Of a stretch of DNA of 64,000 nt, positions 1-64,000 are shown in pieces. Within the stretch, counting starts at the first letter, position 1. Every line of letters starts with the position of its first letter. Origin of the DNA: Acaryochloris sp. CCMEE 5410 (lineage in GTDB: Bacteria > Cyanobacteriota > Cyanobacteriia > Thermosynechococcales > Thermosynechococcaceae); the NCBI RefSeq assembly GCF_000238775.2, contig NZ_AFEJ02000002.1:434001-498000 (forward strand), given 5' to 3'. Below the pieces are notes generated by a model that worked only from the letters and a program-made list of their open reading frames with translations, was not told the DNA's origin and did no database searches. A program made the position numbers and the translations under genes.

Positions 1-1
1 C

Positions 2-523
2 CTTCAGCGAGAAAACAAAAGCCTGATCAAAAACCCTGCACTCAACTCCGCAATTGAAACATATATAGATAAACATTATTCAGAAATAATTCGAATCAGG
101 AACTATAATCCTGACCGTGTAAGAAGAGTATTCTGCATACATCACACAGTTTATGTTGAAACAGCTGTATCAACATCCAATTCAATCACAGCCTATCTTA
201 AACTGACCTGCGCTGAACCTGGAGACTCCTCACCTCAAGGAAAGGCATTATCGAACTTTCGATCACTCAATTCAAAAGCAAACCTTCAGAAATATCCGAA
301 GCAAGAGAAATTCAAAGTTATTTCGCAAGAAACACCTCGTGAAACACCTTTCTATTCAGAAGACTTAAATCGGATTATTAGTAACAATGAGGCGCTAAAT
401 CGCCTTCAGAATTCAAAATTCTCCCAAAAAGAAGATAGCAAAGCAATCGCTTCGAAAGCTACAGCTTTTTATAAGAAGTCTCAAGACTGTCAAGAATCCC
501 GGAATAAATTTAAAAAGCCGTAG
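2..523 (+). CDS. Partial hypothetical protein (3' end only)
   Basis: One frame is open from base 2 to a TAG stop at 521-523, giving 173 codons with no start codon inside the window, so the 5' end lies to the left. The product is polar, rich in Lys, Ser, Asn and Gln, with no membrane segment and no motif I recognise. It ends with a Lys/Arg-rich tail (NKFKKP). The stretch is visibly richer in A/T than the genes to its right, which may point to recent acquisition. Its 3' end overlaps the 3' end of the convergent ABC ATPase gene by 14 bases. A 173-codon open frame in A/T-rich DNA is unlikely by chance. No function is proposed. Confidence 0.7.
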   Translation, partial: LQRENKSLIKNPALNSAIETYIDKHYSEIIRIRNYNPDRVRRVFCIHHTVYVETAVSTSNSITAYLKLTCAEPGDSSPQGKALSNFRSLNSKANLQKYPKQEKFKVISQETPRETPFYSEDLNRIISNNEALNRLQNSKFSQKEDSKAIASKATAFYKKSQDCQESRNKFKKP

Positions 524-1268
524 TATGCAGTTCTTCTGGGTCGAGATGAGCATGAACCACTTGGCCATCTCGGAACCACACCACTCGCTGGGTGGTACGC
601 GCCACTTCTGGCTCATGGGTCACCATCACCACCGTCATACCACTGGCGTTTAAGGTTGAGAAAATATCCAGAATCTCGTTTGTTGTTTTGGTATCCAACG
701 CCCCCGTGGGTTCATCCGCCAGCAGCAAAACAGGCTCATTCACAATGGCTCGGGCAATCGCCACCCGCTGTTGTTGCCCACCAGAAAGTTGAGTCGGTTT
801 ATTATGAATGCGATCGCCCAATCCAACGCGTTCTAGTGCAGCCTTACCCCGCTCCCGTCGCTCTTTAACCGGCACATTGGCATAAACCATGGGCAGCATG
901 ACATTCTCCAGGGCACTGACCTGACTCAGCAAATGAAACTGCTGAAAGACAAACCCAAGCTTGCGATTGCGGACCAGGGCCAGCTCAGTATCAGAAAGCT
1001 GAGCCACATCCACTCCATCCAGGAAATATTTGCCGGACGTGGGCCTGTCCAGACAGCCAATCATATTCATCATGGTCGATTTGCCGGATCCAGAAGCCCC
1101 CATAATCGAGCAGTATTCACCAGGGTTGACCACCAGATCCACCCCATCTAAGGCCCGGACTTCCGTTTCGCCTGCACCATAGACCTTAGTGATTGACTCT
1201 AGGCGAATAATGGCCTGTTCTGGATTCCCTTTTGTCAGGGACTGAGCTTGCGGCTGTGTAGAAGTCAT
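510..1268 (-). CDS. ABC transporter ATP-binding protein, MacB/LolD type
   Basis: ATPase of a tripartite export system, 252 aa, the usual size for stand-alone LolD/MacB-type ATPases. Walker A GASGSGKST is at residues 57-65, the Q-loop at 109-110 (FQQ), the signature LSGGQ at 161-165, Walker B LLLADE at 181-186 with the typical EPTGALD after it, and the H-loop His in VMVTHEP near 217. It is the last gene of a minus-strand operon after the adaptor and permease, 15 bases from the permease stop. It probably powers movement of a substrate or lipid from the inner membrane through the adaptor. Substrate unknown. Its 3' end overlaps the partial gene on the other strand. Confidence 0.92.
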   Translation of the reverse strand: MTSTQPQAQSLTKGNPEQAIIRLESITKVYGAGETEVRALDGVDLVVNPGEYCSIMGASGSGKSTMMNMIGCLDRPTSGKYFLDGVDVAQLSDTELALVRNRKLGFVFQQFHLLSQVSALENVMLPMVYANVPVKERRERGKAALERVGLGDRIHNKPTQLSGGQQQRVAIARAIVNEPVLLLADEPTGALDTKTTNEILDIFSTLNASGMTVVMVTHEPEVARTTQRVVWFRDGQVVHAHLDPEELHTTAF

Positions 1269-1283
1269 AGTCTTATTCTTCCC

Positions 1284-2501
1284 TTAAGCACTACGCAGAG
1301 CCACAATTGGATCAAGCTGAGCCGCCCGTCGAGCGGGGACAACGCCAAAGAACAGCCCAATGCCCCCCGAAACACTCACAGCCAATATCACAGCCGGGAT
1401 GGAAATACCTGTTTCTAAAGGGGTAAGACTGCCTACCATTACCGTGCCACCCACACCCACAAAAGTGCCAATCATGCCGCCCACCGCAGACAGAATAATG
1501 GCCTCGATCATAAATTGGACCAAAATATCAGTTTGGGAGGCCCCAATAGCTTTACGCAGACCAATTTCTTGAATGCGTTCTGTTACAGACACCAGCATGA
1601 TATTCATAATGCCAATACCGCCCACCAGCAAAGAGATACTGGCGATCGCCGCCAACATAAGCGTCAAAGCTCCGCTGATATTGCCGATGATTTCCAATGC
1701 TTGCTTCTGAGTCCGAATTGTAAAATCATCTTCGTCAATGATTTTGTGGCGGATCCGCAACAGATTGCGGATCTGAAACTCTGCCGAGGGAATACTCGCC
1801 TCATCTTTAGCAGAGACCGAGATAAAGGTTAGCTCCGTACCAAAAGGAGATGTAGATCCCACCACCCGATTCGCCATGGTCGAAATGGGGATAAAAATCA
1901 CATCATCTTGGCTACTACCGAGGAAAGAGCCCTTCTCCTCCATTAAGCCAATCACTTCAAAATTAAGGTTTTTAATCCGAATTCGCTTACCAATCGGATT
2001 TTCAGACCCCACCAAGCGCTTAGCCAAGTCAGTGCCTAATACAGCCACCAAATTGCCTCGCTGGATATCCTGCGGACTCAGGAATCGACCTTTAGCCACA
2101 TCATGGTTCCGCACAATTGGATATTCATCCGTTGTGCCCATCACCAAGGCCGTTGTATTCGCCCCTTGGTAAACAGTGGTCAACTGATTCTGAAGTTGAG
2201 GAATAACAGATTGCACCGAAGAAACAGCTTCTTTAATTGCTTTAGCATCGGCCCATACCAAGGTCTTGGGCACTTCAAAGGTCTGTCGACGGGCTTTATC
2301 AGTTCCCGGAACGATAAATAGAATGTTGGGTCCTAAGGACTCAAACTGACCGGAAGCATACTTTTGGGCTCCTTGCCCCACGGCGATCATGGCAATAACA
2401 GAAGCATTGCCAATAATCATCCCTAACATCGTCAAACTACTGCGAAGACGGTTGGCGACTAACGTCGCTGAAGCCATTCTTACGCTTTCGAGGATATCCA
2501 C
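1284..2501 (-). CDS. ABC transporter permease, MacB/FtsX family
   Basis: Inner-membrane permease of 405 aa with the MacB layout: one N-terminal membrane helix (about residues 15-40), a large periplasmic MacB_PCD domain (about 45-270) and three C-terminal helices of the FtsX type (about 275-305, 330-355, 365-395). The segment around IGLRKAIGAS, next to the second helix, is the conserved FtsX coupling motif. The gene lies 2 bases after the adaptor and 15 before the ATPase, so the three are almost surely co-transcribed. Unlike E. coli MacB, the ATPase is a separate protein. DevC-type permeases of cyanobacteria are a related alternative. Confidence 0.9.
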   Translation of the reverse strand: MDILESVRMASATLVANRLRSSLTMLGMIIGNASVIAMIAVGQGAQKYASGQFESLGPNILFIVPGTDKARRQTFEVPKTLVWADAKAIKEAVSSVQSVIPQLQNQLTTVYQGANTTALVMGTTDEYPIVRNHDVAKGRFLSPQDIQRGNLVAVLGTDLAKRLVGSENPIGKRIRIKNLNFEVIGLMEEKGSFLGSSQDDVIFIPISTMANRVVGSTSPFGTELTFISVSAKDEASIPSAEFQIRNLLRIRHKIIDEDDFTIRTQKQALEIIGNISGALTLMLAAIASISLLVGGIGIMNIMLVSVTERIQEIGLRKAIGASQTDILVQFMIEAIILSAVGGMIGTFVGVGGTVMVGSLTPLETGISIPAVILAVSVSGGIGLFFGVVPARRAAQLDPIVALRSA

Positions 2502-2503
2502 GG

Positions 2504-3958
2504 TTACTCTTCCTCTTTTAAATCTTCGGGCTTTTGACCTTCTGGAAACGTTTCAAAAACTTTTTGACCAGGGGTTACCCCCTCCAGAATCTGGGTTTGA
2601 TTCTTGATCGATGACCCAGTCGTTACCGGCTGAAACTTAGGCTTGCCATCTTCATCAGGAATATAGACCCCTGTTTTTCCATCTTTTGTGGCAATCAAAC
2701 CGGTGGGTAGCACCATGCTGTCAGCAACGGTATCCCCCAAGAACGTTAGATCTGAATTCATCCCCGATCTCAGCTTGTCTTGCCCAGAGGTAATATTTAC
2801 CCTGACCTGAAAGGAAGTGACATTTTGCTCTTCAATCGCTTCTGGTGACACCAACCGAACGCGCCCCTTAAAAACCTGATCGGGGAACGCATCTGCGCGA
2901 ATTTCAACAGACTGGCCGGGTCGGATCTGACCAATATCGATTTCAGGAACCGTGGCTAACACCTCCAGCTTTTGGGCTAAGGCCACGATAGACGTCGAAG
3001 TGGCCGAAGAGGTACTCGATGCAGTCGTTGTAGGCGTTACAAAGGCCCCTTCCGTCGCAAATTTTTGGGTAATGATGCCTGCAAAGGGGGCGCGAATAAT
3101 CGTATCGTTGACCTGGGTCATCACCACCCGCTGACGGCCCTGAGCCTCAGCTACTGACGCTTTTGCTTGAAGAATTGCTTCTGGGCGACTGCCTTTTTGC
3201 ATCAGCTGGTAGGCTTGACGGGCTTCCGCCACATCGGCTTTAGCCCTTAAAACCTCTGCCGGTTGAGACCCTTGCCGTAAAATTTGCAGGCGCTGTTGCA
3301 CCTCTCTTAAGTTGGCTTGGGCCGTATCTGCTTCTGCTTTGGCTTCATCCCTGCGATCGCGGGTTTCTGCCCCCGCTTTGTAGAGCTGTTCAAAACTATT
3401 TAGGCGAGTCAAGGCTAATCTCAGACGAGCTTTCGCCGACTCCACTTGGCTTTGCACCTGGGTAATCGTTTCCAGTTGATTGCCCCCAGCGATTTGGGCG
3501 AGTTGGGCCTCCGCTCGGACCAAACGAGCCCTGGCCTGTTGAATTTCCTCTGGGCGGTTACCGGCCTGCAACTCTGACAGCCGAGCCTTTGCCTGGGCCA
3601 CCGACGCATTCGCTTGAATAAGCTGGCCTTCTAAATCACGAGTATCCATGCGGGCAATGACCTGCCCCTTTTCAACCTCGTCCCCTTGCTCCACCAACAG
3701 CTTGGCCAAAACGCCTGCTTGCTTGGGACTTAAGTTGACACTTTTAGCCGGCGTAATCGTACCGCTAGCCCCAATCCGGAGGGTGACATCTTTTGACTCC
3801 ACCTCCACCGTCAAGTCTTCTAGGGTTGGCTTATCCGAAGACTGATTGACAAAAGACCTTGCCCCAACTGCCCCCAACAGGACAACGGTACTTACCAGAC
3901 CAACCACCCATACCTTAGGTTTCTTGACCTTACCAACGACCGGAAGATTGATGTACAC
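2504..3958 (-). CDS. Periplasmic adaptor (MacA/HlyD family) of ABC exporter
   Basis: Membrane fusion protein, 484 aa. It has an N-terminal membrane anchor at about residues 15-35, a biotinyl-lipoyl-like half domain (GDEVEKGQVIARMD), and a long Ala/Glu/Arg-rich coiled-coil hairpin (about 110-290). The second lipoyl half follows (IRAPFAGIITQKF), with a Thr/Ser-rich insert after GAFVTP, then the beta-barrel and membrane-proximal domains. It is first in the operon with the permease and ATPase. The hairpin would reach up to an outer membrane TolC-type channel, which is not encoded nearby. The C-terminus is acidic. Efflux substrate cannot be deduced. Confidence 0.9.
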   Translation of the reverse strand: MYINLPVVGKVKKPKVWVVGLVSTVVLLGAVGARSFVNQSSDKPTLEDLTVEVESKDVTLRIGASGTITPAKSVNLSPKQAGVLAKLLVEQGDEVEKGQVIARMDTRDLEGQLIQANASVAQAKARLSELQAGNRPEEIQQARARLVRAEAQLAQIAGGNQLETITQVQSQVESAKARLRLALTRLNSFEQLYKAGAETRDRRDEAKAEADTAQANLREVQQRLQILRQGSQPAEVLRAKADVAEARQAYQLMQKGSRPEAILQAKASVAEAQGRQRVVMTQVNDTIIRAPFAGIITQKFATEGAFVTPTTTASSTSSATSTSIVALAQKLEVLATVPEIDIGQIRPGQSVEIRADAFPDQVFKGRVRLVSPEAIEEQNVTSFQVRVNITSGQDKLRSGMNSDLTFLGDTVADSMVLPTGLIATKDGKTGVYIPDEDGKPKFQPVTTGSSIKNQTQILEGVTPGQKVFETFPEGQKPEDLKEEE

Positions 3959-4147
3959 GATTGCTTAATATTTCGTAACCTTTTCTCATTCTAGCGAGGA
4001 TCTTACTCGCTTGTCGTTTTAGTTCTAAAATTCAGCCCTTAGACATAAAGACGATAAGCCTTCCCTACAGGGTTCCCGGCCTTCCCCCAACCTAGACGGA
4101 TCTCTGGTTAAAGTTGAACGATGCCTCCAATAGGTGAAAAGTCAGCT

Positions 4148-5764
4148 TCACCGTTGTTGAGCTGAACCTTGCGCCGTAAAGTCCACCAATGCCTGATATT
4201 TCGGGGCAGTTTCTAACGGTTGGTTTTGATATTCCAAGGCTCCCCAACTGCCAAAACGGGTATAGGGTGAAACATCTACAAAATGACAGAGCAATCCTCC
4301 ACCGGACTCCTGCCATTGCTGGAGATACTGCTTATACAAAGTGGCCATGCGGGGGTGACGGTTAAGGGAGGTAAACAGTTGAGTAATCTTCTGCTCATGT
4401 TCTTCGCTAAATGCAGCACTGGTTAAATGCTGTCCCCCTTCATAGGCAATTAACTCCAACCCAAACTCGTCTCGAATACGGCTATAGTGCTCCCGCAGAA
4501 ACGGCCCATAGGACTTAATTTCGGCCTCCATCTGTTGCCAAATTTCGGCTTCAGAACTCTTGAGTAATCGGGGCAAGTTTTCCAGATAATCCCATTCCCC
4601 ACTGAAGTAGGGGGCAATAGCATAGGCATCTGCGGATTGATAGGCATCTTTCCAAGTCAGCACCTGTTCTGCGGTCCAGGGGTTGACATACTGAGATGCT
4701 AATACCCTCACTAGGCGATCGCGGCTGCCAAATACCGATTCCCAAAGTTTGAAAATCTCAACAGATCTTTGGGAGTAGAAGCGTAAGCTAGCTTGATAGG
4801 GGTCTTCTGCAAGCTTTAATTCCAATCCTTTGGATTGAGCATACTGATATTGATTAAAGTCGGGGGCGCTGTTCCACACCTCGTTAGAGTACTCCACGTA
4901 CACCTTGAGCCGAGGATCTAACCGATCGCGTACCATCGTCGCGAATTGACGAACATAATCATCCGAGGCCTGATGGGGCAAGGTAAACCAAGGATTGGCT
5001 TGTAGAGTATTGGCCAGATCGATCATGTACTCTAAAGCCACTCCATTGCCAGCCGCTTGGGTCACATCCGACACTTGGGGCCGATCCCGCCACTCTTGAA
5101 TGTCAGAGCCATTCGTTTCCATCCAGTCCATAAACCGCAAGGTTTTGAAGGGCTGCAACCGCTCCAGGAACAATGGATGAAAAAAACGTTGCTGATAGGC
5201 ATATTCAAATCCAGGCAAAATCAAGCGAATATTTCGAATGGGGTTTTGGGGATTCGTTCGACTAATTTTCAACCAAATCCCCGTTTTCATTGGCGTTACA
5301 TCCAATACCATCCGTCCAGATTGCTGACTCGCAATGGTGGCACTGCCATAGTTAAAGCTAATCTCTCCCTCTCCGTCATACAGCAGGGTATATTTCCCCG
5401 CCGGGTAATGACCTTTGCCATTGTCAAAGATCACGGTCTCCGCGAACTGCTTGGGTTCTAGGGCCGCAATCCAACCTTCAGGAGTGAGCTTCAGGGGACC
5501 TCCCTGGTCAAAACCAGCCCCCTCCCGCCCCGAGAACCAAGGGCGCGATAGCTTAAAAGCATCCACAAACGGCCATTGACTGGTGTAACTCACCACCTCC
5601 CCTAAATTCATCCCCAGTTGTGGATTAGAGACCGTCTGGGTAGCCTGGATAGTAGGAGAGGGCGGCTGATTAAACCCGACCACACATAACGCAAACATCG
5701 CGATAAAGAGTAGAACTAAAAACCACTCCCTGAGATTCCGAAAAGGATTGCGTCGTCGAGGCAC
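4148..5764 (-). CDS. Membrane-anchored cellulose-binding/glycosidase-like protein
   Basis: 538 aa with a basic N-terminus and one membrane helix (about residues 15-32), so it is probably anchored in the cytoplasmic membrane facing the periplasm, or exported. The body resembles a group of bacterial proteins often labelled cellulose-binding: a beta-rich region (about 40-190), then a barrel-like part with FMDWMETNG, VYVEYSNEVWN and LIAYEGGQH. The Asn-Glu of YSNEVWN and the Glu of AYEGGQ sit where clan GH-A glycosidases carry acid/base and nucleophile residues. That is an inference from motif spacing. The gene diverges from the polysaccharide-polymerase-like gene, suggesting a shared role in exopolysaccharide. 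Activity is unproven. Confidence 0.65.
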   Translation of the reverse strand: MPRRRNPFRNLREWFLVLLFIAMFALCVVGFNQPPSPTIQATQTVSNPQLGMNLGEVVSYTSQWPFVDAFKLSRPWFSGREGAGFDQGGPLKLTPEGWIAALEPKQFAETVIFDNGKGHYPAGKYTLLYDGEGEISFNYGSATIASQQSGRMVLDVTPMKTGIWLKISRTNPQNPIRNIRLILPGFEYAYQQRFFHPLFLERLQPFKTLRFMDWMETNGSDIQEWRDRPQVSDVTQAAGNGVALEYMIDLANTLQANPWFTLPHQASDDYVRQFATMVRDRLDPRLKVYVEYSNEVWNSAPDFNQYQYAQSKGLELKLAEDPYQASLRFYSQRSVEIFKLWESVFGSRDRLVRVLASQYVNPWTAEQVLTWKDAYQSADAYAIAPYFSGEWDYLENLPRLLKSSEAEIWQQMEAEIKSYGPFLREHYSRIRDEFGLELIAYEGGQHLTSAAFSEEHEQKITQLFTSLNRHPRMATLYKQYLQQWQESGGGLLCHFVDVSPYTRFGSWGALEYQNQPLETAPKYQALVDFTAQGSAQQR

Positions 5765-5875
5765 GTTTCATCTCACTCCAATGACATCAATATTCCGTTG
5801 AACTCGCAATATCTAATCCATTATTCTGCTGTTAATTTCATCTTCTAGCTTAGCGATCTCATCCTGGCCCGGCTT

Positions 5876-7234
5876 ATGAACTTCATCGTTTATCTCGTGA
5901 TGTTTGGTTGGATTCCTTTGGTCCTTTATCTATTCAGCCAGCTTCCGGTGCAGCGGGCTTTGGTTATCAGTTTTATTGGCGCTTGGTTATTTCTCCCCCA
6001 GGCCAGTTTTCCCTTGGTGGGTCTGCCCGATCTCACTAAAATGTCGGCAACTTGCTATGGCATCTTACTGGCAACGTTTATCTTTGATGCCAAACGGTTC
6101 CAGCTCTTCAAGTTCAGCTGGATAGATATTCCCATGGTGATTTGGTGCCTCTGTCCCATTGCCTCGTCCTTAACCAATGATTTAGGGCTATACGACGGAC
6201 TCGCCCAAGCCTTGGGCCAAACCGTTACCTGGGGATTTCCCTATTTCTTGGGGCGACTGTACCTAGGGAATTTAAGCGGGCTCAGGCAGTTGGCAACTGG
6301 CATTATTATCGGCGGCATCCTGTACGTTCCCCTTTGTTTGCTGGAGATCCGGCTGAGTCCCCAACTCCACCGCTGGATTTACGGCTACCATGCCCATTCT
6401 TTCGAGCAAACCTTTCGGCTAGGGGGATTTAGACCCACGGTCTTTATGGAGCATGGACTAATGCTGGGGGTTTGGATGATGAGCGCCACCTTAATGGCCA
6501 TTTGGCTATGGCGCGCTGGCACCCTGACTCGCTTAGGGGATATTCCCATGATTTGGTGCGTATTGGCCCTGGGAGTAACCTTTATTCTCCTGCGGTCTAC
6601 CGGGGCCTATGCCCTGTTACTCATCAGCCTTATTCTCCTATTTGCCGTTACTTGGTCTCGATCTAGTATTGCCATTTGGCTACTCGCTCTACTAATGGCG
6701 GGATATTTAGCCATCAGTTCAACGGGGTCGTTAACACCCACCTATACCCGGCAGCTCGTTGCCACGGCAAGCCAAATCACCGGACCTGAGAGAGCGGCAT
6801 CCCTCAGCTTTCGGCTTGAAAACGAACAAATTCTATCGGCAAAAGCCCGGATTAGACCCATCTTTGGCTGGGGAGGATGGGGCAGAGCACGAATTTATAA
6901 TGACCAGGGTCAAGATATCTCCGTAACCGATAGCCTATGGATCATCACCTTTGGCAATCATGGCTTAGTGGGATTAGTGAGTTTAATGACGGCTCTAGTT
7001 TTGCCCATCCTGATGTTAGCTAGACGAATTCCTGTCTCCAACTGGACTCACCCCGCTGCTGCCCCCGTCGCTGCCCTGTCGGTGGCCTTGATTATGTATG
7101 GGCTAGATTGCCTTGTGAATGCCATGATCAATCCTGTGTTTGCCCTGGCCGCCGGTGGACTATCTGGTTTAGCCGTCCAGAAGATCAATCGGAAACGCTT
7201 GAGACGCCCCGGCAGCCAGAGAATCGCTACCTAA
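5876..7234 (+). CDS. O-antigen ligase/polymerase-like membrane protein
   Basis: 452 aa, almost entirely hydrophobic with about ten to twelve predicted membrane helices and one larger loop in the last third. That loop holds SLSFRLENEQILSAKA and the glycine-rich GWGGWGRAR. This layout is typical of the Wzy/WaaL/O-antigen polymerase superfamily, where the large loop carries conserved Arg residues. Such proteins join polysaccharide repeat units at the periplasmic face of the inner membrane. It diverges from the cellulose-binding-like gene 111 bases away, so the two may act on one surface glycan. No other glycan genes are nearby. Specific substrate unknown. Confidence 0.7.
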   Translation: MNFIVYLVMFGWIPLVLYLFSQLPVQRALVISFIGAWLFLPQASFPLVGLPDLTKMSATCYGILLATFIFDAKRFQLFKFSWIDIPMVIWCLCPIASSLTNDLGLYDGLAQALGQTVTWGFPYFLGRLYLGNLSGLRQLATGIIIGGILYVPLCLLEIRLSPQLHRWIYGYHAHSFEQTFRLGGFRPTVFMEHGLMLGVWMMSATLMAIWLWRAGTLTRLGDIPMIWCVLALGVTFILLRSTGAYALLLISLILLFAVTWSRSSIAIWLLALLMAGYLAISSTGSLTPTYTRQLVATASQITGPERAASLSFRLENEQILSAKARIRPIFGWGGWGRARIYNDQGQDISVTDSLWIITFGNHGLVGLVSLMTALVLPILMLARRIPVSNWTHPAAAPVAALSVALIMYGLDCLVNAMINPVFALAAGGLSGLAVQKINRKRLRRPGSQRIAT

Positions 7235-7255
7235 AGTCCCTTGCGGCCCCTCGGT

Positions 7256-7543
7256 TTATGAGGTCATTTGGGTACGGGCAGTTTTTACCATGGCAATCAT
7301 TGTTTGATGGGCATCTTCGGAATCTTGCAGCACATGATCAAAGACAATCCGGATGGTAGAGTCTTGGTCCCCTGCATTTACGGACAAGTCCATCCCTTCT
7401 GGATCAACTTTTAGCATCTGGGCGGCTTCAGCCTCGGTGACCTTGCCATAGGCTTTGGCATAGAGTAAAACAGCATCGGCATGATCATCATTCATGTGTT
7501 TGCAGATGCGATCGCTAATTTCGGGGGTAATGGTATCGGCCAT
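7256..7543 (-). CDS. DUF2470 domain protein
   Basis: 95 aa, a stand-alone DUF2470 domain recognised from HMNDDHADAVLLYAKAYG near the N-terminus and the VDPEGMDL stretch that follows. This domain is also found at the C-terminus of heme-utilisation and FMN-binding split-barrel proteins (HugZ/HutZ-like) and in chloroplast proteins linked to tetrapyrrole metabolism. A role in binding heme or a related tetrapyrrole is therefore possible but not shown. It is convergent with the polymerase-like gene, 21 bases away. Soluble, cytoplasmic, no signal peptide. Confidence 0.8.
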   Translation of the reverse strand: MADTITPEISDRICKHMNDDHADAVLLYAKAYGKVTEAEAAQMLKVDPEGMDLSVNAGDQDSTIRIVFDHVLQDSEDAHQTMIAMVKTARTQMTS

Positions 7544-7753
7544 AGGATTTATTTGCCAAAATTAATAGGTGTAATAACAAATGGCTTAGTGTAACTCTTT
7601 CAAGCCATTGCCTGGGTCAAGTTCATCTTATCTCGCACCTATAAATCTTAGGTACAACGCTGATTCCTTTTCAACCTCAAATAAATCTGAGGCAGAACTG
7701 AGCCAATCGGAGATAATAAGCACCGGGGTCAAGGCCATAAGGATATTTTTTTC

Positions 7754-9046
7754 ATGGGATTCATTCAAGTTTCACGAGGGACAAGGGACATTCTGCCAGA
7801 TGAGGTGATCTATTGGCAGCATGTCGAAGCCACAGCCCGTCAGCTTCTCCATCAGGCGGCATATCGAGAGCTGCGGACCCCCATCTTTGAGCAGACCAAT
7901 TTATTTGAACGGGGCATTGGCGAAGCCACAGACGTCGTTGGCAAGGAAATGTATACCTTCCAAGATCGAGGCGATCGTTCGATTACCCTGCGTCCAGAAG
8001 GGACGGCTGGCGCTGTTCGTTCGTTTATCGAGAACAAGCTTCATGCCCAGGGAGGCGTTCAGCGTCTGTGGTATATCGGCCCCATGTTTCGCTATGAAAG
8101 ACCCGGAGCAGGACGACAGCGACAGTTTCACCAAATCGGAGTAGAAGCGCTGGGTAGCCAAGATCCGCGTGCTGATGCTGAAGTTATTGCCATCGCTTCC
8201 CAACTCCTTAAATCGTTAGGCGTTCCTGATTGGACCTTATCTCTCAATTCGCTCGGCACGGCTGAAGATCGACAAAAATACCGCGAGGCTTTAGTCACTT
8301 ACCTTAGTCAGTACAAAGATGACCTAGACCCTGACTCCCAGGATCGCCTCCAGCGTAATCCTCTGCGCATCTTAGATAGCAAGGATCCTAAAACAAAAGA
8401 AATAGCCCAGTCTGCCCCCAATATCTTGGAATACTTGGGCACTGACTCCAAACAGCATTTTGACCGTGTTCAGCAACTTCTCACGGATCTAGAGATTGCC
8501 TATAAGCTCAATCCTTGCCTGGTTAGAGGATTAGATTACTACACCCACACCGCCTTTGAGTTTGAGTTGGATGGGTTAGGGAATCAAGCCACCGTCTGTG
8601 GCGGAGGACGCTACGATCGCCTCGTTTCTGAGCTGGGGGGACCCGAAACCCCTGCAGTGGGATGGGCCATCGGCATGGAACGACTGATTCTGCTCCTGCA
8701 AAATGCTGAGATCACCTTAAATCAATCTTTAGATTTTTACTGCGTGGCCCGGGGTCCAGAAGCAGAAGCTCAAGCCTTACTGATTTGCCAAAATTTGAGG
8801 AAAAACGGCTTTTCCGTGGAGATGGATTTAAGTGGGAGTGCGTTTGGCAAACAACTTAAACGAGCCAATCGGAGTGGGGCCTCAGCCTGCTTGATTTTGG
8901 GCGATACGGAAGCTTGCGATCGCACCGTGCAACTCAAATGGCTAGCCTCTGGTGAACAAGAATCCATAGCTCAGGCCGATCTCAGCAACCTCACATCCCA
9001 ACTCCAAAATAAGCTAGCTGCAGCCAAAGGGAATTCCTCCACCTAA
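7754..9046 (+). CDS. hisS: Histidine--tRNA ligase
   Basis: 430 aa, normal length for the class II enzyme that charges tRNA-His. Motif 1 region begins with the RGTRDILP signature. The HisA-type stretch TLRPEGTAG and motif 2 (GPMFRYERPGAGRQRQFHQ) follow, then the second histidine signature LVRGLDYYT, and motif 3 (AVGWAIGMERL). A C-terminal anticodon-binding domain runs from about residue 335. The ATG chosen gives the standard N-terminus MGFIQVSRGTRD. Single-gene context; the next gene is unrelated. Confidence 0.97.
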   Translation: MGFIQVSRGTRDILPDEVIYWQHVEATARQLLHQAAYRELRTPIFEQTNLFERGIGEATDVVGKEMYTFQDRGDRSITLRPEGTAGAVRSFIENKLHAQGGVQRLWYIGPMFRYERPGAGRQRQFHQIGVEALGSQDPRADAEVIAIASQLLKSLGVPDWTLSLNSLGTAEDRQKYREALVTYLSQYKDDLDPDSQDRLQRNPLRILDSKDPKTKEIAQSAPNILEYLGTDSKQHFDRVQQLLTDLEIAYKLNPCLVRGLDYYTHTAFEFELDGLGNQATVCGGGRYDRLVSELGGPETPAVGWAIGMERLILLLQNAEITLNQSLDFYCVARGPEAEAQALLICQNLRKNGFSVEMDLSGSAFGKQLKRANRSGASACLILGDTEACDRTVQLKWLASGEQESIAQADLSNLTSQLQNKLAAAKGNSST

Positions 9047-9162
9047 AGCTCCCATTTCTGAACAAGATCAGTTAGACTGTGCTGCATGTTGGAATCCCTT
9101 GACAACACCCAGAAAATATGGATCTCTGAACTGTGGCTGTGTGGAGTAGGACGTAAATAACG

Positions 9163-10320
9163 ATGACAGTGGACATAGAATTTCTGATTCAAAAAGAGGG
9201 AGATTTTGCGTGGCTCCCCCTCGAATCTCTCAGTGTTGAAATATTAGTCGGCAGATATCAACTGATCGCCCAAACCAGTGAGGCAGACTGCCCCATTCAA
9301 GTCCATATCCATCATCAGTACGTGGAAGATGGGTTGTGGCAAGAAGTCGTCCAACACCAACTCTTCCACACCGATTCCCAAGGCCGCATCGAAGTCCTAC
9401 CCCCCACCTTCCTTCAACATGGTCGTTGGATCATTAGTTGCGCAGCCAACGAAGACGAGCAACTTGCCAACTCAGAGATCGATCGCCATTGTGTACAACT
9501 CCAAGTCCTTGAACAAGAAACTGATCTAGACCAAGATTGGGAATTCCTCAGTCATTCTATGGCTTGTCCAGAGTCTAATGGACAGCAAGCAGACCTACTG
9601 GCACCCTTGCAAGCTGCCAATATAAGGGCAAAAACGGCTTGGAATAACATTGCCCCGCCCGAAGAGAGCATCTCCATCCCTGAAGAAGGATTAAATCTCG
9701 CAGAGAACATCTCCATCCTGGAAAAAGAATTAAATCTCGCAGAGAGCTTCTCCATCCTTGAAGAAGAATTCAACCTCGAAGAAAGCATACCCATCCCAGG
9801 GCAAGAACCTGAGGAAACATCCTCCATATCTCCCACTCTTTTCAATATCTACGAGCCAGCCAGGGCTGCAAACAACCCAGATGTACAGCCCTCCCAAGAC
9901 AGCCGCCCAGAATCCACTGTCCCGCAACTACCGGAGATTCCTCACGATATCACCCCGATCCGTCTGCAGATTTCACCGGGTCTGATTCTTCCACCTGAAC
10001 TCTTCACACCAGAAACCGATAATATTCCTATCCCCCAGCTTCCTGAATTCCCACACCTTAATCAGTGGAAAGATCTGTCTTATTCAGAACTATCCATTGC
10101 TTTAGGGCGCCTTCACTGGAGCAAACTCGATACCTACGGTGAAGCGATTGATGTCGACTTTGGGGCGCTCGAATTACAGGAGCGATTTTTAGCAACATTG
10201 ACTCAACTATCCACACAGAAAACCGTAAATCCCAACAACGGTACATCTGTCACACCCGAGAAAGAAACACAATCCAACAGTAAAGCCTTGGTCCCCATTG
10301 CCTCAGAAGGGGCATCCTAA
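9163..10320 (+). CDS. Hypothetical protein with 13-residue tandem repeats
   Basis: 385 aa, not recognised. The N-terminal part (about 1-130) is beta-rich and contains several short His-containing stretches such as VHIHHQYV. Residues 168-206 are three tandem 13-residue units (ESISIPEEGLNLA, ENISILEKELNLA, ESFSILEEEFNLE) with a partial fourth. At DNA level the period is 39 bases (9664-9780). The middle is acidic and Pro-rich. The C-terminal part (about 280-350) looks folded, with the stretch WKDLSYSELSIALGRLHWSKL. No signal peptide. A small membrane protein gene follows 22 bases later and may be co-transcribed. Confidence 0.75.
   Translation: MTVDIEFLIQKEGDFAWLPLESLSVEILVGRYQLIAQTSEADCPIQVHIHHQYVEDGLWQEVVQHQLFHTDSQGRIEVLPPTFLQHGRWIISCAANEDEQLANSEIDRHCVQLQVLEQETDLDQDWEFLSHSMACPESNGQQADLLAPLQAANIRAKTAWNNIAPPEESISIPEEGLNLAENISILEKELNLAESFSILEEEFNLEESIPIPGQEPEETSSISPTLFNIYEPARAANNPDVQPSQDSRPESTVPQLPEIPHDITPIRLQISPGLILPPELFTPETDNIPIPQLPEFPHLNQWKDLSYSELSIALGRLHWSKLDTYGEAIDVDFGALELQERFLATLTQLSTQKTVNPNNGTSVTPEKETQSNSKALVPIASEGAS
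9664..9816 (+). repeat. 39-bp in-frame tandem repeat (three and a partial copy)
   Basis: Units start at 9664, 9703 and 9742, each 39 bases, with a degraded fourth from 9781. Each encodes a 13-residue unit beginning Glu-(Ser/Asn) and containing a Ser-Ile core and Leu-Asn-Leu. Copies differ by several substitutions, so the array is not very recent, but the phase is exactly kept. Confidence 0.85.
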
Positions 10321-10342
10321 AGACCAAAAATAAGGACTGAAT

Positions 10343-10573
10343 ATGCGTATTTGGCTCATTAGTTTTCTTACCCTCTTAGCCTTAGCAAGAGGATTAGAGT
10401 GGCTCCACCACCTGACCTTGCCATTCCCAATCCTCTTATTAGGGGGGGCAATGCTGTCGATTCTATCCAACGAGTCGACCCTAGCAGGCTTACCTTGGAT
10501 GCCAAAATCACGCTCTGCCAAAATTTCCCAAATAGAACCTGTAGCCCCTGAAAACACCTTTACTCCCCAATAA
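10343..10573 (+). CDS. Small membrane protein
   Basis: 76 aa. The first 45 residues are strongly hydrophobic (SFLTLLALARG, then FPILLLGGAMLSIL), giving one or two membrane helices, and a short polar C-terminal tail follows. A purine-rich stretch (aaggac) lies ahead of the ATG. It starts 22 bases after the repeat-containing gene and ends just before a strong hairpin, so the two genes probably form one transcript. No family recognised. Confidence 0.6.
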   Translation: MRIWLISFLTLLALARGLEWLHHLTLPFPILLLGGAMLSILSNESTLAGLPWMPKSRSAKISQIEPVAPENTFTPQ

Positions 10574-10596
10574 ATTCATTGACCTAGTTTTTGACA

Positions 10597-10628
10597 AGAA
10601 AGGGGTGCTCAAATGAGCACCCCTTTCT
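10597..10628. terminator. Bidirectional terminator hairpin
   Basis: Perfect 14-bp arms AGAAAGGGGTGCTC (10597-10610) and GAGCACCCCTTTCT (10615-10628) around a four-base loop, between the ends of two convergent genes (the small membrane protein and pgk). No long U-run follows on either side, so efficiency is uncertain, but stem length and position argue for a shared transcription end. Confidence 0.7.
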
Positions 10629-10658
10629 CGCTAAGTTTTATAGCTTGAGATAACTGTC

Positions 10659-11864
10659 TTAAGCTTCATTAAGGGCCGCAATTCCAGGTAAGACTTTACC
10701 TTCCAAAAGCTCTAGACTTGCACCGCCTCCGGTAGAAATATGGCTCATTTTTTCAGCCACACCCACTTTTTCAACTGCCGCAACCGAGTCACCTCCTCCA
10801 ATAATGGTGTCAGCGCCTGTCTCGGTAATTGCAGCCAAGCTATGGGCAACCGCATCAGTTCCTGCTGCAAATTTATCGAATTCAAACACACCCATCGGTC
10901 CATTCCAAATCACAGTTTTGCAATCAGAAAGGGCGGCCTGAAACTCTTTCACAGAGTTGGGACCAATATCCAAGCCCATCCAGCCATCAGGAATATTATT
11001 GATGCTCACAGTCTGAGCATTGGCATCAGCAGCAAAATTATCTGCAACCACAACATCACTAGGCAGTAACAGAGCGACTCCCTTCTCTTTAGCCTTAGCC
11101 TCTAGAGTACGAGCTAAATCTAGCTTGTCTTCTTCAACCAAAGACTTACCCACAGCCAAACCACGAGCTTTATAGAAAGTGAAAATCATACCGCCACCAA
11201 TCAGTAGTTTGTCTACCTTGTCTAACAAGGTTTCAATCACACCAATTTTGCTTGAGACTTTTGAACCACCCACGATAGCGGCCAAAGGACGCTGAGGGCT
11301 CTCAATGGCTGCCTGTAGATACTTCAGTTCTTTCTCAATTAAATAACCCGCCACAGAAGGGCTCAGGTGATGAGTCACTCCTTCAGTAGAAGCATGGGCT
11401 CGGTGGGCCGTACCAAAAGCATCATTGACGTACAGATCTGCCACTGAAGCTAGCTGGCGGGCAAACTCAGGGTCATTAGCCTCTTCACCCGCATGGAAAC
11501 GTACATTTTCCAGAAGGGCAACTTGTCCATTCTGTAATGCGCCGACTTTTGCCGCCACCTCATCTCCAATACAGTCATCACATTTGGTGACCGATTGACC
11601 CAGTAATTCAGACAAACGTGCAGCAACGGGTGTTAGGCGCATGGACTCATTGACTTGTCCCTTAGGACGTCCAAAGTGGCTCGCAAGAATGACCTTAGCA
11701 CCTTTAGACGTTAGGTCTTGAATCGTGGGGAGAGCAGCGCGAATGCGGGTATCGTCTGTAATTTTGCCGTCGCCATCTAAGGGCACATTGAAATCGGCAC
11801 GCACCAAAACTCGCTTACCAGATAAATCTGCCGATGTTAAATTGGCTATTGTTTTCTTGGACAC
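10659..11864 (-). CDS. pgk: Phosphoglycerate kinase
   Basis: 401 aa, normal length. This enzyme interconverts 1,3-bisphosphoglycerate plus ADP and 3-phosphoglycerate plus ATP, serving both the Calvin cycle and glycolysis. The signature [11 protein letters not shown] is at residues 19-29. The substrate-binding [15 protein letters not shown], the nucleotide-binding region [10 protein letters not shown], and the C-terminal [13 protein letters not shown] loop are all present. It stands alone, convergent with the upstream small gene through a strong hairpin and divergent from the universal stress gene. Confidence 0.97.
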
Positions 11865-12049
11865 AGTAAAAATCTCCTAAATGCGTCTATTGCGTTTTAT
11901 TACCCCCCATAGCAGAGCGCATGGGGTATTGGCATGATGATGGTTGGGATAAATCTATACCCAAACTCGTCGGTCGGGTTGGTTGTTAATGTGAACTGAT
12001 ACCGTGCCGTCCATATTTTACCGGAGTCCGTACCCTGGAGTAGAGCTTC

Positions 12050-12451
12050 ATGTTTAAGACGATTTTGTTTCCAATTGATCAAAGTCGAGCTTCTCAGGAT
12101 GCTGCTGAGAAGGTGGCCGAAATCGTTAAATTTTGCAATAGCAAACTCGTCATCCTATCCGTACAATCAGATGCTGGGAACACTCCCGAAAACAGTACCC
12201 CTGCCAATCAAGCCATTGACCAACTCCTCCAAAACGCAAAAATCGCTTTTTCAGATTGGGGGATTGCTGCTGAGATTACAAAACAAGTCGGAAGACCCGC
12301 CTTCTGCATTTGTGATTATGCCGATGAAATCAATGCCGATTTAATCGTTATGGGTTGCCGAGGCGTTGGCCTTACTGAAGAAGGAGCTTCAGAAAGCGTC
12401 AGTAATCGGGTGATTAATTTAGCCCCTTGCCCTGTCATGGTTATTCCTTAG
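12050..12451 (+). CDS. Universal stress protein (UspA family)
   Basis: 133 aa, single Usp domain. It begins with the family pattern FKTILFPIDQS, and the C-terminal half has the ATP-binding-like stretch LIVMGCRGVGL and ends NLAPCPVMVIP. The canonical pattern is G-x2-G-x9-G-(S/T); here the last Gly is replaced by Glu (GCRG then nine residues then ES), so nucleotide binding may be altered. Soluble cytoplasmic protein. It diverges from pgk. A short perfect hairpin (arms GTGAAGG and CCTTCAC) lies directly after the stop. Confidence 0.88.
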   Translation: MFKTILFPIDQSRASQDAAEKVAEIVKFCNSKLVILSVQSDAGNTPENSTPANQAIDQLLQNAKIAFSDWGIAAEITKQVGRPAFCICDYADEINADLIVMGCRGVGLTEEGASESVSNRVINLAPCPVMVIP

Positions 12452-12468
12452 GTGAAGGCGTCCTTCAC
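12452..12468. terminator. Short hairpin after universal stress gene
   Basis: Arms GTGAAGG (12452-12458) and CCTTCAC (12462-12468) with a 3-base loop begin at the stop codon of the Usp gene. There is no U-run, so this may be a weak terminator or an mRNA end structure only. Confidence 0.3.
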
Positions 12469-12510
12469 TAAGGATGGCCACACAACACCGACTCAGATGC
12501 CCTATCTCGA

Positions 12511-14472
12511 TTATTGCTGAGTTAATTCCAGGATTACATCACACCGATAATTATTGGCCAGGGAGGCCAAAAGGTTTTTTAAATGCTCATATTCAGGTGA
12601 GATGTCTTCTAGCAAGTCAAAAATTCCATCCGTATCTAAATTAATGGCCTTACTCTGCAGGTGGTTCAGCCATGATTCAGACATCACTTCCTGTAATTGA
12701 GCCTTAAGATCATTCCGTTTAGGTAGGGACAAAGAGTCGCAATGGGTCAACGGAGGAGTCAATTCTTCATATAAATACTTCACCCCTAAATGCTGCGTCA
12801 TTTTCTCCAAGATAATCGTCTCATTACAGGGTTTATGGAGAAAATCATCACAGCCACACGTCAGCGCTCGTTCTTTATCTTCATCAAAGGCATTAGCCGT
12901 TAAAGCAATAATCACTGGTTGTGGGATCTGAGGCATTGCTCTAATCTGTTGAGTCGCCTCCAGGCCATCCATTAAAGGCATCTTAATATCCATCCAAATT
13001 AAATGGGGATGCCATTCTTGGCACACTTCCAAAGCTTCTTGGCCATTTTGTGCAGATTTCACCAAAAAGCCAATGGTGGCCAGTAATGTGACTAACAAAC
13101 ATCGATTATCTGCATGATCTTCCACTACCAAGATCCGAAAAATCGGTTGATGAGGGTGAACCTGAAGAATACGCTGTTCGAGGGTGGGTACCAATGCACT
13201 AGCAGTACTTACTTTTACGGGAATTGAAAAAGAAAAAGTCGCTCCCTTATTAAGCTGACTCAATATGGATAATTCTCCCCCCATTAAATTGACAAATTGA
13301 CGACTAATTGACAGTCCTAAGCCTGTCCCATGGACCCCCTGATGGGACTGTTTGCCATACTCAGTTTGGTAAAAAGGATGAAAAATCTTCTCTTGATCCT
13401 CTTCTGAGACACCAGGTCCCGTATCCTCTACTGAGAAGGTTAATAAACAAGTCGGCTCCTGAAGGTTTACAGAGTAAGCATCATCGAGATAAAGACGACT
13501 GGCTACTTTCAGATAAACTTGCCCTTCATTAGTAAATTTAATTGCATTCCCCAGTAAATTAATTAGTACCTGACGAAGCTTTTTGATGTCAGCTTGAATA
13601 TATTGGGGAACCGTTTTAGAATATTGAAATTTTAAAGTAATTTTTTTGGAAAAAACCTTCTGTTGGAACAAATTATATAGGCCTTCCAAAAAGTGATGAA
13701 GGTTAAAATTGGTGGGATCTAGGGTAATTTGACCAGCCTCAATTTTCGACATTTCTAGAATGTCGTTGAGAAGAGCCAGGAGATGTTCACCACTATTATT
13801 GATGATGCTTAGCTTATGAAGATGAGCCGCCGTCAAGGTTGAATCCCGACTCAATAGTTGCGAAAAGCCTAAAATTGCATTTAGAGGTGTTCGCAATTCA
13901 TGACTCATATTGGCAAGAAAGGTGCTTTTAGCTAAATTCGCACTTTCAGCCATCTCCTTAGCAGCCACTAATTTTTGAGCCCGTTCATCCGCCAACTTAT
14001 GGGCTTCATTTAAAGCTGTATTTTTGGCCTGTAAAAGAAATAGAAAATCTGAGACCCGATCATGAACAGCAAAATGGTTAAGCCGTAACCCCAGAGGTTT
14101 AAGCTCATGGATTTCTGTTACCCAGAGAGAACCAAGGAAAAAAATTAAATTAGTCTCGGCTACATACACCATCTGCCCTTGCAACTGCATATTTATAGCA
14201 AGGCAATCTAAAATCAACAACGAACGGCAAGGCTCGCTGAGACTAGCAAAATCTGGTGACAAAGGGGGTCTTTGAATCGCAAATTGCTGTTCAAACTGAC
14301 TCCCACAGATTTTAGGGAGTAAATGCTGAAGAGAGTCTCCAGCTTGAATAATCTCTAAATCTGAATTGAGAACGAAATGGAATGGGAAGGCAGTGGCAAA
14401 TTGCCCTGGCGGTAAACTATGCCGAAAGAAAAGAGTCTGATGACTAGGGCTGATAGGTGACTGAGAACACAT
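12511..14472 (-). CDS. HNOBA-type hybrid sensor histidine kinase
   Basis: 653 aa soluble hybrid kinase. Residues 1-150 match the heme-NO-binding-associated (HNOBA) domain, which partners H-NOX proteins, and a short coiled coil (about 150-185) follows. The HisKA domain has the phospho-acceptor His191 in [12 protein letters not shown]. The HATPase has the N-box ([12 protein letters not shown]309), G1 (VEDTGPGVS) and G2 (GTGLGLSIS). A receiver domain (about 446-565) carries the phospho-acceptor Asp495 in [11 protein letters not shown]. No HPt domain and no output domain are present, so phosphate must pass to another protein. The start codon lies inside the end of the H-NOX gene (29-base overlap), implying coupled translation and an NO-controlled kinase. 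Confidence 0.92.
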
Positions 14473-14992
14473 CGTGATCAGCTCCCTGCTCTCGATCTTG
14501 GACTTGGGTTACTTCTACTGCTGTGTCAAATCGCTCCCCTAGCCCTTCCACCAATCCAGATACCATCGGAGCCATTCCTTTTCGATGGGAATAGTAATGC
14601 AGGTTTAAGGTCTGTTTCTCCTGATCGCTACATTGAAAGGAAGGCGGTTGCATTTTTGGGAAAATTACCCCTAGACGGCTATGTAAGTCATCGAGATTTC
14701 CCAAAAACTCTGGCAAATCATCGCCAGCCAGGTCCATCATTTCGCCATACCCTTCTTGTCCAGTAAACTTTACCCAATATTTCCCAAAATCTTCCATGAT
14801 CTCGGCTGCAGAAATTCCCAGCACTTGACTGGCAGACTTGACCAAACGATGGGTCAAGTCGTCCGGATAGCTCTCCAAGCTAATAAAATTTTCAGATTTA
14901 GTTTCGGAAAGTTCTCTAATCGCTTTCCAAGCATCCTCACCAAAATGGTCACAAACCATTTCTTGAATGGCTTTATTCACTAAGCCATACAT
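14444..14992 (-). CDS. H-NOX heme nitric-oxide sensor
   Basis: 182 aa from the start [10 protein letters not shown], the standard H-NOX N-terminus (an upstream in-frame codon at 15007 would add five residues). The heme-binding signs are all visible: proximal His104 in [10 protein letters not shown], and the heme propionate-binding Tyr-x-Ser-x-Arg at 133-137 (YYSHR). A Trp at 73 (KYWVKF) matches the distal-pocket Trp of the Nostoc H-NOX, which favours NO over O2 binding (family knowledge). It overlaps the HNOBA kinase gene downstream, the classic sensor/kinase pair. It probably inhibits or activates that kinase on binding NO. Confidence 0.93.
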
Positions 14993-15353
14993 ACAGCATC
15001 CCCCCACTCATTTATTTCTCGGCAAATTAATCTTATAGAAGAGATTTGCCTACAACTATTCCCTCTAATATAATCAAGAACCAAAAATTCGGTCCAAAAC
15101 AATAGGTTTTATTCAGGAAATCCTTCTGATTTTATTTTGACTATTGCATTTTTTTGAGTTGGGAATAGATAAGCAAATGTTCTTAACTTAGCTGTGGAAA
15201 CAGGTTGAGTACTCTAGCAAATAAACCTCTATCGCTAAAAAATGAAAGGACATCAGTTATTTCTCTAGCCACATTTTGATCGAATTCAGTAAAGCGTCAT
15301 ATACATATTTGAATGGAGTACCTTACCCAGGACGACAAGCACCTGTTGGCCAT
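14993..15353. other. Intergenic stretch, no gene seen
   Basis: About 360 A/T-rich bases between the H-NOX start and the pirin stop. It should hold the H-NOX promoter. I find no convincing open frame, RNA gene or strong inverted repeat. Confidence 0.6.
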
Positions 15354-16061
15354 CTAGGTCGCCATATCGAATAATATGATTTCAGCACTTTCAGACTGTC
15401 CATGAACTGTTATCTCATGGCTATTTGATATAGCAGCAGCATCTCCCGCTATTAGATCATGCTTCCCGTTCAACTGAATCGCACCTTTGGCAACGTGTAA
15501 CCAAGCTTTCCGTTGGACAGGCATCGGATGGACAATAGTACCTTGCTGGCTGAGCTGGGCCGCATATAAATCCACTTGTTGATGAATAGTGACTGCACCC
15601 TGCCGACTCTTTTTAGCCCCTATCAGGTACAGGTGATTGAATGGCTGATCAGCTGATAAGCGAACTTGTTCATATCCAGGCTCTAAATCTTCGGCATCAG
15701 GAACTATCCAAATTTGCAATAGGTGTACCGGCTCAGAGAGGGAGGGATTATACTCACTATGCTGAATTCCTGTGCCAGCGGTCATTCTCTGAACATCGCC
15801 AGGTTTAATGATTGAGCCATTGCCCAAACTATCCCTATGCTCTAAAGCCCCCTCTAGCACATAGGTAATAATTTCCATATTCTTATGACCATGGGTTCCA
15901 AATCCCTGGCCTGGCTGGATGACATCTTCATTAATCACCCGCAAGGGTCCAAAGCTCATATGGCGAGGATCGTAGTACTGACCAAAGGAAAACGTGTGAT
16001 AGCTCTTGAGCCAATCTAAGTCTGCTGTTCCTCTTTCTTGGCCCCGACGAATATCAATCAT
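15354..16061 (-). CDS. Pirin family protein (YhhW-like bicupin)
   Basis: 235 aa, the short bicupin type. The N-terminal cupin holds the metal-binding pattern GTHGHKNMEIITYVLEG and, further on, GIQHSEYN, which supply the His/Glu ligands known for pirins. The C-terminal cupin is degenerate. Relatives such as YhhW have quercetin-dioxygenase activity in vitro; true roles in bacteria are mostly regulatory or unknown. It diverges from a LysR-type regulator gene, the usual arrangement for a regulator and its target, and the gap holds repeated GACAATA motifs. Confidence 0.9.
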   Translation of the reverse strand: MIDIRRGQERGTADLDWLKSYHTFSFGQYYDPRHMSFGPLRVINEDVIQPGQGFGTHGHKNMEIITYVLEGALEHRDSLGNGSIIKPGDVQRMTAGTGIQHSEYNPSLSEPVHLLQIWIVPDAEDLEPGYEQVRLSADQPFNHLYLIGAKKSRQGAVTIHQQVDLYAAQLSQQGTIVHPMPVQRKAWLHVAKGAIQLNGKHDLIAGDAAAISNSHEITVHGQSESAEIILFDMAT

Positions 16062-16149
16062 TTGAGTCGACCTATCTTTATCTAAAGGAAGGGCAATTCA
16101 CCTCTTTCAGTTCGGTGATATATCTATCATTAACTAACTCTTTATAAAT

Positions 16150-16199
16150 GACAATATGATATTTTCATGACTTATTGTCTCTTTATTTGCGACAATAAG
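16150..16199. promoter_or_regulatory. Three GACAATA half-sites, candidate LysR operator
   Basis: GACAATA occurs at 16150-16156 and 16191-16197, and its complement TATTGTC at 16173-16179. The last two form a larger dyad: CTTATTGTC (16171-16179), 11 bases, GACAATAAG (16191-16199), with perfect 9-bp arms. The T-N11-A form fits LysR-type binding sites. It lies between the pirin and LysR genes and ends directly at the likely LysR start codon (16200). Confidence 0.55.
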
Positions 16200-17120
16200 A
16201 TGGATAAATTCGACAGTATGTATGCCTTCACCCAAGTGGTTGATGCAGGGGGATTTGCAGCAGCCTCCCGAAAAATGGGACTGTCGCGATCGCAAGTCAA
16301 TAAACTGGTGATTAACCTAGAGGACAGCCTAGGGGTGCAACTTTTACAACGCACAACGCGCAAAGTAGCCCCCACAAAAACCGGTCTAGCTTTTTATGAG
16401 CGTTGTCGGGCTATTCTGGCAGACGTGGTAGAAGCAGAAGAAGCTCTTACTCAATACCAAACCCAGCCCAAAGGAATCCTGCGCATCAACGCCCCCATGT
16501 CTTTTGGCACAGAATACTTAGCTCCGCTCCTGCCTGATTTCTTAACTCAGCATTCAGAATTAAAGGTGGAATTGGTTTTAAATGATCGATTTATTGATCC
16601 GATCGAAGAGGGGTTCGATATTAGTATTCGTATTTCTGCTCAACCGACAGCTAGTAGCTTAATCGTTCACACCCTTTGTCCTGCCCCCAGAGTGCTATGT
16701 GCTGCCCCTGATTATCTTGAGCAACATGGTATTCCTAGGCATCCTGATCAGCTCAAGCACCATTCTTGCTTGCACTATGGTTACTTGGCTCCACTCCATC
16801 TGTGGCAACTCAAAGGACCTGATCAAACCCATCGGATTCAAGTCCAAGGTGCTATCTGTTCGAATAATGGAGAAGTACTACGACAGGCAGCTCTCAAGGG
16901 ATTAGGGATTGCACTGTTACCGATTTTTCTTGTGGGAGAAGATTTGAAAGGTGAGCGATTGCAGGTGGTTTTATCAAATTATGACAGTCCTGGAATCGCA
17001 GTGCATATCCTTTATCCCGTGAGTAAGCATCTTTCTGCCAAGGTGCAGTTATTTACAGCGTTCTTACAAACACACCTTGGCCCAGATCCACAACTGGCCG
17101 AAGAGGCAGGCAAGAATTAA
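16200..17120 (+). CDS. LysR family transcriptional regulator
   Basis: 306 aa from ATG 16200 ([19 protein letters not shown]), the usual LTTR N-terminus. An in-frame ATG at 16167 would add eleven residues but would put coding sequence across a clean operator-like dyad, so I prefer the later start. The winged-helix domain is residues 1-60 ([22 protein letters not shown]) and a LysR substrate-binding domain covers about 90-290. Of LTTR subgroups it looks most like the CrgA/DsdC-like type. The divergent pirin gene is the likely target. Effector unknown. Confidence 0.88.
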
Positions 17121-17320
17121 GATGGGGGAACGAACCTTTCTCAAAATCGCTGAAATACCGTTTTTTGACCTGACTTCGTTTTTAATCAGCCCCTTAACAG
17201 AAGTCCTAATTCTCACCCCACTGACTAGCACCCAGTCACCCAGTCTACTCCTAGGCCAGGACCCTACTGAACCCTCTGGACCATTCGTTATACAAGCAAC
17301 TTATTTGCTAAGGATTTGAT

Positions 17321-19093
17321 ATGAAAAAATGGCTGCTGTTGCTAATGTTCATTGCAGGTTTCAGTTGGGCGATCGCAAATTTCCAAGGGCTGTCGGCTCA
17401 AGGACAATATGACTCCCTCGTATTTGATTTCAAAGAATCTCTCTCCACAACAGAGATTGAACAGCAGGTCAATGCTTTATCAGAGCAATTCCGCACTAAG
17501 TTAGCCTATAACAGTGAGTTTTCCTTAAAGGATCATGTTTTCATTGCTAAGGGAGATGAACAGCTCCTCAAAGCGGTTAGAAAATCTGGCATTAGCGAAT
17601 TTACTGAATTTGTTGAGCCCAACTACATCTATCAAGCATCGTTCAGTCCTAACGATCCAGAGTTTGACAAGCAATGGAACCTCAAAAGCATCAACATGGA
17701 GGCAGCCTGGCAAGCCAGTCGGGGGCGAGGTACAACCGTTGCCGTGATTGATACCGGTATTGCTCCCGTGGCTGATTTGAAACGGACTCGCCTTGTCCCT
17801 GGCTATGACTTTGTCAACGATCGGGTCAAGGCCACTGATGATCATGGTCATGGTACCCATGTGGCGGGCACCATCGCTCAATCCACCCATAATAACTTTG
17901 GCGTCGCGGGTATCGCCTATGAAGCCCAACTGATGCCATTAAAGGTTTTAAGTCGAGGCGGATCCGGGACTGTAGCAGATATTGCAGAATCTATTCGCTT
18001 TGCAGCAGACAACGGAGCCGACGTCATCAATATGAGCCTGGGCGGGGGTGGCGAAAGTGAACTGATGCAAGAAGCCATTGAATATGCCCATCAAAAAGGG
18101 GTAGTGATTGTGGCCGCTGCGGGTAATGCCGCCAGAAGTGCTGTAGAATTTCCGGCCCGCTACCCCCATGTCATTGGCGTTTCTGCTCTAGATGCGGAAG
18201 GCCAAAAAGCACCTTACTCCAATTATGGGGCTGGGGTCGATATTTCAGCCCCTGGAGGCTCCCTTAAAGGCAACAATAGCTTGGGGGGTATTTTGCAAAA
18301 TACCATCAACCCTCGAGATGGCTCTTCAATCTTTGCCGCCTTCCAAGGAACCAGCATGGCGGCCCCTCATGTGGCGGGCGTTGCAGCCTTAATTCGATCC
18401 ATTGGGGTCCAAAACCCAGATCAAGTCGAACAGGTTCTCAAACAGTCTGCAGCTGCGGTCAAAGATGATGCCTCCAATTACTTTGGTACGGGTAAATTAG
18501 ACGCCAGTAAAGCCGTCAGCTTAGCCGCTCAAAAAAGTTTTGGATTCAACAGCTTTATGGGGTGGCTGCGGAATGGCTTATTCTTAGGACCCCGCTTCTG
18601 GTTCGACGCCAGAGCAGTCAATTGGGTCAATAAGTTTATTATGCTAGCGGTTGCAGCTGTGCTCGCCTCCCTATTCCGCTTACCTTGGAATTGGCCCATG
18701 GGGTTAGGGCTGATTTTCGGTAGCACCGGCTTATTTATCCTCCGCTGCTTTCATCTGGTGGATCTCCCCCATTGGCCCTTGCGCGTTTTGGGAAGCTCCT
18801 TACCCGAATTGGGTAGTGCGATTCAGGGCACCAATGCATTAAATCCCTTAACAGCTAACGTTTTGGCAGCTTTAGCCCTGATTGTCCTCTTCCTAAGCCA
18901 TCCTCAACTCAAGTGGTTTGCCCTTGGCGGTTCAGTGGGAATTACGGCCTGTTTAGGGGTGAGTGCATTTATAGCGCCCCAAGTCGTCTGGTTAGGCAGC
19001 ACCGCTGTTGCCCAGGGCTTTTTAGCCATCAATGCTTTGCTCTGCTTAGGGTTAGTTTATTTAGCATCTAAATCCGCCACTCGTTCCGCATAA
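17321..19093 (+). CDS. Secreted subtilisin-like (S8) protease with C-terminal membrane region
   Basis: 590 aa. A signal peptide or anchor covers about residues 4-27, and a propeptide-like region runs to about 110. The S8 catalytic domain has Asp144 (VAVIDTG), His177 (DHGHGTHVAG), oxyanion Asn269 (AAAGN) and Ser345 (GTSMAAPHVAG), so the triad is complete. After about residue 430 come four to six hydrophobic segments (VAAVLASLFRL, MGLGLIFGSTGLFIL, LAALALIVLFL and more), unusual for a subtilase. They would tether the protease to the membrane with the catalytic domain on the periplasmic side. A 74-residue gene starts 8 bases after its stop. Confidence 0.9.
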   Translation: MKKWLLLLMFIAGFSWAIANFQGLSAQGQYDSLVFDFKESLSTTEIEQQVNALSEQFRTKLAYNSEFSLKDHVFIAKGDEQLLKAVRKSGISEFTEFVEPNYIYQASFSPNDPEFDKQWNLKSINMEAAWQASRGRGTTVAVIDTGIAPVADLKRTRLVPGYDFVNDRVKATDDHGHGTHVAGTIAQSTHNNFGVAGIAYEAQLMPLKVLSRGGSGTVADIAESIRFAADNGADVINMSLGGGGESELMQEAIEYAHQKGVVIVAAAGNAARSAVEFPARYPHVIGVSALDAEGQKAPYSNYGAGVDISAPGGSLKGNNSLGGILQNTINPRDGSSIFAAFQGTSMAAPHVAGVAALIRSIGVQNPDQVEQVLKQSAAAVKDDASNYFGTGKLDASKAVSLAAQKSFGFNSFMGWLRNGLFLGPRFWFDARAVNWVNKFIMLAVAAVLASLFRLPWNWPMGLGLIFGSTGLFILRCFHLVDLPHWPLRVLGSSLPELGSAIQGTNALNPLTANVLAALALIVLFLSHPQLKWFALGGSVGITACLGVSAFIAPQVVWLGSTAVAQGFLAINALLCLGLVYLASKSATRSA

Positions 19094-19100
19094 AATCAGT

Positions 19101-19325
19101 ATGTCTATAGAAGCAAAAGGAACCATCACCTTTCAAAATTTTGGCCTCGGGGTATGGGCTCTAGCGGCCAAAGATGTTACCTACGAGCTATTTGAACCGC
19201 CCACCGAATTACAGCAGGAGGGGCTGTCAGTGAACATAACGGGCATCATACGAGATGACATTATGACCGTGGCCATGATTGGCCCAGTTCTAGAGGTTCA
19301 AAGCTTTGAAATTTCGGATTCTTAA
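19101..19325 (+). CDS. Small hypothetical protein
   Basis: 74 aa, soluble, acidic and beta-rich, ending EVQSFEISDS. It begins 8 bases after the subtilase stop, so it is probably translated from the same transcript. It ends 4 bases from the convergent membrane protein gene. No family recognised. A role with the protease (for example as inhibitor or accessory) would be guesswork based only on position. Confidence 0.55.
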   Translation: MSIEAKGTITFQNFGLGVWALAAKDVTYELFEPPTELQQEGLSVNITGIIRDDIMTVAMIGPVLEVQSFEISDS

Positions 19326-19328
19326 CAT

Positions 19329-20201
19329 TTAAGGTTGATTAGAGCGAACCACAAAGCTTTGCCGGAGGCGGGCAGTTTTGGTTCCCAACCCATAACTAAC
19401 CCCCAGCAATACAAAACTGGTCAACCCAAACATGAGTCTGGCCGTAGCGCCTGTTTTACGAATGTCTGACTCACTCCCTCGGAGGATTTTCAGTTCTTGG
19501 CCTGAAGGAGCGACCAACTTGCTGGTTTGCCCTGACTCAATACTGGCAATAAGAGTTACTTTTTCCCCACTCGGGAAATACTGGCGCAATACTTTAGGGG
19601 TCACCGTGCGAGTCGTAGGCAGATCAGCCAAGGGAAAGGTTTGGTCTTGGTACTCAATCGCGATGGGGCGAGAAGTTCTTGAAGATCCGTCATATTGCAA
19701 TTTAGCGCGAGCCCTTCTATCCGTTCTTAAGGACAGCTGAGCCAAATCGACATCCACGGAAATGGCCTGGTTTGATGCTTGAAGCCTGTTGACCTGAGAC
19801 AACATCACGCCATCCACCTGCTCCTGCCACTCGTACAGCATTTCATGAGTTGTCTCTCCTGAGTCACGAAATTTAGCTGAGATCTGGAGTTCTCCTTTGA
19901 TCACCTTCAGCTCCGGTTCATCTGGCATGGAAATGGGATTTGAAGCTAATAAATAGCCTGAGATTTTGAAGGGAGAAGCGCCTTCGCCTTTATGGTTGAG
20001 CGCGTCAGAAATCGACATCTCGGGTAGTTCTGCCAGCTCATTCCCTTGCCAGGTGGTCATCCCCAACACACTACTGATCAAAAGCATTGCCCCTAATCCA
20101 CCCGTGACGACCGTTCCAAACACCATAAATGAATAGCGATTGTACGCTTGCTTGCTGACTTGACGAGGACGATCGGTCCAAAAAGAACGTCGCATCTTCA
20201 T
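19329..20201 (-). CDS. Hypothetical membrane protein, third gene of pgeF operon
   Basis: 290 aa from ATG 20201 (MKMRRSFWTDRP); an earlier in-frame start at 20234 abuts the stop of the preceding gene. One membrane helix lies at about residues 25-50 and a second near the C-terminus (TARLMFGLTSFVLLGVSYGLG). A periplasmic or lumenal beta-rich domain lies between, with SGYLLASNP, LKVIKGELQISAKF and VTLIASIESGQTSKL. Two helices flanking a large extracytoplasmic domain recall GIDE/E3-like membrane proteins, but I cannot name a family. Co-transcribed with the DUF120-like gene and pgeF. Confidence 0.7.
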   Translation of the reverse strand: MKMRRSFWTDRPRQVSKQAYNRYSFMVFGTVVTGGLGAMLLISSVLGMTTWQGNELAELPEMSISDALNHKGEGASPFKISGYLLASNPISMPDEPELKVIKGELQISAKFRDSGETTHEMLYEWQEQVDGVMLSQVNRLQASNQAISVDVDLAQLSLRTDRRARAKLQYDGSSRTSRPIAIEYQDQTFPLADLPTTRTVTPKVLRQYFPSGEKVTLIASIESGQTSKLVAPSGQELKILRGSESDIRKTGATARLMFGLTSFVLLGVSYGLGTKTARLRQSFVVRSNQP

Positions 20202-20234
20202 TGAGATTATTCCTATTCCATCTCTCCATAACAT

Positions 20235-20732
20235 TCACGGTTCGGGTTCAAAGATTTCAACCTGCTGGGACAACACCCCCAAGGCAACCGTCATGCCTGT
20301 CTTCATCTGGGGGATAAAGGGCGCTAATACTTCAATGAGTGAGGGTTCCTGAAAATGCTTCGGCTTCGTTTCAGGGTGAGGATAGTAAATCAGTCCTGAA
20401 GTAAGGTGGTCGCCAGACTTCACTTGACAGGGGGAGAAGGAAAAGGTTTCGGGGCAAGATGCTGGATACCAATGCACCAGGGGAAACGTCCATTGGGGCT
20501 GAATCATCTGGAACTGAGCGGGAGCAATCGAAATATTCAGGGTGCCAGGATAATAGGGGGTTAGGTCTAATCCTAATTCTTTGAAATAAGGTGTTTGTAG
20601 CGCAATCGTCCCTTCTGGATAAGGAGAGTTAACCGCTCGTCCAGACGCTACACCATAGCCTGAGCGCAGTTTTCCAGACACATAGGTCCAGGCTGGGTCT
20701 TCTGATGCTAACAACTGACGATACCTGACCAT
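20235..20732 (-). CDS. DUF120 / CTP-dependent riboflavin kinase-like protein
   Basis: 165 aa. An N-terminal stretch with SGKLRSGYGVASG, then LGLDLTPYYPGTLNISI, then a C-terminal IEVLAPFIPQMKTGMTVAL follow the order of the archaeal riboflavin kinase (DUF120, RibK) fold. In that family a G-x-G-x-(A/G) loop, the P-x-G-T-L-N motif and the IEIIAP...L-x-x-G-D-x-V segment occur in the same order. This is a comparison from memory with the Methanocaldococcus enzyme and is not a search result. Its start overlaps the end of pgeF by 25 bases, and the membrane protein follows directly. Bacteria normally use RibF for this step, so the real substrate here is open. Confidence 0.6.
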   Translation of the reverse strand: MVRYRQLLASEDPAWTYVSGKLRSGYGVASGRAVNSPYPEGTIALQTPYFKELGLDLTPYYPGTLNISIAPAQFQMIQPQWTFPLVHWYPASCPETFSFSPCQVKSGDHLTSGLIYYPHPETKPKHFQEPSLIEVLAPFIPQMKTGMTVALGVLSQQVEIFEPEP

Positions 20733-21523
20733 TGAACTTGTTTCCGATGTTCTCGCCGATAGGAAAAGAATTTATCGGGGTCTTGGTAGGTGCAATGGGG
20801 TGCGATCGCAACTTGGTCTGGCAGCACTCCTATCTGTTCTAATTGCATGGCATTTACCCGCCGCACGTTTAATCGCACTCGTCCTGGCTCTGAATCGGCT
20901 ATCAGTGGGGAGTTTTTAACTTGAAGGAGATGCTCAGCAATAACTTCAGCAGGCTGCTCTGATAACTGGGGGTCAACGACGGTACTGCCAACTTGAGCTG
21001 CAACTTTCGTATCAACCTGATACATTTCACCTGCGATCGCAGGCCCCATGGCCACTCGAATATCTTCAATTTGACTCCCTTGCGCTTGCAGACGCGTCAG
21101 AGCGACCGGCACAATTTTGGCCGCCGTGCCTCGCCATCCGGCATGGACCGCTGCAACATGGCCCAAGCGAGTATCCGCAATCAATACGGGGGTGCAGTCA
21201 GCCGTACAAACCCAAATGGCCTGGTTTTTACTCTGGCTGATCAAGCCATCTGCAGGCGGGAATTCTGATACCGATTCATCTGTTTCAGGGGCTAGAGATG
21301 GCAACTGGTTCCAATAGGCCTGAACTTCTGTCGGATCTAACACTGCATTGCCATGGACCTGCTTAACCCGAAAGGTTTGAGCGTCTGCTTTGAGGGCCGG
21401 AGCTAATTCAGCTGGGGGCCTTGGCCAAAATTCTCGGGTGAAAAATCCATGGGGCCAAGGATCTAGCAAACTACAGGTTAAGTACGAGCGCCCCTCACAG
21501 GTACGCCAATTCCAAGTATGCAT
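20708..21523 (-). CDS. pgeF: Purine nucleoside phosphorylase/laccase-domain protein (YfiH/PgeF)
   Basis: 271 aa, DUF152 (multi-copper polyphenol oxidase-like) family. The metal-binding signature is clear: VKQVHGN, then CTADCTPVLIAD, then VAAVHAGWRGTA, which hold the zinc-binding His/Cys/His of the active site. Family members cleave adenosine and inosine and help keep peptidoglycan stem peptides free of serine (PgeF). It is first in a minus-strand operon with the DUF120-like and membrane protein genes, and divergent from birA. Confidence 0.9.
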   Translation of the reverse strand: MHTWNWRTCEGRSYLTCSLLDPWPHGFFTREFWPRPPAELAPALKADAQTFRVKQVHGNAVLDPTEVQAYWNQLPSLAPETDESVSEFPPADGLISQSKNQAIWVCTADCTPVLIADTRLGHVAAVHAGWRGTAAKIVPVALTRLQAQGSQIEDIRVAMGPAIAGEMYQVDTKVAAQVGSTVVDPQLSEQPAEVIAEHLLQVKNSPLIADSEPGRVRLNVRRVNAMQLEQIGVLPDQVAIAPHCTYQDPDKFFSYRREHRKQVQWSGIVSC

Positions 21524-21607
21524 GGGGGTAGATTAGACCTTAAACAATGCTAGGCTTACCTATGCTAGCGCGCCGATTCCAGTTTTAACGGGCCTAGCCC
21601 CCGGACT

Positions 21608-22303
21608 GTGAGTTTTGATCAACTAGCGTTTCAGCAGTATCTAACCACCCAATCTTGGGGACGGCCTCTCCACCACTTTGAGGTTCTTGACTCCACCAAC
21701 ACGACACTCTGGGAATTCATTAAGCAAGGGGCGAAACCGGGAACGGCGGTTGTTGCCGCCCAACAACGAGCCGGTCGAGGCCAGCGGGGACGAACTTGGG
21801 AGTCTTCTCTGGGGGGACTGTATCTGTCGGTTGCGATCGCACCTTGTATTCCTGCCGATCAAACTGCCCAACTCACCGTGGCAACCATTTGGGGCCTGGC
21901 TACCCTACTACGACAGCATCACATCCCAGTGTGGCTCAAGTGGCCTAATGACCTACTTGTACTTGGAAAAAAATTTGGGGGCATCCTGATTGAAACTAGC
22001 CTCCAAAATCAACACGTTCAGACAGCAGTGGTCGGCATTGGCCTAAATTGGCGTAATCCAGTGCCAGATCAAGCCATTAACCTAGTGACCATTACAGAAC
22101 AGTCCCCCTCACACCATAGATCTTCGATTCATTCCTTAGAAAAGTTAACAGCCCTCACCTTATTGGGTCTAGAAAATGGCTATCGATTTTGGCAAACCCA
22201 AGGCATCCATCCATTACTACCCGATTATCTAGATCTAATTAAAATATATCCTCAAGCCAGTCAACCCATCCGCCAAGATTTGGCAAAACGTCTAGGTTTA
22301 TGA
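21608..22303 (+). CDS. birA: Biotin--[acetyl-CoA-carboxylase] ligase
   Basis: 231 aa, short monofunctional type without the N-terminal DNA-binding domain. The biotin-binding sequence VLDSTNTTLWEF, the flexible adenylate loop QQRAGRGQRGRTW (GRGxxGR) and the catalytic LKWPNDLLVLGKKFGGILIE are present. The C-terminal SH3-like domain is missing or reduced. The start is GTG. It attaches biotin to the carrier protein of acetyl-CoA carboxylase. It diverges from pgeF, about 85 bases apart. Confidence 0.92.
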   Translation: MSFDQLAFQQYLTTQSWGRPLHHFEVLDSTNTTLWEFIKQGAKPGTAVVAAQQRAGRGQRGRTWESSLGGLYLSVAIAPCIPADQTAQLTVATIWGLATLLRQHHIPVWLKWPNDLLVLGKKFGGILIETSLQNQHVQTAVVGIGLNWRNPVPDQAINLVTITEQSPSHHRSSIHSLEKLTALTLLGLENGYRFWQTQGIHPLLPDYLDLIKIYPQASQPIRQDLAKRLGL

Positions 22304-22423
22304 ACTCATCAACACTCTAGGTATAGTAAAAGGAAGGAACTCGTTTCCTGGAAATTTATCTACCATGAGGAAATAACTGGCTAGGTTGATTCTTCCTTAG
22401 TAGGTATGCTTTGCTTAGTCTTG

Positions 22424-22440
22424 AAGGTTAACTTAACCTT
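22424..22440. promoter_or_regulatory. 17-bp palindrome upstream of M23 peptidase
   Basis: AAGGTTAACTTAACCTT has perfect 8-base arms AAGGTTAA and TTAACCTT around a central C, 77 bases ahead of the peptidase ATG. It has the size and symmetry of a dimeric repressor site. No regulator is known, and a leader RNA hairpin is the alternative. Confidence 0.4.
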
Positions 22441-22517
22441 GTCTCTCTTTGCTTTACTGATGTGTTTTCCATTGATCACCGACAAAAAACTGAATCACCT
22501 CTAAGGATCGAATTGGT

Positions 22518-23786
22518 ATGATGCATCGCTCTCACTCAATCTCTATCCGAACTCACCTTCGGTCAACCTCTCTATTATGCCTGGGCAGCTGGCTAAGCCT
22601 TCCTCTTGGCTTGGGAGTTCTGTCTCTGAATCAACGAGCCCAAGCGATTGATCTTGAGAGTCCGACCATCACAGAATCTGCCCCCATCACACCGGCAGCC
22701 CCTCCCGTCGACACATTTATCGATCCGCCCGAACCGGCTTGGGAGCCAGCGCCTATCTCACCTCCCATTCCTGAGCCCATTGCCTTACCTGAAGCCCCTG
22801 CACCGGTGGCTCCCGCAGCACCAGTAGCACCAGCCATATCGCCACAAGTCATGCCGCAGGTGGCTGACCGTCCTGCCAATCCCCCCACAAATGAGGGAAT
22901 CTCTTCCGTTACCTATGGTGCAGGCGATGAGCCGGTAGAAGCCGTATCTGCCCCAACCTCAAGTAAGACCGTTCTATCGGGTAGCGTTTCTGGCTGTAAA
23001 GCGAGTCTCAATATTGATCCAGTCCTTGCGGCGACCCTTTGTGGCCCTGCGGTCCAAACCGCCCAGCAACCTAACATTCCAACTCGTCGGCATACGCCTG
23101 TTGCTTCTGCTCCAACCCATTCGACCTATTCTTATCAACCCCCACAACAACCTGCCTCCCAGGAGACAGCCTATTCTCCGTCCTATATCCCTAAAACGGC
23201 TCCAACTCCGTGGGTTACAGGTGCTCCAGCCACTTTGAGCCCCTTAGCAAAAGCCTCTCCTTCGATCAAACGGCTGTCTTCCTCACCTAACCCTCTAAAG
23301 TGGCTCGTTCCAAATCGGCAGCGAATGATCTTTCCGTTACCAATGCCCGCTTCTATCACTTCAGCGTTTGGTTGGCGGACTCACCCCATTTCAGGGAAAA
23401 CCAGTTTCCATGCTGGCACGGATTTGGCAGCACCAACCGGCACACCTGTTTTAGCAACGTTTCCTGGCCAGGTCCAAACCGCAGGCTTTATGGGTGGCTA
23501 TGGCTTAGCAATTCTACTGCACCACCAAGATGGGCAACTGGCAACCCGGTATGCCCACTTATCCAAGGTTTATGTCCAACCAGGTCAATGGGTTTCCCAA
23601 GGAACCATCATCGGATTGGTGGGGAGTACTGGCAATTCCACTGGCCCCCACCTCCACTTCGAGACGTTAAAGCGTCAAAATAAGCGCATGGTCGCTTTCG
23701 ACTCGGGAATTCAGCTCAAGGTCTCCCTGGCAGAATTAATTAAAGCCATGCAGACCGCAAAAGTTCCTCCCAAACCCCAGGGCTAA
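22518..23786 (+). CDS. M23 family peptidoglycan endopeptidase (LytM domain)
   Basis: 422 aa. It has a signal peptide (about 10-45, ending near AQA), a Pro/Ala-rich linker to about residue 270 with a region around SCKASLNIDPVLAATLCG, then a C-terminal LytM/M23 domain. Zinc ligands are visible in FHAGTDLAAPTGTP (HxxxD) and the final GPHLHFE (HxH). It probably cuts peptidoglycan cross-links or, if inactive on substrate, activates amidases in the periplasm. The start could also be at the second ATG one codon later. It stands alone behind a short palindrome. A weak hairpin follows the stop. Confidence 0.9.
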   Translation: MMHRSHSISIRTHLRSTSLLCLGSWLSLPLGLGVLSLNQRAQAIDLESPTITESAPITPAAPPVDTFIDPPEPAWEPAPISPPIPEPIALPEAPAPVAPAAPVAPAISPQVMPQVADRPANPPTNEGISSVTYGAGDEPVEAVSAPTSSKTVLSGSVSGCKASLNIDPVLAATLCGPAVQTAQQPNIPTRRHTPVASAPTHSTYSYQPPQQPASQETAYSPSYIPKTAPTPWVTGAPATLSPLAKASPSIKRLSSSPNPLKWLVPNRQRMIFPLPMPASITSAFGWRTHPISGKTSFHAGTDLAAPTGTPVLATFPGQVQTAGFMGGYGLAILLHHQDGQLATRYAHLSKVYVQPGQWVSQGTIIGLVGSTGNSTGPHLHFETLKRQNKRMVAFDSGIQLKVSLAELIKAMQTAKVPPKPQG

Positions 23787-23800
23787 GTTAGGCAGGGCAG

Positions 23801-23833
23801 ATTGAAGTTCAGTCACCTAAATGAACTCAAGCC
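23801..23833 (+). terminator. Possible hairpin after M23 peptidase
   Basis: AGTTCA and TGAACT arms, extended by TTG/CAA with one bulged A, shortly after the stop. No clear U-run. Weak terminator candidate. Confidence 0.3.
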
Positions 23834-24078
23834 TAGCTGTCTTTCTCGCTGATTGATAAGGCACCCTTAGCGATTGAACATTGGAGCCAGTTTTTCATAG
23901 ACACCTTATTTTTTATCACCATCTGCTGACAATCTGATGTGTGGCATATGTGAGCATGCATTACATCCATCCGTACTCAAATACTCAAGGTTGCTCACTC
24001 ATTTAATCAAGCAACCGATCATCTTATAGCTGGAGGCTGAATAAAACCGTTCTAGTCATAGAGTCCATGTACCGATAA

Positions 24079-24264
24079 CTAATCTTTAGGAGATTGGGAT
24101 GGATTGCAAGCTTGCCATACTTCAATCATGGCTTGCACTGCCATCTCCACAGGAATTTGTTCCAGAGTTTGGCTGTGATGAAATTTTAAGCTGATAATCA
24201 GTTGCTTGTGTAAAACTGAGAGGCGCTGACGTTCATGGGCAGCCTCAACGACGTCATCTTTCAT
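24079..24264 (-). CDS. Small hypothetical protein
   Basis: 61 aa, soluble and mostly helical (AHERQRLSVLHKQLIISLKFH, then EMAVQAMIEVWQACN). It has a protein-like composition and lies alone between two longer gaps. Not recognised. It could be a real small cyanobacterial protein or a chance frame. Confidence 0.4.
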   Translation of the reverse strand: MKDDVVEAAHERQRLSVLHKQLIISLKFHHSQTLEQIPVEMAVQAMIEVWQACNPSQSPKD

Positions 24265-24691
24265 GGGTTATTAGATTGGAGCCAATAGCATCCAAGAGAA
24301 ATAAGCATCAACATCAAACACCTGCACTGCTAATAATTTTACATAGCAGAGGAGGAGAGAGTCTTAGAAAAAGCAAAACGAGATGGTTAACCGTACTATC
24401 TTCCATTGATATAGACAACAAATTTCTTTTGCCTTCTCGACACCGTCATAAGTCCTAGAGAAAGATGCAAAAGTCTAATCAATATATCCTCAAAAAATGA
24501 TGAGGTTGAGGATAGCCCAAGGAGAATTAAATTAATACTAACTTAGACAACCGCTATATGGATACGTAACTTCAGATATAGAATCGTACAGGTTCTTGGT
24601 TTAACCTCATTGCTACAGCTAATGAAGGGATGGCTGATTCTTCAGACAATTGTTATACCATTGCCATTACTCTGTCGCTTAGTTGGTGATA
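24265..24691. other. Intergenic stretch, no gene seen
   Basis: About 430 A/T-rich bases upstream of the GH13 gene. A 60-codon frame on the plus strand (24276-24458) has an unconvincing composition and was left out. A small imperfect hairpin around 24487-24513 (CCTCA / TGAGG) is the only structure noted. The GH13 promoter should be here. Confidence 0.5.
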
Positions 24692-26152
24692 ATGCAGATT
24701 AATACGCCTGATTGGGTCAAAAATGCTGTCTTTTATCAGATTTTCCCTGATCGCTTCGCTTGCCGCCCCCATCCATCCATCCCATCCCAAGTTAATTGGG
24801 AAGCTTGGCACGCCCCACCCACCTTTCAAGGATATAAAGGGGGAAATTTGTGGGGGATTATTGATCGCCTCGACTATTTGGCTGATTTAGGTATCACAGC
24901 CCTCTACCTCACGCCCATTTTCCAATCGGCATGCAACCACCGGTATCACACCCATGATTATTACCAAGTCGACCCCATTTTAGGAGGGAATGAAGCCCTA
25001 ACTGCTTTACTCACAGCGGCCCGTAAACGCCACATCAAGGTGGTTCTGGACGGTGTCTTTAATCATGCCAGCCGGGGATTTTTCTTTTTTAATGACATCT
25101 TAGAAAATGGTCCCCACTCACCTTGGGTGGATTGGTTTCGAATTGAGGGCTGGCCTATTGCAGCGTATCAAGGCAGCAAGCCGGCTAACTATGTGGGCTG
25201 GAGTGGGAATCGAGCCTTGCCACAGTTCAACCATAACCACCCTGATGTGCGTGAATACATTATGCAAATTGCGGAGTACTGGATCAAACAAGGCGTTGAT
25301 GGGTGGCGGCTAGATGTACCCAACGAAATTGAAGTGCCCGGATTCTGGCAAGAATTTCGAGATCGCGTCAAGGGTATCAATCCAGAAGCCTATATTGTGG
25401 GTGAGATCTGGGACAACGCCCAGCCGTGGCTACAAGGCGACCAATTTGATGGGGTGATGAATTACCAATTCCGACAAGCCACTATCGCTTTTACAGCAGG
25501 TGATCGAGTGGATGTCGCCTATACAACACAACCTGCCTATGCCCCTTATCCTGCCCTGGACGCATCAGACTATCAACAACGGATTCAGGACTTACTGACC
25601 TGGTATCCCTGGGATATTCAACTCACTCAGCTTAACTTGCTGTCCAGCCATGATACGGCTCGGCTACTGTCCATGGTGCACCTAGACTACAGCACCATAG
25701 AACTAGCGACCCTTTTGTTGCTCACCTTTCCCGGTGCTCCTTGCATCTACTACGGGGATGAAGTGGGGCTTCCCGGTGGAATCGATCCCGATTGCCGTCG
25801 CAGTTTTCCTGAGGAGGCAGATTGGCATCTACCCTTACAAGCTATACATAAGCAGCTGATCCAAATTCGGCACCAGCATGCTGCCCTTAGAACTGGTCAA
25901 TACCAAGTTTTACTGGCTACGGATGAAGCCTATGTTTTTAGCCGGTCCTTGGCAGAAGAAGTGATGATTGTGGCCATCAACACGAGTACGAAGTCTAGCT
26001 CTCTCACCATCGATCTCAGCCCGTTATCCCCATCTATTGCAAAGTTGGACTCTATCTACGGAACCCCTAACGTCTTAGCAATAAATACGAATACTGCAAC
26101 CGTAGAGTTATCCGCACGACAAGGGAGTATTATGATTGCCAGTTTTGAATAA
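24692..26152 (+). CDS. GH13 alpha-amylase family glucan hydrolase
   Basis: 486 aa from ATG 24692 (MQINTPDWVKNAVFYQIFPDRFA). All four GH13 regions are present: DGVFNHA (I), GWRLDVPNE with the nucleophile Asp (II), GEIWDNA with the acid/base Glu (III) and LLSSHDTARLL (IV). VFYQIFPDRFA and the lack of a signal peptide point to the cytoplasmic cyclomaltodextrinase/neopullulanase/maltogenic group. It lacks the N-terminal domain of classical dimeric neopullulanases. It probably degrades maltodextrins from glycogen. No linked sugar genes. Confidence 0.9.
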   Translation: MQINTPDWVKNAVFYQIFPDRFACRPHPSIPSQVNWEAWHAPPTFQGYKGGNLWGIIDRLDYLADLGITALYLTPIFQSACNHRYHTHDYYQVDPILGGNEALTALLTAARKRHIKVVLDGVFNHASRGFFFFNDILENGPHSPWVDWFRIEGWPIAAYQGSKPANYVGWSGNRALPQFNHNHPDVREYIMQIAEYWIKQGVDGWRLDVPNEIEVPGFWQEFRDRVKGINPEAYIVGEIWDNAQPWLQGDQFDGVMNYQFRQATIAFTAGDRVDVAYTTQPAYAPYPALDASDYQQRIQDLLTWYPWDIQLTQLNLLSSHDTARLLSMVHLDYSTIELATLLLLTFPGAPCIYYGDEVGLPGGIDPDCRRSFPEEADWHLPLQAIHKQLIQIRHQHAALRTGQYQVLLATDEAYVFSRSLAEEVMIVAINTSTKSSSLTIDLSPLSPSIAKLDSIYGTPNVLAINTNTATVELSARQGSIMIASFE

Positions 26153-26301
26153 ATAAGGCCTCAATTCGCTTAAACCATCGTTTTGGTATCACAGACGTCG
26201 GATTACCCTCACCCGTTGGGCATCCTAAGGATATGGGGGGACCCCAGATTCGGGGATGTCATGAATGCATCTAAATTCCCGTACATTAGAAGCCTTAACA
26301 G

Positions 26302-27006
26302 ATGGAAGCAATTTTAATGGTTCTAGCTGGATTGCTATTGGGTATTTTTGCCACCGTAGCAATTCTCTATGCCTTCTTGGTGGTCCTAGTTTTACCAAAT
26401 AGAGAATCTATCTCTACTTTTCAACAACACTCATTTCAACAGCACTTGTCTCAACCACAACGACTCACGACTGAAGTTCGTGAACTCAGTGATTTACAAG
26501 CTTTGATGGAAATTAGACAGCCCCAGCCTGTCGAAGCCCAATCTTGGCATCAAGATTCTGAATATCTCGCTTTAAAGGCAGATATACAAGCTGAATCGCA
26601 AGCTTACCAGCGTATTCCCACTTTTCTCAGAGGGTTTATGCCCAAACCGTGGAAAAAAGCTTGGCAGTACAGCGAATCATTAACCTATGTGAATGATTCA
26701 ATCCCCAAAATTCTTGGAAACTGGGATAGTCGAGAATTCTCTCGTCAATGTACTCCTACGTTATTGAAGTCAACTCAAAAGGACAGCTTAGATCAAAGCT
26801 TTGCCGATTTACTGGGTCGATGTGGCCAGATGACAGCTTATCAGGGCATCAAATACTTTGGATTGGATAACCTAAGAGGCGATTCGGTCTGGCAATTTGT
26901 GGCTCAAGCCGACTTCGAGAACGGATGGGCTATTATAACCGGACGTGTGATTTGGCAAGGACAGCGCTGTTGGTTCGATCACTTCAGTATTAGCAACGCC
27001 ATATAG
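26302..27006 (+). CDS. Membrane-anchored hypothetical protein
   Basis: 234 aa with one N-terminal membrane helix (about residues 3-32) followed by a soluble domain. The polar region to about 90 is rich in Gln. The C-terminal domain (about 100-234) has GFMPKPWKKAWQYSE, LGRCGQMTAYQGIKYFG and ends with a beta-rich segment WQFVAQADFENGWAIITGRVIWQGQRCWF. That last part looks like a DUF4019/NTF2-like fold, but I am unsure. A good terminator follows. Confidence 0.65.
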   Translation: MEAILMVLAGLLLGIFATVAILYAFLVVLVLPNRESISTFQQHSFQQHLSQPQRLTTEVRELSDLQALMEIRQPQPVEAQSWHQDSEYLALKADIQAESQAYQRIPTFLRGFMPKPWKKAWQYSESLTYVNDSIPKILGNWDSREFSRQCTPTLLKSTQKDSLDQSFADLLGRCGQMTAYQGIKYFGLDNLRGDSVWQFVAQADFENGWAIITGRVIWQGQRCWFDHFSISNAI

Positions 27007-27064
27007 TACTGAAATAGACGCCTCAGAGTAGCTTTCTAATTCACGTATTTTAGATGGATTTATT

Positions 27065-27105
27065 AAAGAGCAGGATGTGCTAAATTGCCAACCCTGCTCT
27101 TTTTT
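27065..27105 (+). terminator. Rho-independent terminator
   Basis: Arms AAAGAGCAGG (27065-27074) and CCTGCTCTTT (27093-27102), perfect over 10 bp, with the U-run continuing to 27105. It lies 58 bases after the stop of the plus-strand membrane-anchored protein. Confidence 0.7.
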
Positions 27106-27121
27106 AGCAGTTGGGCAGGGA

Positions 27122-28015
27122 TCACCAATCCTTCCAAGCTAGCGGGTGGTCTGTATCAGCTGCATAGGTTTGCAAAAGAGATTGATACATCGGGCTATCT
27201 GACCATCGATCAATTTCTCGGGCTCGCAGCACCGGCAAAGGATGAGTCAGTTCAGCTGTTCGCACTGACTTGAGGAGATTTGCTAAATCATGATCGATAC
27301 GATCATAGGCTCGGGCTTGGTCAATAAAGGCATCCACATTAAGCTGAGACGCCAGAGAAGATGATCCCCCCGCTAATTTCATCAGTACGGAAGCCATAAC
27401 TTTGGCATTTTGGGTGACGAGTAACCCGGCGCGATCGCAAGTGAATTCAGCACAGCGAACCCAAGCCATCAACTGCCGTTGTAGGTTTTGGGCAATTAAG
27501 CTGCCAAAGGGAGACAATTGGCCAGCTGCCAGCACCAGCAGGTTAGCAATGGTGAGATAAACACCATGCTCACATTTGAGGTGCCCGAGTTCATGGGCTA
27601 AAACAGCCTGTATTTCTGGGGGATCGAGCAATTCCAGCAGTGACGTATGCACCACAATAAACGGTTGCTGTCCCCGCATGGCCAAGGTGTAGGCATTCGG
27701 TGTGGGGTTTTGGCGAACATACAGCTGAGGCTGTTCCAAATCGAGAATATGACAAGCCTCAGTCAGCAGTTGGTGCAGATCAGGGAGTTGTCGTTCACTG
27801 ACTAAAACGCTGGAACCAATATTTTCTAAATAGAAGACTTGTTCTGCAACACTACCTAGCAGGCTTCTCACAAGCCAATCTAACCCAGGAAGCTGCTGGA
27901 GTGTTTGGGTTGCTTCCAAATCAATAGGATGTCGGAACTGAGCAGCCTGCAACCCCAATAAGGGAATTTTTGACATCGGCATTTTGTTTCTGTTTGCGGT
28001 GTGGCCTAACTTCAT
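27122..28015 (-). CDS. M48 family zinc metallopeptidase
   Basis: 297 aa, HtpX/Ste24-related. The zinc site AVLAHELGHLKCEHG (HExxH) is clear, with a downstream Glu ligand expected in CAEFTCDRAGLLV (ExxxD-type). Hydrophobic stretches flank it (LTIANLLVLAAGQLSPFG). The N-terminus is extended compared with HtpX and may start at a later Met (residue 12 or 14). The role is probably quality control of membrane or soluble proteins under stress. Single gene; its 3' end is convergent with the upstream gene and its terminator. Confidence 0.88.
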   Translation of the reverse strand: MKLGHTANRNKMPMSKIPLLGLQAAQFRHPIDLEATQTLQQLPGLDWLVRSLLGSVAEQVFYLENIGSSVLVSERQLPDLHQLLTEACHILDLEQPQLYVRQNPTPNAYTLAMRGQQPFIVVHTSLLELLDPPEIQAVLAHELGHLKCEHGVYLTIANLLVLAAGQLSPFGSLIAQNLQRQLMAWVRCAEFTCDRAGLLVTQNAKVMASVLMKLAGGSSSLASQLNVDAFIDQARAYDRIDHDLANLLKSVRTAELTHPLPVLRAREIDRWSDSPMYQSLLQTYAADTDHPLAWKDW

Positions 28016-28375
28016 TGTGACATTTGTTTTTAGAGTAGAGAAAAGGGTTAATTTTTTATCGCCTTAACACTGGGAGAAAAGTAAGGATAAGTTTCTATTT
28101 ACTTTATTTTTTGATGGGACAACAAAGGGTGGCAAACCGACTTGGACATCAGGGTATATTGAGATGACTAACCGTCCAGGGCTTATATCTATCGGCCATT
28201 CTCTAGCAAGCGGCTCCATCTAGTTGAAGTGCACCCCCAGCAACCGCTTTTTCAAAGTAGATGTGACGGATGTGTTAAGAGAATGCTGATTCTAATCTGG
28301 ATCTGTTAGTTTGAAAGGGGTATTCGTTTTCCCTTATTTCTTTCGCTATCTTAATTAACAGTAAATTAAACGCCT
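28016..28375. other. infC leader region
   Basis: About 360 bases with no gene. It contains a possible attenuator: AAGCGG (28208-28213) and CCGCTT (28244-28249) followed by a five-T run. The loop of 30 bases is long, so this is weak. The infC and M48 promoters should both lie here. Confidence 0.3.
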
Positions 28376-28909
28376 GTGGCTCCAATCAAAAAAAGAAATC
28401 AACAAAACCAGCCAAATATTAACGAACGCATTCGTTTTCCAAAAATCCGCGTAGTCGATGCAGATGGAACTCAGCTCGGCATTATGGCGCCTAGCGAAGC
28501 AATGGAAATCGCTGATGAGCGGAATCTGGATTTGGTGCTAGTGAGTGATAAAGCCGATCCACCGGTTTGCCGGGTCATGGACTACGGTAAGTTCAAGTTT
28601 GAACAAGAGAAGAAAGCCCGGGAAGCAAAGAAAAAGCAGCATACTTCTGATGTTAAAGAAGTAAAAATGCGCTATAAGATTCAAACCCATGACTACGAAG
28701 TGCGGGTGAACCACGCTAAGCGATTTCTAAAATCCGGCGATAAGGTAAAGGCGACCGTCACGTTTAGAGGCCGGGAGATTCAGCATTCCCATTTAGCCGA
28801 AGCGCTACTAAAGAAAATGGCGAACGACTTGCTTGATTTTGCCGAGATCCAGCAAGCACCCAAGCGCGAAGGACGCAACATGATTATGTACCTATCTCCG
28901 AAGAAATAG
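28376..28909 (+). CDS. infC: Translation initiation factor IF-3
   Basis: 177 aa. IF-3 N-terminal domain ([20 protein letters not shown]), the Lys-rich linker ([23 protein letters not shown] is in the usual place) and C-terminal domain ([18 protein letters not shown]). It binds the 30S subunit and checks the start codon. The start here is GTG (28376), giving [13 protein letters not shown] rare or non-AUG start fits the known autoregulation of infC (AUU in E. coli), and no in-frame ATG lies close upstream. Confidence 0.95.
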
Positions 28910-28946
28910 GACTGGCGAATTTCCTGCGCTGGCAACATAATGCAAA

Positions 28947-29216
28947 CTACAAAGGCAGCCCCCCAACTTGTACCCATTCGTGTACTTCGTATTCCACACA
29001 ATGGTTCAAGATCAGGGGGTCTTGCTCTACAATTTTTTTTGCTTCTTCATAGGACTGAGCCTCAAAGATAAGCATGCCCCCAGCACTCTCCCGCCAATAG
29101 CCCGTTTTGGCCTGATGGCTCTCTAGGGTCTTAACATAGGCAAGGTGGGCAGGCACATGGCGATCAAAGGTGGCTTTGTCCACAATGCCGCGTTCGATTT
29201 TGATATACCAGGGCAT
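28947..29216 (-). CDS. YciI family protein
   Basis: 89 aa, dimeric ferredoxin-like fold of the YciI/muconolactone-isomerase-like group. The Asp/His-type core is visible in RHVPAHLAYVKTLE and the later YEEAKKIVEQDPLI. It ends CVEYEVHEW, as in cyanobacterial YciI homologues. Catalytic role unknown. It starts 3 bases after the mtnP stop on the same strand, so the two are probably co-transcribed. Confidence 0.85.
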   Translation of the reverse strand: MPWYIKIERGIVDKATFDRHVPAHLAYVKTLESHQAKTGYWRESAGGMLIFEAQSYEEAKKIVEQDPLILNHCVEYEVHEWVQVGGLPL

Positions 29217-29219
29217 GGC

Positions 29220-30092
29220 TTAAAGATACTTTTGCAAAATCAAGGAAAGCTGCTCCTTGGTGGCCGCTGGAGCCTGATCCAAGGGGGTAAAGATCGCGTG
29301 TTTCAGAGCCTTATGCGCTTTGGAAGCAGGGGGTGATTGACTCAAACGTTTAACGGTTTCTTTAATGACGCTTTGGGCATTACTCGCATTCTTGTGCAGA
29401 TTGCCAATAATCATTTCCACCGTAACGCTGTCATGTTCAGGGTGCCAGCAATCGTAGTCAGTGACTAGGGCTAGGGTGGCATAGGCAATTTCAGCTTCCC
29501 GAGCCAATTTAGCTTCTGGCAAATTGGTCATGCCAATCACGGTACCGCCCCAACTCCGATATAAATTAGATTCAGCTTTGGTGGAAAAGGCTGGGCCTTC
29601 CATACACACGTAGGTGCCCTGACGGTGAAGGGTAACATCCGGGAGATTCAGGGATGCGATCGCATCCCCCAATACCCCTGCCAAAGCTCCACAGACCGGA
29701 TCGCCAAAGCCAATATGGGCCACAATGCCATTACCAAAAAAGGTAGACACCCGATTCTTGGTGCGATCGATAAACTGGTCTGGCACCACCATATCTAGCG
29801 GTTTCGCTTCTTCTTTAAGAGAACCAACGGCTGAAGCTGAGATTAAATACTCCACTCCCAAGGATTTCATGGCATAGATATTGGCCCGAAAGGGCAATTC
29901 ACTCGGGATAAGATGATGATTTCGACCATGACGAGCGAGAAAAGCAACCCGTTCTCCCTCTAAGGAGCCGACGATCAGCGCATCTGAAGGATCTCCAAAG
30001 GGAGTTTTAATTTGAACTTCTTCTACATCCGTCAGAGCCTCCATTTTATAAAGGCCACTACCGCCAATAATGCCAATTTTTGCCTGAGCCAT
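29220..30092 (-). CDS. mtnP: S-methyl-5'-thioadenosine phosphorylase
   Basis: 290 aa from ATG 30092 ([15 protein letters not shown]); the 20 extra residues of the longest open frame are not typical. The PNP/MTAP family phosphate-binding loop [29 protein letters not shown], the second phosphate region and the base-binding [13 protein letters not shown] and [16 protein letters not shown] are present. It splits methylthioadenosine to adenine and methylthioribose-1-phosphate in methionine salvage. Followed closely by a YciI-family gene. Confidence 0.94.
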
Positions 30093-30267
30093 ATCCAAAG
30101 TTCGTGAGTGTTTAATCCTTTCGTAGTGTACTGGGAAAGTTAGGTGTAGCAACTAGTTATTTGCCTACCCTTATTTCATAATCGGTAAATGAAAAAGATT
30201 TCCCCTTAGATAACATTCCAAAGAACCTGGGTAACCTAGCGCAGAAGCAAGTATTTGCCGAGGTACG

Positions 30268-30792
30268 ATGTCAAAAATGCCCTTAAAACCTAATTTTCGT
30301 TCGCCGTTCAAATCAGTGTTGATCTTCAGTCTTGTCAGTTTAATGGGTGCTTGTTCGGGGGCAACGGAAAACAGCCCCGAGACCAGTCCTCCAGCAGCTA
30401 CGAGCCCTGGGACACCAGCCCCCACCTCGTCACCTGTGAATACCGCACGCAATGCCGAAGGGGAAACAACCCTAGGAGCAGTGCTTAGAGCTCAGCAGGC
30501 CTATTATCTAGAGTATGGTAAATTCGCCGCCAGCCTAGAAGATCTCCAAATCGGAATTACAATGAACTACTTCACGTTTGCAGGATTAGAGGCAGACACA
30601 GCCCAAACGACCTTCAAAGCCGTTGCCAACGAAGCAGGTCTGAATAGCTATGCGGGTGGGGTTGCTAGCGTCGACTCCAGTTTTGAAGTGATTCTATGTG
30701 AGAGTAGTTCGCCCAGCCAAGATATTACCCCTCCCCAATTTGAAGGGGGCACTTGGAGTTGTAGTCCAGAGTCCCAAAAAGTAGAGGGTTAA
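30268..30792 (+). CDS. Lipoprotein with type IV pilin-like (Pilin_GH) domain
   Basis: 174 aa. A lipoprotein signal sequence ends in the lipobox SLMGAC (Cys near residue 29). A Pro/Thr/Ser-rich linker follows, then a C-terminal domain with GAVLRAQQAYYLEYGKFA. That stretch is characteristic of the cyanobacterial type IV pilin-like G and H family, normally carried behind a pilin N-terminal helix. Here the helix is replaced by a lipid anchor, so the protein probably sits in a membrane facing the periplasm and does not polymerise. A hairpin follows the stop. Target unknown. Confidence 0.8.
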   Translation: MSKMPLKPNFRSPFKSVLIFSLVSLMGACSGATENSPETSPPAATSPGTPAPTSSPVNTARNAEGETTLGAVLRAQQAYYLEYGKFAASLEDLQIGITMNYFTFAGLEADTAQTTFKAVANEAGLNSYAGGVASVDSSFEVILCESSSPSQDITPPQFEGGTWSCSPESQKVEG

Positions 30793-30819
30793 CAGACAAA
30801 AATCAGGGGATGAAAACAC

Positions 30820-30838
30820 AGCCAAGCCCTTGGCTTTT
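30820..30838. terminator. Bidirectional terminator hairpin
   Basis: AGCCAA (30820-30825), loop GCCC, TTGGCT (30830-30835), then T's on the plus strand. On the minus strand the hairpin is followed by GTGTTTT. It lies between the ends of the convergent pilin-like lipoprotein and hemF genes. Confidence 0.5.
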
Positions 30839-30859
30839 GCTTTAGATATTTAAATGAGC

Positions 30860-31885
30860 CTAAGCTGAAGCCCACTCTTGAGGCTTTAAGAATGTCTCAT
30901 ATAACTCTGCTTCAGGAGTATCAGGCTCAGGAGAGTAAGCATACTCCCAACGCACTAGGGGTGGCAGCGACATCAGGATAGATTCAGTCCGACCATTGGT
31001 CTGCAAGCCAAAAATAGTCCCTCGGTCATAGACCAAGTTAAATTCCACATATCGACCTCGGCGATAAAGCTGGAAGTTCCGTTCACGGTCACCATACTCA
31101 GTATCCCGACGTCGCTCGATAATCGGGACATAGGCAGGCAAAAAGGCGTTACCGCAGTCTTGAGCAAAGGCAAATATCTCATCCCATGACCGTTGGGGTA
31201 GAGTGCCGAGCTGATCGCTATGGCGAGCAGCAATCCCCTCAGCATGAGGACCACGATACAGAGCACCGATACCATCCTGGTAATCAAAGAAAATACCGCC
31301 AACTCCCCGCATTTCTTGTCGGTGCTTCAGATAAAAATACTCATCACACCAAGGCTTAAAGGTGGAGTAATATTCAGGGTGATGACGATCGCAGGCCGCT
31401 TTCATCGTTTGATGAAAATGGACCACATCTTCTTTGAAGGGATAATACGGCGTCAGGTCAATCCCACCCCCAAACCACCAAACCGGTCCGGCTTCAAAAT
31501 ATCGATAATTCAGATGTACCGTTGGCACGTAGGGACTGCGGGGATGCAGTACCATCGAAGTCCCCGTCGCATAAAATCGGTGCCCTGCAGCTTCTGGCCT
31601 TTGTTTAAGAATAGAGGGAGGCAAATGATCTCCCCAGACCTCGGAGTAATTGACGCCACCCTGTTCTAAGAGTCCACCTTCTCGAAGGACCCGCGAGCGA
31701 CCACCGCCCCCTTCCGGTCGATCCCAGGAGTCTTCCTGAAAAGTGCTTTTACCATCTAACGCTTGCAGCTTGTCACAAATACTATCCTGCAAACCTCGCA
31801 GAAATTTTCCCACCTGCTCTTTAGAGTCTGAAGGAGGTGGAGGAGCATTTGTTACCGCTGAAGGAGTAGAAGGAGATGCGGTCAT
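30860..31885 (-). CDS. hemF: Coproporphyrinogen III oxidase, aerobic
   Basis: 341 aa. Oxygen-dependent decarboxylation of coproporphyrinogen III to protoporphyrinogen IX, the route used for heme and chlorophyll under air. Signature stretches: [43 protein letters not shown], then [10 protein letters not shown] and [31 protein letters not shown]. (These stretches are key landmarks within residues 60-315.) The Ser/Pro-rich N-terminus has no signal peptide. Alone, convergent with the lipoprotein gene. Confidence 0.97.
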
Positions 31886-31998
31886 GAGGGGCCTCTAGAA
31901 AAATAGGGGCTGGGCCATGATAAATATGCTTCGCTAATTTTGTAGGAAGCAGATAGCCAGCCAGGTTGCTTTATCTACTCTAGAACGATTTGGACCAA

Positions 31999-32071
31999 TG
32001 GAGAATAGGGGATTCGAACCCCTGACCTCTGCGGTGCGATCGCAGCACTCTACCAGCTGAGCTAATTCCCC
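31999..32071 (-). tRNA. tRNA-Ala (anticodon CGC)
   Basis: Standard 73-base cloverleaf on the minus strand, no encoded CCA. Acceptor stem nucleotides 1-7 pair with 66-72 including the G3:U70 wobble, the classic alanine identity element. The anticodon stem CTGCG/CGCAG closes a loop with CGC at 34-36 (bases 32036-32038), reading GCG. The T arm has TTCGAAT with perfect 5-bp stem; discriminator base is A73. The HIP1 octamer GCGATCGC (32036-32043) lies inside the anticodon arm. Confidence 0.97.
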
Positions 32072-32166
32072 AAGAAACGCGGGCTATAGCCGCGTCCATG
32101 TAGTCTAATAAGTCCGTCTTGGCTCTGTCAATTGCAGAACAGCCACGTACTGATTAACCAACCAGT

Positions 32167-32706
32167 TTAGTAAACAGAGAAAGAATCCACGACGCGCTGG
32201 AACACAGGCTCAACCTTGGTCCAACGAGACTCTGGTGTGGAGAGGCTAAGGGTAAACAGCTTACCTCGACGAACGACAACGGTCGAAAGGTTATGACGCT
32301 TACCAATGGGTAAATCAACCGAATATTCAAGGGCGTAATAGACCTTATCATCTTCTGTTCGTGAAGCTGCAGCCAATAAATCCGCTTCCTGGCCAGATTG
32401 GGAAGGTGCAATCACTGCATTCAAAAGGGTGCGGGCTACTTCAGTTGGATCCCCTAAATCCGTCAACTGAGTGTCGCTAGTGATGTCACTCACGACTACG
32501 CTCACGTTTTCGGTCTCTTCAATCAGGTCATGAAACACAACGTCAGAGCTACCGGGTACTTTGATGGGTGCCCAACCATTGGGATACATAAAGGTATACC
32601 CATCAATATTGTCTGCATAAGCTTGCAATCCGGCTGTATCAGACGCGCAGGCTTGTAAGGTCAGACTTAATATGATGAGTGCAAGTGCTGCGATTCTTTT
32701 GAACAT
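32167..32706 (-). CDS. PsbP-like lipoprotein (CyanoP)
   Basis: 179 aa from ATG 32706 (MFKRIAALALI). A lipoprotein signal with lipobox LQAC (Cys near residue 21) anchors it to the lumenal side of the thylakoid membrane. The mature part starts with GYTFMYPNGWAPIKVPGSSDVVFHDL, the PsbP family core, and ends with VEPVFQRVVDSFSVY. CyanoP is a photosystem II assembly factor (family knowledge). A longer frame begins 17 codons upstream but would bury the signal. It lies between tRNA-Ala and a Cys-rich small gene. Confidence 0.93.
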   Translation of the reverse strand: MFKRIAALALIILSLTLQACASDTAGLQAYADNIDGYTFMYPNGWAPIKVPGSSDVVFHDLIEETENVSVVVSDITSDTQLTDLGDPTEVARTLLNAVIAPSQSGQEADLLAAASRTEDDKVYYALEYSVDLPIGKRHNLSTVVVRRGKLFTLSLSTPESRWTKVEPVFQRVVDSFSVY

Positions 32707-32852
32707 GTTTTGTGTCCTTAACCCGTTTTCCTTTGCTTGTAGACAAATTTGCTTCATTGAGTGAGTTTATTGTCGCATTGGGAGGAGCGTTACCTCCATC
32801 AATTGCAACAAGATGTTTAACCCTCTGGCTCAACATCCTTTACTTCAAACGG

Positions 32853-33125
32853 TTATGGATACCAATCCGGACAAGTTGAAGACTGCTGCCAGCCAAAAGG
32901 GTGAATAGCACAGACTAACGCTTGCCGTGCTTCACTCATACCATAGGCTTTTCCGTGATAATTGGCACAACCCTGACAAGGAGACACTGCTGATTCCGTC
33001 TTAGGAGCGAACCCGACCTGAGTTTTAAGAATTTGCCGTTCGCACTCTAGGCGTCGCCATCGTACATTCAGTGCTTTTAAGCGAGCCTGATTAGCTTGAC
33101 GAAATGGATCTCGCTTCTGCAACAT
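32853..33125 (-). CDS. Small Cys-motif hypothetical protein
   Basis: 90 aa. The first half is a basic helix (ALNVRWRRLECERQILK). The second half holds SPCQGCANYHGKAYG and LVCAIHPFGW, then STCPDW. Four cysteines in a C-x2-C, C, C pattern with a His are well placed to bind zinc or an iron-sulfur cluster. The composition looks like a conserved small cyanobacterial protein, but I have no named family. It is divergent from an ABC-2 permease gene. Confidence 0.7.
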   Translation of the reverse strand: MLQKRDPFRQANQARLKALNVRWRRLECERQILKTQVGFAPKTESAVSPCQGCANYHGKAYGMSEARQALVCAIHPFGWQQSSTCPDWYP

Positions 33126-33201
33126 GATGACCTCGCCAAGTTCAGTATCGTTTATCTTAAGGGTGTCTTACAGGGAAATCCAGGCAAAAAGGGGCGAAAG
33201 G

Positions 33202-33984
33202 ATGAAACGGTATTTTCGGGTGCTGAAGCTGTTTTGGGCAACGACCATTGCAGCAGAGATGGAATATCGCTCCAACTTTGCAATCTCAGCCCTTAGCAGC
33301 CTTGGGAATCTCGCGGGTAGCTTATTTGGCCTATCTTTGTTTTATCGTACAGGCTATACCTTCCAAGACTGGAATTGGCATGAAGCCCTCGTTGTTTTGG
33401 GCATCTTCACCCTACTCCAAGGCTTTTCAGCCACCTGCCTAGTCCCAAATCTAAACCGAATTGTTCGCCACGTTCAAGAAGGCACCCTCGATTTCATTCT
33501 GCTCAAACCCATCAGTAGCCAATTTTGGTTATCCACCTATTCTGTCTCCCCTTGGGGCATACCTGATGTCCTTTTTGGCCTAGGGCTTATCGGCTATGCC
33601 GGATTTCAATTGGGGCTAGGTTGGCAAAATTATGCCCTTGGCCTAGGGCCACTGCTTTGCGGATTCCTTAGCCTCTATAGTCTGTGGTTTATTTTGGGAG
33701 CCACCAGCATTTGGTTTGTCAAAATCTATAACGTCACAGAAGTCTTGCGGGGGCTAGTCGAAGCTGGCCGCTATCCGGTCGTAGCCTATCCAACCGCCTA
33801 TCGCTTCTTTTTTACCTTTGTAATTCCCGTAACATTCCTAACTACAGTTCCCGCTCAAGCCATGCTTAATCGAGCCACCTGGAATTGGAGTCTAGGCGCA
33901 GGCATACTCGCAATCGCCTTATTTATATTGTCCAATCGGTTTTGGCAGTTCGCACTTCGTTTCTACACCAGCGCCTCCAGCTAG
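33202..33984 (+). CDS. ABC-2 type permease (DUF990-like)
   Basis: 260 aa from ATG 33202 (MKRYFRVLKLFWATTIAAEMEYR), the usual N-terminus for this family; the longest open frame begins 26 codons earlier and overlaps the divergent gene. Six membrane helices are evident. The pattern EMEYRSNF near the N-terminus and FILLKPISSQF in the middle are typical of ABC-2 family permeases of the DUF990 group. Normally two such permeases and an ATPase work together; only this one gene is here, so its partners must be elsewhere. Substrate unknown. Confidence 0.88.
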   Translation: MKRYFRVLKLFWATTIAAEMEYRSNFAISALSSLGNLAGSLFGLSLFYRTGYTFQDWNWHEALVVLGIFTLLQGFSATCLVPNLNRIVRHVQEGTLDFILLKPISSQFWLSTYSVSPWGIPDVLFGLGLIGYAGFQLGLGWQNYALGLGPLLCGFLSLYSLWFILGATSIWFVKIYNVTEVLRGLVEAGRYPVVAYPTAYRFFFTFVIPVTFLTTVPAQAMLNRATWNWSLGAGILAIALFILSNRFWQFALRFYTSASS

Positions 33985-33987
33985 CCA

Positions 33988-34422
33988 TCAATCCACCACT
34001 ACCGGGTTTTCCAAAGCGCGAATTTCGACCATAGCTGCCAGCAGTCCACCCATACCTGAGGCAATGAGGCCAATGATCATTCCCACTTGAGTCCAATTGA
34101 TTGCAGCAAACGGCCAGACAATACTACAGATAGCAATGGGGGCCAGGACCAAGCCTACTGATAAGTTAATAGCACCGAGCAAAAAACTGGCTTTGACGGA
34201 GAGGGCTTCCCATCCAGCAGTCGCATCTTGATTGACACGGCTAGCGATTGCTTTCACCAAAGCGCCAATTCCAATCACACATCCCATTCCTGTGACCACT
34301 GCCATCGTCGTTCCTGCAGACGCTTTGGTTGAACCCACCAAAGCCCCAACCGCAGAACCCATGCCAATGGTGACGATGGTCCACACCGCCCACACCAGCC
34401 TATTCTTATAATTTGTAGCCAT
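33988..34422 (-). CDS. Hypothetical membrane protein, four helices
   Basis: 144 aa with four predicted membrane helices (about 8-30, 35-58, 75-100, 110-135) and small-residue-rich packing (GMGSAVGALVGS, GMGCVIGIGALV). It ends 3 bases from the convergent ABC-2 permease and follows argC on the same strand. No family recognised, and nothing in the sequence indicates a catalytic role. Confidence 0.65.
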   Translation of the reverse strand: MATNYKNRLVWAVWTIVTIGMGSAVGALVGSTKASAGTTMAVVTGMGCVIGIGALVKAIASRVNQDATAGWEALSVKASFLLGAINLSVGLVLAPIAICSIVWPFAAINWTQVGMIIGLIASGMGGLLAAMVEIRALENPVVVD

Positions 34423-34470
34423 CTGCCTAGAGAATTTGTAACTCTTTTATTTTCCCCCAATACGGTTCGC

Positions 34471-35535
34471 TTAGGGGTAAAAGGTTAGTTCCGGCAATCC
34501 CATGGTTTCTGGCCAGCCCATCATCAAGTTCAAGCATTGGACTGCCTGCCCCGCCTGGCCCTTCATCAAATTATCAATAGCAGAAATCACGATAACGCGA
34601 CCGGTGCGCTGATCCACTTCTATGTCGAGGTAGCAAAGGTTCGTGCCATAGGCCCATTTTGTATAGGGATAGGTACTGCCTGGTAGGACCTTGACCCAAG
34701 GGGAATTCCGATAAAATGCGCTAAAGATCGTAATCAAATCTTCTCTAACTAGCCCAGGGTCACGCATCGTGGCATAAACCGTGGCCAAAATTCCACGGGT
34801 CATGGGTGCTAAATGGGGCGTAAACTGGACAACCACCTCTCGCCCTGCCAAATCACTACTTACCTGTTCAATTTCAGGGGTATGGCGATGATGGGCGACG
34901 CCATAGGGACCAATACTATCATTCGCCTCCGCCAGGAGCAGATGGGTTTTGGCTTGGCGTCCTCCACCGGAGGTGCCGGTTTTGGCATCAATAATGGCAC
35001 TGTTCGGATCAATGAGCCCTTGTTTAAGCAAGGGGGCCAAAGCTAACAAACTAGCGGTGGGGAAACACCCTGGACAGCCCACTAAGCTGGCCGTTGAAAT
35101 TCCCTGTCGATAGAGTTCGGGCAAACCATAGACTGCTGTAGAGGCCAACTCACGATCTTGTCGTTTCGTCCCGTACCAATCTTCATAGGTATCCAGGTTT
35201 GTAAATCGATAATCAGCAGAGAGATCCAAGACTTTGCAACCTCGTTCCACCAAAGTCGGTGCCATCTCTGCGGCCAAACCATTGGGAAGAGCCAAAAAGA
35301 CCACCTGGGTCCGCTCAACGACTTTGTCTAAATCGATGGCTTCTACTTTTAAGTCTTGTTTAAACCCCAAGTGGGGATACAAGTCTGCAAACGGACGCCC
35401 CGCACTACTATCGCCCCCTAAATAGGCCAGCTGGACATGGGGATGTTCCAACAGTAGGCGAGTTAGTTGGACCCCGCCATATCCAGACGCTCCAATAATG
35501 CCAACAGGAATATCTTCCTGAGAACCCATATTCAT
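34471..35535 (-). CDS. argC: N-acetyl-gamma-glutamyl-phosphate reductase
   Basis: 354 aa. It reduces N-acetylglutamyl phosphate to the semialdehyde in arginine synthesis. NADP-binding [18 protein letters not shown] is at the N-terminus, the catalytic Cys is in [17 protein letters not shown], and [10 protein letters not shown] follows. The start may also be the third codon (Met). It is divergent from ribBA across a gap filled with short repeats and a GTA-N8-TAC site (see 35601-35693), so both may share control. Confidence 0.96.
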
Positions 35536-35600
35536 TTTTTCCTCAGAGGTCAGTCATACAAACAGTTAATGTAGTTCAGGCTTCCCAAAAATAACGATGA

Positions 35601-35635
35601 TGATATCGATCACCACTTTTATTGATATCGATCAC
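35601..35635. repeat. Direct repeat TGATATCGATCAC, 22-bp period
   Basis: Two exact 13-base copies at 35601-35613 and 35623-35635, starting 22 bases apart, i.e. two helical turns, so proteins bound at each would face the same side. Located 66 bases upstream of argC in the argC/ribBA gap. Confidence 0.75.
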
Positions 35636-35679
35636 TGCATTGAATAGCAACGACTGCATTAGCTCACATGAGCTGCATT
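35635..35679. repeat. Three CTGCATT copies at 19-bp steps with inner palindrome
   Basis: CTGCATT at 35635, 35654 and 35673, each 19 bases on. Between the second and third is an inverted repeat AGCTCA-CA-TGAGCT (35661-35674). The regular phasing suggests an array of protein sites. Confidence 0.65.
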
Positions 35680-35717
35680 GTAGTACCAAATACCGATTTC
35701 GACTGGTTTTGGATAAT
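35680..35717 (+). promoter_or_regulatory. Candidate NtcA site GTA-N8-TAC with -10-like hexamer
   Basis: GTA (35680-35682), eight bases, TAC (35691-35693) matches the NtcA consensus. GATAAT at 35712-35717 could be a -10 box directed at ribBA, though the gap of 18 bases is shorter than the usual 20-24. The motif is expected by chance about sixteen times in 64 kb, so this is only a candidate. Confidence 0.3.
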
Positions 35718-35797
35718 CAAAGGATTCTGTGCGAACTGGCGTCCCCACCCCTTAGAATTAAGGAGAAGATGTTAAAAAACGTTACGGTACCGTCACT

Positions 35798-37480
35798 TTG
35801 AATCCCCACGCTACGCCAACAGACTCTTTTGAATTTGACTCCATTGAAGATGCCCTTGCGGAGTTTAAAGCGGGACATGCCATTGTCGTAGTGGATGATG
35901 AGAACCGGGAAAACGAAGGCGATCTAATTTGTGCAGCTCAATTCGCCACCCCTGACATGATTAACTTTATGGCCGTGGAAGCGCGGGGGTTAATTTGCTT
36001 AGCTATGACTGGGGAGCGATTAGACGCCCTAGAATTGCCCCTCATGGTTACCAATAACACTGACATGAACCAAACTGCCTTTACTGTCAGTATCGATGCC
36101 TCTCCTCATCTAGGTGTGACAACCGGCATTTCAGCGGAAGACCGAGCCCGTACCATCCAAGTCGCCGTCAATCCTGATTCTTTGCCCACAGATTTGCGAC
36201 GTCCTGGGCACATTTTCCCTTTGAGAGCCCGCTCGGGAGGCGTGCTACAGCGAGCAGGTCATACTGAATCGGCGATTGATATGACTCGCTTAGCAGGGTT
36301 ATATCCAGCTGGCGTAATTTGTGAAATCCAAAATCCCGATGGCTCCATGGCTCGCCTACCGCAACTTAAAGACTATGCCCATGAACATCAGCTTAAAATC
36401 ATCAGCATTGCCGATTTGATTAGTTACCGGCTTCAACATGAACGGTTTGTTCATCGAGAAACCGTTGCTGAGATGCCCTCTGAGTTTGGCCAGTTTCAAA
36501 TTTATGCTTACCGCAATCAGCTCGATCATAAAGAGCATGTCGCGATTGTTAAAGGTGATCCAAAACAGTTTGGTCAACAGCCCGTGATGGTGCGGATGCA
36601 CTCCGAATGCCTCACTGGAGATGCCATTGGCTCCCTTCGTTGTGACTGTCGGATGCAGCTCCAGGCCGCCCTCAAAATGATTGAGAATGTGGGGCAGGGC
36701 GTTGTCGTGTATTTACGACAAGAAGGCCGCGGGATTGGTCTAGTCAATAAACTCAAGGCCTATTCTTTGCAAGATATGGGTCTCGATACCGTAGAAGCAA
36801 ATGAAAAGTTAGGATTCCCAGCCGATTTACGAAACTACGGTGTGGGGGCTCAAATCCTTAATGATCTGGGCATTCAAAAAATTCGCCTGATTACCAATAA
36901 CCCCCGTAAGATTGCGGGGCTCAAAGGTTATGGTTTGGAAGTTGCGGATCGGGTCCCTTTGCTAATTGAGGCCAACACCTACAATACGACCTACTTAAAC
37001 ACGAAGGCAGAAAAGCTAGGTCATATGCTGCTGCAAACTTACCTAATGACGATTGCTATTCGATGGCAGGATGAACCCTTAGATGTGACTCAACGCTACG
37101 ACCGTCTCGAAAAACTTCGTCATTTGGCAGACAACCAACATCTCTTATTACAAGAAGAGGCTCGTCCTGTAGCAATAGCGCTGTTCGAAGGCCCCTCCTT
37201 GATTTGTCATTTAGGTTTAGACCAGCCAGATGTTGCCTCGGCAGATTGGTATCAACAAAAAGGACACCCTTACCGGGAAGCGGTTATTCGTATCTTTGGA
37301 GATTTAAAGCAAGATTCTAATGTTGCTAGTGTTGAATTTTTGATTTCTTCTGGCACCGATCCGCTCAAGAATCTCCAAGTCAAATTAGATCGAAAAAGCA
37401 TAAAGGCAGATCAATTACCTTTACCCTTATGTCATGATTTAGAAACACAAACAATCTATAGCGTTGACCTAAGCGAATAG
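35798..37480 (+). CDS. ribBA: Bifunctional DHBP synthase / GTP cyclohydrolase II
   Basis: 560 aa. The RibB domain (about 10-215) carries [11 protein letters not shown] and the RibA domain (about 220-415) carries the zinc cysteines [18 protein letters not shown] and GRGIGL. A C-terminal extension of about 140 residues is typical of cyanobacterial RibBA. It supplies both branches of riboflavin synthesis. The start is TTG at 35798: an in-frame TAA stands at 35759 and no ATG or GTG lies between, so TTG is the only canonical choice. No FMN riboswitch is visible upstream. Confidence 0.95.
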
Positions 37481-37751
37481 CTATTTCTATATAGGGAAAT
37501 ACCTATTCAACCTGAGTTCAGGATAATCTGAAACCTTCGTTCTTGCGTGGAAGAATCTAAAAAATGGTCTTAACCTGAACTTAGATTATGTAGGCATTTA
37601 TAAGAAATCAGGCTACTAGACGATATTCAAAATCATTACAGCCATTCGTTTTTTGACCTAGAAAATCGTGATTTTTATTCAAAAACTTGAAATTCGATCA
37701 CCTAAAGGTTGGAGATGGGAAACCTAAGGGTAATTCATAAGACTACCTTTG

Positions 37752-38495
37752 ATGTTTCATATTGTTGTATTTGCCACAACGGGTTTTTGGATGTATGCGA
37801 TCTTCGATTGCATCCGAAACGATCCAGATCGAAATGTTTGGATCTGGCTGTTGCTATTCTTTAACTATCTGGGTGCTGTCATTTATTTCGCGACGAGAAT
37901 GCTACCGCGAATGAATACATCTTCAGCTCCCAGCTACTTTAAACGCTGGACTAAAGGAAGAGAGTTACGAGCGGCCGAAGCTGCAGTCGTTAATATTGGT
38001 AAATCACACCAGTATGTTCAATTGGGTAACGTCTTGCTGGAGATGAGTAAGGTAACTCAAGCGGAGGAAGCCTTTCAAGAAGCCATTTCTAAAGAGCCCA
38101 ACCATCTCGATGCCTTATGGGGATTAGCGTCAGTGGCAACATCTGCCAAACGATGGGAGGAAGCTCAAGCTTATCTACAGCAGATTCTATCTCTTGATTC
38201 TGAATATAAGCGGGGCGATGCTTCCTTGCTGCTGGGTAAGGTTCTTGTCTCCAGTGAACAGAGAGAACTAGCAAAACCCCACCTCATTCAAGATATTAAA
38301 GCCTGGAGTCATCCTGAGGCAGCATTAATATTGGCTACGCTCCAAGCTGAAGATGGTGAGAAACAGGATGCCTACGATATCTTAAAGGCAATGCTGTCAA
38401 AACTGAAAGCTTGCCCTGAGTTCTATTACAGACAGCACCGCCATATCGCTAATAAAGCAGACCGAATGCTCCAGAGCCTAGAGAAGGAACTCTAG
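37752..38495 (+). CDS. TPR protein with PLDc_N-like membrane segment
   Basis: 247 aa from ATG 37752 (a TTG codon directly before is unlikely to be the start). Two N-terminal helices (FATTGFWMYAIFDCI and WIWLLLFFNYLGAVIYF) match the short PLDc_N membrane module. Then come about four tetratricopeptide-like helical repeats (for example VTQAEEAFQEAISKEPNH, RWEEAQAYLQQILSL). This suggests a membrane-tethered scaffold. The 270 bases upstream are A/T-rich with several small imperfect inverted repeats but no gene. A MITE-like element follows 11 bases after the stop. Confidence 0.8.
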   Translation: MFHIVVFATTGFWMYAIFDCIRNDPDRNVWIWLLLFFNYLGAVIYFATRMLPRMNTSSAPSYFKRWTKGRELRAAEAAVVNIGKSHQYVQLGNVLLEMSKVTQAEEAFQEAISKEPNHLDALWGLASVATSAKRWEEAQAYLQQILSLDSEYKRGDASLLLGKVLVSSEQRELAKPHLIQDIKAWSHPEAALILATLQAEDGEKQDAYDILKAMLSKLKACPEFYYRQHRHIANKADRMLQSLEKEL

Positions 38496-38506
38496 GAGAC
38501 AACCAT

Positions 38507-38636
38507 TAGACCTTATCGGAAATAAAATGGGTGAGAATAACTTCAAACGTCTATGTCGTAAGTCTTTTAGGTCGATTTTCCTCCAAAAATAAAACGCTTT
38601 CCCAGTAAGGTTTTCAGCTATTTCCGATAAGGTCTA
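38507..38636. mobile_element. MITE-like element with 18-bp terminal inverted repeats
   Basis: 130 bp. TAGACCTTATCGGAAATA (38507-38524) is matched by the exact reverse complement TATTTCCGATAAGGTCTA (38619-38636). The outermost TA at each end would be the target duplication used by IS630/Tc1-mariner elements, leaving 16-bp inverted repeats. The interior has no open frame. It sits between the ends of the convergent TPR and P450 genes, a harmless landing site. A very long-looped terminator is the less likely alternative. Confidence 0.7.
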
Positions 38637-38649
38637 GTTAATCCAAAAT

Positions 38650-40023
38650 TTAGCCGCCTAGGCGGGTAGCTAGCATAGGCACACCCCCTGCTGGCGTAAA
38701 GGTAATTCCCCGCCGAACGGGTTGAATAGGTTTTGAGCTGACCAATTGTAGGCTGGTTTGCCTGAGAATGGTGGCGAGCACTAATTTCATCTCAAATAGG
38801 GCAAATGCATACCCTAAACAGCGCCGATTACTCCCGCCAAAGGGGAAATACTCATAGGGTGAAAACTGGCGTTCCAAAAATCGCTCAGGTCGGAAGGTAT
38901 TGGGATAGGGGTAGAGATCTTCGCGGTGGTGCACTAGATAAATACAGGGGGTTAGCATTGCTCCTGGAGGCAGATCGTAGCCCATCACTCGTAGAGGTTG
39001 TTTGAGGGTGCGGCTAAAGGTAAACAATACCAGGGGATAAATGCGCAGCGTTTCTGAGCAAACTGCGCTGAGATAGGGGAGCTTGGCAATCTCACTCGGG
39101 TCTGTGTTTGGGGTGATATCCCTTAGCTCTGCTAATAATTTCGTCCGCACTTCCGGAACCTTATGGATCCAGTAGAAGGCCCAAGCCAACGCAGAAGCAG
39201 TGGTTTCATGACCAGCAAAAAGGAGAGTCATCAACTCGTCCCGAAGCTCGGCATCACTCATGGGTTCTCCCTGCTCATCTTGGGCAGCAAGAAGCAGGCT
39301 CAGAATATCTTGTCCCAATGGCTGTTGCCGCCGTTCCTGAATCTCAGCCAATAGCAGCTCATTGATGGCTTGTCGGCGTCGCAAGAATTTCCCCCATAAG
39401 CTCCAAGGGCCTAAGTCTTTTTGCAACCCGGTGAGAAAGAGATGGCTGGACCCCAAAGGAGTATCGAAGGTATGGAGCATCTCGTCCAGGAGCTGACTGA
39501 GCTGCTGAAATCGCTCATTGTTGTCAATCCCAAAGATGGTCCGAAGAATAACCCGAAGGGTAATTTCTTGGGTGGCTGAGCGCATCTCAAAGGGCTGATT
39601 TTGGGGCCATTCTTGGGAGATTTGGGTTGCGATCGCACACATGGATTCACCATAGGCCCGCATCCGCTCACCATGAAAGGGAGGCATCACCAATTTCCGC
39701 CGTTTTTTATGGGCTTCTCCTTCTAACAGCAGGAGACCTTGATCACCCGTAATCGGAGAGATGATCTGATTACCACTGACGCTATCAAAGAGGCTGGGGT
39801 CAGTGGTAAAGACCTGCTCAATAGCATCCGGGTGACTAAGGATCACAAATGGAGGAAACCCAAAAGACCGCCCTTCAAAGATGTCACCATACTCAGCATA
39901 AGCGTTCTCTAAGTAGGGAATGGGATCGGCTATGGCTCGTATCGTTTGCAGCCACGTCGGAACCTGGACCCGAGGAATGGGTGCAGAGGGAGTAGGGGCA
40001 AGAGTAGGCGCTGTAGCAGTCAT
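38650..40023 (-). CDS. Cytochrome P450 (CYP110-like)
   Basis: 457 aa, full length, no membrane anchor. The I-helix is LLFAGHETTASALAW, the ExxR motif is in CSETLRIYPLV, and the heme loop FPFGGSNRRCLGYAFALFEMK contains the Cys ligand. The Pro-rich N-terminus and overall style are those of the cyanobacterial CYP110 group, some of which oxidise fatty acids and alkanes (family knowledge). Redox partner genes are not adjacent. The 220-base gap upstream shows no further gene. Confidence 0.93.
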   Translation of the reverse strand: MTATAPTLAPTPSAPIPRVQVPTWLQTIRAIADPIPYLENAYAEYGDIFEGRSFGFPPFVILSHPDAIEQVFTTDPSLFDSVSGNQIISPITGDQGLLLLEGEAHKKRRKLVMPPFHGERMRAYGESMCAIATQISQEWPQNQPFEMRSATQEITLRVILRTIFGIDNNERFQQLSQLLDEMLHTFDTPLGSSHLFLTGLQKDLGPWSLWGKFLRRRQAINELLLAEIQERRQQPLGQDILSLLLAAQDEQGEPMSDAELRDELMTLLFAGHETTASALAWAFYWIHKVPEVRTKLLAELRDITPNTDPSEIAKLPYLSAVCSETLRIYPLVLFTFSRTLKQPLRVMGYDLPPGAMLTPCIYLVHHREDLYPYPNTFRPERFLERQFSPYEYFPFGGSNRRCLGYAFALFEMKLVLATILRQTSLQLVSSKPIQPVRRGITFTPAGGVPMLATRLGG

Positions 40024-40243
40024 GGTTTGTCCTCCAAGCTAACAATAGGCTAACCTTGATTCCACTCTCATGGCAGACCCAATATCTAGCTAGGGAAGAT
40101 CAGAATTTTAGGGGGAAACTTAAGGGAAAAACTAAGGTTCTGGCTTTGGTGCATCTGCTTGATTAGTTGCAGAATTAGAAACAGTGGATGTTAAGACTCG
40201 TCCCATCTTCGCGGGCATACCTGCCAGACATTTTACTTTTTAG

Positions 40244-40600
40244 TCAGCCATCATCACACTTGCACTGTGTTGTATCGAGAGTACCTTTTGCTTGTAGATA
40301 AGCAATCATTTCCTTTGCACGTTTAGTCCCTCCCCAACCAATATCAGGATGCAACAGAGTTGAGAACCTAGCTGCAAAATATTCTGCATCATCCCAATTC
40401 AGTTGAAGCATGTTTTGCGATTGGCCTATCCATAGAGTTGGGGGCCAGTAACCGATTCGATCGTAATTATGGTTCTTTCTAACCCGTAATTCTAGTTCAC
40501 AAATGCCTTCATTGGCAGTGGTGTAAGCCAGCAGATAGGATCCACCATCACGGCAAATATCTGCATATTGAATTGATTCTGGGATTGGTAAATTGTCCAT
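40244..40600 (-). CDS. Hypothetical protein
   Basis: 118 aa from Met at 40600 (MDNLPIPESIQYADI); the open frame extends 12 codons further. Mixed alpha/beta soluble protein with conserved-looking Trp-rich stretch GYWPPTLWIGQSQNMLQLNWDDAEYFA and a C-terminal Cys pair (CKC). Composition slightly richer in A/T than its neighbours. It shares the strand with thiL 67 bases away. Not recognised. Confidence 0.6.
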   Translation of the reverse strand: MDNLPIPESIQYADICRDGGSYLLAYTTANEGICELELRVRKNHNYDRIGYWPPTLWIGQSQNMLQLNWDDAEYFAARFSTLLHPDIGWGGTKRAKEMIAYLQAKGTLDTTQCKCDDG

Positions 40601-40666
40601 TAGAATTTGGCTTGAAGCAGCAGAATAAACGAACAACCATACAAAGTTAATCTACTGCAAAGGAAA

Positions 40667-41677
40667 TCATTTGAAATGTTGGTAGCCTTTTTGCATATCT
40701 AACAAATTTTTCTCTCCATTCGACTTAATTAAAGTTACATCATCCTCAGCAACTATATGTCCAATAATCATTGCTGTTGGATCAATTCGTTCCAACAATT
40801 CCTGGGCAAACGATAGAGGTAAACATAGCACTAGCTCAAAATCTTCTCCTCCATAAAGTGCCCATTCTATCGCTTGCTCTGAGGTTAAAACTTGGGCATT
40901 TCTCAAACTTTTAGGTATCGGAATTTGAGTTTGCTGGATCACAGCCCCCATGCCACTCGCTCTACAGATTTGCAAAACAGCATCTGCCAATCCATCACTA
41001 CTATCCATTCCCGTCACTCTAGGGACAGGTGTGAATTCTTTGAGCACTTGAATCACATCTAGTCGGGGCTGGGGACGCTGGTGAGCTTGCTGTAGCTCTA
41101 TTCGCGCTGTAGGACTCAACGCCTGCCCCCAATCTGAGTGGAGTAAGAGTTCCAATCCGGCCCGAGCAGCACCATGAACTCCCGTGACCACAATGGCATC
41201 TCCCGGTTGAGCCGTAGAACGCAAAATTTGCTGATGGGGCAAGACCTCCCCTAACGCCGTCATACTGACGGTGATCACTGGAGAACGACTTAAATCTCCA
41301 CCAATAATGGCCGTTCCATAAGTGTTTAAGCAATCAGCTACCCCCTGATAAAACTGATCAAGCCAGCTAACTGGTAACGTTTCAGGTAAGCCCAGGCTAA
41401 TAGTCAGCCCCAAAGGACTCGCTCCCATGGCCGCAATATCCGATAAATTGGCAGCAGCAGAACGCCAGCCTACATCAGCGGGAGACGTGGTGCGATCGCA
41501 AAAGTGAATCCCATCCACCAACATATCCGTCGTCACCACTAGGAGATGTCCTGCCCGCGGAGTGAGTACCGCAGCATCATCACCCACCATACTGGGTTCA
41601 CAGAACTGATACAGCCGTTGTAAGACCTGTTGCTCACCTAACTCGGCAACAGTGACACCTAAGTTGTTCTTTTCCAT
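40667..41677 (-). CDS. thiL: Thiamine-monophosphate kinase
   Basis: 336 aa from ATG 41677 (MEKNNLGVTVAELGEQQVLQRL). The longer frame to 41716 would begin inside the terminator of the upstream gene, which favours this start. AIR-synthase/ThiL fold: GDDAAVL, TTDMLVDGIHF, SAAANLSDIAAMGASPLG, and TGMDSSDGLADAVLQICRAS in the second half. It phosphorylates thiamine phosphate to the active diphosphate. No TPP riboswitch seen upstream. Confidence 0.94.
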   Translation of the reverse strand: MEKNNLGVTVAELGEQQVLQRLYQFCEPSMVGDDAAVLTPRAGHLLVVTTDMLVDGIHFCDRTTSPADVGWRSAAANLSDIAAMGASPLGLTISLGLPETLPVSWLDQFYQGVADCLNTYGTAIIGGDLSRSPVITVSMTALGEVLPHQQILRSTAQPGDAIVVTGVHGAARAGLELLLHSDWGQALSPTARIELQQAHQRPQPRLDVIQVLKEFTPVPRVTGMDSSDGLADAVLQICRASGMGAVIQQTQIPIPKSLRNAQVLTSEQAIEWALYGGEDFELVLCLPLSFAQELLERIDPTAMIIGHIVAEDDVTLIKSNGEKNLLDMQKGYQHFK

Positions 41678-41688
41678 CTGTCCCTGAT

Positions 41689-41720
41689 CAAAAAAAGGCT
41701 TGGAAGCAGTTCCCAAGCCT
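41689..41720 (-). terminator. Rho-independent terminator of cyclophilin gene
   Basis: AGGCTTGG (41696-41703) and CCAAGCCT (41713-41720), perfect 8 bp. On the minus strand the stem is followed by a run of seven T's. Located 32 bases after the cyclophilin stop and ahead of thiL, so thiL needs its own promoter or read-through. Confidence 0.75.
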
Positions 41721-41751
41721 ATTGTGGTTGATACTTGTCTAGATTTTGAAA

Positions 41752-42846
41752 TTAGACGAGATTCTCAGCCCCTTTAATCACCCGAGCAGACTCAATCACG
41801 TCACCTGGCTTAATCGTCCCGAGAACATCTTGGCCGTCCACCACATAACCAAAGACCGCATAACGACCATCCAATAGATTGGATCCAGCAGGGGTTAGTT
41901 CAGGCTCAAAGAGCAAGAAAAAGAACTGGGAGGAGCCGCCGTTAGCATCATCCCCTGGACGAGCCATAGCCATCGTGCCGTAGGAAGAGAAGGTCAATAC
42001 TGGTTCATCCAAGTAAATTCCTAAATCCTCCAAAGTAGATCCATAAATTGGCTCAGAATCCCCCTTAACCATGATTTCTAGAGGAATCGCCCGATATTCT
42101 CCAGTACTCGGATCGATAAAGCCCGCATCAGGGCCATCCGGATCGCCAGTTTGAACCACATAGGACTCTTCAGCCCGCGTAAACTTCAGGCCATCGTAAA
42201 ATTTGCGCTGCACTAGATCAACAAAGTTGCCCGCGGTCACAGGAGCACTATAGCCATCTACCACCACAGTCATATCACCTTTATTAGTCGTGATGGCAAT
42301 CGTGGCTCTACCTTTCAATTGAGGCAGATCTTGATATTCTTCAGGTACTTCAAACGGAAATTCCGTAAGCATCGCTTCTTCGATAATACCGACTCGATCA
42401 GCTAGGGGCTTACGAATTGTATTGAATTGGTCAATATCTTTGGCCGCTACAGCATCTTCTAAATCCAATAATGCTTGAGCAATAAAATCCAACTGCTCTG
42501 ATGCAACCGCCTGCTGGTCTGGAGCGACCGCAGCCAAAATATCAGAACGGTGACGCTCAAGGGTTCGTTTAGCTTTACCCAATCCCTTGCGAATTTCAGG
42601 CCATCGCTTACCTCGAATTTGGGGCGTCGTTCCCTCTACTGCATTTTGAATTTCCCGAATATAGGGTTCATCAATGGGTAAAGCAAAGCGCAGAATACTG
42701 CTGCCATCTTTCACAGCATTTGCCGTTGGCAAAACTGATAGGGGCAGAAACGGTGCAGACCAGGCTGGGCCAGACAGACCAAGAGAGAATACGAGGGTGA
42801 GCAGCAACAAGGCTGTTCTTTTCAACCAAGAATGAAGACTATACAT
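41752..42846 (-). CDS. Peptidylprolyl isomerase, TLP40-like cyclophilin
   Basis: 364 aa with a signal peptide (residues about 8-31, ending near GPAWSA), so it is exported to the thylakoid lumen or periplasm. A helical N-terminal domain (about 45-180) precedes a cyclophilin-type domain (about 185-355, with VTAGNFVDLVQRKFYDGLKFTR, then GTMAMARPGDDANGGSSQFF). This is the layout of TLP40 of plant thylakoids and its cyanobacterial relatives. It probably catalyses prolyl isomerisation in folding of lumenal proteins. Single gene with its own terminator. Confidence 0.93.
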   Translation of the reverse strand: MYSLHSWLKRTALLLLTLVFSLGLSGPAWSAPFLPLSVLPTANAVKDGSSILRFALPIDEPYIREIQNAVEGTTPQIRGKRWPEIRKGLGKAKRTLERHRSDILAAVAPDQQAVASEQLDFIAQALLDLEDAVAAKDIDQFNTIRKPLADRVGIIEEAMLTEFPFEVPEEYQDLPQLKGRATIAITTNKGDMTVVVDGYSAPVTAGNFVDLVQRKFYDGLKFTRAEESYVVQTGDPDGPDAGFIDPSTGEYRAIPLEIMVKGDSEPIYGSTLEDLGIYLDEPVLTFSSYGTMAMARPGDDANGGSSQFFFLLFEPELTPAGSNLLDGRYAVFGYVVDGQDVLGTIKPGDVIESARVIKGAENLV

Positions 42847-43044
42847 AGATCCTAAAATTGCAACTTAAATCAAGCCAGCTCGATCGTGAGCCACCCCACG
42901 AGGCTAGAGTTGTTGTTCTGTATCAACAATCCATAAACTTAGTCAAACTAATCAGCTACCGTTGAGACAAATCAACAATAGTGATCATGACGTGTTTGCG
43001 AGCCTCTGCCTTACATTAAGGACAGCAATCTTGATCTGGTAGAT

Positions 43045-43947
43045 TTAAATCTGCTCAACAGCCTCAATAGATTGTGGTGAGGTATGTTCAGGCAAGATAA
43101 CCTTCTCAACGACTGGCAGAAACCCTAGCCATTGGTAGGATAACTCAGCAAACTGTTCGGGACAACCACTGACAAAGAACCGAGTCGTTTGAGCAGCGTG
43201 TCCGTTCTGCAATTGGAGAAGCTTTAGCTCTTGTTTGGCGGCAGTCGTGATATACACAGCTGGGTCGACGGTTTTCACATGGGAAGGTAAAATCTGTCGA
43301 ATCACACCAGACAAGTGAGGGTAATGGGTGCATCCATAGACTAGAGTGTCAATTCCTTGTTGCAGGAGGGGTTGCAAGTGTTGGTGGACAATTTGAAGCG
43401 TTTCAGGTTCGCGAATGCGGTTATGTTCAATCAGAGGAACAAATTCTGGGCAGGCCTCTTGGAAAACCTGGGCAGTGGTATTGACCTCTTGAATCGCTTG
43501 GGGGTAACTTTCACTCGCCACAGTGGCAGGTGTTGCGATCACACCAATGCGTTTCCCTTGTTTAACGGCTGCTCGTGCCCCGGGCAAGATAATCCCTAAA
43601 ATTGGAATATCAAACTCAGCGCGTACTTCATCTAAGGCCAATGCCGAACTTGTATTGCAGGCCATAATCGCCATCTTGATGGGCTGTGAAGTCATCCAGC
43701 ACAGAATTTGGCGAACAAACCCAAGAATTTCGGCCTGGGAGCGCGTTCCATAGGGAACATTAGCCGTATCCCCAAAATAAAGAAAAGACTCATGAGGAAG
43801 CTGCTGCTGCAATTCCTTTAGAACCGTTAATCCCCCCACACCACTATCAAAAACGCCTATGGGTAATTGCTGAGGGGAATAAGCACTTGTATTTCTTCGA
43901 ACGTAGCTGGGGATACCATCGAGATCGCCTTCGCTTCTTTTCCGCAC
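43045..43947 (-). CDS. murI: Glutamate racemase
   Basis: 300 aa. It makes D-glutamate for peptidoglycan. Both catalytic cysteines are in place: MACNTSSALA in the first half and YGCTHYPHLSG in the second. The N-terminal GVFDSGVGGLTVLKEL and the stretch LYFGDTANVPYGTRS are diagnostic. About 25 residues precede the first motif; a later start is possible. The upstream gap carries a CA-rich tract (about 43964-43990). Confidence 0.96.
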   Translation of the reverse strand: MRKRSEGDLDGIPSYVRRNTSAYSPQQLPIGVFDSGVGGLTVLKELQQQLPHESFLYFGDTANVPYGTRSQAEILGFVRQILCWMTSQPIKMAIMACNTSSALALDEVRAEFDIPILGIILPGARAAVKQGKRIGVIATPATVASESYPQAIQEVNTTAQVFQEACPEFVPLIEHNRIREPETLQIVHQHLQPLLQQGIDTLVYGCTHYPHLSGVIRQILPSHVKTVDPAVYITTAAKQELKLLQLQNGHAAQTTRFFVSGCPEQFAELSYQWLGFLPVVEKVILPEHTSPQSIEAVEQI

Positions 43948-44279
43948 AACGACTGTAACTCCTCACAAACACAAACAACACACACACACTTGACTACGCA
44001 TTATTGCTTAGAATATGCATTTTTGCCTAGAGGCACCTGACAATATACCTTGAGCTAGAGTATTTTTATTCCCTTTACAAGAAAATATAATCTTTGCTCA
44101 TTAGTAATGGCTGTGACCTTAAACAGTTAGAGGCTGTGATCCAAGCGCTTAACACTGATAGCAGGATTAACATTCCCGCTTTGTATAGAAAATATGCAGC
44201 CTAACTAAGGATAGGCAAAAGAACTTCATAATTTATCAATATTTGGGAGAAATTGGTTTGTAAATCTACAGGAATTACC
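43948..44279. other. Intergenic stretch, no gene seen
   Basis: About 330 bases between murI and the EF-G-like terminator. It begins with a CA-rich simple sequence and is A/T-rich. No gene or RNA could be supported. The murI promoter should be here. Confidence 0.5.
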
Positions 44280-44318
44280 AAAAAAAGTGATGCGGTTGAT
44301 ACCAACAGACCGCATCAC
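44280..44318 (-). terminator. Rho-independent terminator of EF-G-like gene
   Basis: Perfect 10-bp arms GTGATGCGGT (44287-44296) and ACCGCATCAC (44309-44318). On the minus strand the stem is followed by seven T's (44280-44286). It lies 28 bases after the stop of the EF-G-like gene. Confidence 0.85.
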
Positions 44319-44346
44319 AATAATTCGGAGAAAGACGAGGAAAACC

Positions 44347-46365
44347 TTAGACTTCTGTTTCGACTCTTGCCAAAACACGTTCAGCCACTTTGTCGGGTAC
44401 TTCTTCTAAGTGGTCGTCTCGCCAAATAAAGAAGCCCACCCCTTGAGTGAGGGATCTCAACTCAATAATCAGACTTTGCATCTCTGCCATCGGTAAGTAG
44501 GCCGAGATTTCATCCCAGCTATCCCAACCGCTTTTGCCTTCATAGCCTAGAACCTGGCCTCGATGATTGCTGATCAAGCGCAGGACCTGAGACGTGAACT
44601 TCGTGGGCGTTGACAAGATCACCCGCTCAATGGGTTCCAAAAGCACAGGCTGACAGTTGGGAAGTCCAGACTGCATGGCAATGCGAGCAGCCTGCTTAAA
44701 CGCCTGTTCTGAGCTATCCACAGAGTGGTAGGACCCATCCGTCAGGGTGACATCAATATCCACGATGGGGAAACCCAAGACGCCATGCTGGAGAAATTCA
44801 CGAACTCCCATCTCTACACCTGGAATATATTGACGAGGGACTACCCCTCCTACAATGGTTTCCTTAAACGTAAAGCCTTCTCCTCTAGCTTTGGGTTTGA
44901 TATCTAACCGCACATCCCCAAATTGACCATGGCCACCCGTTTGGTGCTTATAGCGACCATGACTAGAGGCAGACTTCCGAATACTTTCCTTATAGGGGAC
45001 ATGGGGGGTATGGGTTTTAATCGGTAACTTATGCTTTCGTCCTAGCCGATCGATGGCAATTTTTAAGTGGATATCGCCTTGTCCCCACAGAATGATCTCA
45101 TGGGTCGTCTCTCGATGCTCCCAACTTAAGCTGGGATCTTCTTCCAGAAGTTTACTAACGGCACTACTGAGCTTAACTTCGTCTTTGCGGTCTCTGGGGG
45201 CAATCGCCAGGGAGTAAACCGGTTCAAGCTGTTGAGCAGTGGGTAAGTTCGGTACAGCAGATCCATCGACAACGACCAGCGTATCTCCCGTTTTGACGCC
45301 ATCTAAACGGCTTAAAGCCACGATGTCTCCAGCCTCTGCCTGGGTCAGCGTTTTTTGCTGTTGTCCCAGTAAACGATAGATGCCTCCCACGCGCACCTGA
45401 TTTAAGATCATGCCATCGGTCAGGGTGCCTTGCCACACTCGCACTAGGGATAGTTTGCCGCCCTGGGGAGAGAAATAGTTTTTCAGGACCTGGGCAACCA
45501 GACGATCTGAGCTGGGCTCTAGTTCACGAGATTTAGCCGTGTCATTCGCCTCAGGTGCTTCCTTCTCTAGGGCATCCAGGAGAGGGCGTACACCATACCC
45601 AGCCTCGGCCACTCCCACAAAGACGGGTACAATTAAATCAGCCCCGAGTTCTGTTTTCAGATCTTGTAGGACTTCGGATTGAGAGGGCTCGATATCTTCT
45701 AGTAATTCTTCTAAAAGGTGGTCATCAAAATCGGCGAGCGCTTCTAACATTTCTGTATGGGCCGCCTTTTCCTGGTCTGCCAACTCTGCGGGTAGAGGCA
45801 TCGGATCTGCTGGAGAGTCGGGATGGTAATGGAACGCTTGTTCCGAAACGAGATCGATGAATCCCTGAAGGTCTTCATTTTGGCCAATGGGATATTGATG
45901 GAGAACCGGTGGACGGCTGGAGACCTGCTTGAGGGCATCCAGGACTTCGCTAAAGGGGGAATTGGCGCGATCCATTTTATTGATAAACACCAGATGGGGA
46001 ATCTCCCATTCATCTAGGGTTTGAAACAAGGGGGCCAGAGTGAGAACCTTCTGGGGTTCCGGCTCACAAACCACCACCGCAGCATCAACCCCAACCAGAC
46101 AGTTAAGGGTTTCTTGCAATAACTCGACGGAACCTGGGCAGTCTAAAAAAGTAAAAGAAAGGCCGCCATGTTCAAAACTGGCAGCCGTTACTTCTGTACT
46201 CATTTGGCGTTCCCGGGCTTCAGCACTTGCATCCCCCACGGTGTTGCCTTCTTTTACGGACCCTTTTCGGGTGGTGACCTCCGTGACATGAAGTAAACTT
46301 TCGAGGAGCGTTGTTTTGCCACTGGAATAGGGACCCACCAGGGCGATATTTCGGAAACTATTCAT
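44347..46365 (-). CDS. EF-G-like translational GTPase
   Basis: 672 aa from ATG 46365 (MNSFRNIALVGPYSSGKTT); a TTG 12 codons earlier opens the longest frame. The five-domain EF-G layout is kept, with G1 GPYSSGKTT, G4 NKMD, domain II, and domains III-V including VPYKESIRK. The G3 motif is DCPGS in place of DTPGH: the His that positions catalytic water in EF-G is Ser here. The switch region also lacks the usual ERGITI. It therefore belongs to the EF-G-like/FusA2 group and is unlikely to be the main translocase. Terminated by a strong hairpin. Confidence 0.9.
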   Translation of the reverse strand: MNSFRNIALVGPYSSGKTTLLESLLHVTEVTTRKGSVKEGNTVGDASAEARERQMSTEVTAASFEHGGLSFTFLDCPGSVELLQETLNCLVGVDAAVVVCEPEPQKVLTLAPLFQTLDEWEIPHLVFINKMDRANSPFSEVLDALKQVSSRPPVLHQYPIGQNEDLQGFIDLVSEQAFHYHPDSPADPMPLPAELADQEKAAHTEMLEALADFDDHLLEELLEDIEPSQSEVLQDLKTELGADLIVPVFVGVAEAGYGVRPLLDALEKEAPEANDTAKSRELEPSSDRLVAQVLKNYFSPQGGKLSLVRVWQGTLTDGMILNQVRVGGIYRLLGQQQKTLTQAEAGDIVALSRLDGVKTGDTLVVVDGSAVPNLPTAQQLEPVYSLAIAPRDRKDEVKLSSAVSKLLEEDPSLSWEHRETTHEIILWGQGDIHLKIAIDRLGRKHKLPIKTHTPHVPYKESIRKSASSHGRYKHQTGGHGQFGDVRLDIKPKARGEGFTFKETIVGGVVPRQYIPGVEMGVREFLQHGVLGFPIVDIDVTLTDGSYHSVDSSEQAFKQAARIAMQSGLPNCQPVLLEPIERVILSTPTKFTSQVLRLISNHRGQVLGYEGKSGWDSWDEISAYLPMAEMQSLIIELRSLTQGVGFFIWRDDHLEEVPDKVAERVLARVETEV

Positions 46366-46611
46366 AGTTGCCTCGTTGATGGACGATAGTGTTGCGATCA
46401 AGCACAGCTTGCAAAATGAAGAAAATTGAAACTAGAAGGGGTAAATCTCAGTCTCATGAATGAAGGAGTTCCTGCTCGTAGACTGCAGAGACTTGAGACG
46501 TACCTCCGGTGTAACTCAGGATTCAGTCTGTTTTGGTAAAAATGCCATTTCTTTTAAGGCAGGGTTAACAACAGTGAAGTATGTTGACGTTTTTGTAATC
46601 AGGAGAGATGA

Positions 46612-47715
46612 ATGTTAAGCATGCGCTTACTAAGCACCAGTATTTTGTTGATTCTGGGGGTTGGAGTCATCATTCCTGAACAGGTAAACAGCCCGGTTCA
46701 CGCTGAGCCTATCGCCCAGGTCAATAAAGATCGCCAACTCTTTCAGCTATTTAAGAAAGGTAAAGAGTTAGTGGAGGCCAATGATTTAGATATGGCCTTG
46801 CAAGCGTATCGGCAAGCCACTCTTTTAGATACCAAAAACCCACGCATATTCTCAGCGATTGGCTATATTCAGGCTCAAAGAAAGGATTTTGCGAGATCAG
46901 TCGAAGCCTATAAAAAAGCGATCGCATTAGATGGCAAAAATGCCAATTTCCACTATGCCTTGGGGTATAGCTTGGGTAACTTGGGCCAAAATGACCAAGC
47001 TGCGGCAGCTTATCAAAAAGTAATTGAATTGGAACCCAAAAATGTTCGGGCCTATGAAGGCCTAGCGGTCATTTACAGTCGTCAACAGAAATATGACGAG
47101 GCCTTTCTAAACTTTCAAAAAGTCATCGAGATTAACCCCAAGAATGGTGGAGCCTACAACTCGATTGGCCTGATCCACTTAAAAAGGAATCAGGTAGAGC
47201 CCGCCGTTACCAATTTGGAAAAAGCCGCCACCCTCTCTCCCAAAAATGGCGAAATTCAGATGAATCTGGCTTTGGCCTATGCCGCCCAAGGTAAAACGGA
47301 AGAAGGATTAGCAGCCCTAGATAAAGCGGTCAAATTAGATCCAAGAAACCCTAAGGTCCATTTGCGGACGGGACAGCTATTGCAGAGCCAGGGCAACAAC
47401 GAGCGGGCTATAACAGCCTATAAACAGGCCTTGCGGCATGACAAGAATTTAGGGGCAGCCCACGAAGGTCTGGGGGATGTCTTGATGCAAAAAGGGGATG
47501 CATTAGGGGCTGTGGTTGCCTTTCGCCAAGCCACTAAGCTAGAAAAGCGCAACCCTAGCGCCTTTTATAAATTAGCCAAAGCGCTGATTGCCCGAAACCG
47601 CCATCGGGAAGCCATTCCTGAATTACGCAAGGCTCGCCAGCTATTTCAGCTTCAGCGCCAAGCCGATGGCGTTAAAAAAGTGGATGCCCTGTTGAAACAG
47701 TTATCGGTTAGTTAA
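46612..47715 (+). CDS. Secreted TPR-repeat protein
   Basis: 367 aa with a signal peptide (about 4-30, ending near VHA-EP) and then eight to nine tandem 34-residue tetratricopeptide repeats. Each has the A-x-x-x-Y/F-x-K-A-I and P-K-N pattern (e.g. DQAAAAYQKVIELEPKN). The start has a good ribosome site (aggaga) 5 bases ahead. It is probably a periplasmic scaffold for protein contacts; partners are unknown. It is convergent with the M16 peptidase, 15 bases apart. Confidence 0.9.
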   Translation: MLSMRLLSTSILLILGVGVIIPEQVNSPVHAEPIAQVNKDRQLFQLFKKGKELVEANDLDMALQAYRQATLLDTKNPRIFSAIGYIQAQRKDFARSVEAYKKAIALDGKNANFHYALGYSLGNLGQNDQAAAAYQKVIELEPKNVRAYEGLAVIYSRQQKYDEAFLNFQKVIEINPKNGGAYNSIGLIHLKRNQVEPAVTNLEKAATLSPKNGEIQMNLALAYAAQGKTEEGLAALDKAVKLDPRNPKVHLRTGQLLQSQGNNERAITAYKQALRHDKNLGAAHEGLGDVLMQKGDALGAVVAFRQATKLEKRNPSAFYKLAKALIARNRHREAIPELRKARQLFQLQRQADGVKKVDALLKQLSVS

Positions 47716-47730
47716 GATCGGTCTCTGGGA

Positions 47731-48987
47731 TTAAGATCCTGGCAGTACCGTTAACACTCGATAAGCAGTCGTAGAGAGATAGGTCTGAGCGGCCTGCTGC
47801 AAATCAGCTGGGGTCAGTTGCTGAATATGCTGTGGATATAGAAGACCTGCCTTTAGGTTATGGGCGATCGCATGATGGTATCCATACAAACCGGCGCGAC
47901 TAGACGGGCTTTCAGTACCAAATAGATGCTGATTCACCATTTGCCGTTTTCGTTTTTCTAACTCTGAAACAGGCAACCCTTCATCTTGGAGCTGCTGCAA
48001 ATGGCTGATAATTTCTGCTTCTACCCGCTTCAAATTCTCTGGCGGCACCTGGGCAGAGATCCAAAATAGCCCTTGCCAGACCTGGGTGAGGTTACTCACA
48101 GAAATACGCTCAACCCACTGTTTCTCTTCCCGCAGGGATTTGACTAAGCGGGAGTTTCGTCCCCCTCCTAAAATCTTGGCCAGGACATCTAAAGCATAGG
48201 TTTGAGAGAGCTGTTGAATACCGGGGACTCGCCATAGCAACACTAAACGAGCTTGAGTCAGTTTAGGATCGACTACCGTTTGCCGAGTAATTTCAACAAA
48301 AGACGGTTCGAGGGATTGGACCGGAGCCAGGGGAGGGGGGCGAGAAGGGGTGGCAAATTCTTGAGCTACGGTTTCAATCATCTGTTCTACGGGCAAATTC
48401 CCCACCACAACGGCAGTGATATTTTCGGGATGATACCAGGACCGATGATGGTCATACATTTGCTTCGGTGCCAGGGATTGAATCACCTCAGCAGGACCCA
48501 GGACAGGTCGCCGATAGGGCAATTGGGCATATCCCAAGGTCATGGCTTGGCGAAATAACCGACGGCGGACATTATCATCCGACCGTCGAATTTCTTCTAA
48601 AACAACCAGCCGTTCCCGCTCAAAGCTCTCGGCATCGAGACGAGCGTTGAGGGTCAGATCGATTTGCAGTGGTGCGATCGCATTAAAGTCCTGGGGAGCA
48701 ACGGTGATGTAAAAACAGGTATAGTCTTGGCTGGTGACGGCATTAGTGACACCGCCGCGGGCCTCAACTTGGCGTTCAAACTCGCCTTCAGGGAGCCGCT
48801 CTGTCCCTTTAAATACCATATGCTCCAAAAAATGAGCCATCCCATTGATGGCATCGTCCTCCACCGCCGAACCGGCATTGATCCACAAACTAAAGTTGAC
48901 CACATCCACGGGTAGATGTTCGGCAATAACCGTTAACCCTTCAGGAGTACGGTGGCAGGTGGGATGCAGTAAGGGGAGAGTTGCCAT
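47731..48987 (-). CDS. M16 family zinc peptidase
   Basis: 418 aa. The inverted zinc motif HxxEH is in GMAHFLEHMVFKGTERLP near residue 50, with a further Glu ligand about 75 residues on (LEEIRRSDDN). The C-terminal M16 domain carries the R/Y pair region (KRKRQMVNQHLFG then GLYGYHH). It resembles mitochondrial processing peptidase beta and bacterial PqqL/YmxG proteins. No signal peptide, so it is cytoplasmic. Single-gene context behind glyS on the same strand, 33 bases apart. Confidence 0.93.
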   Translation of the reverse strand: MATLPLLHPTCHRTPEGLTVIAEHLPVDVVNFSLWINAGSAVEDDAINGMAHFLEHMVFKGTERLPEGEFERQVEARGGVTNAVTSQDYTCFYITVAPQDFNAIAPLQIDLTLNARLDAESFERERLVVLEEIRRSDDNVRRRLFRQAMTLGYAQLPYRRPVLGPAEVIQSLAPKQMYDHHRSWYHPENITAVVVGNLPVEQMIETVAQEFATPSRPPPLAPVQSLEPSFVEITRQTVVDPKLTQARLVLLWRVPGIQQLSQTYALDVLAKILGGGRNSRLVKSLREEKQWVERISVSNLTQVWQGLFWISAQVPPENLKRVEAEIISHLQQLQDEGLPVSELEKRKRQMVNQHLFGTESPSSRAGLYGYHHAIAHNLKAGLLYPQHIQQLTPADLQQAAQTYLSTTAYRVLTVLPGS

Positions 48988-49020
48988 GGAGGCAAAGGCA
49001 CTGTGCGTTCGTCTTTAATT

Positions 49021-51159
49021 CTAGCTTTTGACAATCGCACCGAAGTCCCCGAGCACGAGGGCGTGATTGCGTAATAGACCTAGTAAATTTAAGCGATTCG
49101 CTCGCAAATCATCATCTTCTGCCATTACTAAGACACTATCGTCGCCATCAAAAAATTGGCTGACCGTCGGTGCAATTTTGGTTAAGCCTTGAACCAGCAT
49201 TTGATAGTCTCGCGAAGACTGGGCCGCTTGTGTTTGAGGTAAAAGGGTGAGTAAGCCATCATAAAAGGCCTGCTCAGATGACTGTTCAAACCGCTTTGGA
49301 TTAACTACTCCCTTTGGATCCAGGACATCTGAGGCTAGATCCCCTTTGGTGGCTAGGCGAGCAGCACGGTTGACGGTTTCATAGATCGTGTCCAAGGTGC
49401 CGTTGGTGCGAATTGTCTGCAGATACTGAGCGCGATCGCGTCCATCTAACACATCCACTAAGACTCGCTGAGTATGCTCGCCCTTTTCTCCTAACACTGC
49501 ATTAACCAAGTCATAGTCAATCGTCTGCTCATCTTGCAGGAGACTGCGTAAGCGTTGACCAAAGAAGTCTCGAAGCTGTTGGACATCGGGCTGAAACTTA
49601 GCAAAAGTCTGAGCAAAGGCAGCAGTCGTTTCGGTCAGGAGCTGATCTAGGTTGAGATCTAGATTGGCAGCCCAGACAATATTGAGAATGGCGTTGGCCG
49701 CGCGGCGCAGGGCAAAGGGGTCAGAAGACCCCGTCGGTATCATCCCTAGGCCAAAAATACTGACGAGGGTATCCAGGCGATCGGCAATACCAACAATTTG
49801 CCCCACCAGGGTCTGCGGAAGCTGGTCATTGGCCCCTTTGGGCAGGTAATGCTCGACGATAGCAGTGGCAATCTCGGTGGATTCACCACTTGCGATCGCA
49901 TATTTCTCCCCCATCACCCCCTGCAATTCGGGGAACTCGCCCACCATTTGGGTCACGAGATCCGCCTTACAAAGCTGGGCGGCCCGCTCGACTTGCTGAG
50001 TCATCTTCTGATCGAGCTTGAGTTGTTTTGCAACCCACAGGGCATTGGCCTGGATGCGATCCACCTTGGCGCGGACAGACCCCAAATCTTCTTGAAAGGT
50101 AACCGTCTCTAGCTTTGGTAAATACTCTGCTAAGGGCATAGCCTGGTCAGCTTTATAGAAGAACTGACCATCGGCTAATCGAGCCCGAATCACCCGTTCA
50201 TTGCCCGATGAAATAATGTCTGATTTGGCTGGATCGCCATTGGAAATAGTAATGAAGTGGGGCAATAGTTTCGCTCCCTTGGGGGCCTCCACCGGAAAAT
50301 AGCGCTGATGGCTGACCATTTCCGTCGTAATCACTTCAGCAGGCAGTTCCAGAAATTCCGACTCAAAGCCGCCCACCACAGCAGTGGGCCATTCCACTAA
50401 ATAGGTAACTTCCGTCAGCAGATCTGCAGAAATAACGGCTTTGCCTTTGACGGATTTTGCACAGGCTTGAATCTGCTCTTGAATTAAAGTTTGACGCTGG
50501 TCTGGATCCACCTGAACGGAGGCCTTTTCTAAGGTGGCCACATAGTCTTGGGGATGCTTAATGGTGACCGGATCAGGGTGCAGAACTCGGTGGCCGGAGG
50601 AAATGCGATCGCTAGATATCGTACCTGTTGAATTTTCCAATTTAATAGGTATGAGATGGTCGTCCAACAGGGAGACTAACCAGCGAATGGGGCGGGAAAA
50701 CTTTACTTCACCATCGCTCCAACGCATAAACCGCTTGCCTTCTAGGCTAAAAATCCAGGTGGGGATTAGGTCGGCTAAAACATCAACCGCCGGTTTACCC
50801 AGAGTCGTTTTCTGAACAAAAACAAATTCACCTTTTTCCGTATCGCGCAGCTCAAAATCTTTAATTTCGACCCCCTGTTTGCGGGCAAAACCTTCTGCTG
50901 CTTTGGTAGGTTCGCCATCCTTAAAGGCAGCTTTTGCTGGGGGACCTTTGACTTCGACCGTTTGGTCCGGCTGCTGGTCTGGCAAGCTTTCTGCCAATAT
51001 AGCCAGTCGTCGAGGTGTGCCGTAGACCTTCAGAGATTGGGGGGTGAGCAGATGTTCTTCTAGGCTGTTTGGGATTTGCGATCGCCATTGCTGAATCGCC
51101 GACTCCACAAAACTTGCGGGCAACTCTTCTGTACCCACTTCTAATAAAAACGTCGCCAT
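49021..51159 (-). CDS. glyS: Glycine--tRNA ligase beta subunit
   Basis: 712 aa from Met at 51159 ([17 protein letters not shown], the standard N-terminus). Features of the beta subunit of the alpha2-beta2 enzyme are clear: [37 protein letters not shown], and the C-terminal anticodon-binding DALR-like part. The alpha subunit glyQ is not in this window, so the two are unlinked here. It shares the strand with the M16 gene, 33 bases away. Confidence 0.96.
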
Positions 51160-51361
51160 CACCGACCCCGCTGAAATATTGCCGAATATATGCAGACCAA
51201 AGGTTTGCTTACACAGTCTATCGTGGGTCTACAGCAAAATGGGAAGAGGTTTAGAGAGAACGTCCTCGTCCAATGATTAATCATCTCAACCAGAACAACT
51301 TCGATAGATCAGGACGACTTTGAACAATACAGATTCTGAATTCAAACAAGCATATTCCCCC

Positions 51362-51393
51362 TTGACCTTATACCCAGATACAAGGTTTATGAT
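51362..51393 (+). promoter_or_regulatory. MerR-type promoter of ars cassette
   Basis: -35 TTGACC (51362-51367) and -10 TATGAT (51388-51393) are 20 bp apart, the over-long spacing typical of MerR-controlled promoters. The spacer is filled by an imperfect dyad at 51365-51386 with outer arms ACCTT and AAGGT; 8 of 11 base pairs match. It lies 28 bases ahead of the regulator's ATG, so the regulator would control its own operon. Confidence 0.8.
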
Positions 51394-51421
51394 GCAGTCA
51401 GTGTAAATCCCTATCGCCATC

Positions 51422-51838
51422 ATGAATCGTGTTAGCGATGTTGCTCGCACCTTTGGCCTCAACCCCCAGACCCTCTACTACTATGAGCGGATTGGCCTCA
51501 TTCCTGCCCCTGGAAGGAATGACTCAGGCTATCGAGTCTTTAATGATCAAGATTTGGCCCGTTTATCCCTTATCGAGCGGGCCAAAACCTTAGGACTGAC
51601 CCTAGACGAGATTAAAGAGATCTTGCAATTACAAGCCGGGAATACCTTAACCTGCTGTGACATTCACGAACGGTTACGCAAAAAACTTGAGCAGATCGAA
51701 ATCAAAATTACTCAACTACAAGAACTGAAAGCAGAATTACTGCCTCTGATTCATCGATGTGAAGCGCAACTCAGCCAGCAGCAAATTCATACCGATTGCG
51801 GAGTCTTTGCTGAAGAAATATCCCTAGACAAAAGTTAG
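51422..51838 (+). CDS. MerR family metal(loid)-responsive regulator
   Basis: 138 aa. The winged-helix DNA-binding domain has VSDVARTFGLNPQTLYYYERIGLIPAP, followed by the RVFNDQDLARLSLIERAKTLGLTLDEIKEIL hinge and a long dimer helix. Candidate metal ligands are Cys78-Cys79, His82, Cys113 and Cys126, close to the layout in MerR and ZntR. It sits at the head of ACR3 and arsC under a promoter of MerR type. Arsenic genes are usually run by ArsR, so a MerR-type control is unusual; the inducer could be arsenite or antimonite (inference). Confidence 0.9.
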   Translation: MNRVSDVARTFGLNPQTLYYYERIGLIPAPGRNDSGYRVFNDQDLARLSLIERAKTLGLTLDEIKEILQLQAGNTLTCCDIHERLRKKLEQIEIKITQLQELKAELLPLIHRCEAQLSQQQIHTDCGVFAEEISLDKS

Positions 51839-51898
51839 ATCGTTTTTCGTGCTTAAAAATTTTCCAAGTTGAGCTATCTCTAGAACACTTCACTCGTC

Positions 51899-53050
51899 AT
51901 GACCACTCAAAAAACTCGATTTACCCCACCAGTCCAGGCAGGGGGACAGCTTAATGTCTTTGAACGCTACCTCACCCTTTGGGTCGGTCTATGCATTGGT
52001 GTGGGGATTCTTTTGGGACGCATTGCCCCCGGTATTGCAGTGGGCCTAAATGCGGCCAGTATTCACCAGGTCTCTATCCCCATTGCGGTGTGTCTCTTTT
52101 TTATGATGTATCCCATCATGGTCAAGATTGATTTTAGCCAAGCTCGCCGAGCAGCTCGCACCCCAAAACCAGTGCTATTAACCCTTGGCATCAATTGGCT
52201 CGTCAAACCTTTCACCATGGTTATATTTGCGCAGTTTTTTCTAGGACAGCTCTTTGCCCCACTCCTGCAAGGGACTGAAATTGTTCGCGGGAGTGATATT
52301 ACCTTGGCCAATTCCTACATTGCTGGCGCTATTTTATTAGGAATTGCCCCCTGCACAGCCATGGTCTTGATGTGGGGATATCTGTCTTACAGCAATCAGG
52401 GACATACCTTAGTAATGGTTGCCGTCAATTCTCTAGCCATGCTTTTTTTGTACGCCCCATTGGGGCGCTGGCTATTAGCGGCCAATGATTTAGACGTGCC
52501 TTGGCAGACCATCGTGCTGTCTGTATTGATCTATGTCGGCTTACCTTTAATCGCGGGCATGAGTTCTCGGCACTGGATTCTGAAGCACAAAGGTCAACAG
52601 TGGTTCGAACAAGTTTTTCTAAAAAGACTCAGTCCCATGGCTGTGATTGCCCTTTTGGTGACCTTGGTGCTATTGTTCGCCCTCAAAGGGGAATTAATCG
52701 TGAACAACCCGCTACATATTGTTCTGATTGCAGTTCCACTCTTTTTACAAACGAACTTTATCTTTCTCATAACCTATGTCATCGCTCAAAAGATGGGATT
52801 GACCTATGAGGATGCAGCCCCAGCAGCGCTGATTGGAGCCAGCAACCACTTTGAAGTCGCCATTGCCACGGCGGTAATGCTGTTCGGATTGAATTCGGGG
52901 GCAGCCCTGGCCACAGTGGTTGGGGTTCTGATTGAAGTACCCGTTATGCTGGCACTGGTTGAGGTCTGTAAACGCACGGCTTTTTGGTTCCCCAGAGATC
53001 CTGAAAAAGCGACGCTTTTAGATCCTCGTTGTTCTCGTCCTTTGGCTTAA
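51899..53050 (+). CDS. Arsenite efflux transporter, ACR3 family
   Basis: 383 aa, ten membrane helices, BASS-superfamily fold. The conserved Cys152 in [13 protein letters not shown] is essential for arsenite transport in characterised ACR3 proteins (family knowledge). The paired Asn/Glu motif [12 protein letters not shown] is present near residue 315. It exports As(III) with proton exchange. It sits 61 bases after the MerR-type regulator and 20 before arsC, in one operon. Confidence 0.95.
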
Positions 53051-53072
53051 TCCAAATTCCTGGGAGTAAATG

Positions 53073-53471
53073 ATGAAACGCATCATGTTTGTTTGTAAGC
53101 ATAATTCTCGCCGATCCCATATGGCTGAGGGTTATGCTCGATCAATGGTAGGGGACAAGCTAGAAGTGGCTAGTGCGGGGTTAGAAGCGAGCCAAGTCGA
53201 TCCTCTTACCATTCAAGTGATGGAAGAAGTGGGCATCGACATTAGCAATCACACCTCTAACGCCTTAGCTGAATTTAAGCCAGAGGATTTTGAGGCCGTT
53301 ATTTCTTTATGCGGTTGTGGTGTGAATCTACCCGAGGCGTGGGTAGCTCGGCCAATATTTGCAGATTGGCAACTAGACGATCCAGCGGGTCAATCGATTG
53401 ACGTATTTCGCACCATCCGCGATCAAGTCAGGCAGCATGTCAAAACATTAGTCGAGACTGTCAGCCCCTAA
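53073..53471 (+). CDS. arsC: Arsenate reductase, glutaredoxin-dependent type
   Basis: 132 aa from ATG 53073 (an ATG directly before at 53070 is also possible). A low-molecular-weight phosphatase-like P-loop CKHNSRRS near the N-terminus supplies Cys8 and Arg14. Counting from 53073, the two other cysteines fall at 80 and 82 (CGC). These are exactly the positions of the catalytic triad in Synechocystis ArsC, so the glutathione/glutaredoxin mechanism is likely. It reduces arsenate to arsenite for the ACR3 pump upstream. Last gene of the ars operon. Confidence 0.94.
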   Translation: MKRIMFVCKHNSRRSHMAEGYARSMVGDKLEVASAGLEASQVDPLTIQVMEEVGIDISNHTSNALAEFKPEDFEAVISLCGCGVNLPEAWVARPIFADWQLDDPAGQSIDVFRTIRDQVRQHVKTLVETVSP

Positions 53472-53707
53472 GGACGAATCATCTCCTGATCTAGTCATGG
53501 CCTAGAGCCCGTCATGGCTTAGAAATAGTTATCTAGTCATCTGTAGTTAGGGCTGCTATTCTACCCATTACTAGCCATCACCCTTAAGTTTGTGATAATC
53601 TCACCTGACTCACCATTTGCGAGCCTACCGTAAGCATAGGCCAGTTCGCGGTTTAAGTTTGATGGCAAACCCCCAACTTCGGCGATTTTTGGAGTGACGG
53701 TCCCTCT

Positions 53708-55504
53708 ATGGAGCCAATTTTTCAGACCCTTTTGGTGACAGGACTGACATTACTCTGTTTTGTATTTGAATGGTTACCTCCAGATCTGACGGCAATCTGC
53801 GTTATGGTCGTCCTCATGCTGCTGGGACTCGTCACCACAGCAGAAGGGTTATCAGGATTCAGTAATCCCGCCACCATCACTGTAATGGCCATGTTTATTC
53901 TTAGTTCGGGAATTGCCCGAACTGGAGCCATTCAAATGGCCAGTGAGTTTCTGCTCAAATGGGGAGGCAAACGCCCCGCCCGACACATGCTGATCATGGG
54001 GGCTGTCATCGGGCCATTTACAGCCATCATTAACAATGTCGCGATTGTCTCCGTTTTTCTACCCGTTGTCGAAGATTGGAGTCGCCAACGCCGCATTCCA
54101 GTATCCAAATTGATGATTCCCCTGTCTTACATCACCATTTTGGGGGGCATGATTACCGTTCTGGGCACCTCTACCAGCGTATTGGCCAGTGGCTTATCGT
54201 CTGACCTAGGCTTAGGCTCTTTTGATATTTTCCAATTTACGGCCCTGAGTTTATGTACGTTTATCGCTGGGCTCGTGTATATGGCTACGATTGGTCATCG
54301 CTTGTTACCCAATCGGAAGACCTCTTCCAGTCTGAGTCAAGGGTATGGCCTGAAGGACTATGTCAGTGAAGTGGTGATTACCCCTCAGTCAAGTTTGGTG
54401 GGGCAAACCGTTCAGTCGAGTCTGATCCAGCGCATCTATGACGTTGACATTTTGGAGCTGATCCATGATGACAACCATTTTCCACAGCCCCTAGCGGACA
54501 AATCCCTGTCAGCTGGCGATATTTTGCTCGTGCGCGGAGGACGGGAAGATCTGTTGAAAATTCGGGATGGCCAAGGTTTGGAAATTCTGCCAGATGTGCA
54601 ATTTGGCCAAAAATCCTGGCAAGCGGATTTAAGTGCTGAAGAAGGGGCAGCTGAAGCCATGGTACTGGCGGATTCCAACCTGATTGGTTCGACCCTTAAA
54701 GATTTACGGTTTCGCCAACGTTACAACTGCACAGTATTGGCGATTCGACGGGGGCAAGAGTTAGTTCGAGACCGGTTAGGAAAAGTACGACTCCGATTTG
54801 GTGACTTGCTATTGGTGCAAGGACCGAAGCAAAGTTTAGTGGGTTTACAGACCAGCAAAGACCTATTGGTTATGGAACAGCGGGATGTTGAGAACCTGCG
54901 CCGGGACAAAGCATGGATTGCGATCGCAATTGGTCTCCTGGTCGTGGGAGTCGCTGGCACCAAACGGTTCTCCATTGCCGTCACGGCCTTAGCTGGGGTG
55001 ATGCTAATGGTCTTGACGGGCTGTCTAAAACCAGGTGAACTCTATCGAGCGGTTCGTTGGGATGTGGTCTTCCTGCTTGCGGGCTTATTCCCCTTAGGCA
55101 TTGCCATGAAAAAGTCTGGCGCGACCCAACTACTAGCGGATCAATTAATTTCGATGGGCGGACAATTATCCGGCTATTGGCTGCTCACGCTGTTTTTTGT
55201 CCTCACGGCGTTGCTGACGGAGATTCTCTCTAACAACGCCACGGTTATTTTATTGTTGCCCGTGGCGGTCCAAGTTGCCCAAGAACTCGGCTATAACCCC
55301 TTTGCCTTTATGTTTGTCGTCACGTTTGCAGCCTCGAACAGCTTTATGACCCCGATTGGTTATCAAACCAACACAATGGTCTACGGAACGGGAGGGTATC
55401 GCTTCCTCGATTTTCTGCGAGTGGGCGGTCCCTTAAGTCTACTCATGGCGCTCATTACCCCACCACTGATTATTCTGCTCTATGGTTTACAGCCTCTTTC
55501 CTGA
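53708..55504 (+). CDS. SLC13-type permease with TrkA-C domains
   Basis: 598 aa. An N-terminal and a C-terminal membrane block of the divalent anion:sodium symporter/citrate transporter type flank a soluble insert. The insert (about 215-400) holds two TrkA_C (RCK-C) domains (e.g. VVITPQSSLVGQTVQSS). Conserved NNVAIVSVFLPV and NNATVILLLPVAV loops match the SNT-like motifs. Substrates in this family include sulfate, citrate and other anions. It starts 237 bases after arsC and is probably separate. Ends near the convergent WG gene. Confidence 0.88.
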   Translation: MEPIFQTLLVTGLTLLCFVFEWLPPDLTAICVMVVLMLLGLVTTAEGLSGFSNPATITVMAMFILSSGIARTGAIQMASEFLLKWGGKRPARHMLIMGAVIGPFTAIINNVAIVSVFLPVVEDWSRQRRIPVSKLMIPLSYITILGGMITVLGTSTSVLASGLSSDLGLGSFDIFQFTALSLCTFIAGLVYMATIGHRLLPNRKTSSSLSQGYGLKDYVSEVVITPQSSLVGQTVQSSLIQRIYDVDILELIHDDNHFPQPLADKSLSAGDILLVRGGREDLLKIRDGQGLEILPDVQFGQKSWQADLSAEEGAAEAMVLADSNLIGSTLKDLRFRQRYNCTVLAIRRGQELVRDRLGKVRLRFGDLLLVQGPKQSLVGLQTSKDLLVMEQRDVENLRRDKAWIAIAIGLLVVGVAGTKRFSIAVTALAGVMLMVLTGCLKPGELYRAVRWDVVFLLAGLFPLGIAMKKSGATQLLADQLISMGGQLSGYWLLTLFFVLTALLTEILSNNATVILLLPVAVQVAQELGYNPFAFMFVVTFAASNSFMTPIGYQTNTMVYGTGGYRFLDFLRVGGPLSLLMALITPPLIILLYGLQPLS

Positions 55505-55531
55505 GTTCAGGCGTATATCCATACTTGGCGT

Positions 55532-56554
55532 TCAAGGGCTTTGCCATACAATTTGGCCCTCAGGATTAACATATCCCTCGCGGCCTCCCGTTTTAATGAA
55601 AGCTAATCCCTGCTTAAAGTTGCTCGCTTCATCAAATCGAGGGGAAATCACAAACGCCCCAGCCTTATTGATATAGCCCTGCTTGTTGCTGACAGTGACC
55701 CAGGCCTTGCCTTCAGAGAAAGAGCCTGCTCGATCAAACTTAGGGGCAATCACGATTTTTCCGGCTTTATTGACAAACCCATATTTAAGGCCAATGCGAA
55801 CTAGTCCTAAGCCCTCGCTAAACGCCCAGGCCCGGTCAAACTGGGCTACATGGGCAAATTGGCCATTCGGTTGGATATAACGCCATTTTTGATTGGTTTC
55901 CACTGCTGCTAGTCCCTCTCGAAAAGGAGTGGCTTCATAAAACTGGGGAGCAATAACAGCTTGTCCCGTTTTATTGATAAACCCAACCCGACCATTGCTT
56001 TGAACTTTAGCAAGACCATTGGAAAAATCGTGAGCCAGATTATATTGCGCTGGTATCACCACCTTCCCCTGACGGTTTATAAAGCCATATTTTTTACCGA
56101 TTAAGACCCGCGCCATCCCTTCTGAGAACGGTCCCACCAAAAAGAATTGGGGTTTAATCACCCATTGGCCCGAAGCATTAATATAGCCCAGCTGATCGTT
56201 GATCATGACAGCAGCCAAGCCTTCAGAAAAATCTTCTGCCAACTCAAATTGGGGCTTAATCACCCATTGGCCCTGAGGGTTGACATAGCCGTATTTTTCG
56301 CCAAGCTGAGCCACCGCTAGCCCCTCAGAAAAAGCATGGCTATCGTCATACTGAGGCGACACCACAATTTGGCCCGAGCGGTTGATAAACCCCAGCTTGT
56401 CATTCTGACGGATCTGAAACAAGGGATTGCCCTGGGCGGGTTGAGACGATTGGGGAGAAGACGCCGGTTGGCCCTGAGCCAGAAGGGAAGGGCAGCCACT
56501 GGCGATTGCTAATCCCAGACCCACAATCGACAAACGACGGAAAAGATAAGTCAT
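55532..56554 (-). CDS. Secreted WG-repeat (KWG) protein
   Basis: 340 aa with a signal peptide (about 1-26; possible lipobox LAIASGC). About ten WG-like repeats follow, each with a core such as YGFINRQGKVVI or GYVNPQGQWVIKP and the FSEGLA/FREGLA spacer. WG repeats form beta-rich folds common in unannotated bacterial surface proteins. Function unknown; binding is more likely than catalysis. Single gene. Confidence 0.85.
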   Translation of the reverse strand: MTYLFRRLSIVGLGLAIASGCPSLLAQGQPASSPQSSQPAQGNPLFQIRQNDKLGFINRSGQIVVSPQYDDSHAFSEGLAVAQLGEKYGYVNPQGQWVIKPQFELAEDFSEGLAAVMINDQLGYINASGQWVIKPQFFLVGPFSEGMARVLIGKKYGFINRQGKVVIPAQYNLAHDFSNGLAKVQSNGRVGFINKTGQAVIAPQFYEATPFREGLAAVETNQKWRYIQPNGQFAHVAQFDRAWAFSEGLGLVRIGLKYGFVNKAGKIVIAPKFDRAGSFSEGKAWVTVSNKQGYINKAGAFVISPRFDEASNFKQGLAFIKTGGREGYVNPEGQIVWQSP

Positions 56555-56774
56555 AGTGAAATAGAGATGAAACCCAATAATGGCAGTGAACAGTTAATTA
56601 TTGAAATTCAGTCCTAGAAAGAGAACCCAATCACGTCTGGAAACTGCAAATCTACACATTTTTATACAGTCACCGGGTATTTAGAACGTTTGACGTCTAA
56701 CTGAGGGAAATAGTTGCTCGATTATCCTTCATAAACAAGGTACGGTAGAGGTCAACATCCCATATGGAAAATTG

Positions 56775-57590
56775 ATGCAAACATTCTGGACTTCGGTCGT
56801 CACTTTTGCCCACACCGTTACACAACAAGTGGGGGAACGTTTACTCACTGAATTTGGGAAAGTTCAAGCGACCTCTAAGTCCGATGGTAGCTTAGTCACT
56901 CAATCAGACCAATGGGCTGATCACTATCTGCGTCAGGCCATTGCCACTGCTTTCCCCGACCATGGGGTACTGAGCGAAGAGGCAGAACATATCTTTCCCA
57001 ATACCAACTGGTGTTGGGTCATCGATCCGATTGATGGCACCACTAATTTTTCTCGCGGTGTCCCCATTTGGGGAACCTCCTTAGGGTTGCTCTATCAAGG
57101 GGTGCCAGTGTTTGGGTTTGTTCATTTTCCTCCCTTAGGGCAAACTTTTCATGGGTTTTGGTCTGCACCAGAGCAACCAGATGGGGCCTTTTGTAATCAA
57201 ACCCCTATCCACACCCGGCCCGATGCACCCGCTGGAAATCAATGTTTCAGTCTCTGTGCCCGTAGTCTTTCGGTGTTAAAGAACCCCTTTCCCTGCAAAC
57301 TTCGAATGCTTGGGTCCGCCAGTTACAACCTACTCATCGTGGCCCAAGGCGTTACCATTGGTGCGGTAGAAGCGACGCCTAAGATCTGGGATATTGCTGG
57401 AGTTTGGCCCATTATTCAAGCCGCTGGGGGAGCATGGATCTCCTTAGCCCCTGACCCCATCTTTCCGTTAACCGTGGGTCAAAATTACAGCCAGGTGGCT
57501 TATCCTACCTTGGCCCTTAGTCAGGACCAGTGGGTCGAACAATTTGTCCCCTTGGTGACGTCCATTGGTCAACCTCCAGCTACGTCATAG
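56775..57590 (+). CDS. Inositol monophosphatase family protein
   Basis: 271 aa from ATG 56775 (a TTG codon precedes directly). Motif 1 DPIDGTTNFSRG and the LSEEAEH metal site are present, and motif 2 is WDIAGVWPIIQAAGG. This is the Mg-dependent, lithium-sensitive phosphatase fold. The substrate could be inositol phosphate, histidinol phosphate or a related sugar phosphate; the sequence alone does not decide. It is followed 24 bases later by a DUF1824 gene. Confidence 0.9.
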   Translation: MQTFWTSVVTFAHTVTQQVGERLLTEFGKVQATSKSDGSLVTQSDQWADHYLRQAIATAFPDHGVLSEEAEHIFPNTNWCWVIDPIDGTTNFSRGVPIWGTSLGLLYQGVPVFGFVHFPPLGQTFHGFWSAPEQPDGAFCNQTPIHTRPDAPAGNQCFSLCARSLSVLKNPFPCKLRMLGSASYNLLIVAQGVTIGAVEATPKIWDIAGVWPIIQAAGGAWISLAPDPIFPLTVGQNYSQVAYPTLALSQDQWVEQFVPLVTSIGQPPATS

Positions 57591-57614
57591 TTTCCTTTTA
57601 GGATAAAAATTGCG

Positions 57615-58025
57615 ATGTCCCCTTCCCCCACCGTCCAACAATCTCAAGCGGCCCTTGCCAAATTTGCAGCCCTAGACCCTCCGCCTATTACCACGACCGA
57701 GGAGCGAGAGCAGGCTAAGACCGATTTATTAGCGTTGGCCCAGGCCACGGATTACCAAATGTTCGGCATCTTGGCGGAAACCTGTGATCAAGCGATAGCT
57801 GCCTTAACGGGCTACAGCCAAGCGTTTGGCTATGAAATGCCGACGAATTGGCAGCCCATTACCGGCCCCACTTACCTGAAGTTCAACCCCAACTTAGGCA
57901 GTTGCTATACCGATAACTATGTGGGGAACCATCGTGGGGTGCTGATCTCGTTCCAGTCTGAATCAGAAGAAATTATCAATCAGACCTATGGTCATTTCCC
58001 CCTGGATTTATTCTCTAATCCTTGA
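57615..58025 (+). CDS. DUF1824 family protein
   Basis: 136 aa, a small soluble protein seen mainly in cyanobacteria and plastid-bearing lineages. Typical features are TTTEEREQAKTDLLALAQATDYQMFGI and the later GPTYLKFNPNLGSCYTDNYVGNHRGVLISFQS. Probably cytoplasmic, function unknown. It follows the IMPase-like gene 24 bases away and is likely to share its transcript. Confidence 0.85.
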   Translation: MSPSPTVQQSQAALAKFAALDPPPITTTEEREQAKTDLLALAQATDYQMFGILAETCDQAIAALTGYSQAFGYEMPTNWQPITGPTYLKFNPNLGSCYTDNYVGNHRGVLISFQSESEEIINQTYGHFPLDLFSNP

Positions 58026-58140
58026 TCCATCTCCAGAAAGTGTCACTCCCAAAGCATTGACTTTGACCCGGATCCCATAGAATCTTTGCAGCTCATCTCT
58101 ACTGCCCCACCCCCTGAATACCTGAATTAAGGAGACTGTG

Positions 58141-58878
58141 ATGTCTACTGGCGAGTTTCTCTACGAAGGGAAAGCCAAAATTATTTATCGGACGGACGAT
58201 CCAGACATCCTTTTAGCCCAGTACAAGGATGATGCGACTGCCTTTAATGCTCAAAAACGCGGCACAATCACCAACAAAGGCCGCATCAATTGCGCCATTG
58301 CTACTCACCTATTCAAGGTTCTGGAGGCCGCGGGGATTGCAACCCATTTTATCGATCAGCCAAACCCAGACCAGATGCGAATGCGAGCGGTACAGATTGT
58401 GCCCTTAGAAGTCGTCGTGCGGAACATTGCAGCCGGGAGTCTCTGTCAACAGACAGGACTAGCGTTAGGTGTTCCCTTGTCACAACCTTTAGTTGATTTC
58501 TATTACAAAGATGATGCCCTGGGGGATCCGTTACTCACCCGCGATCGCATTTTTCTCCTGGAGCTTGCAACGCCAGAGCAGCTAGAGCAACTGCGCCAAC
58601 TGGCCCTGCAAATTAACCAAATCCTGATTAATTTTTTCCATCAATGTGGGATTACCCTCGTGGATTTCAAATTGGAATTTGGGATGACGTCGGACCAACA
58701 GCTTTTGTTAGCAGACGAAATCAGCCCTGATACCTGTAGACTCTGGGACGATGCTGAATCAGATCCCACGCGACGGGTCATGGATAAAGATCGGTTCCGC
58801 CGTGATTTAGGAGAAGTGGACACGGCCTATGCTCGGGTCATGGAGCGGGTTCTAGCTCAGGACATATACGTTCCCTAG
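58141..58878 (+). CDS. purC: SAICAR synthetase
   Basis: 245 aa from ATG 58141, with an AAGGAG ribosome site seven bases upstream; the GTG just before is unlikely to be the start. It joins aspartate to CAIR in purine synthesis. LYEGKAKIIYRTDDPD, VPLEVVVRNIAAGS and LADEISPDTCRLWDD are diagnostic. It is followed 69 bases later by the Omp85 gene, an arrangement common in cyanobacteria. Confidence 0.97.
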   Translation: MSTGEFLYEGKAKIIYRTDDPDILLAQYKDDATAFNAQKRGTITNKGRINCAIATHLFKVLEAAGIATHFIDQPNPDQMRMRAVQIVPLEVVVRNIAAGSLCQQTGLALGVPLSQPLVDFYYKDDALGDPLLTRDRIFLLELATPEQLEQLRQLALQINQILINFFHQCGITLVDFKLEFGMTSDQQLLLADEISPDTCRLWDDAESDPTRRVMDKDRFRRDLGEVDTAYARVMERVLAQDIYVP

Positions 58879-58947
58879 CGCGGTGCGATAGAATACTCCC
58901 TGTTTTGGATTTTTTTAAGGTTTCTCTAAGTAATCATTGTTGTTCAG

Positions 58948-61506
58948 TTGCATGTGGTGTGTGAAGTGACTCAATCTCTATCGACCAAGATTCTCAGTCT
59001 TCCACCGATTCTCGGTGCAACCGTAATTACGGCGGCCCTGCTGGGCATTGCACCAGCCCAAGCAAAAGACCAACCTTCTTCAGACAGAGATCATCGCCAA
59101 GAGGAGACTAGTGCCTCCGCTTCCCTTGCCCCCTCACTACACCTTGGGCAACTGCCAACAGATGACGCCCCCAGCCAAACTGCCCCAGTTTTTCCCTTAC
59201 CGGTCCAACCCGATCAACCCTCCACGCCAGGGGTTGAAACACCGTCCACATCGGAAGAACAAACGGATCCAGACGAGGCCACCCCAAATACTGGCGCACC
59301 GGGAGACACGCCAACAACAGATGAGATCGCTCCTGGAGACACCCCTGCTGCAGATGATGCCGCTCCAGCCCCTGGAGATGCGCCTGCCACGAACGAAGCG
59401 GTCCCAGATAGTACGGGCGCTCCTGGGGATGTGCCGACAGAAACAGAAACGCCCTCTGCCGATGACGCCGCTCCAGTCCCCGGAAACATCCCCCCAGCAG
59501 ATGACACTGCGCCAGCTCCTGGAGATGGAGATGTACCGCCAGAAACAGACATTCCCTCTGCCGACGACGTCACCCCCACAGACTCGCCAGCGGCCCCCAA
59601 TCCTGGACTTCCGGTTCCCGGCGGTGATATTCCCAGCGGCAATCCTGGCGAAACTCAAGCCCCGTCTCCCGATAGTTCGGTAGAATCTCCGGGTTCCCCT
59701 CCTCAACCCCCCACTGAAACGGCTGAGCCAGCAGCCCCTGAACCAGAGGTTTTGGTCTCAGAAGTCTTAGTTGAAGGGGTCGATGGTGATTTAGCGATTA
59801 ATGCCTATGAAGCCATTAGTACGCGGCCGGGACAAACAACGACGCGATCTCAAATTCAATCCGATATTAATGCCATTTTTGGCACCGGCTTTTTCAGTAA
59901 TGTCAGAGCAGAGCCTAGTGATACTCCCCTAGGCGTCAGAGTCACCTTCTTTGTTCAGCCCAACCCCACCCTCCAATCCGTGCAAGTGGCTGGCAATCAG
60001 GTTCTCACCCAAGAGAAAGTGGATGAGATCTTTCAATCCCAATACGGCAAAATCCTTAACCTCCGGGACCTCCAAGCTGGCGTCACTCGGGTCAATAAAT
60101 ATTATCAGGATGAAGGTTTTGTCTTGGGCCAAGTGGTGGGCGTGCCCCAAGTGGATCCAGATGGCACTGTCACCCTCCAGGTGGCAGAAGGGGTCGTTGA
60201 AGATATCGATGTTCGCTACATCAATGAAGATGGGGAACCTACCAAAGGCAAGACTCGGAAATTTATCATTACCCGCGAAATGCGCACCGAGCCGGGTTTG
60301 CCTTTAAACCGCAACAAGCTGCAAACCGACCTACAGCGCGTGTTTGGGCTGGGACTGTTTGAAGATGTCAAAGTAGCTCTTGAACCAGGTCAGGACCCAC
60401 GGAAAGTCGTGGTGAATCTAAATGTGCAGGAACGAAGCACGGCTAGCTTCTCCGCTGGTGCTGGTTTTAGCTCTCGAAGTGGTTTCTTCGGCACCGGCTC
60501 CTTTACTCAGAATAATTTAGGGGGCAACAACCAAACCCTGAGCGTCCAGGCCCAGGCTGGAACCCGAGAATTCTTATTTGATGCTGGGTTTACGGATCCT
60601 TGGATTGCCGGAGATCCCAACCATTCCTCCTACAGCATCAATATTTTCAACCGACTAACCCTTCCCCTCGTGTTTGATGAAGGCCCGATTGAAGTGGATC
60701 TGCCCAATGGAGACACTCCCAGGGTCAACCGCTTGGGGATTAGTGGTGTGTTTAACCGCCCCTTCACGACAGACCTAGATAACCTAAGACAAGCCTGGAC
60801 TGGATCGATTGGTTTCCGATACCAACGAATTTCAATTCGCGACAGTGACTTCTCCATTTCTCCTGTTGACGAATTGGGCAATGCCTTAAGTTTTAGCGGG
60901 ACGGGCAATGACGACCTATTCACCGTCCAGCTCGGCATTGGCCGTGATTTACGGGATGATCCAGCCGACCCCACCAAGGGATATGCCCTACGATTTGGCC
61001 TAGAACAATCGGCTCCCATTGGCTCTGGCAGCATTCTATTAACGCGACTCCGGGGGAGCTTTAGCTATTTCGTCCCCATCAAACTCACCAACTTTACCGA
61101 AGGCCCCCAGGCCTTGGCCTTTAATGTCCAAGCTGGAACGGTCCTCGGGGACCTACCTCCCTATGAAGCCTTCTCCCTCGGCGGCAGCTCTTCAGTACGG
61201 GGCTACGGGGAAGGAGATTTGGGCAGTGGTCGCAGCTTTATGCAGGCCACCGCTGAATATCGTTTCCCATTAATTAATTTCTTAGGAGGTGTAGGGGCTG
61301 TCCTCTTCTTTGATGTGGGCAGTAACCTAGGCACTCAAAGTAATGTTCCGGGTCAACCTGGTATTGTTCGCGGCAAGCCTGGGGTTGGCTTTGGCTACGG
61401 CATTGGGGTACGTGTCAAAACACCTATTGGTCCAGTCCGACTGGATTATGGCATCAATGACGATGGAGACAATCAATTCCACTTTGGCTTCGGTCAACGA
61501 TTCTAA
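58948..61506 (+). CDS. Omp85/BamA-family outer membrane assembly protein
   Basis: About 852 aa. The start is uncertain: TTG 58948, or GTG at 58954 or 58969. A signal peptide ends near GIAPAQA (residue 39). Residues about 41-267 form a Pro/Ala/Asp/Glu-rich low-complexity linker with repeats such as APGDTP and ADDAAP, and no Lys or Arg from 51 to 292. POTRA domains (about 268-500) begin VLVSEVLVEGV, and a 16-stranded barrel (500-852) ends in Phe (FHFGFGQRF), the classic outer-membrane signature. It inserts beta-barrel proteins into the outer membrane. It is followed by lpxC and fabZ. Confidence 0.93.
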   Translation: MHVVCEVTQSLSTKILSLPPILGATVITAALLGIAPAQAKDQPSSDRDHRQEETSASASLAPSLHLGQLPTDDAPSQTAPVFPLPVQPDQPSTPGVETPSTSEEQTDPDEATPNTGAPGDTPTTDEIAPGDTPAADDAAPAPGDAPATNEAVPDSTGAPGDVPTETETPSADDAAPVPGNIPPADDTAPAPGDGDVPPETDIPSADDVTPTDSPAAPNPGLPVPGGDIPSGNPGETQAPSPDSSVESPGSPPQPPTETAEPAAPEPEVLVSEVLVEGVDGDLAINAYEAISTRPGQTTTRSQIQSDINAIFGTGFFSNVRAEPSDTPLGVRVTFFVQPNPTLQSVQVAGNQVLTQEKVDEIFQSQYGKILNLRDLQAGVTRVNKYYQDEGFVLGQVVGVPQVDPDGTVTLQVAEGVVEDIDVRYINEDGEPTKGKTRKFIITREMRTEPGLPLNRNKLQTDLQRVFGLGLFEDVKVALEPGQDPRKVVVNLNVQERSTASFSAGAGFSSRSGFFGTGSFTQNNLGGNNQTLSVQAQAGTREFLFDAGFTDPWIAGDPNHSSYSINIFNRLTLPLVFDEGPIEVDLPNGDTPRVNRLGISGVFNRPFTTDLDNLRQAWTGSIGFRYQRISIRDSDFSISPVDELGNALSFSGTGNDDLFTVQLGIGRDLRDDPADPTKGYALRFGLEQSAPIGSGSILLTRLRGSFSYFVPIKLTNFTEGPQALAFNVQAGTVLGDLPPYEAFSLGGSSSVRGYGEGDLGSGRSFMQATAEYRFPLINFLGGVGAVLFFDVGSNLGTQSNVPGQPGIVRGKPGVGFGYGIGVRVKTPIGPVRLDYGINDDGDNQFHFGFGQRF

Positions 61507-61533
61507 GGATCCAGTGTTTATCTTGAGGCAAGC

Positions 61534-62403
61534 GTGGATGCCAGTAAGACCGATGGGTTGAAGGGTTTTGAGGATGCGATCTCATCTCCCTATCAACACA
61601 CCCTAAGCCACAGCTTTACCCTTGCTGGCATAGGCTTGCATACAGGGGCTACTACCTCCGTCACCGTTCATCCAACTCCGCCCCATCAAGGGCGATATTT
61701 TGGTTACCAAAATCAGCCAGATATTCCTGCTCACCTCTCATCAGTACACCAAACCCAGCTCTGCACCACCTTGAAACAGGCAGATACCACCATTTCAACG
61801 GTGGAGCATTTGCTGGCGGCTTTAGCAGGAATGGGCATTGATAATGCCCACATTGACCTAGACGGATCAGAAGTGCCGATTTTAGATGGATCGGCCCAGA
61901 TGTGGACCGAGGCCATTCTGAAGGCTGGATATCGGGTGCAGTCAGAGCTTCGCCTCAGGCCCACCCTGCATCATCCGGTTTTGGTGCAAGATGCAGACGC
62001 CTTTGTTTTGGCCCTGCCAGAGCCCCACCTCTCCTTTAGCTACGGCATTGAGTTTCCTGAACCCGCCATTGGTAAACAGTGGTGCCGATTGAATCCCCAC
62101 GCGTTTCTCTCTGAGATTGCCCCCGCTCGTACCTTTGGTCGGGCCAAGGATGTCGAATCCCTGCAAGCTAAGGGGTTCATCAAAGGTGGTAGTCTAGACA
62201 ATGCTTTGGTTTGTCGTCAGGACGAATGGCTGAATCCGCCGTTGCGATTTGCAAACGAGCCGGTTCGCCACAAACTGCTGGATTTGATTGGCGATTTAAG
62301 TTTATTGGGGTATTTACCCCCCGCCCATTACGTTGCATATAAAGCCAGTCACTCCCTCCACATTCGCTTTGCCAAACGCCTTCAGCAAGCCTTAATTGGC
62401 TGA
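61534..62403 (+). CDS. lpxC: UDP-3-O-acyl-GlcNAc deacetylase
   Basis: 289 aa from GTG 61534. It commits the cell to lipid A synthesis by removing an acetyl group. The zinc site is TISTVEHLLAALAGMGIDNA and the second His/Asp group is in RHKLLDLIGDLSLLGY. HTGATTSVTVHP near the start is the usual N-terminal hallmark. It lies 27 bases after the Omp85 gene and 32 before fabZ, so the three form one operon for envelope building. Confidence 0.95.
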   Translation: MDASKTDGLKGFEDAISSPYQHTLSHSFTLAGIGLHTGATTSVTVHPTPPHQGRYFGYQNQPDIPAHLSSVHQTQLCTTLKQADTTISTVEHLLAALAGMGIDNAHIDLDGSEVPILDGSAQMWTEAILKAGYRVQSELRLRPTLHHPVLVQDADAFVLALPEPHLSFSYGIEFPEPAIGKQWCRLNPHAFLSEIAPARTFGRAKDVESLQAKGFIKGGSLDNALVCRQDEWLNPPLRFANEPVRHKLLDLIGDLSLLGYLPPAHYVAYKASHSLHIRFAKRLQQALIG

Positions 62404-62435
62404 CTGCATTTTCTGTTGAATCGTGATTGCTTATT

Positions 62436-62906
62436 ATGTCAAATCCCTCTGATGGCTCTTCTAATCCCAAAACCACCTTTATGATTGAGGAGATCCAAGA
62501 GCTACTGCCCCACCGATATCCCTTTCTGCTGGTGGATCGCATTATTGACTACAAAGAGTCTGAGCGGGCAGTGGGCATCAAAAACGTGACGATGAATGAA
62601 GAGTTCTTTCAAGGCCATTTCCCCGGTCGACCGCTGATGCCAGGGGTATTGATTGTGGAAGCCATGGCTCAAGTGGGCGGGATTGTTCTGGCTCAGCTTC
62701 CCGATATCCCTTCTGGCAAGTTATTTGTCTTCACAGGGATTGATAAAGTCCGAATTCGCCGCTCCGTTGTCCCTGGAGACCAGCTCGTGATTACCGCTGA
62801 ATTCTTGTCATTGAAGCGCAAACGGTTCGCCATGATGTCCACGAAGGCTGAAGTGGACGGCAAACTGGCCTGTTCAGGAGAGTTGATGTTTGCGATGGTG
62901 GACTAA
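62436..62906 (+). CDS. fabZ: 3-hydroxyacyl-[ACP] dehydratase
   Basis: 156 aa from ATG 62436 ([15 protein letters not shown]); the TTG three codons earlier opens the longest frame only. Hotdog fold with [17 protein letters not shown], the catalytic His in [21 protein letters not shown] and the paired Glu a few residues on. It dehydrates acyl chains for fatty acid and lipid A synthesis. In many cyanobacteria lpxA follows; here the next gene is convergent and overlaps the fabZ end by 4 bases. Confidence 0.96.
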
Positions 62907-64000
62907 TCTGCCTCAACCTCAGCCGTATCAACGCTTTGTTCAATACTATCCATAGCCTGTAAATAGGCCGGATTATCGGCTGGGGGGGGGATTTCTTCTA
63001 GCTCAGGCTCTTCCACTTCCAGGGCTTTGCGAGCATTATCAGCAATGATGGCATTGGCAAGCCGCTCTAAGGACTCCGGCTTATCCAGATTATTGAGGAT
63101 GCCGGCATATTTACGGCTATGGAGGGGCCGCACAGATTCTTGACAGTAATTAGACAGCTCTCGACTTTTCGTCATCACTTGGAAGGCAAATTCCTGTTCT
63201 TTGCCATCCCCACAAATCACCATATGCAGAAGATTAATCATCGACGCATCATGAACTTGAATTTTATATTTAGTCGTAATTTGGGGCCAATAACGCAGGG
63301 CTTTGACCCCCTCTAATCCCCCTTTTTTGAGGCCCGCATCTTCACACCACTGTTCAAATTCTTCGATATTCAACGGACATCGTCCATGTTCTTTCATGGA
63401 TTGTGCCAACACTTGTCCCGCTCGGAAGTTGCGGGTCGGTTTCCCGGTGGTGGGGCTGGTCATACTGCCCCGCACATCAGCCACCATAGCCGTTAATTGG
63501 GAAAATGTATGATCGCGAACCTTTTCCTTATCGCCCCCTTGATTGAGGGTCGCTTCAATCATGGGCACGCCATAGCCCAACTCCGTCAAATCGATGGGCT
63601 GCTGAGTGTAGAGTTTTTGTCGATCGCGCCGGGACATGGACACCGTTGCCGCCTGATCTAAGCACTGATCTAAGAGGAGAGTAAGCAAGGTCGGTAAAAT
63701 GCCCGTATTGTCCCAGTGAAACTCATAACCAAACCCAGCAAAGATCGAGGCCATATTTTTGGCGGCCTTAATATATTGGGCTTCGACATTATGTATCCCG
63801 GGGGAAACCTGGATATTAAGGGAAATGCCATCCAGCATAAAGGCACCGATCAAAGCGGTTAGGGCATTTGGATGGCAAAAATTAGCCGTAAAACTATCGA
63901 CCGGATCTCTTAAAGCACCATCTCTATGAAATCCGGAGAAAAAGGCCAAATTAGGATTTTTTTCACATAAAACATAGGCGGCATTGGTGGCCTTGTCATG
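62903..64000 (-). CDS. Partial hypothetical protein (runs off right edge)
   Basis: The frame stays open from the window edge (codons [17 protein letters not shown]...) through 365 codons to a stop at 62903; a TTG at 63949 is internal, so the true start lies outside. The protein is soluble and mixed alpha/beta. It has [19 protein letters not shown], the charged [11 protein letters not shown], and an acidic Pro-rich C-terminus ending [10 protein letters not shown] recognise no family. Its 3' end overlaps fabZ by 4 bases on the opposite strand. Confidence 0.75.

Follow-up and report, generated by a model that had tools for sequence, protein, structure and literature searches.

A perfect inverted repeat between two convergent genes raises the question of whether the DNA it encloses is a mobile element or a selected hairpin, and, if it is mobile, what type of transposase moves it. 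The locus lies at positions 38507-38636 of the window, the 64,000-nucleotide stretch of Acaryochloris sp. CCMEE 5410 DNA analyzed here. It is flanked on the left by a + strand frame that ends at 38495 and on the right by a - strand frame, named from its sequence as a cytochrome P450, that ends at 38650. A preliminary description placed a 130-bp MITE-like element between these genes, with perfect 18-base inverted repeats, TA at both outer ends, a non-coding interior, and a presumed dependence on an IS630/mariner-type transposase. Its reading of the gene arrangement is correct, and the locus is indeed a MITE, a short non-coding piece of transposon-derived DNA. Its boundaries and the family of its transposase are different from those first proposed.

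The 18-base repeats are real, with 18/18 complementarity between 38507-38524 and 38619-38636 across a spacer of 94 nt, and a search of the window for the 16-mer that tolerates three mismatches matches only these two repeats. However, the element proper is 128 bp long (38508..38635, drawn on the + strand with arbitrary orientation), a span shared in length and ends by 12 genome copies, and its perfect terminal repeats are 17 bp long. The left repeat, AGACCTTATCGGAAATA (38508..38524, + strand), is identical to the left end of an insertion sequence discussed below, and the right repeat (38619..38635, - strand) is complementary to it at 17/17 positions. The T at 38507 and the A at 38636 fall outside the element and belong to flanking target triplets, ATT on the left (38505..38507) and AGT on the right (38636..38638). 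The left triplet occupies the position at which exact 3-bp duplications are found in 10 of the 12 copies, and the right triplet is one base off it. No open frame of note exists within the 128 bp, which bears out the claim of a non-coding interior.

A genome search, which the preliminary description had suggested for the repeat, uncovers further copies. With the 130-base sequence as query, 12 are found on contigs C1, C2, and C5 of the 8.09-Mb genome (23 contigs). Eleven of these, including the window copy, are intact and have 95-100% identity to the window copy, and the twelfth, on C5, has been split by later insertions. When cut at AGACC...GGTCT, the intact copies are all exactly 128 bp and differ by substitutions only. 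The repeat pattern itself, with up to two mismatches allowed, has 31 matches in the genome versus 6 for the same pattern read backwards, which is far above chance. The window copy is identical at all 128 of 128 positions to the copy at C1:1175068, and the variants that these two have in common are missing from the other copies, a pattern of substitutions that suggests recent movement. No full copies were found in 57 relatives or in 386 genomes sampled from the phylum, where only partial matches of 22-28 bp occur. The sole plasmid record with a copy is pREC2 of Acaryochloris marina MBIC10699 (95.3% identity).

The sequences directly flanking these copies define the target. With the elements cut as above, the triplets on the two sides are identical in 10 of 12 copies; they read AAT, ATT, or ACT (ANT), and the match extends for exactly 3 bp in the copies measured. 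The pREC2 copy is likewise flanked by AAT/AAT. Two copies have mismatched triplets, the window copy (ATT/AGT) and C1_3571008 (AAT/CAT). The CAT of the latter is best explained by a subsequent mutation, since the corresponding empty site in a relative, G004, reads AAT. The mismatch in the window may have arisen in the same way, and one such mutation would be its simplest explanation. If instead the family were an IS630/Tc1/mariner-type MITE with a TA target duplication, then the TA that borders most copies on either side would be its signature. The dinucleotide is present as described, but it arises where the T of ANT abuts the terminal A of the repeat, and the flank that actually matches is the 3-bp ANT. 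The family illustrates cleanly how a TA-type mariner signature can be mimicked when an ANT duplication lies beside a terminal A.

Empty sites in other genomes of the genus point to the same target. The joined flanks of C1_3571008 align to G004 across the junction for 300 columns without a gap (94%), and G001 also spans this junction (83%). The joined flanks of C1_3097050 match G001 without gaps (86%), those of C1_301244 match G002 (81%), and those of C1_1175068 match G001 with gaps (77%). The site of C1_30005 is apparently empty in G001, with 91% identity across the junction. The ungapped empty sites demonstrate that those copies are insertions, and their length is that expected if 128 bp and a single triplet are missing, not that expected from a TA duplication. 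The G004 site reads AAAATGAATGG, with TA absent at the junction. Empty sites, which the preliminary description had proposed looking for in relatives, therefore exist for other copies of the family but were not found for the window site, where none of the relatives searched has both flanks conserved. The best of these, G001, aligns only from inside the P450 gene, about 32 bp past the junction. With mismatched triplets and no empty counterpart, the window copy is judged an insertion from its membership in the family.

The MITE at L058:509-636 (G000:C1:3571008) breaks up an open frame. At the empty site of G004 the same frame is uninterrupted (135 aa), so that this copy is an apparent natural gene disruption.

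A search for a complete element bounded by this repeat, expected from the preliminary description to be of the IS630 type, returned an IS5-type insertion sequence instead. This 1,055-bp element (C1:3946415-3947469) is the single full-length copy in the genome, where it is accompanied by several truncated relatives, and it is flanked by AAT/AAT. Its ends match the MITE repeat at 17/17 positions on the left and 15/17 on the right. Apart from the MITEs, the end sequence occurs in the genome in this one insertion-sequence family; a two-mismatch match at C1:4320499 that belongs to neither is probably due to chance. The transposase frame runs for 313 codons without stops. It matches the Pfam models DDE_Tnp_4 (E = 5.7e-28, positions 1-158 of 158 in the model, above the cut-off) and HTH_Tnp_4 (E = 1.5e-13), as well as an NCBIfam IS5 family model with a score below that model's cut-off (E = 2.2e-20). 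No solved structure was matched by its sequence. A full insertion sequence 94.8% identical to this one is present on pMB07 of Acaryochloris sp. 'Moss Beach', the sole plasmid record with one. The ANT triplets, the empty sites, and an IS5-type transposase within elements that have the same ends together exclude a TA-duplicating IS630/mariner origin, which we regard as exceedingly improbable.

The window MITE is very probably a non-autonomous element that depends on an IS5-family transposase of the DDE_Tnp_4 type, supplied in trans, which acts on the common 17-bp ends and duplicates a 3-bp ANT target. In this sequence-based model, a transposase encoded elsewhere in the genome, as the preliminary description had correctly supposed in finding none nearby, would bind the 17-bp ends and insert the MITE at ANT triplets, doubling 3 bp. 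The mover would be the transposase of C1:3946415-3947469 or a recently active sister, and the window copy would have arrived by the same route as the others. Present activity is uncertain, since the right end of the one complete insertion sequence departs from the repeat.

The relation between the interiors of the two elements was also considered. A simple internal deletion of the 1,055-bp insertion sequence was rejected as the source of the MITE, as the interiors have no convincing similarity beyond the ends. Their only match, 13 bp long, requires a variant present in the window copy and was taken as chance.

Alternatively, the inverted repeats could form a hairpin under selection, for example a terminator that serves both convergent genes or an RNA element between them. 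The position of the repeats is suited to this role, and the fold of the 130-nt strand is strong (z about -5 versus shuffles on either strand). However, the copies are dispersed at unrelated places with target duplications, and in six of 12 copies (the 11 intact ones and pREC2) one repeat arm carries a change for which the other arm does not compensate. Three of these six changes do not even leave a G-U pair. A promoter and terminator scan found no terminator-like site or promoter, and the window MITE has no matches in Rfam. A selected hairpin is accordingly very unlikely. The preliminary description had named the lack of any second copy, together with conservation of the hairpin at orthologous positions, as favoring such a structure, and this combination did not occur; its basic identification of a MITE is upheld by the multiple copies, by their target duplications, by the empty sites found for copies other than this one, and by the complete insertion sequence that has these ends. 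At this locus, the MITE fills a former gap of about 23 bp between the two genes and probably has little effect, with a secondary effect on the two flanking transcripts possible.

The divided copy on C5 (L045:688-1308; G000:C5:14187-14807) is split by two further elements. The first is roughly 370 bp long with G-rich inverted ends (about 781-1156). The second (L045:1165-1276) is 112 bp long, reads AGACCTCTTGCA...TGCAAGAGGTCT, is flanked by AGT/AGT, and looks like a member of a second, larger MITE family, with 30 matches in the genome and others on several Acaryochloris plasmids. Its first 33 bases have three matches near IS5-like transposase fragments (C2:782128, C1:268875, and C1:2803536).

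The end sequence of the window family occurs more widely than the element itself. An exact scan of GTDB genomes for the 17-mer returned at least 100 stretches from many phyla. Some of these (e.g., L079, L088, L119, L121, and L148, among L068-L167) have an inverted partner 98-159 bp away and matching ANT triplets. Another, L090 from Leptolyngbya foveolarum, has the end sequence beside a transposase with 72% identity over 278 residues to the one described above. Many of the 100 stretches are probably chance occurrences because they were preselected for the 17-mer and inverted partners were allowed up to four mismatches. The idea that one end sequence is common to widely dispersed IS5-type MITEs, through horizontal transfer or cross-mobilization by related transposases, is tentative and, on balance, rather doubtful.

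Comparison with known systems places the partner insertion sequence in the IS5 family and probably in its ISL2 group, the target triplet being the one character by which the group is assigned. An ANT target triplet is a mark of ISL2, for which no paper stating this rule was found in the literature searched. The partner resembles such elements in its HTH_Tnp_4 and DDE_Tnp_4 domains, its length of about 1 kb, its short terminal repeats, and its duplication of a 3-bp ANT target, whereas the window MITE differs from them in having no transposase. No description of the present MITE was found in the literature searched, and this otherwise ordinary IS5-type family, now added to an Acaryochloris-type cyanobacterium, is apparently undescribed. 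It is similar to the Nezha MITE (Zhou et al. 2008, cited in PMC10969869) in being a cyanobacterial MITE. It also resembles MITEAba12 (PMC6382973), a bacterial element that is likewise non-autonomous and derives from an insertion sequence, although in a different host, Acinetobacter.
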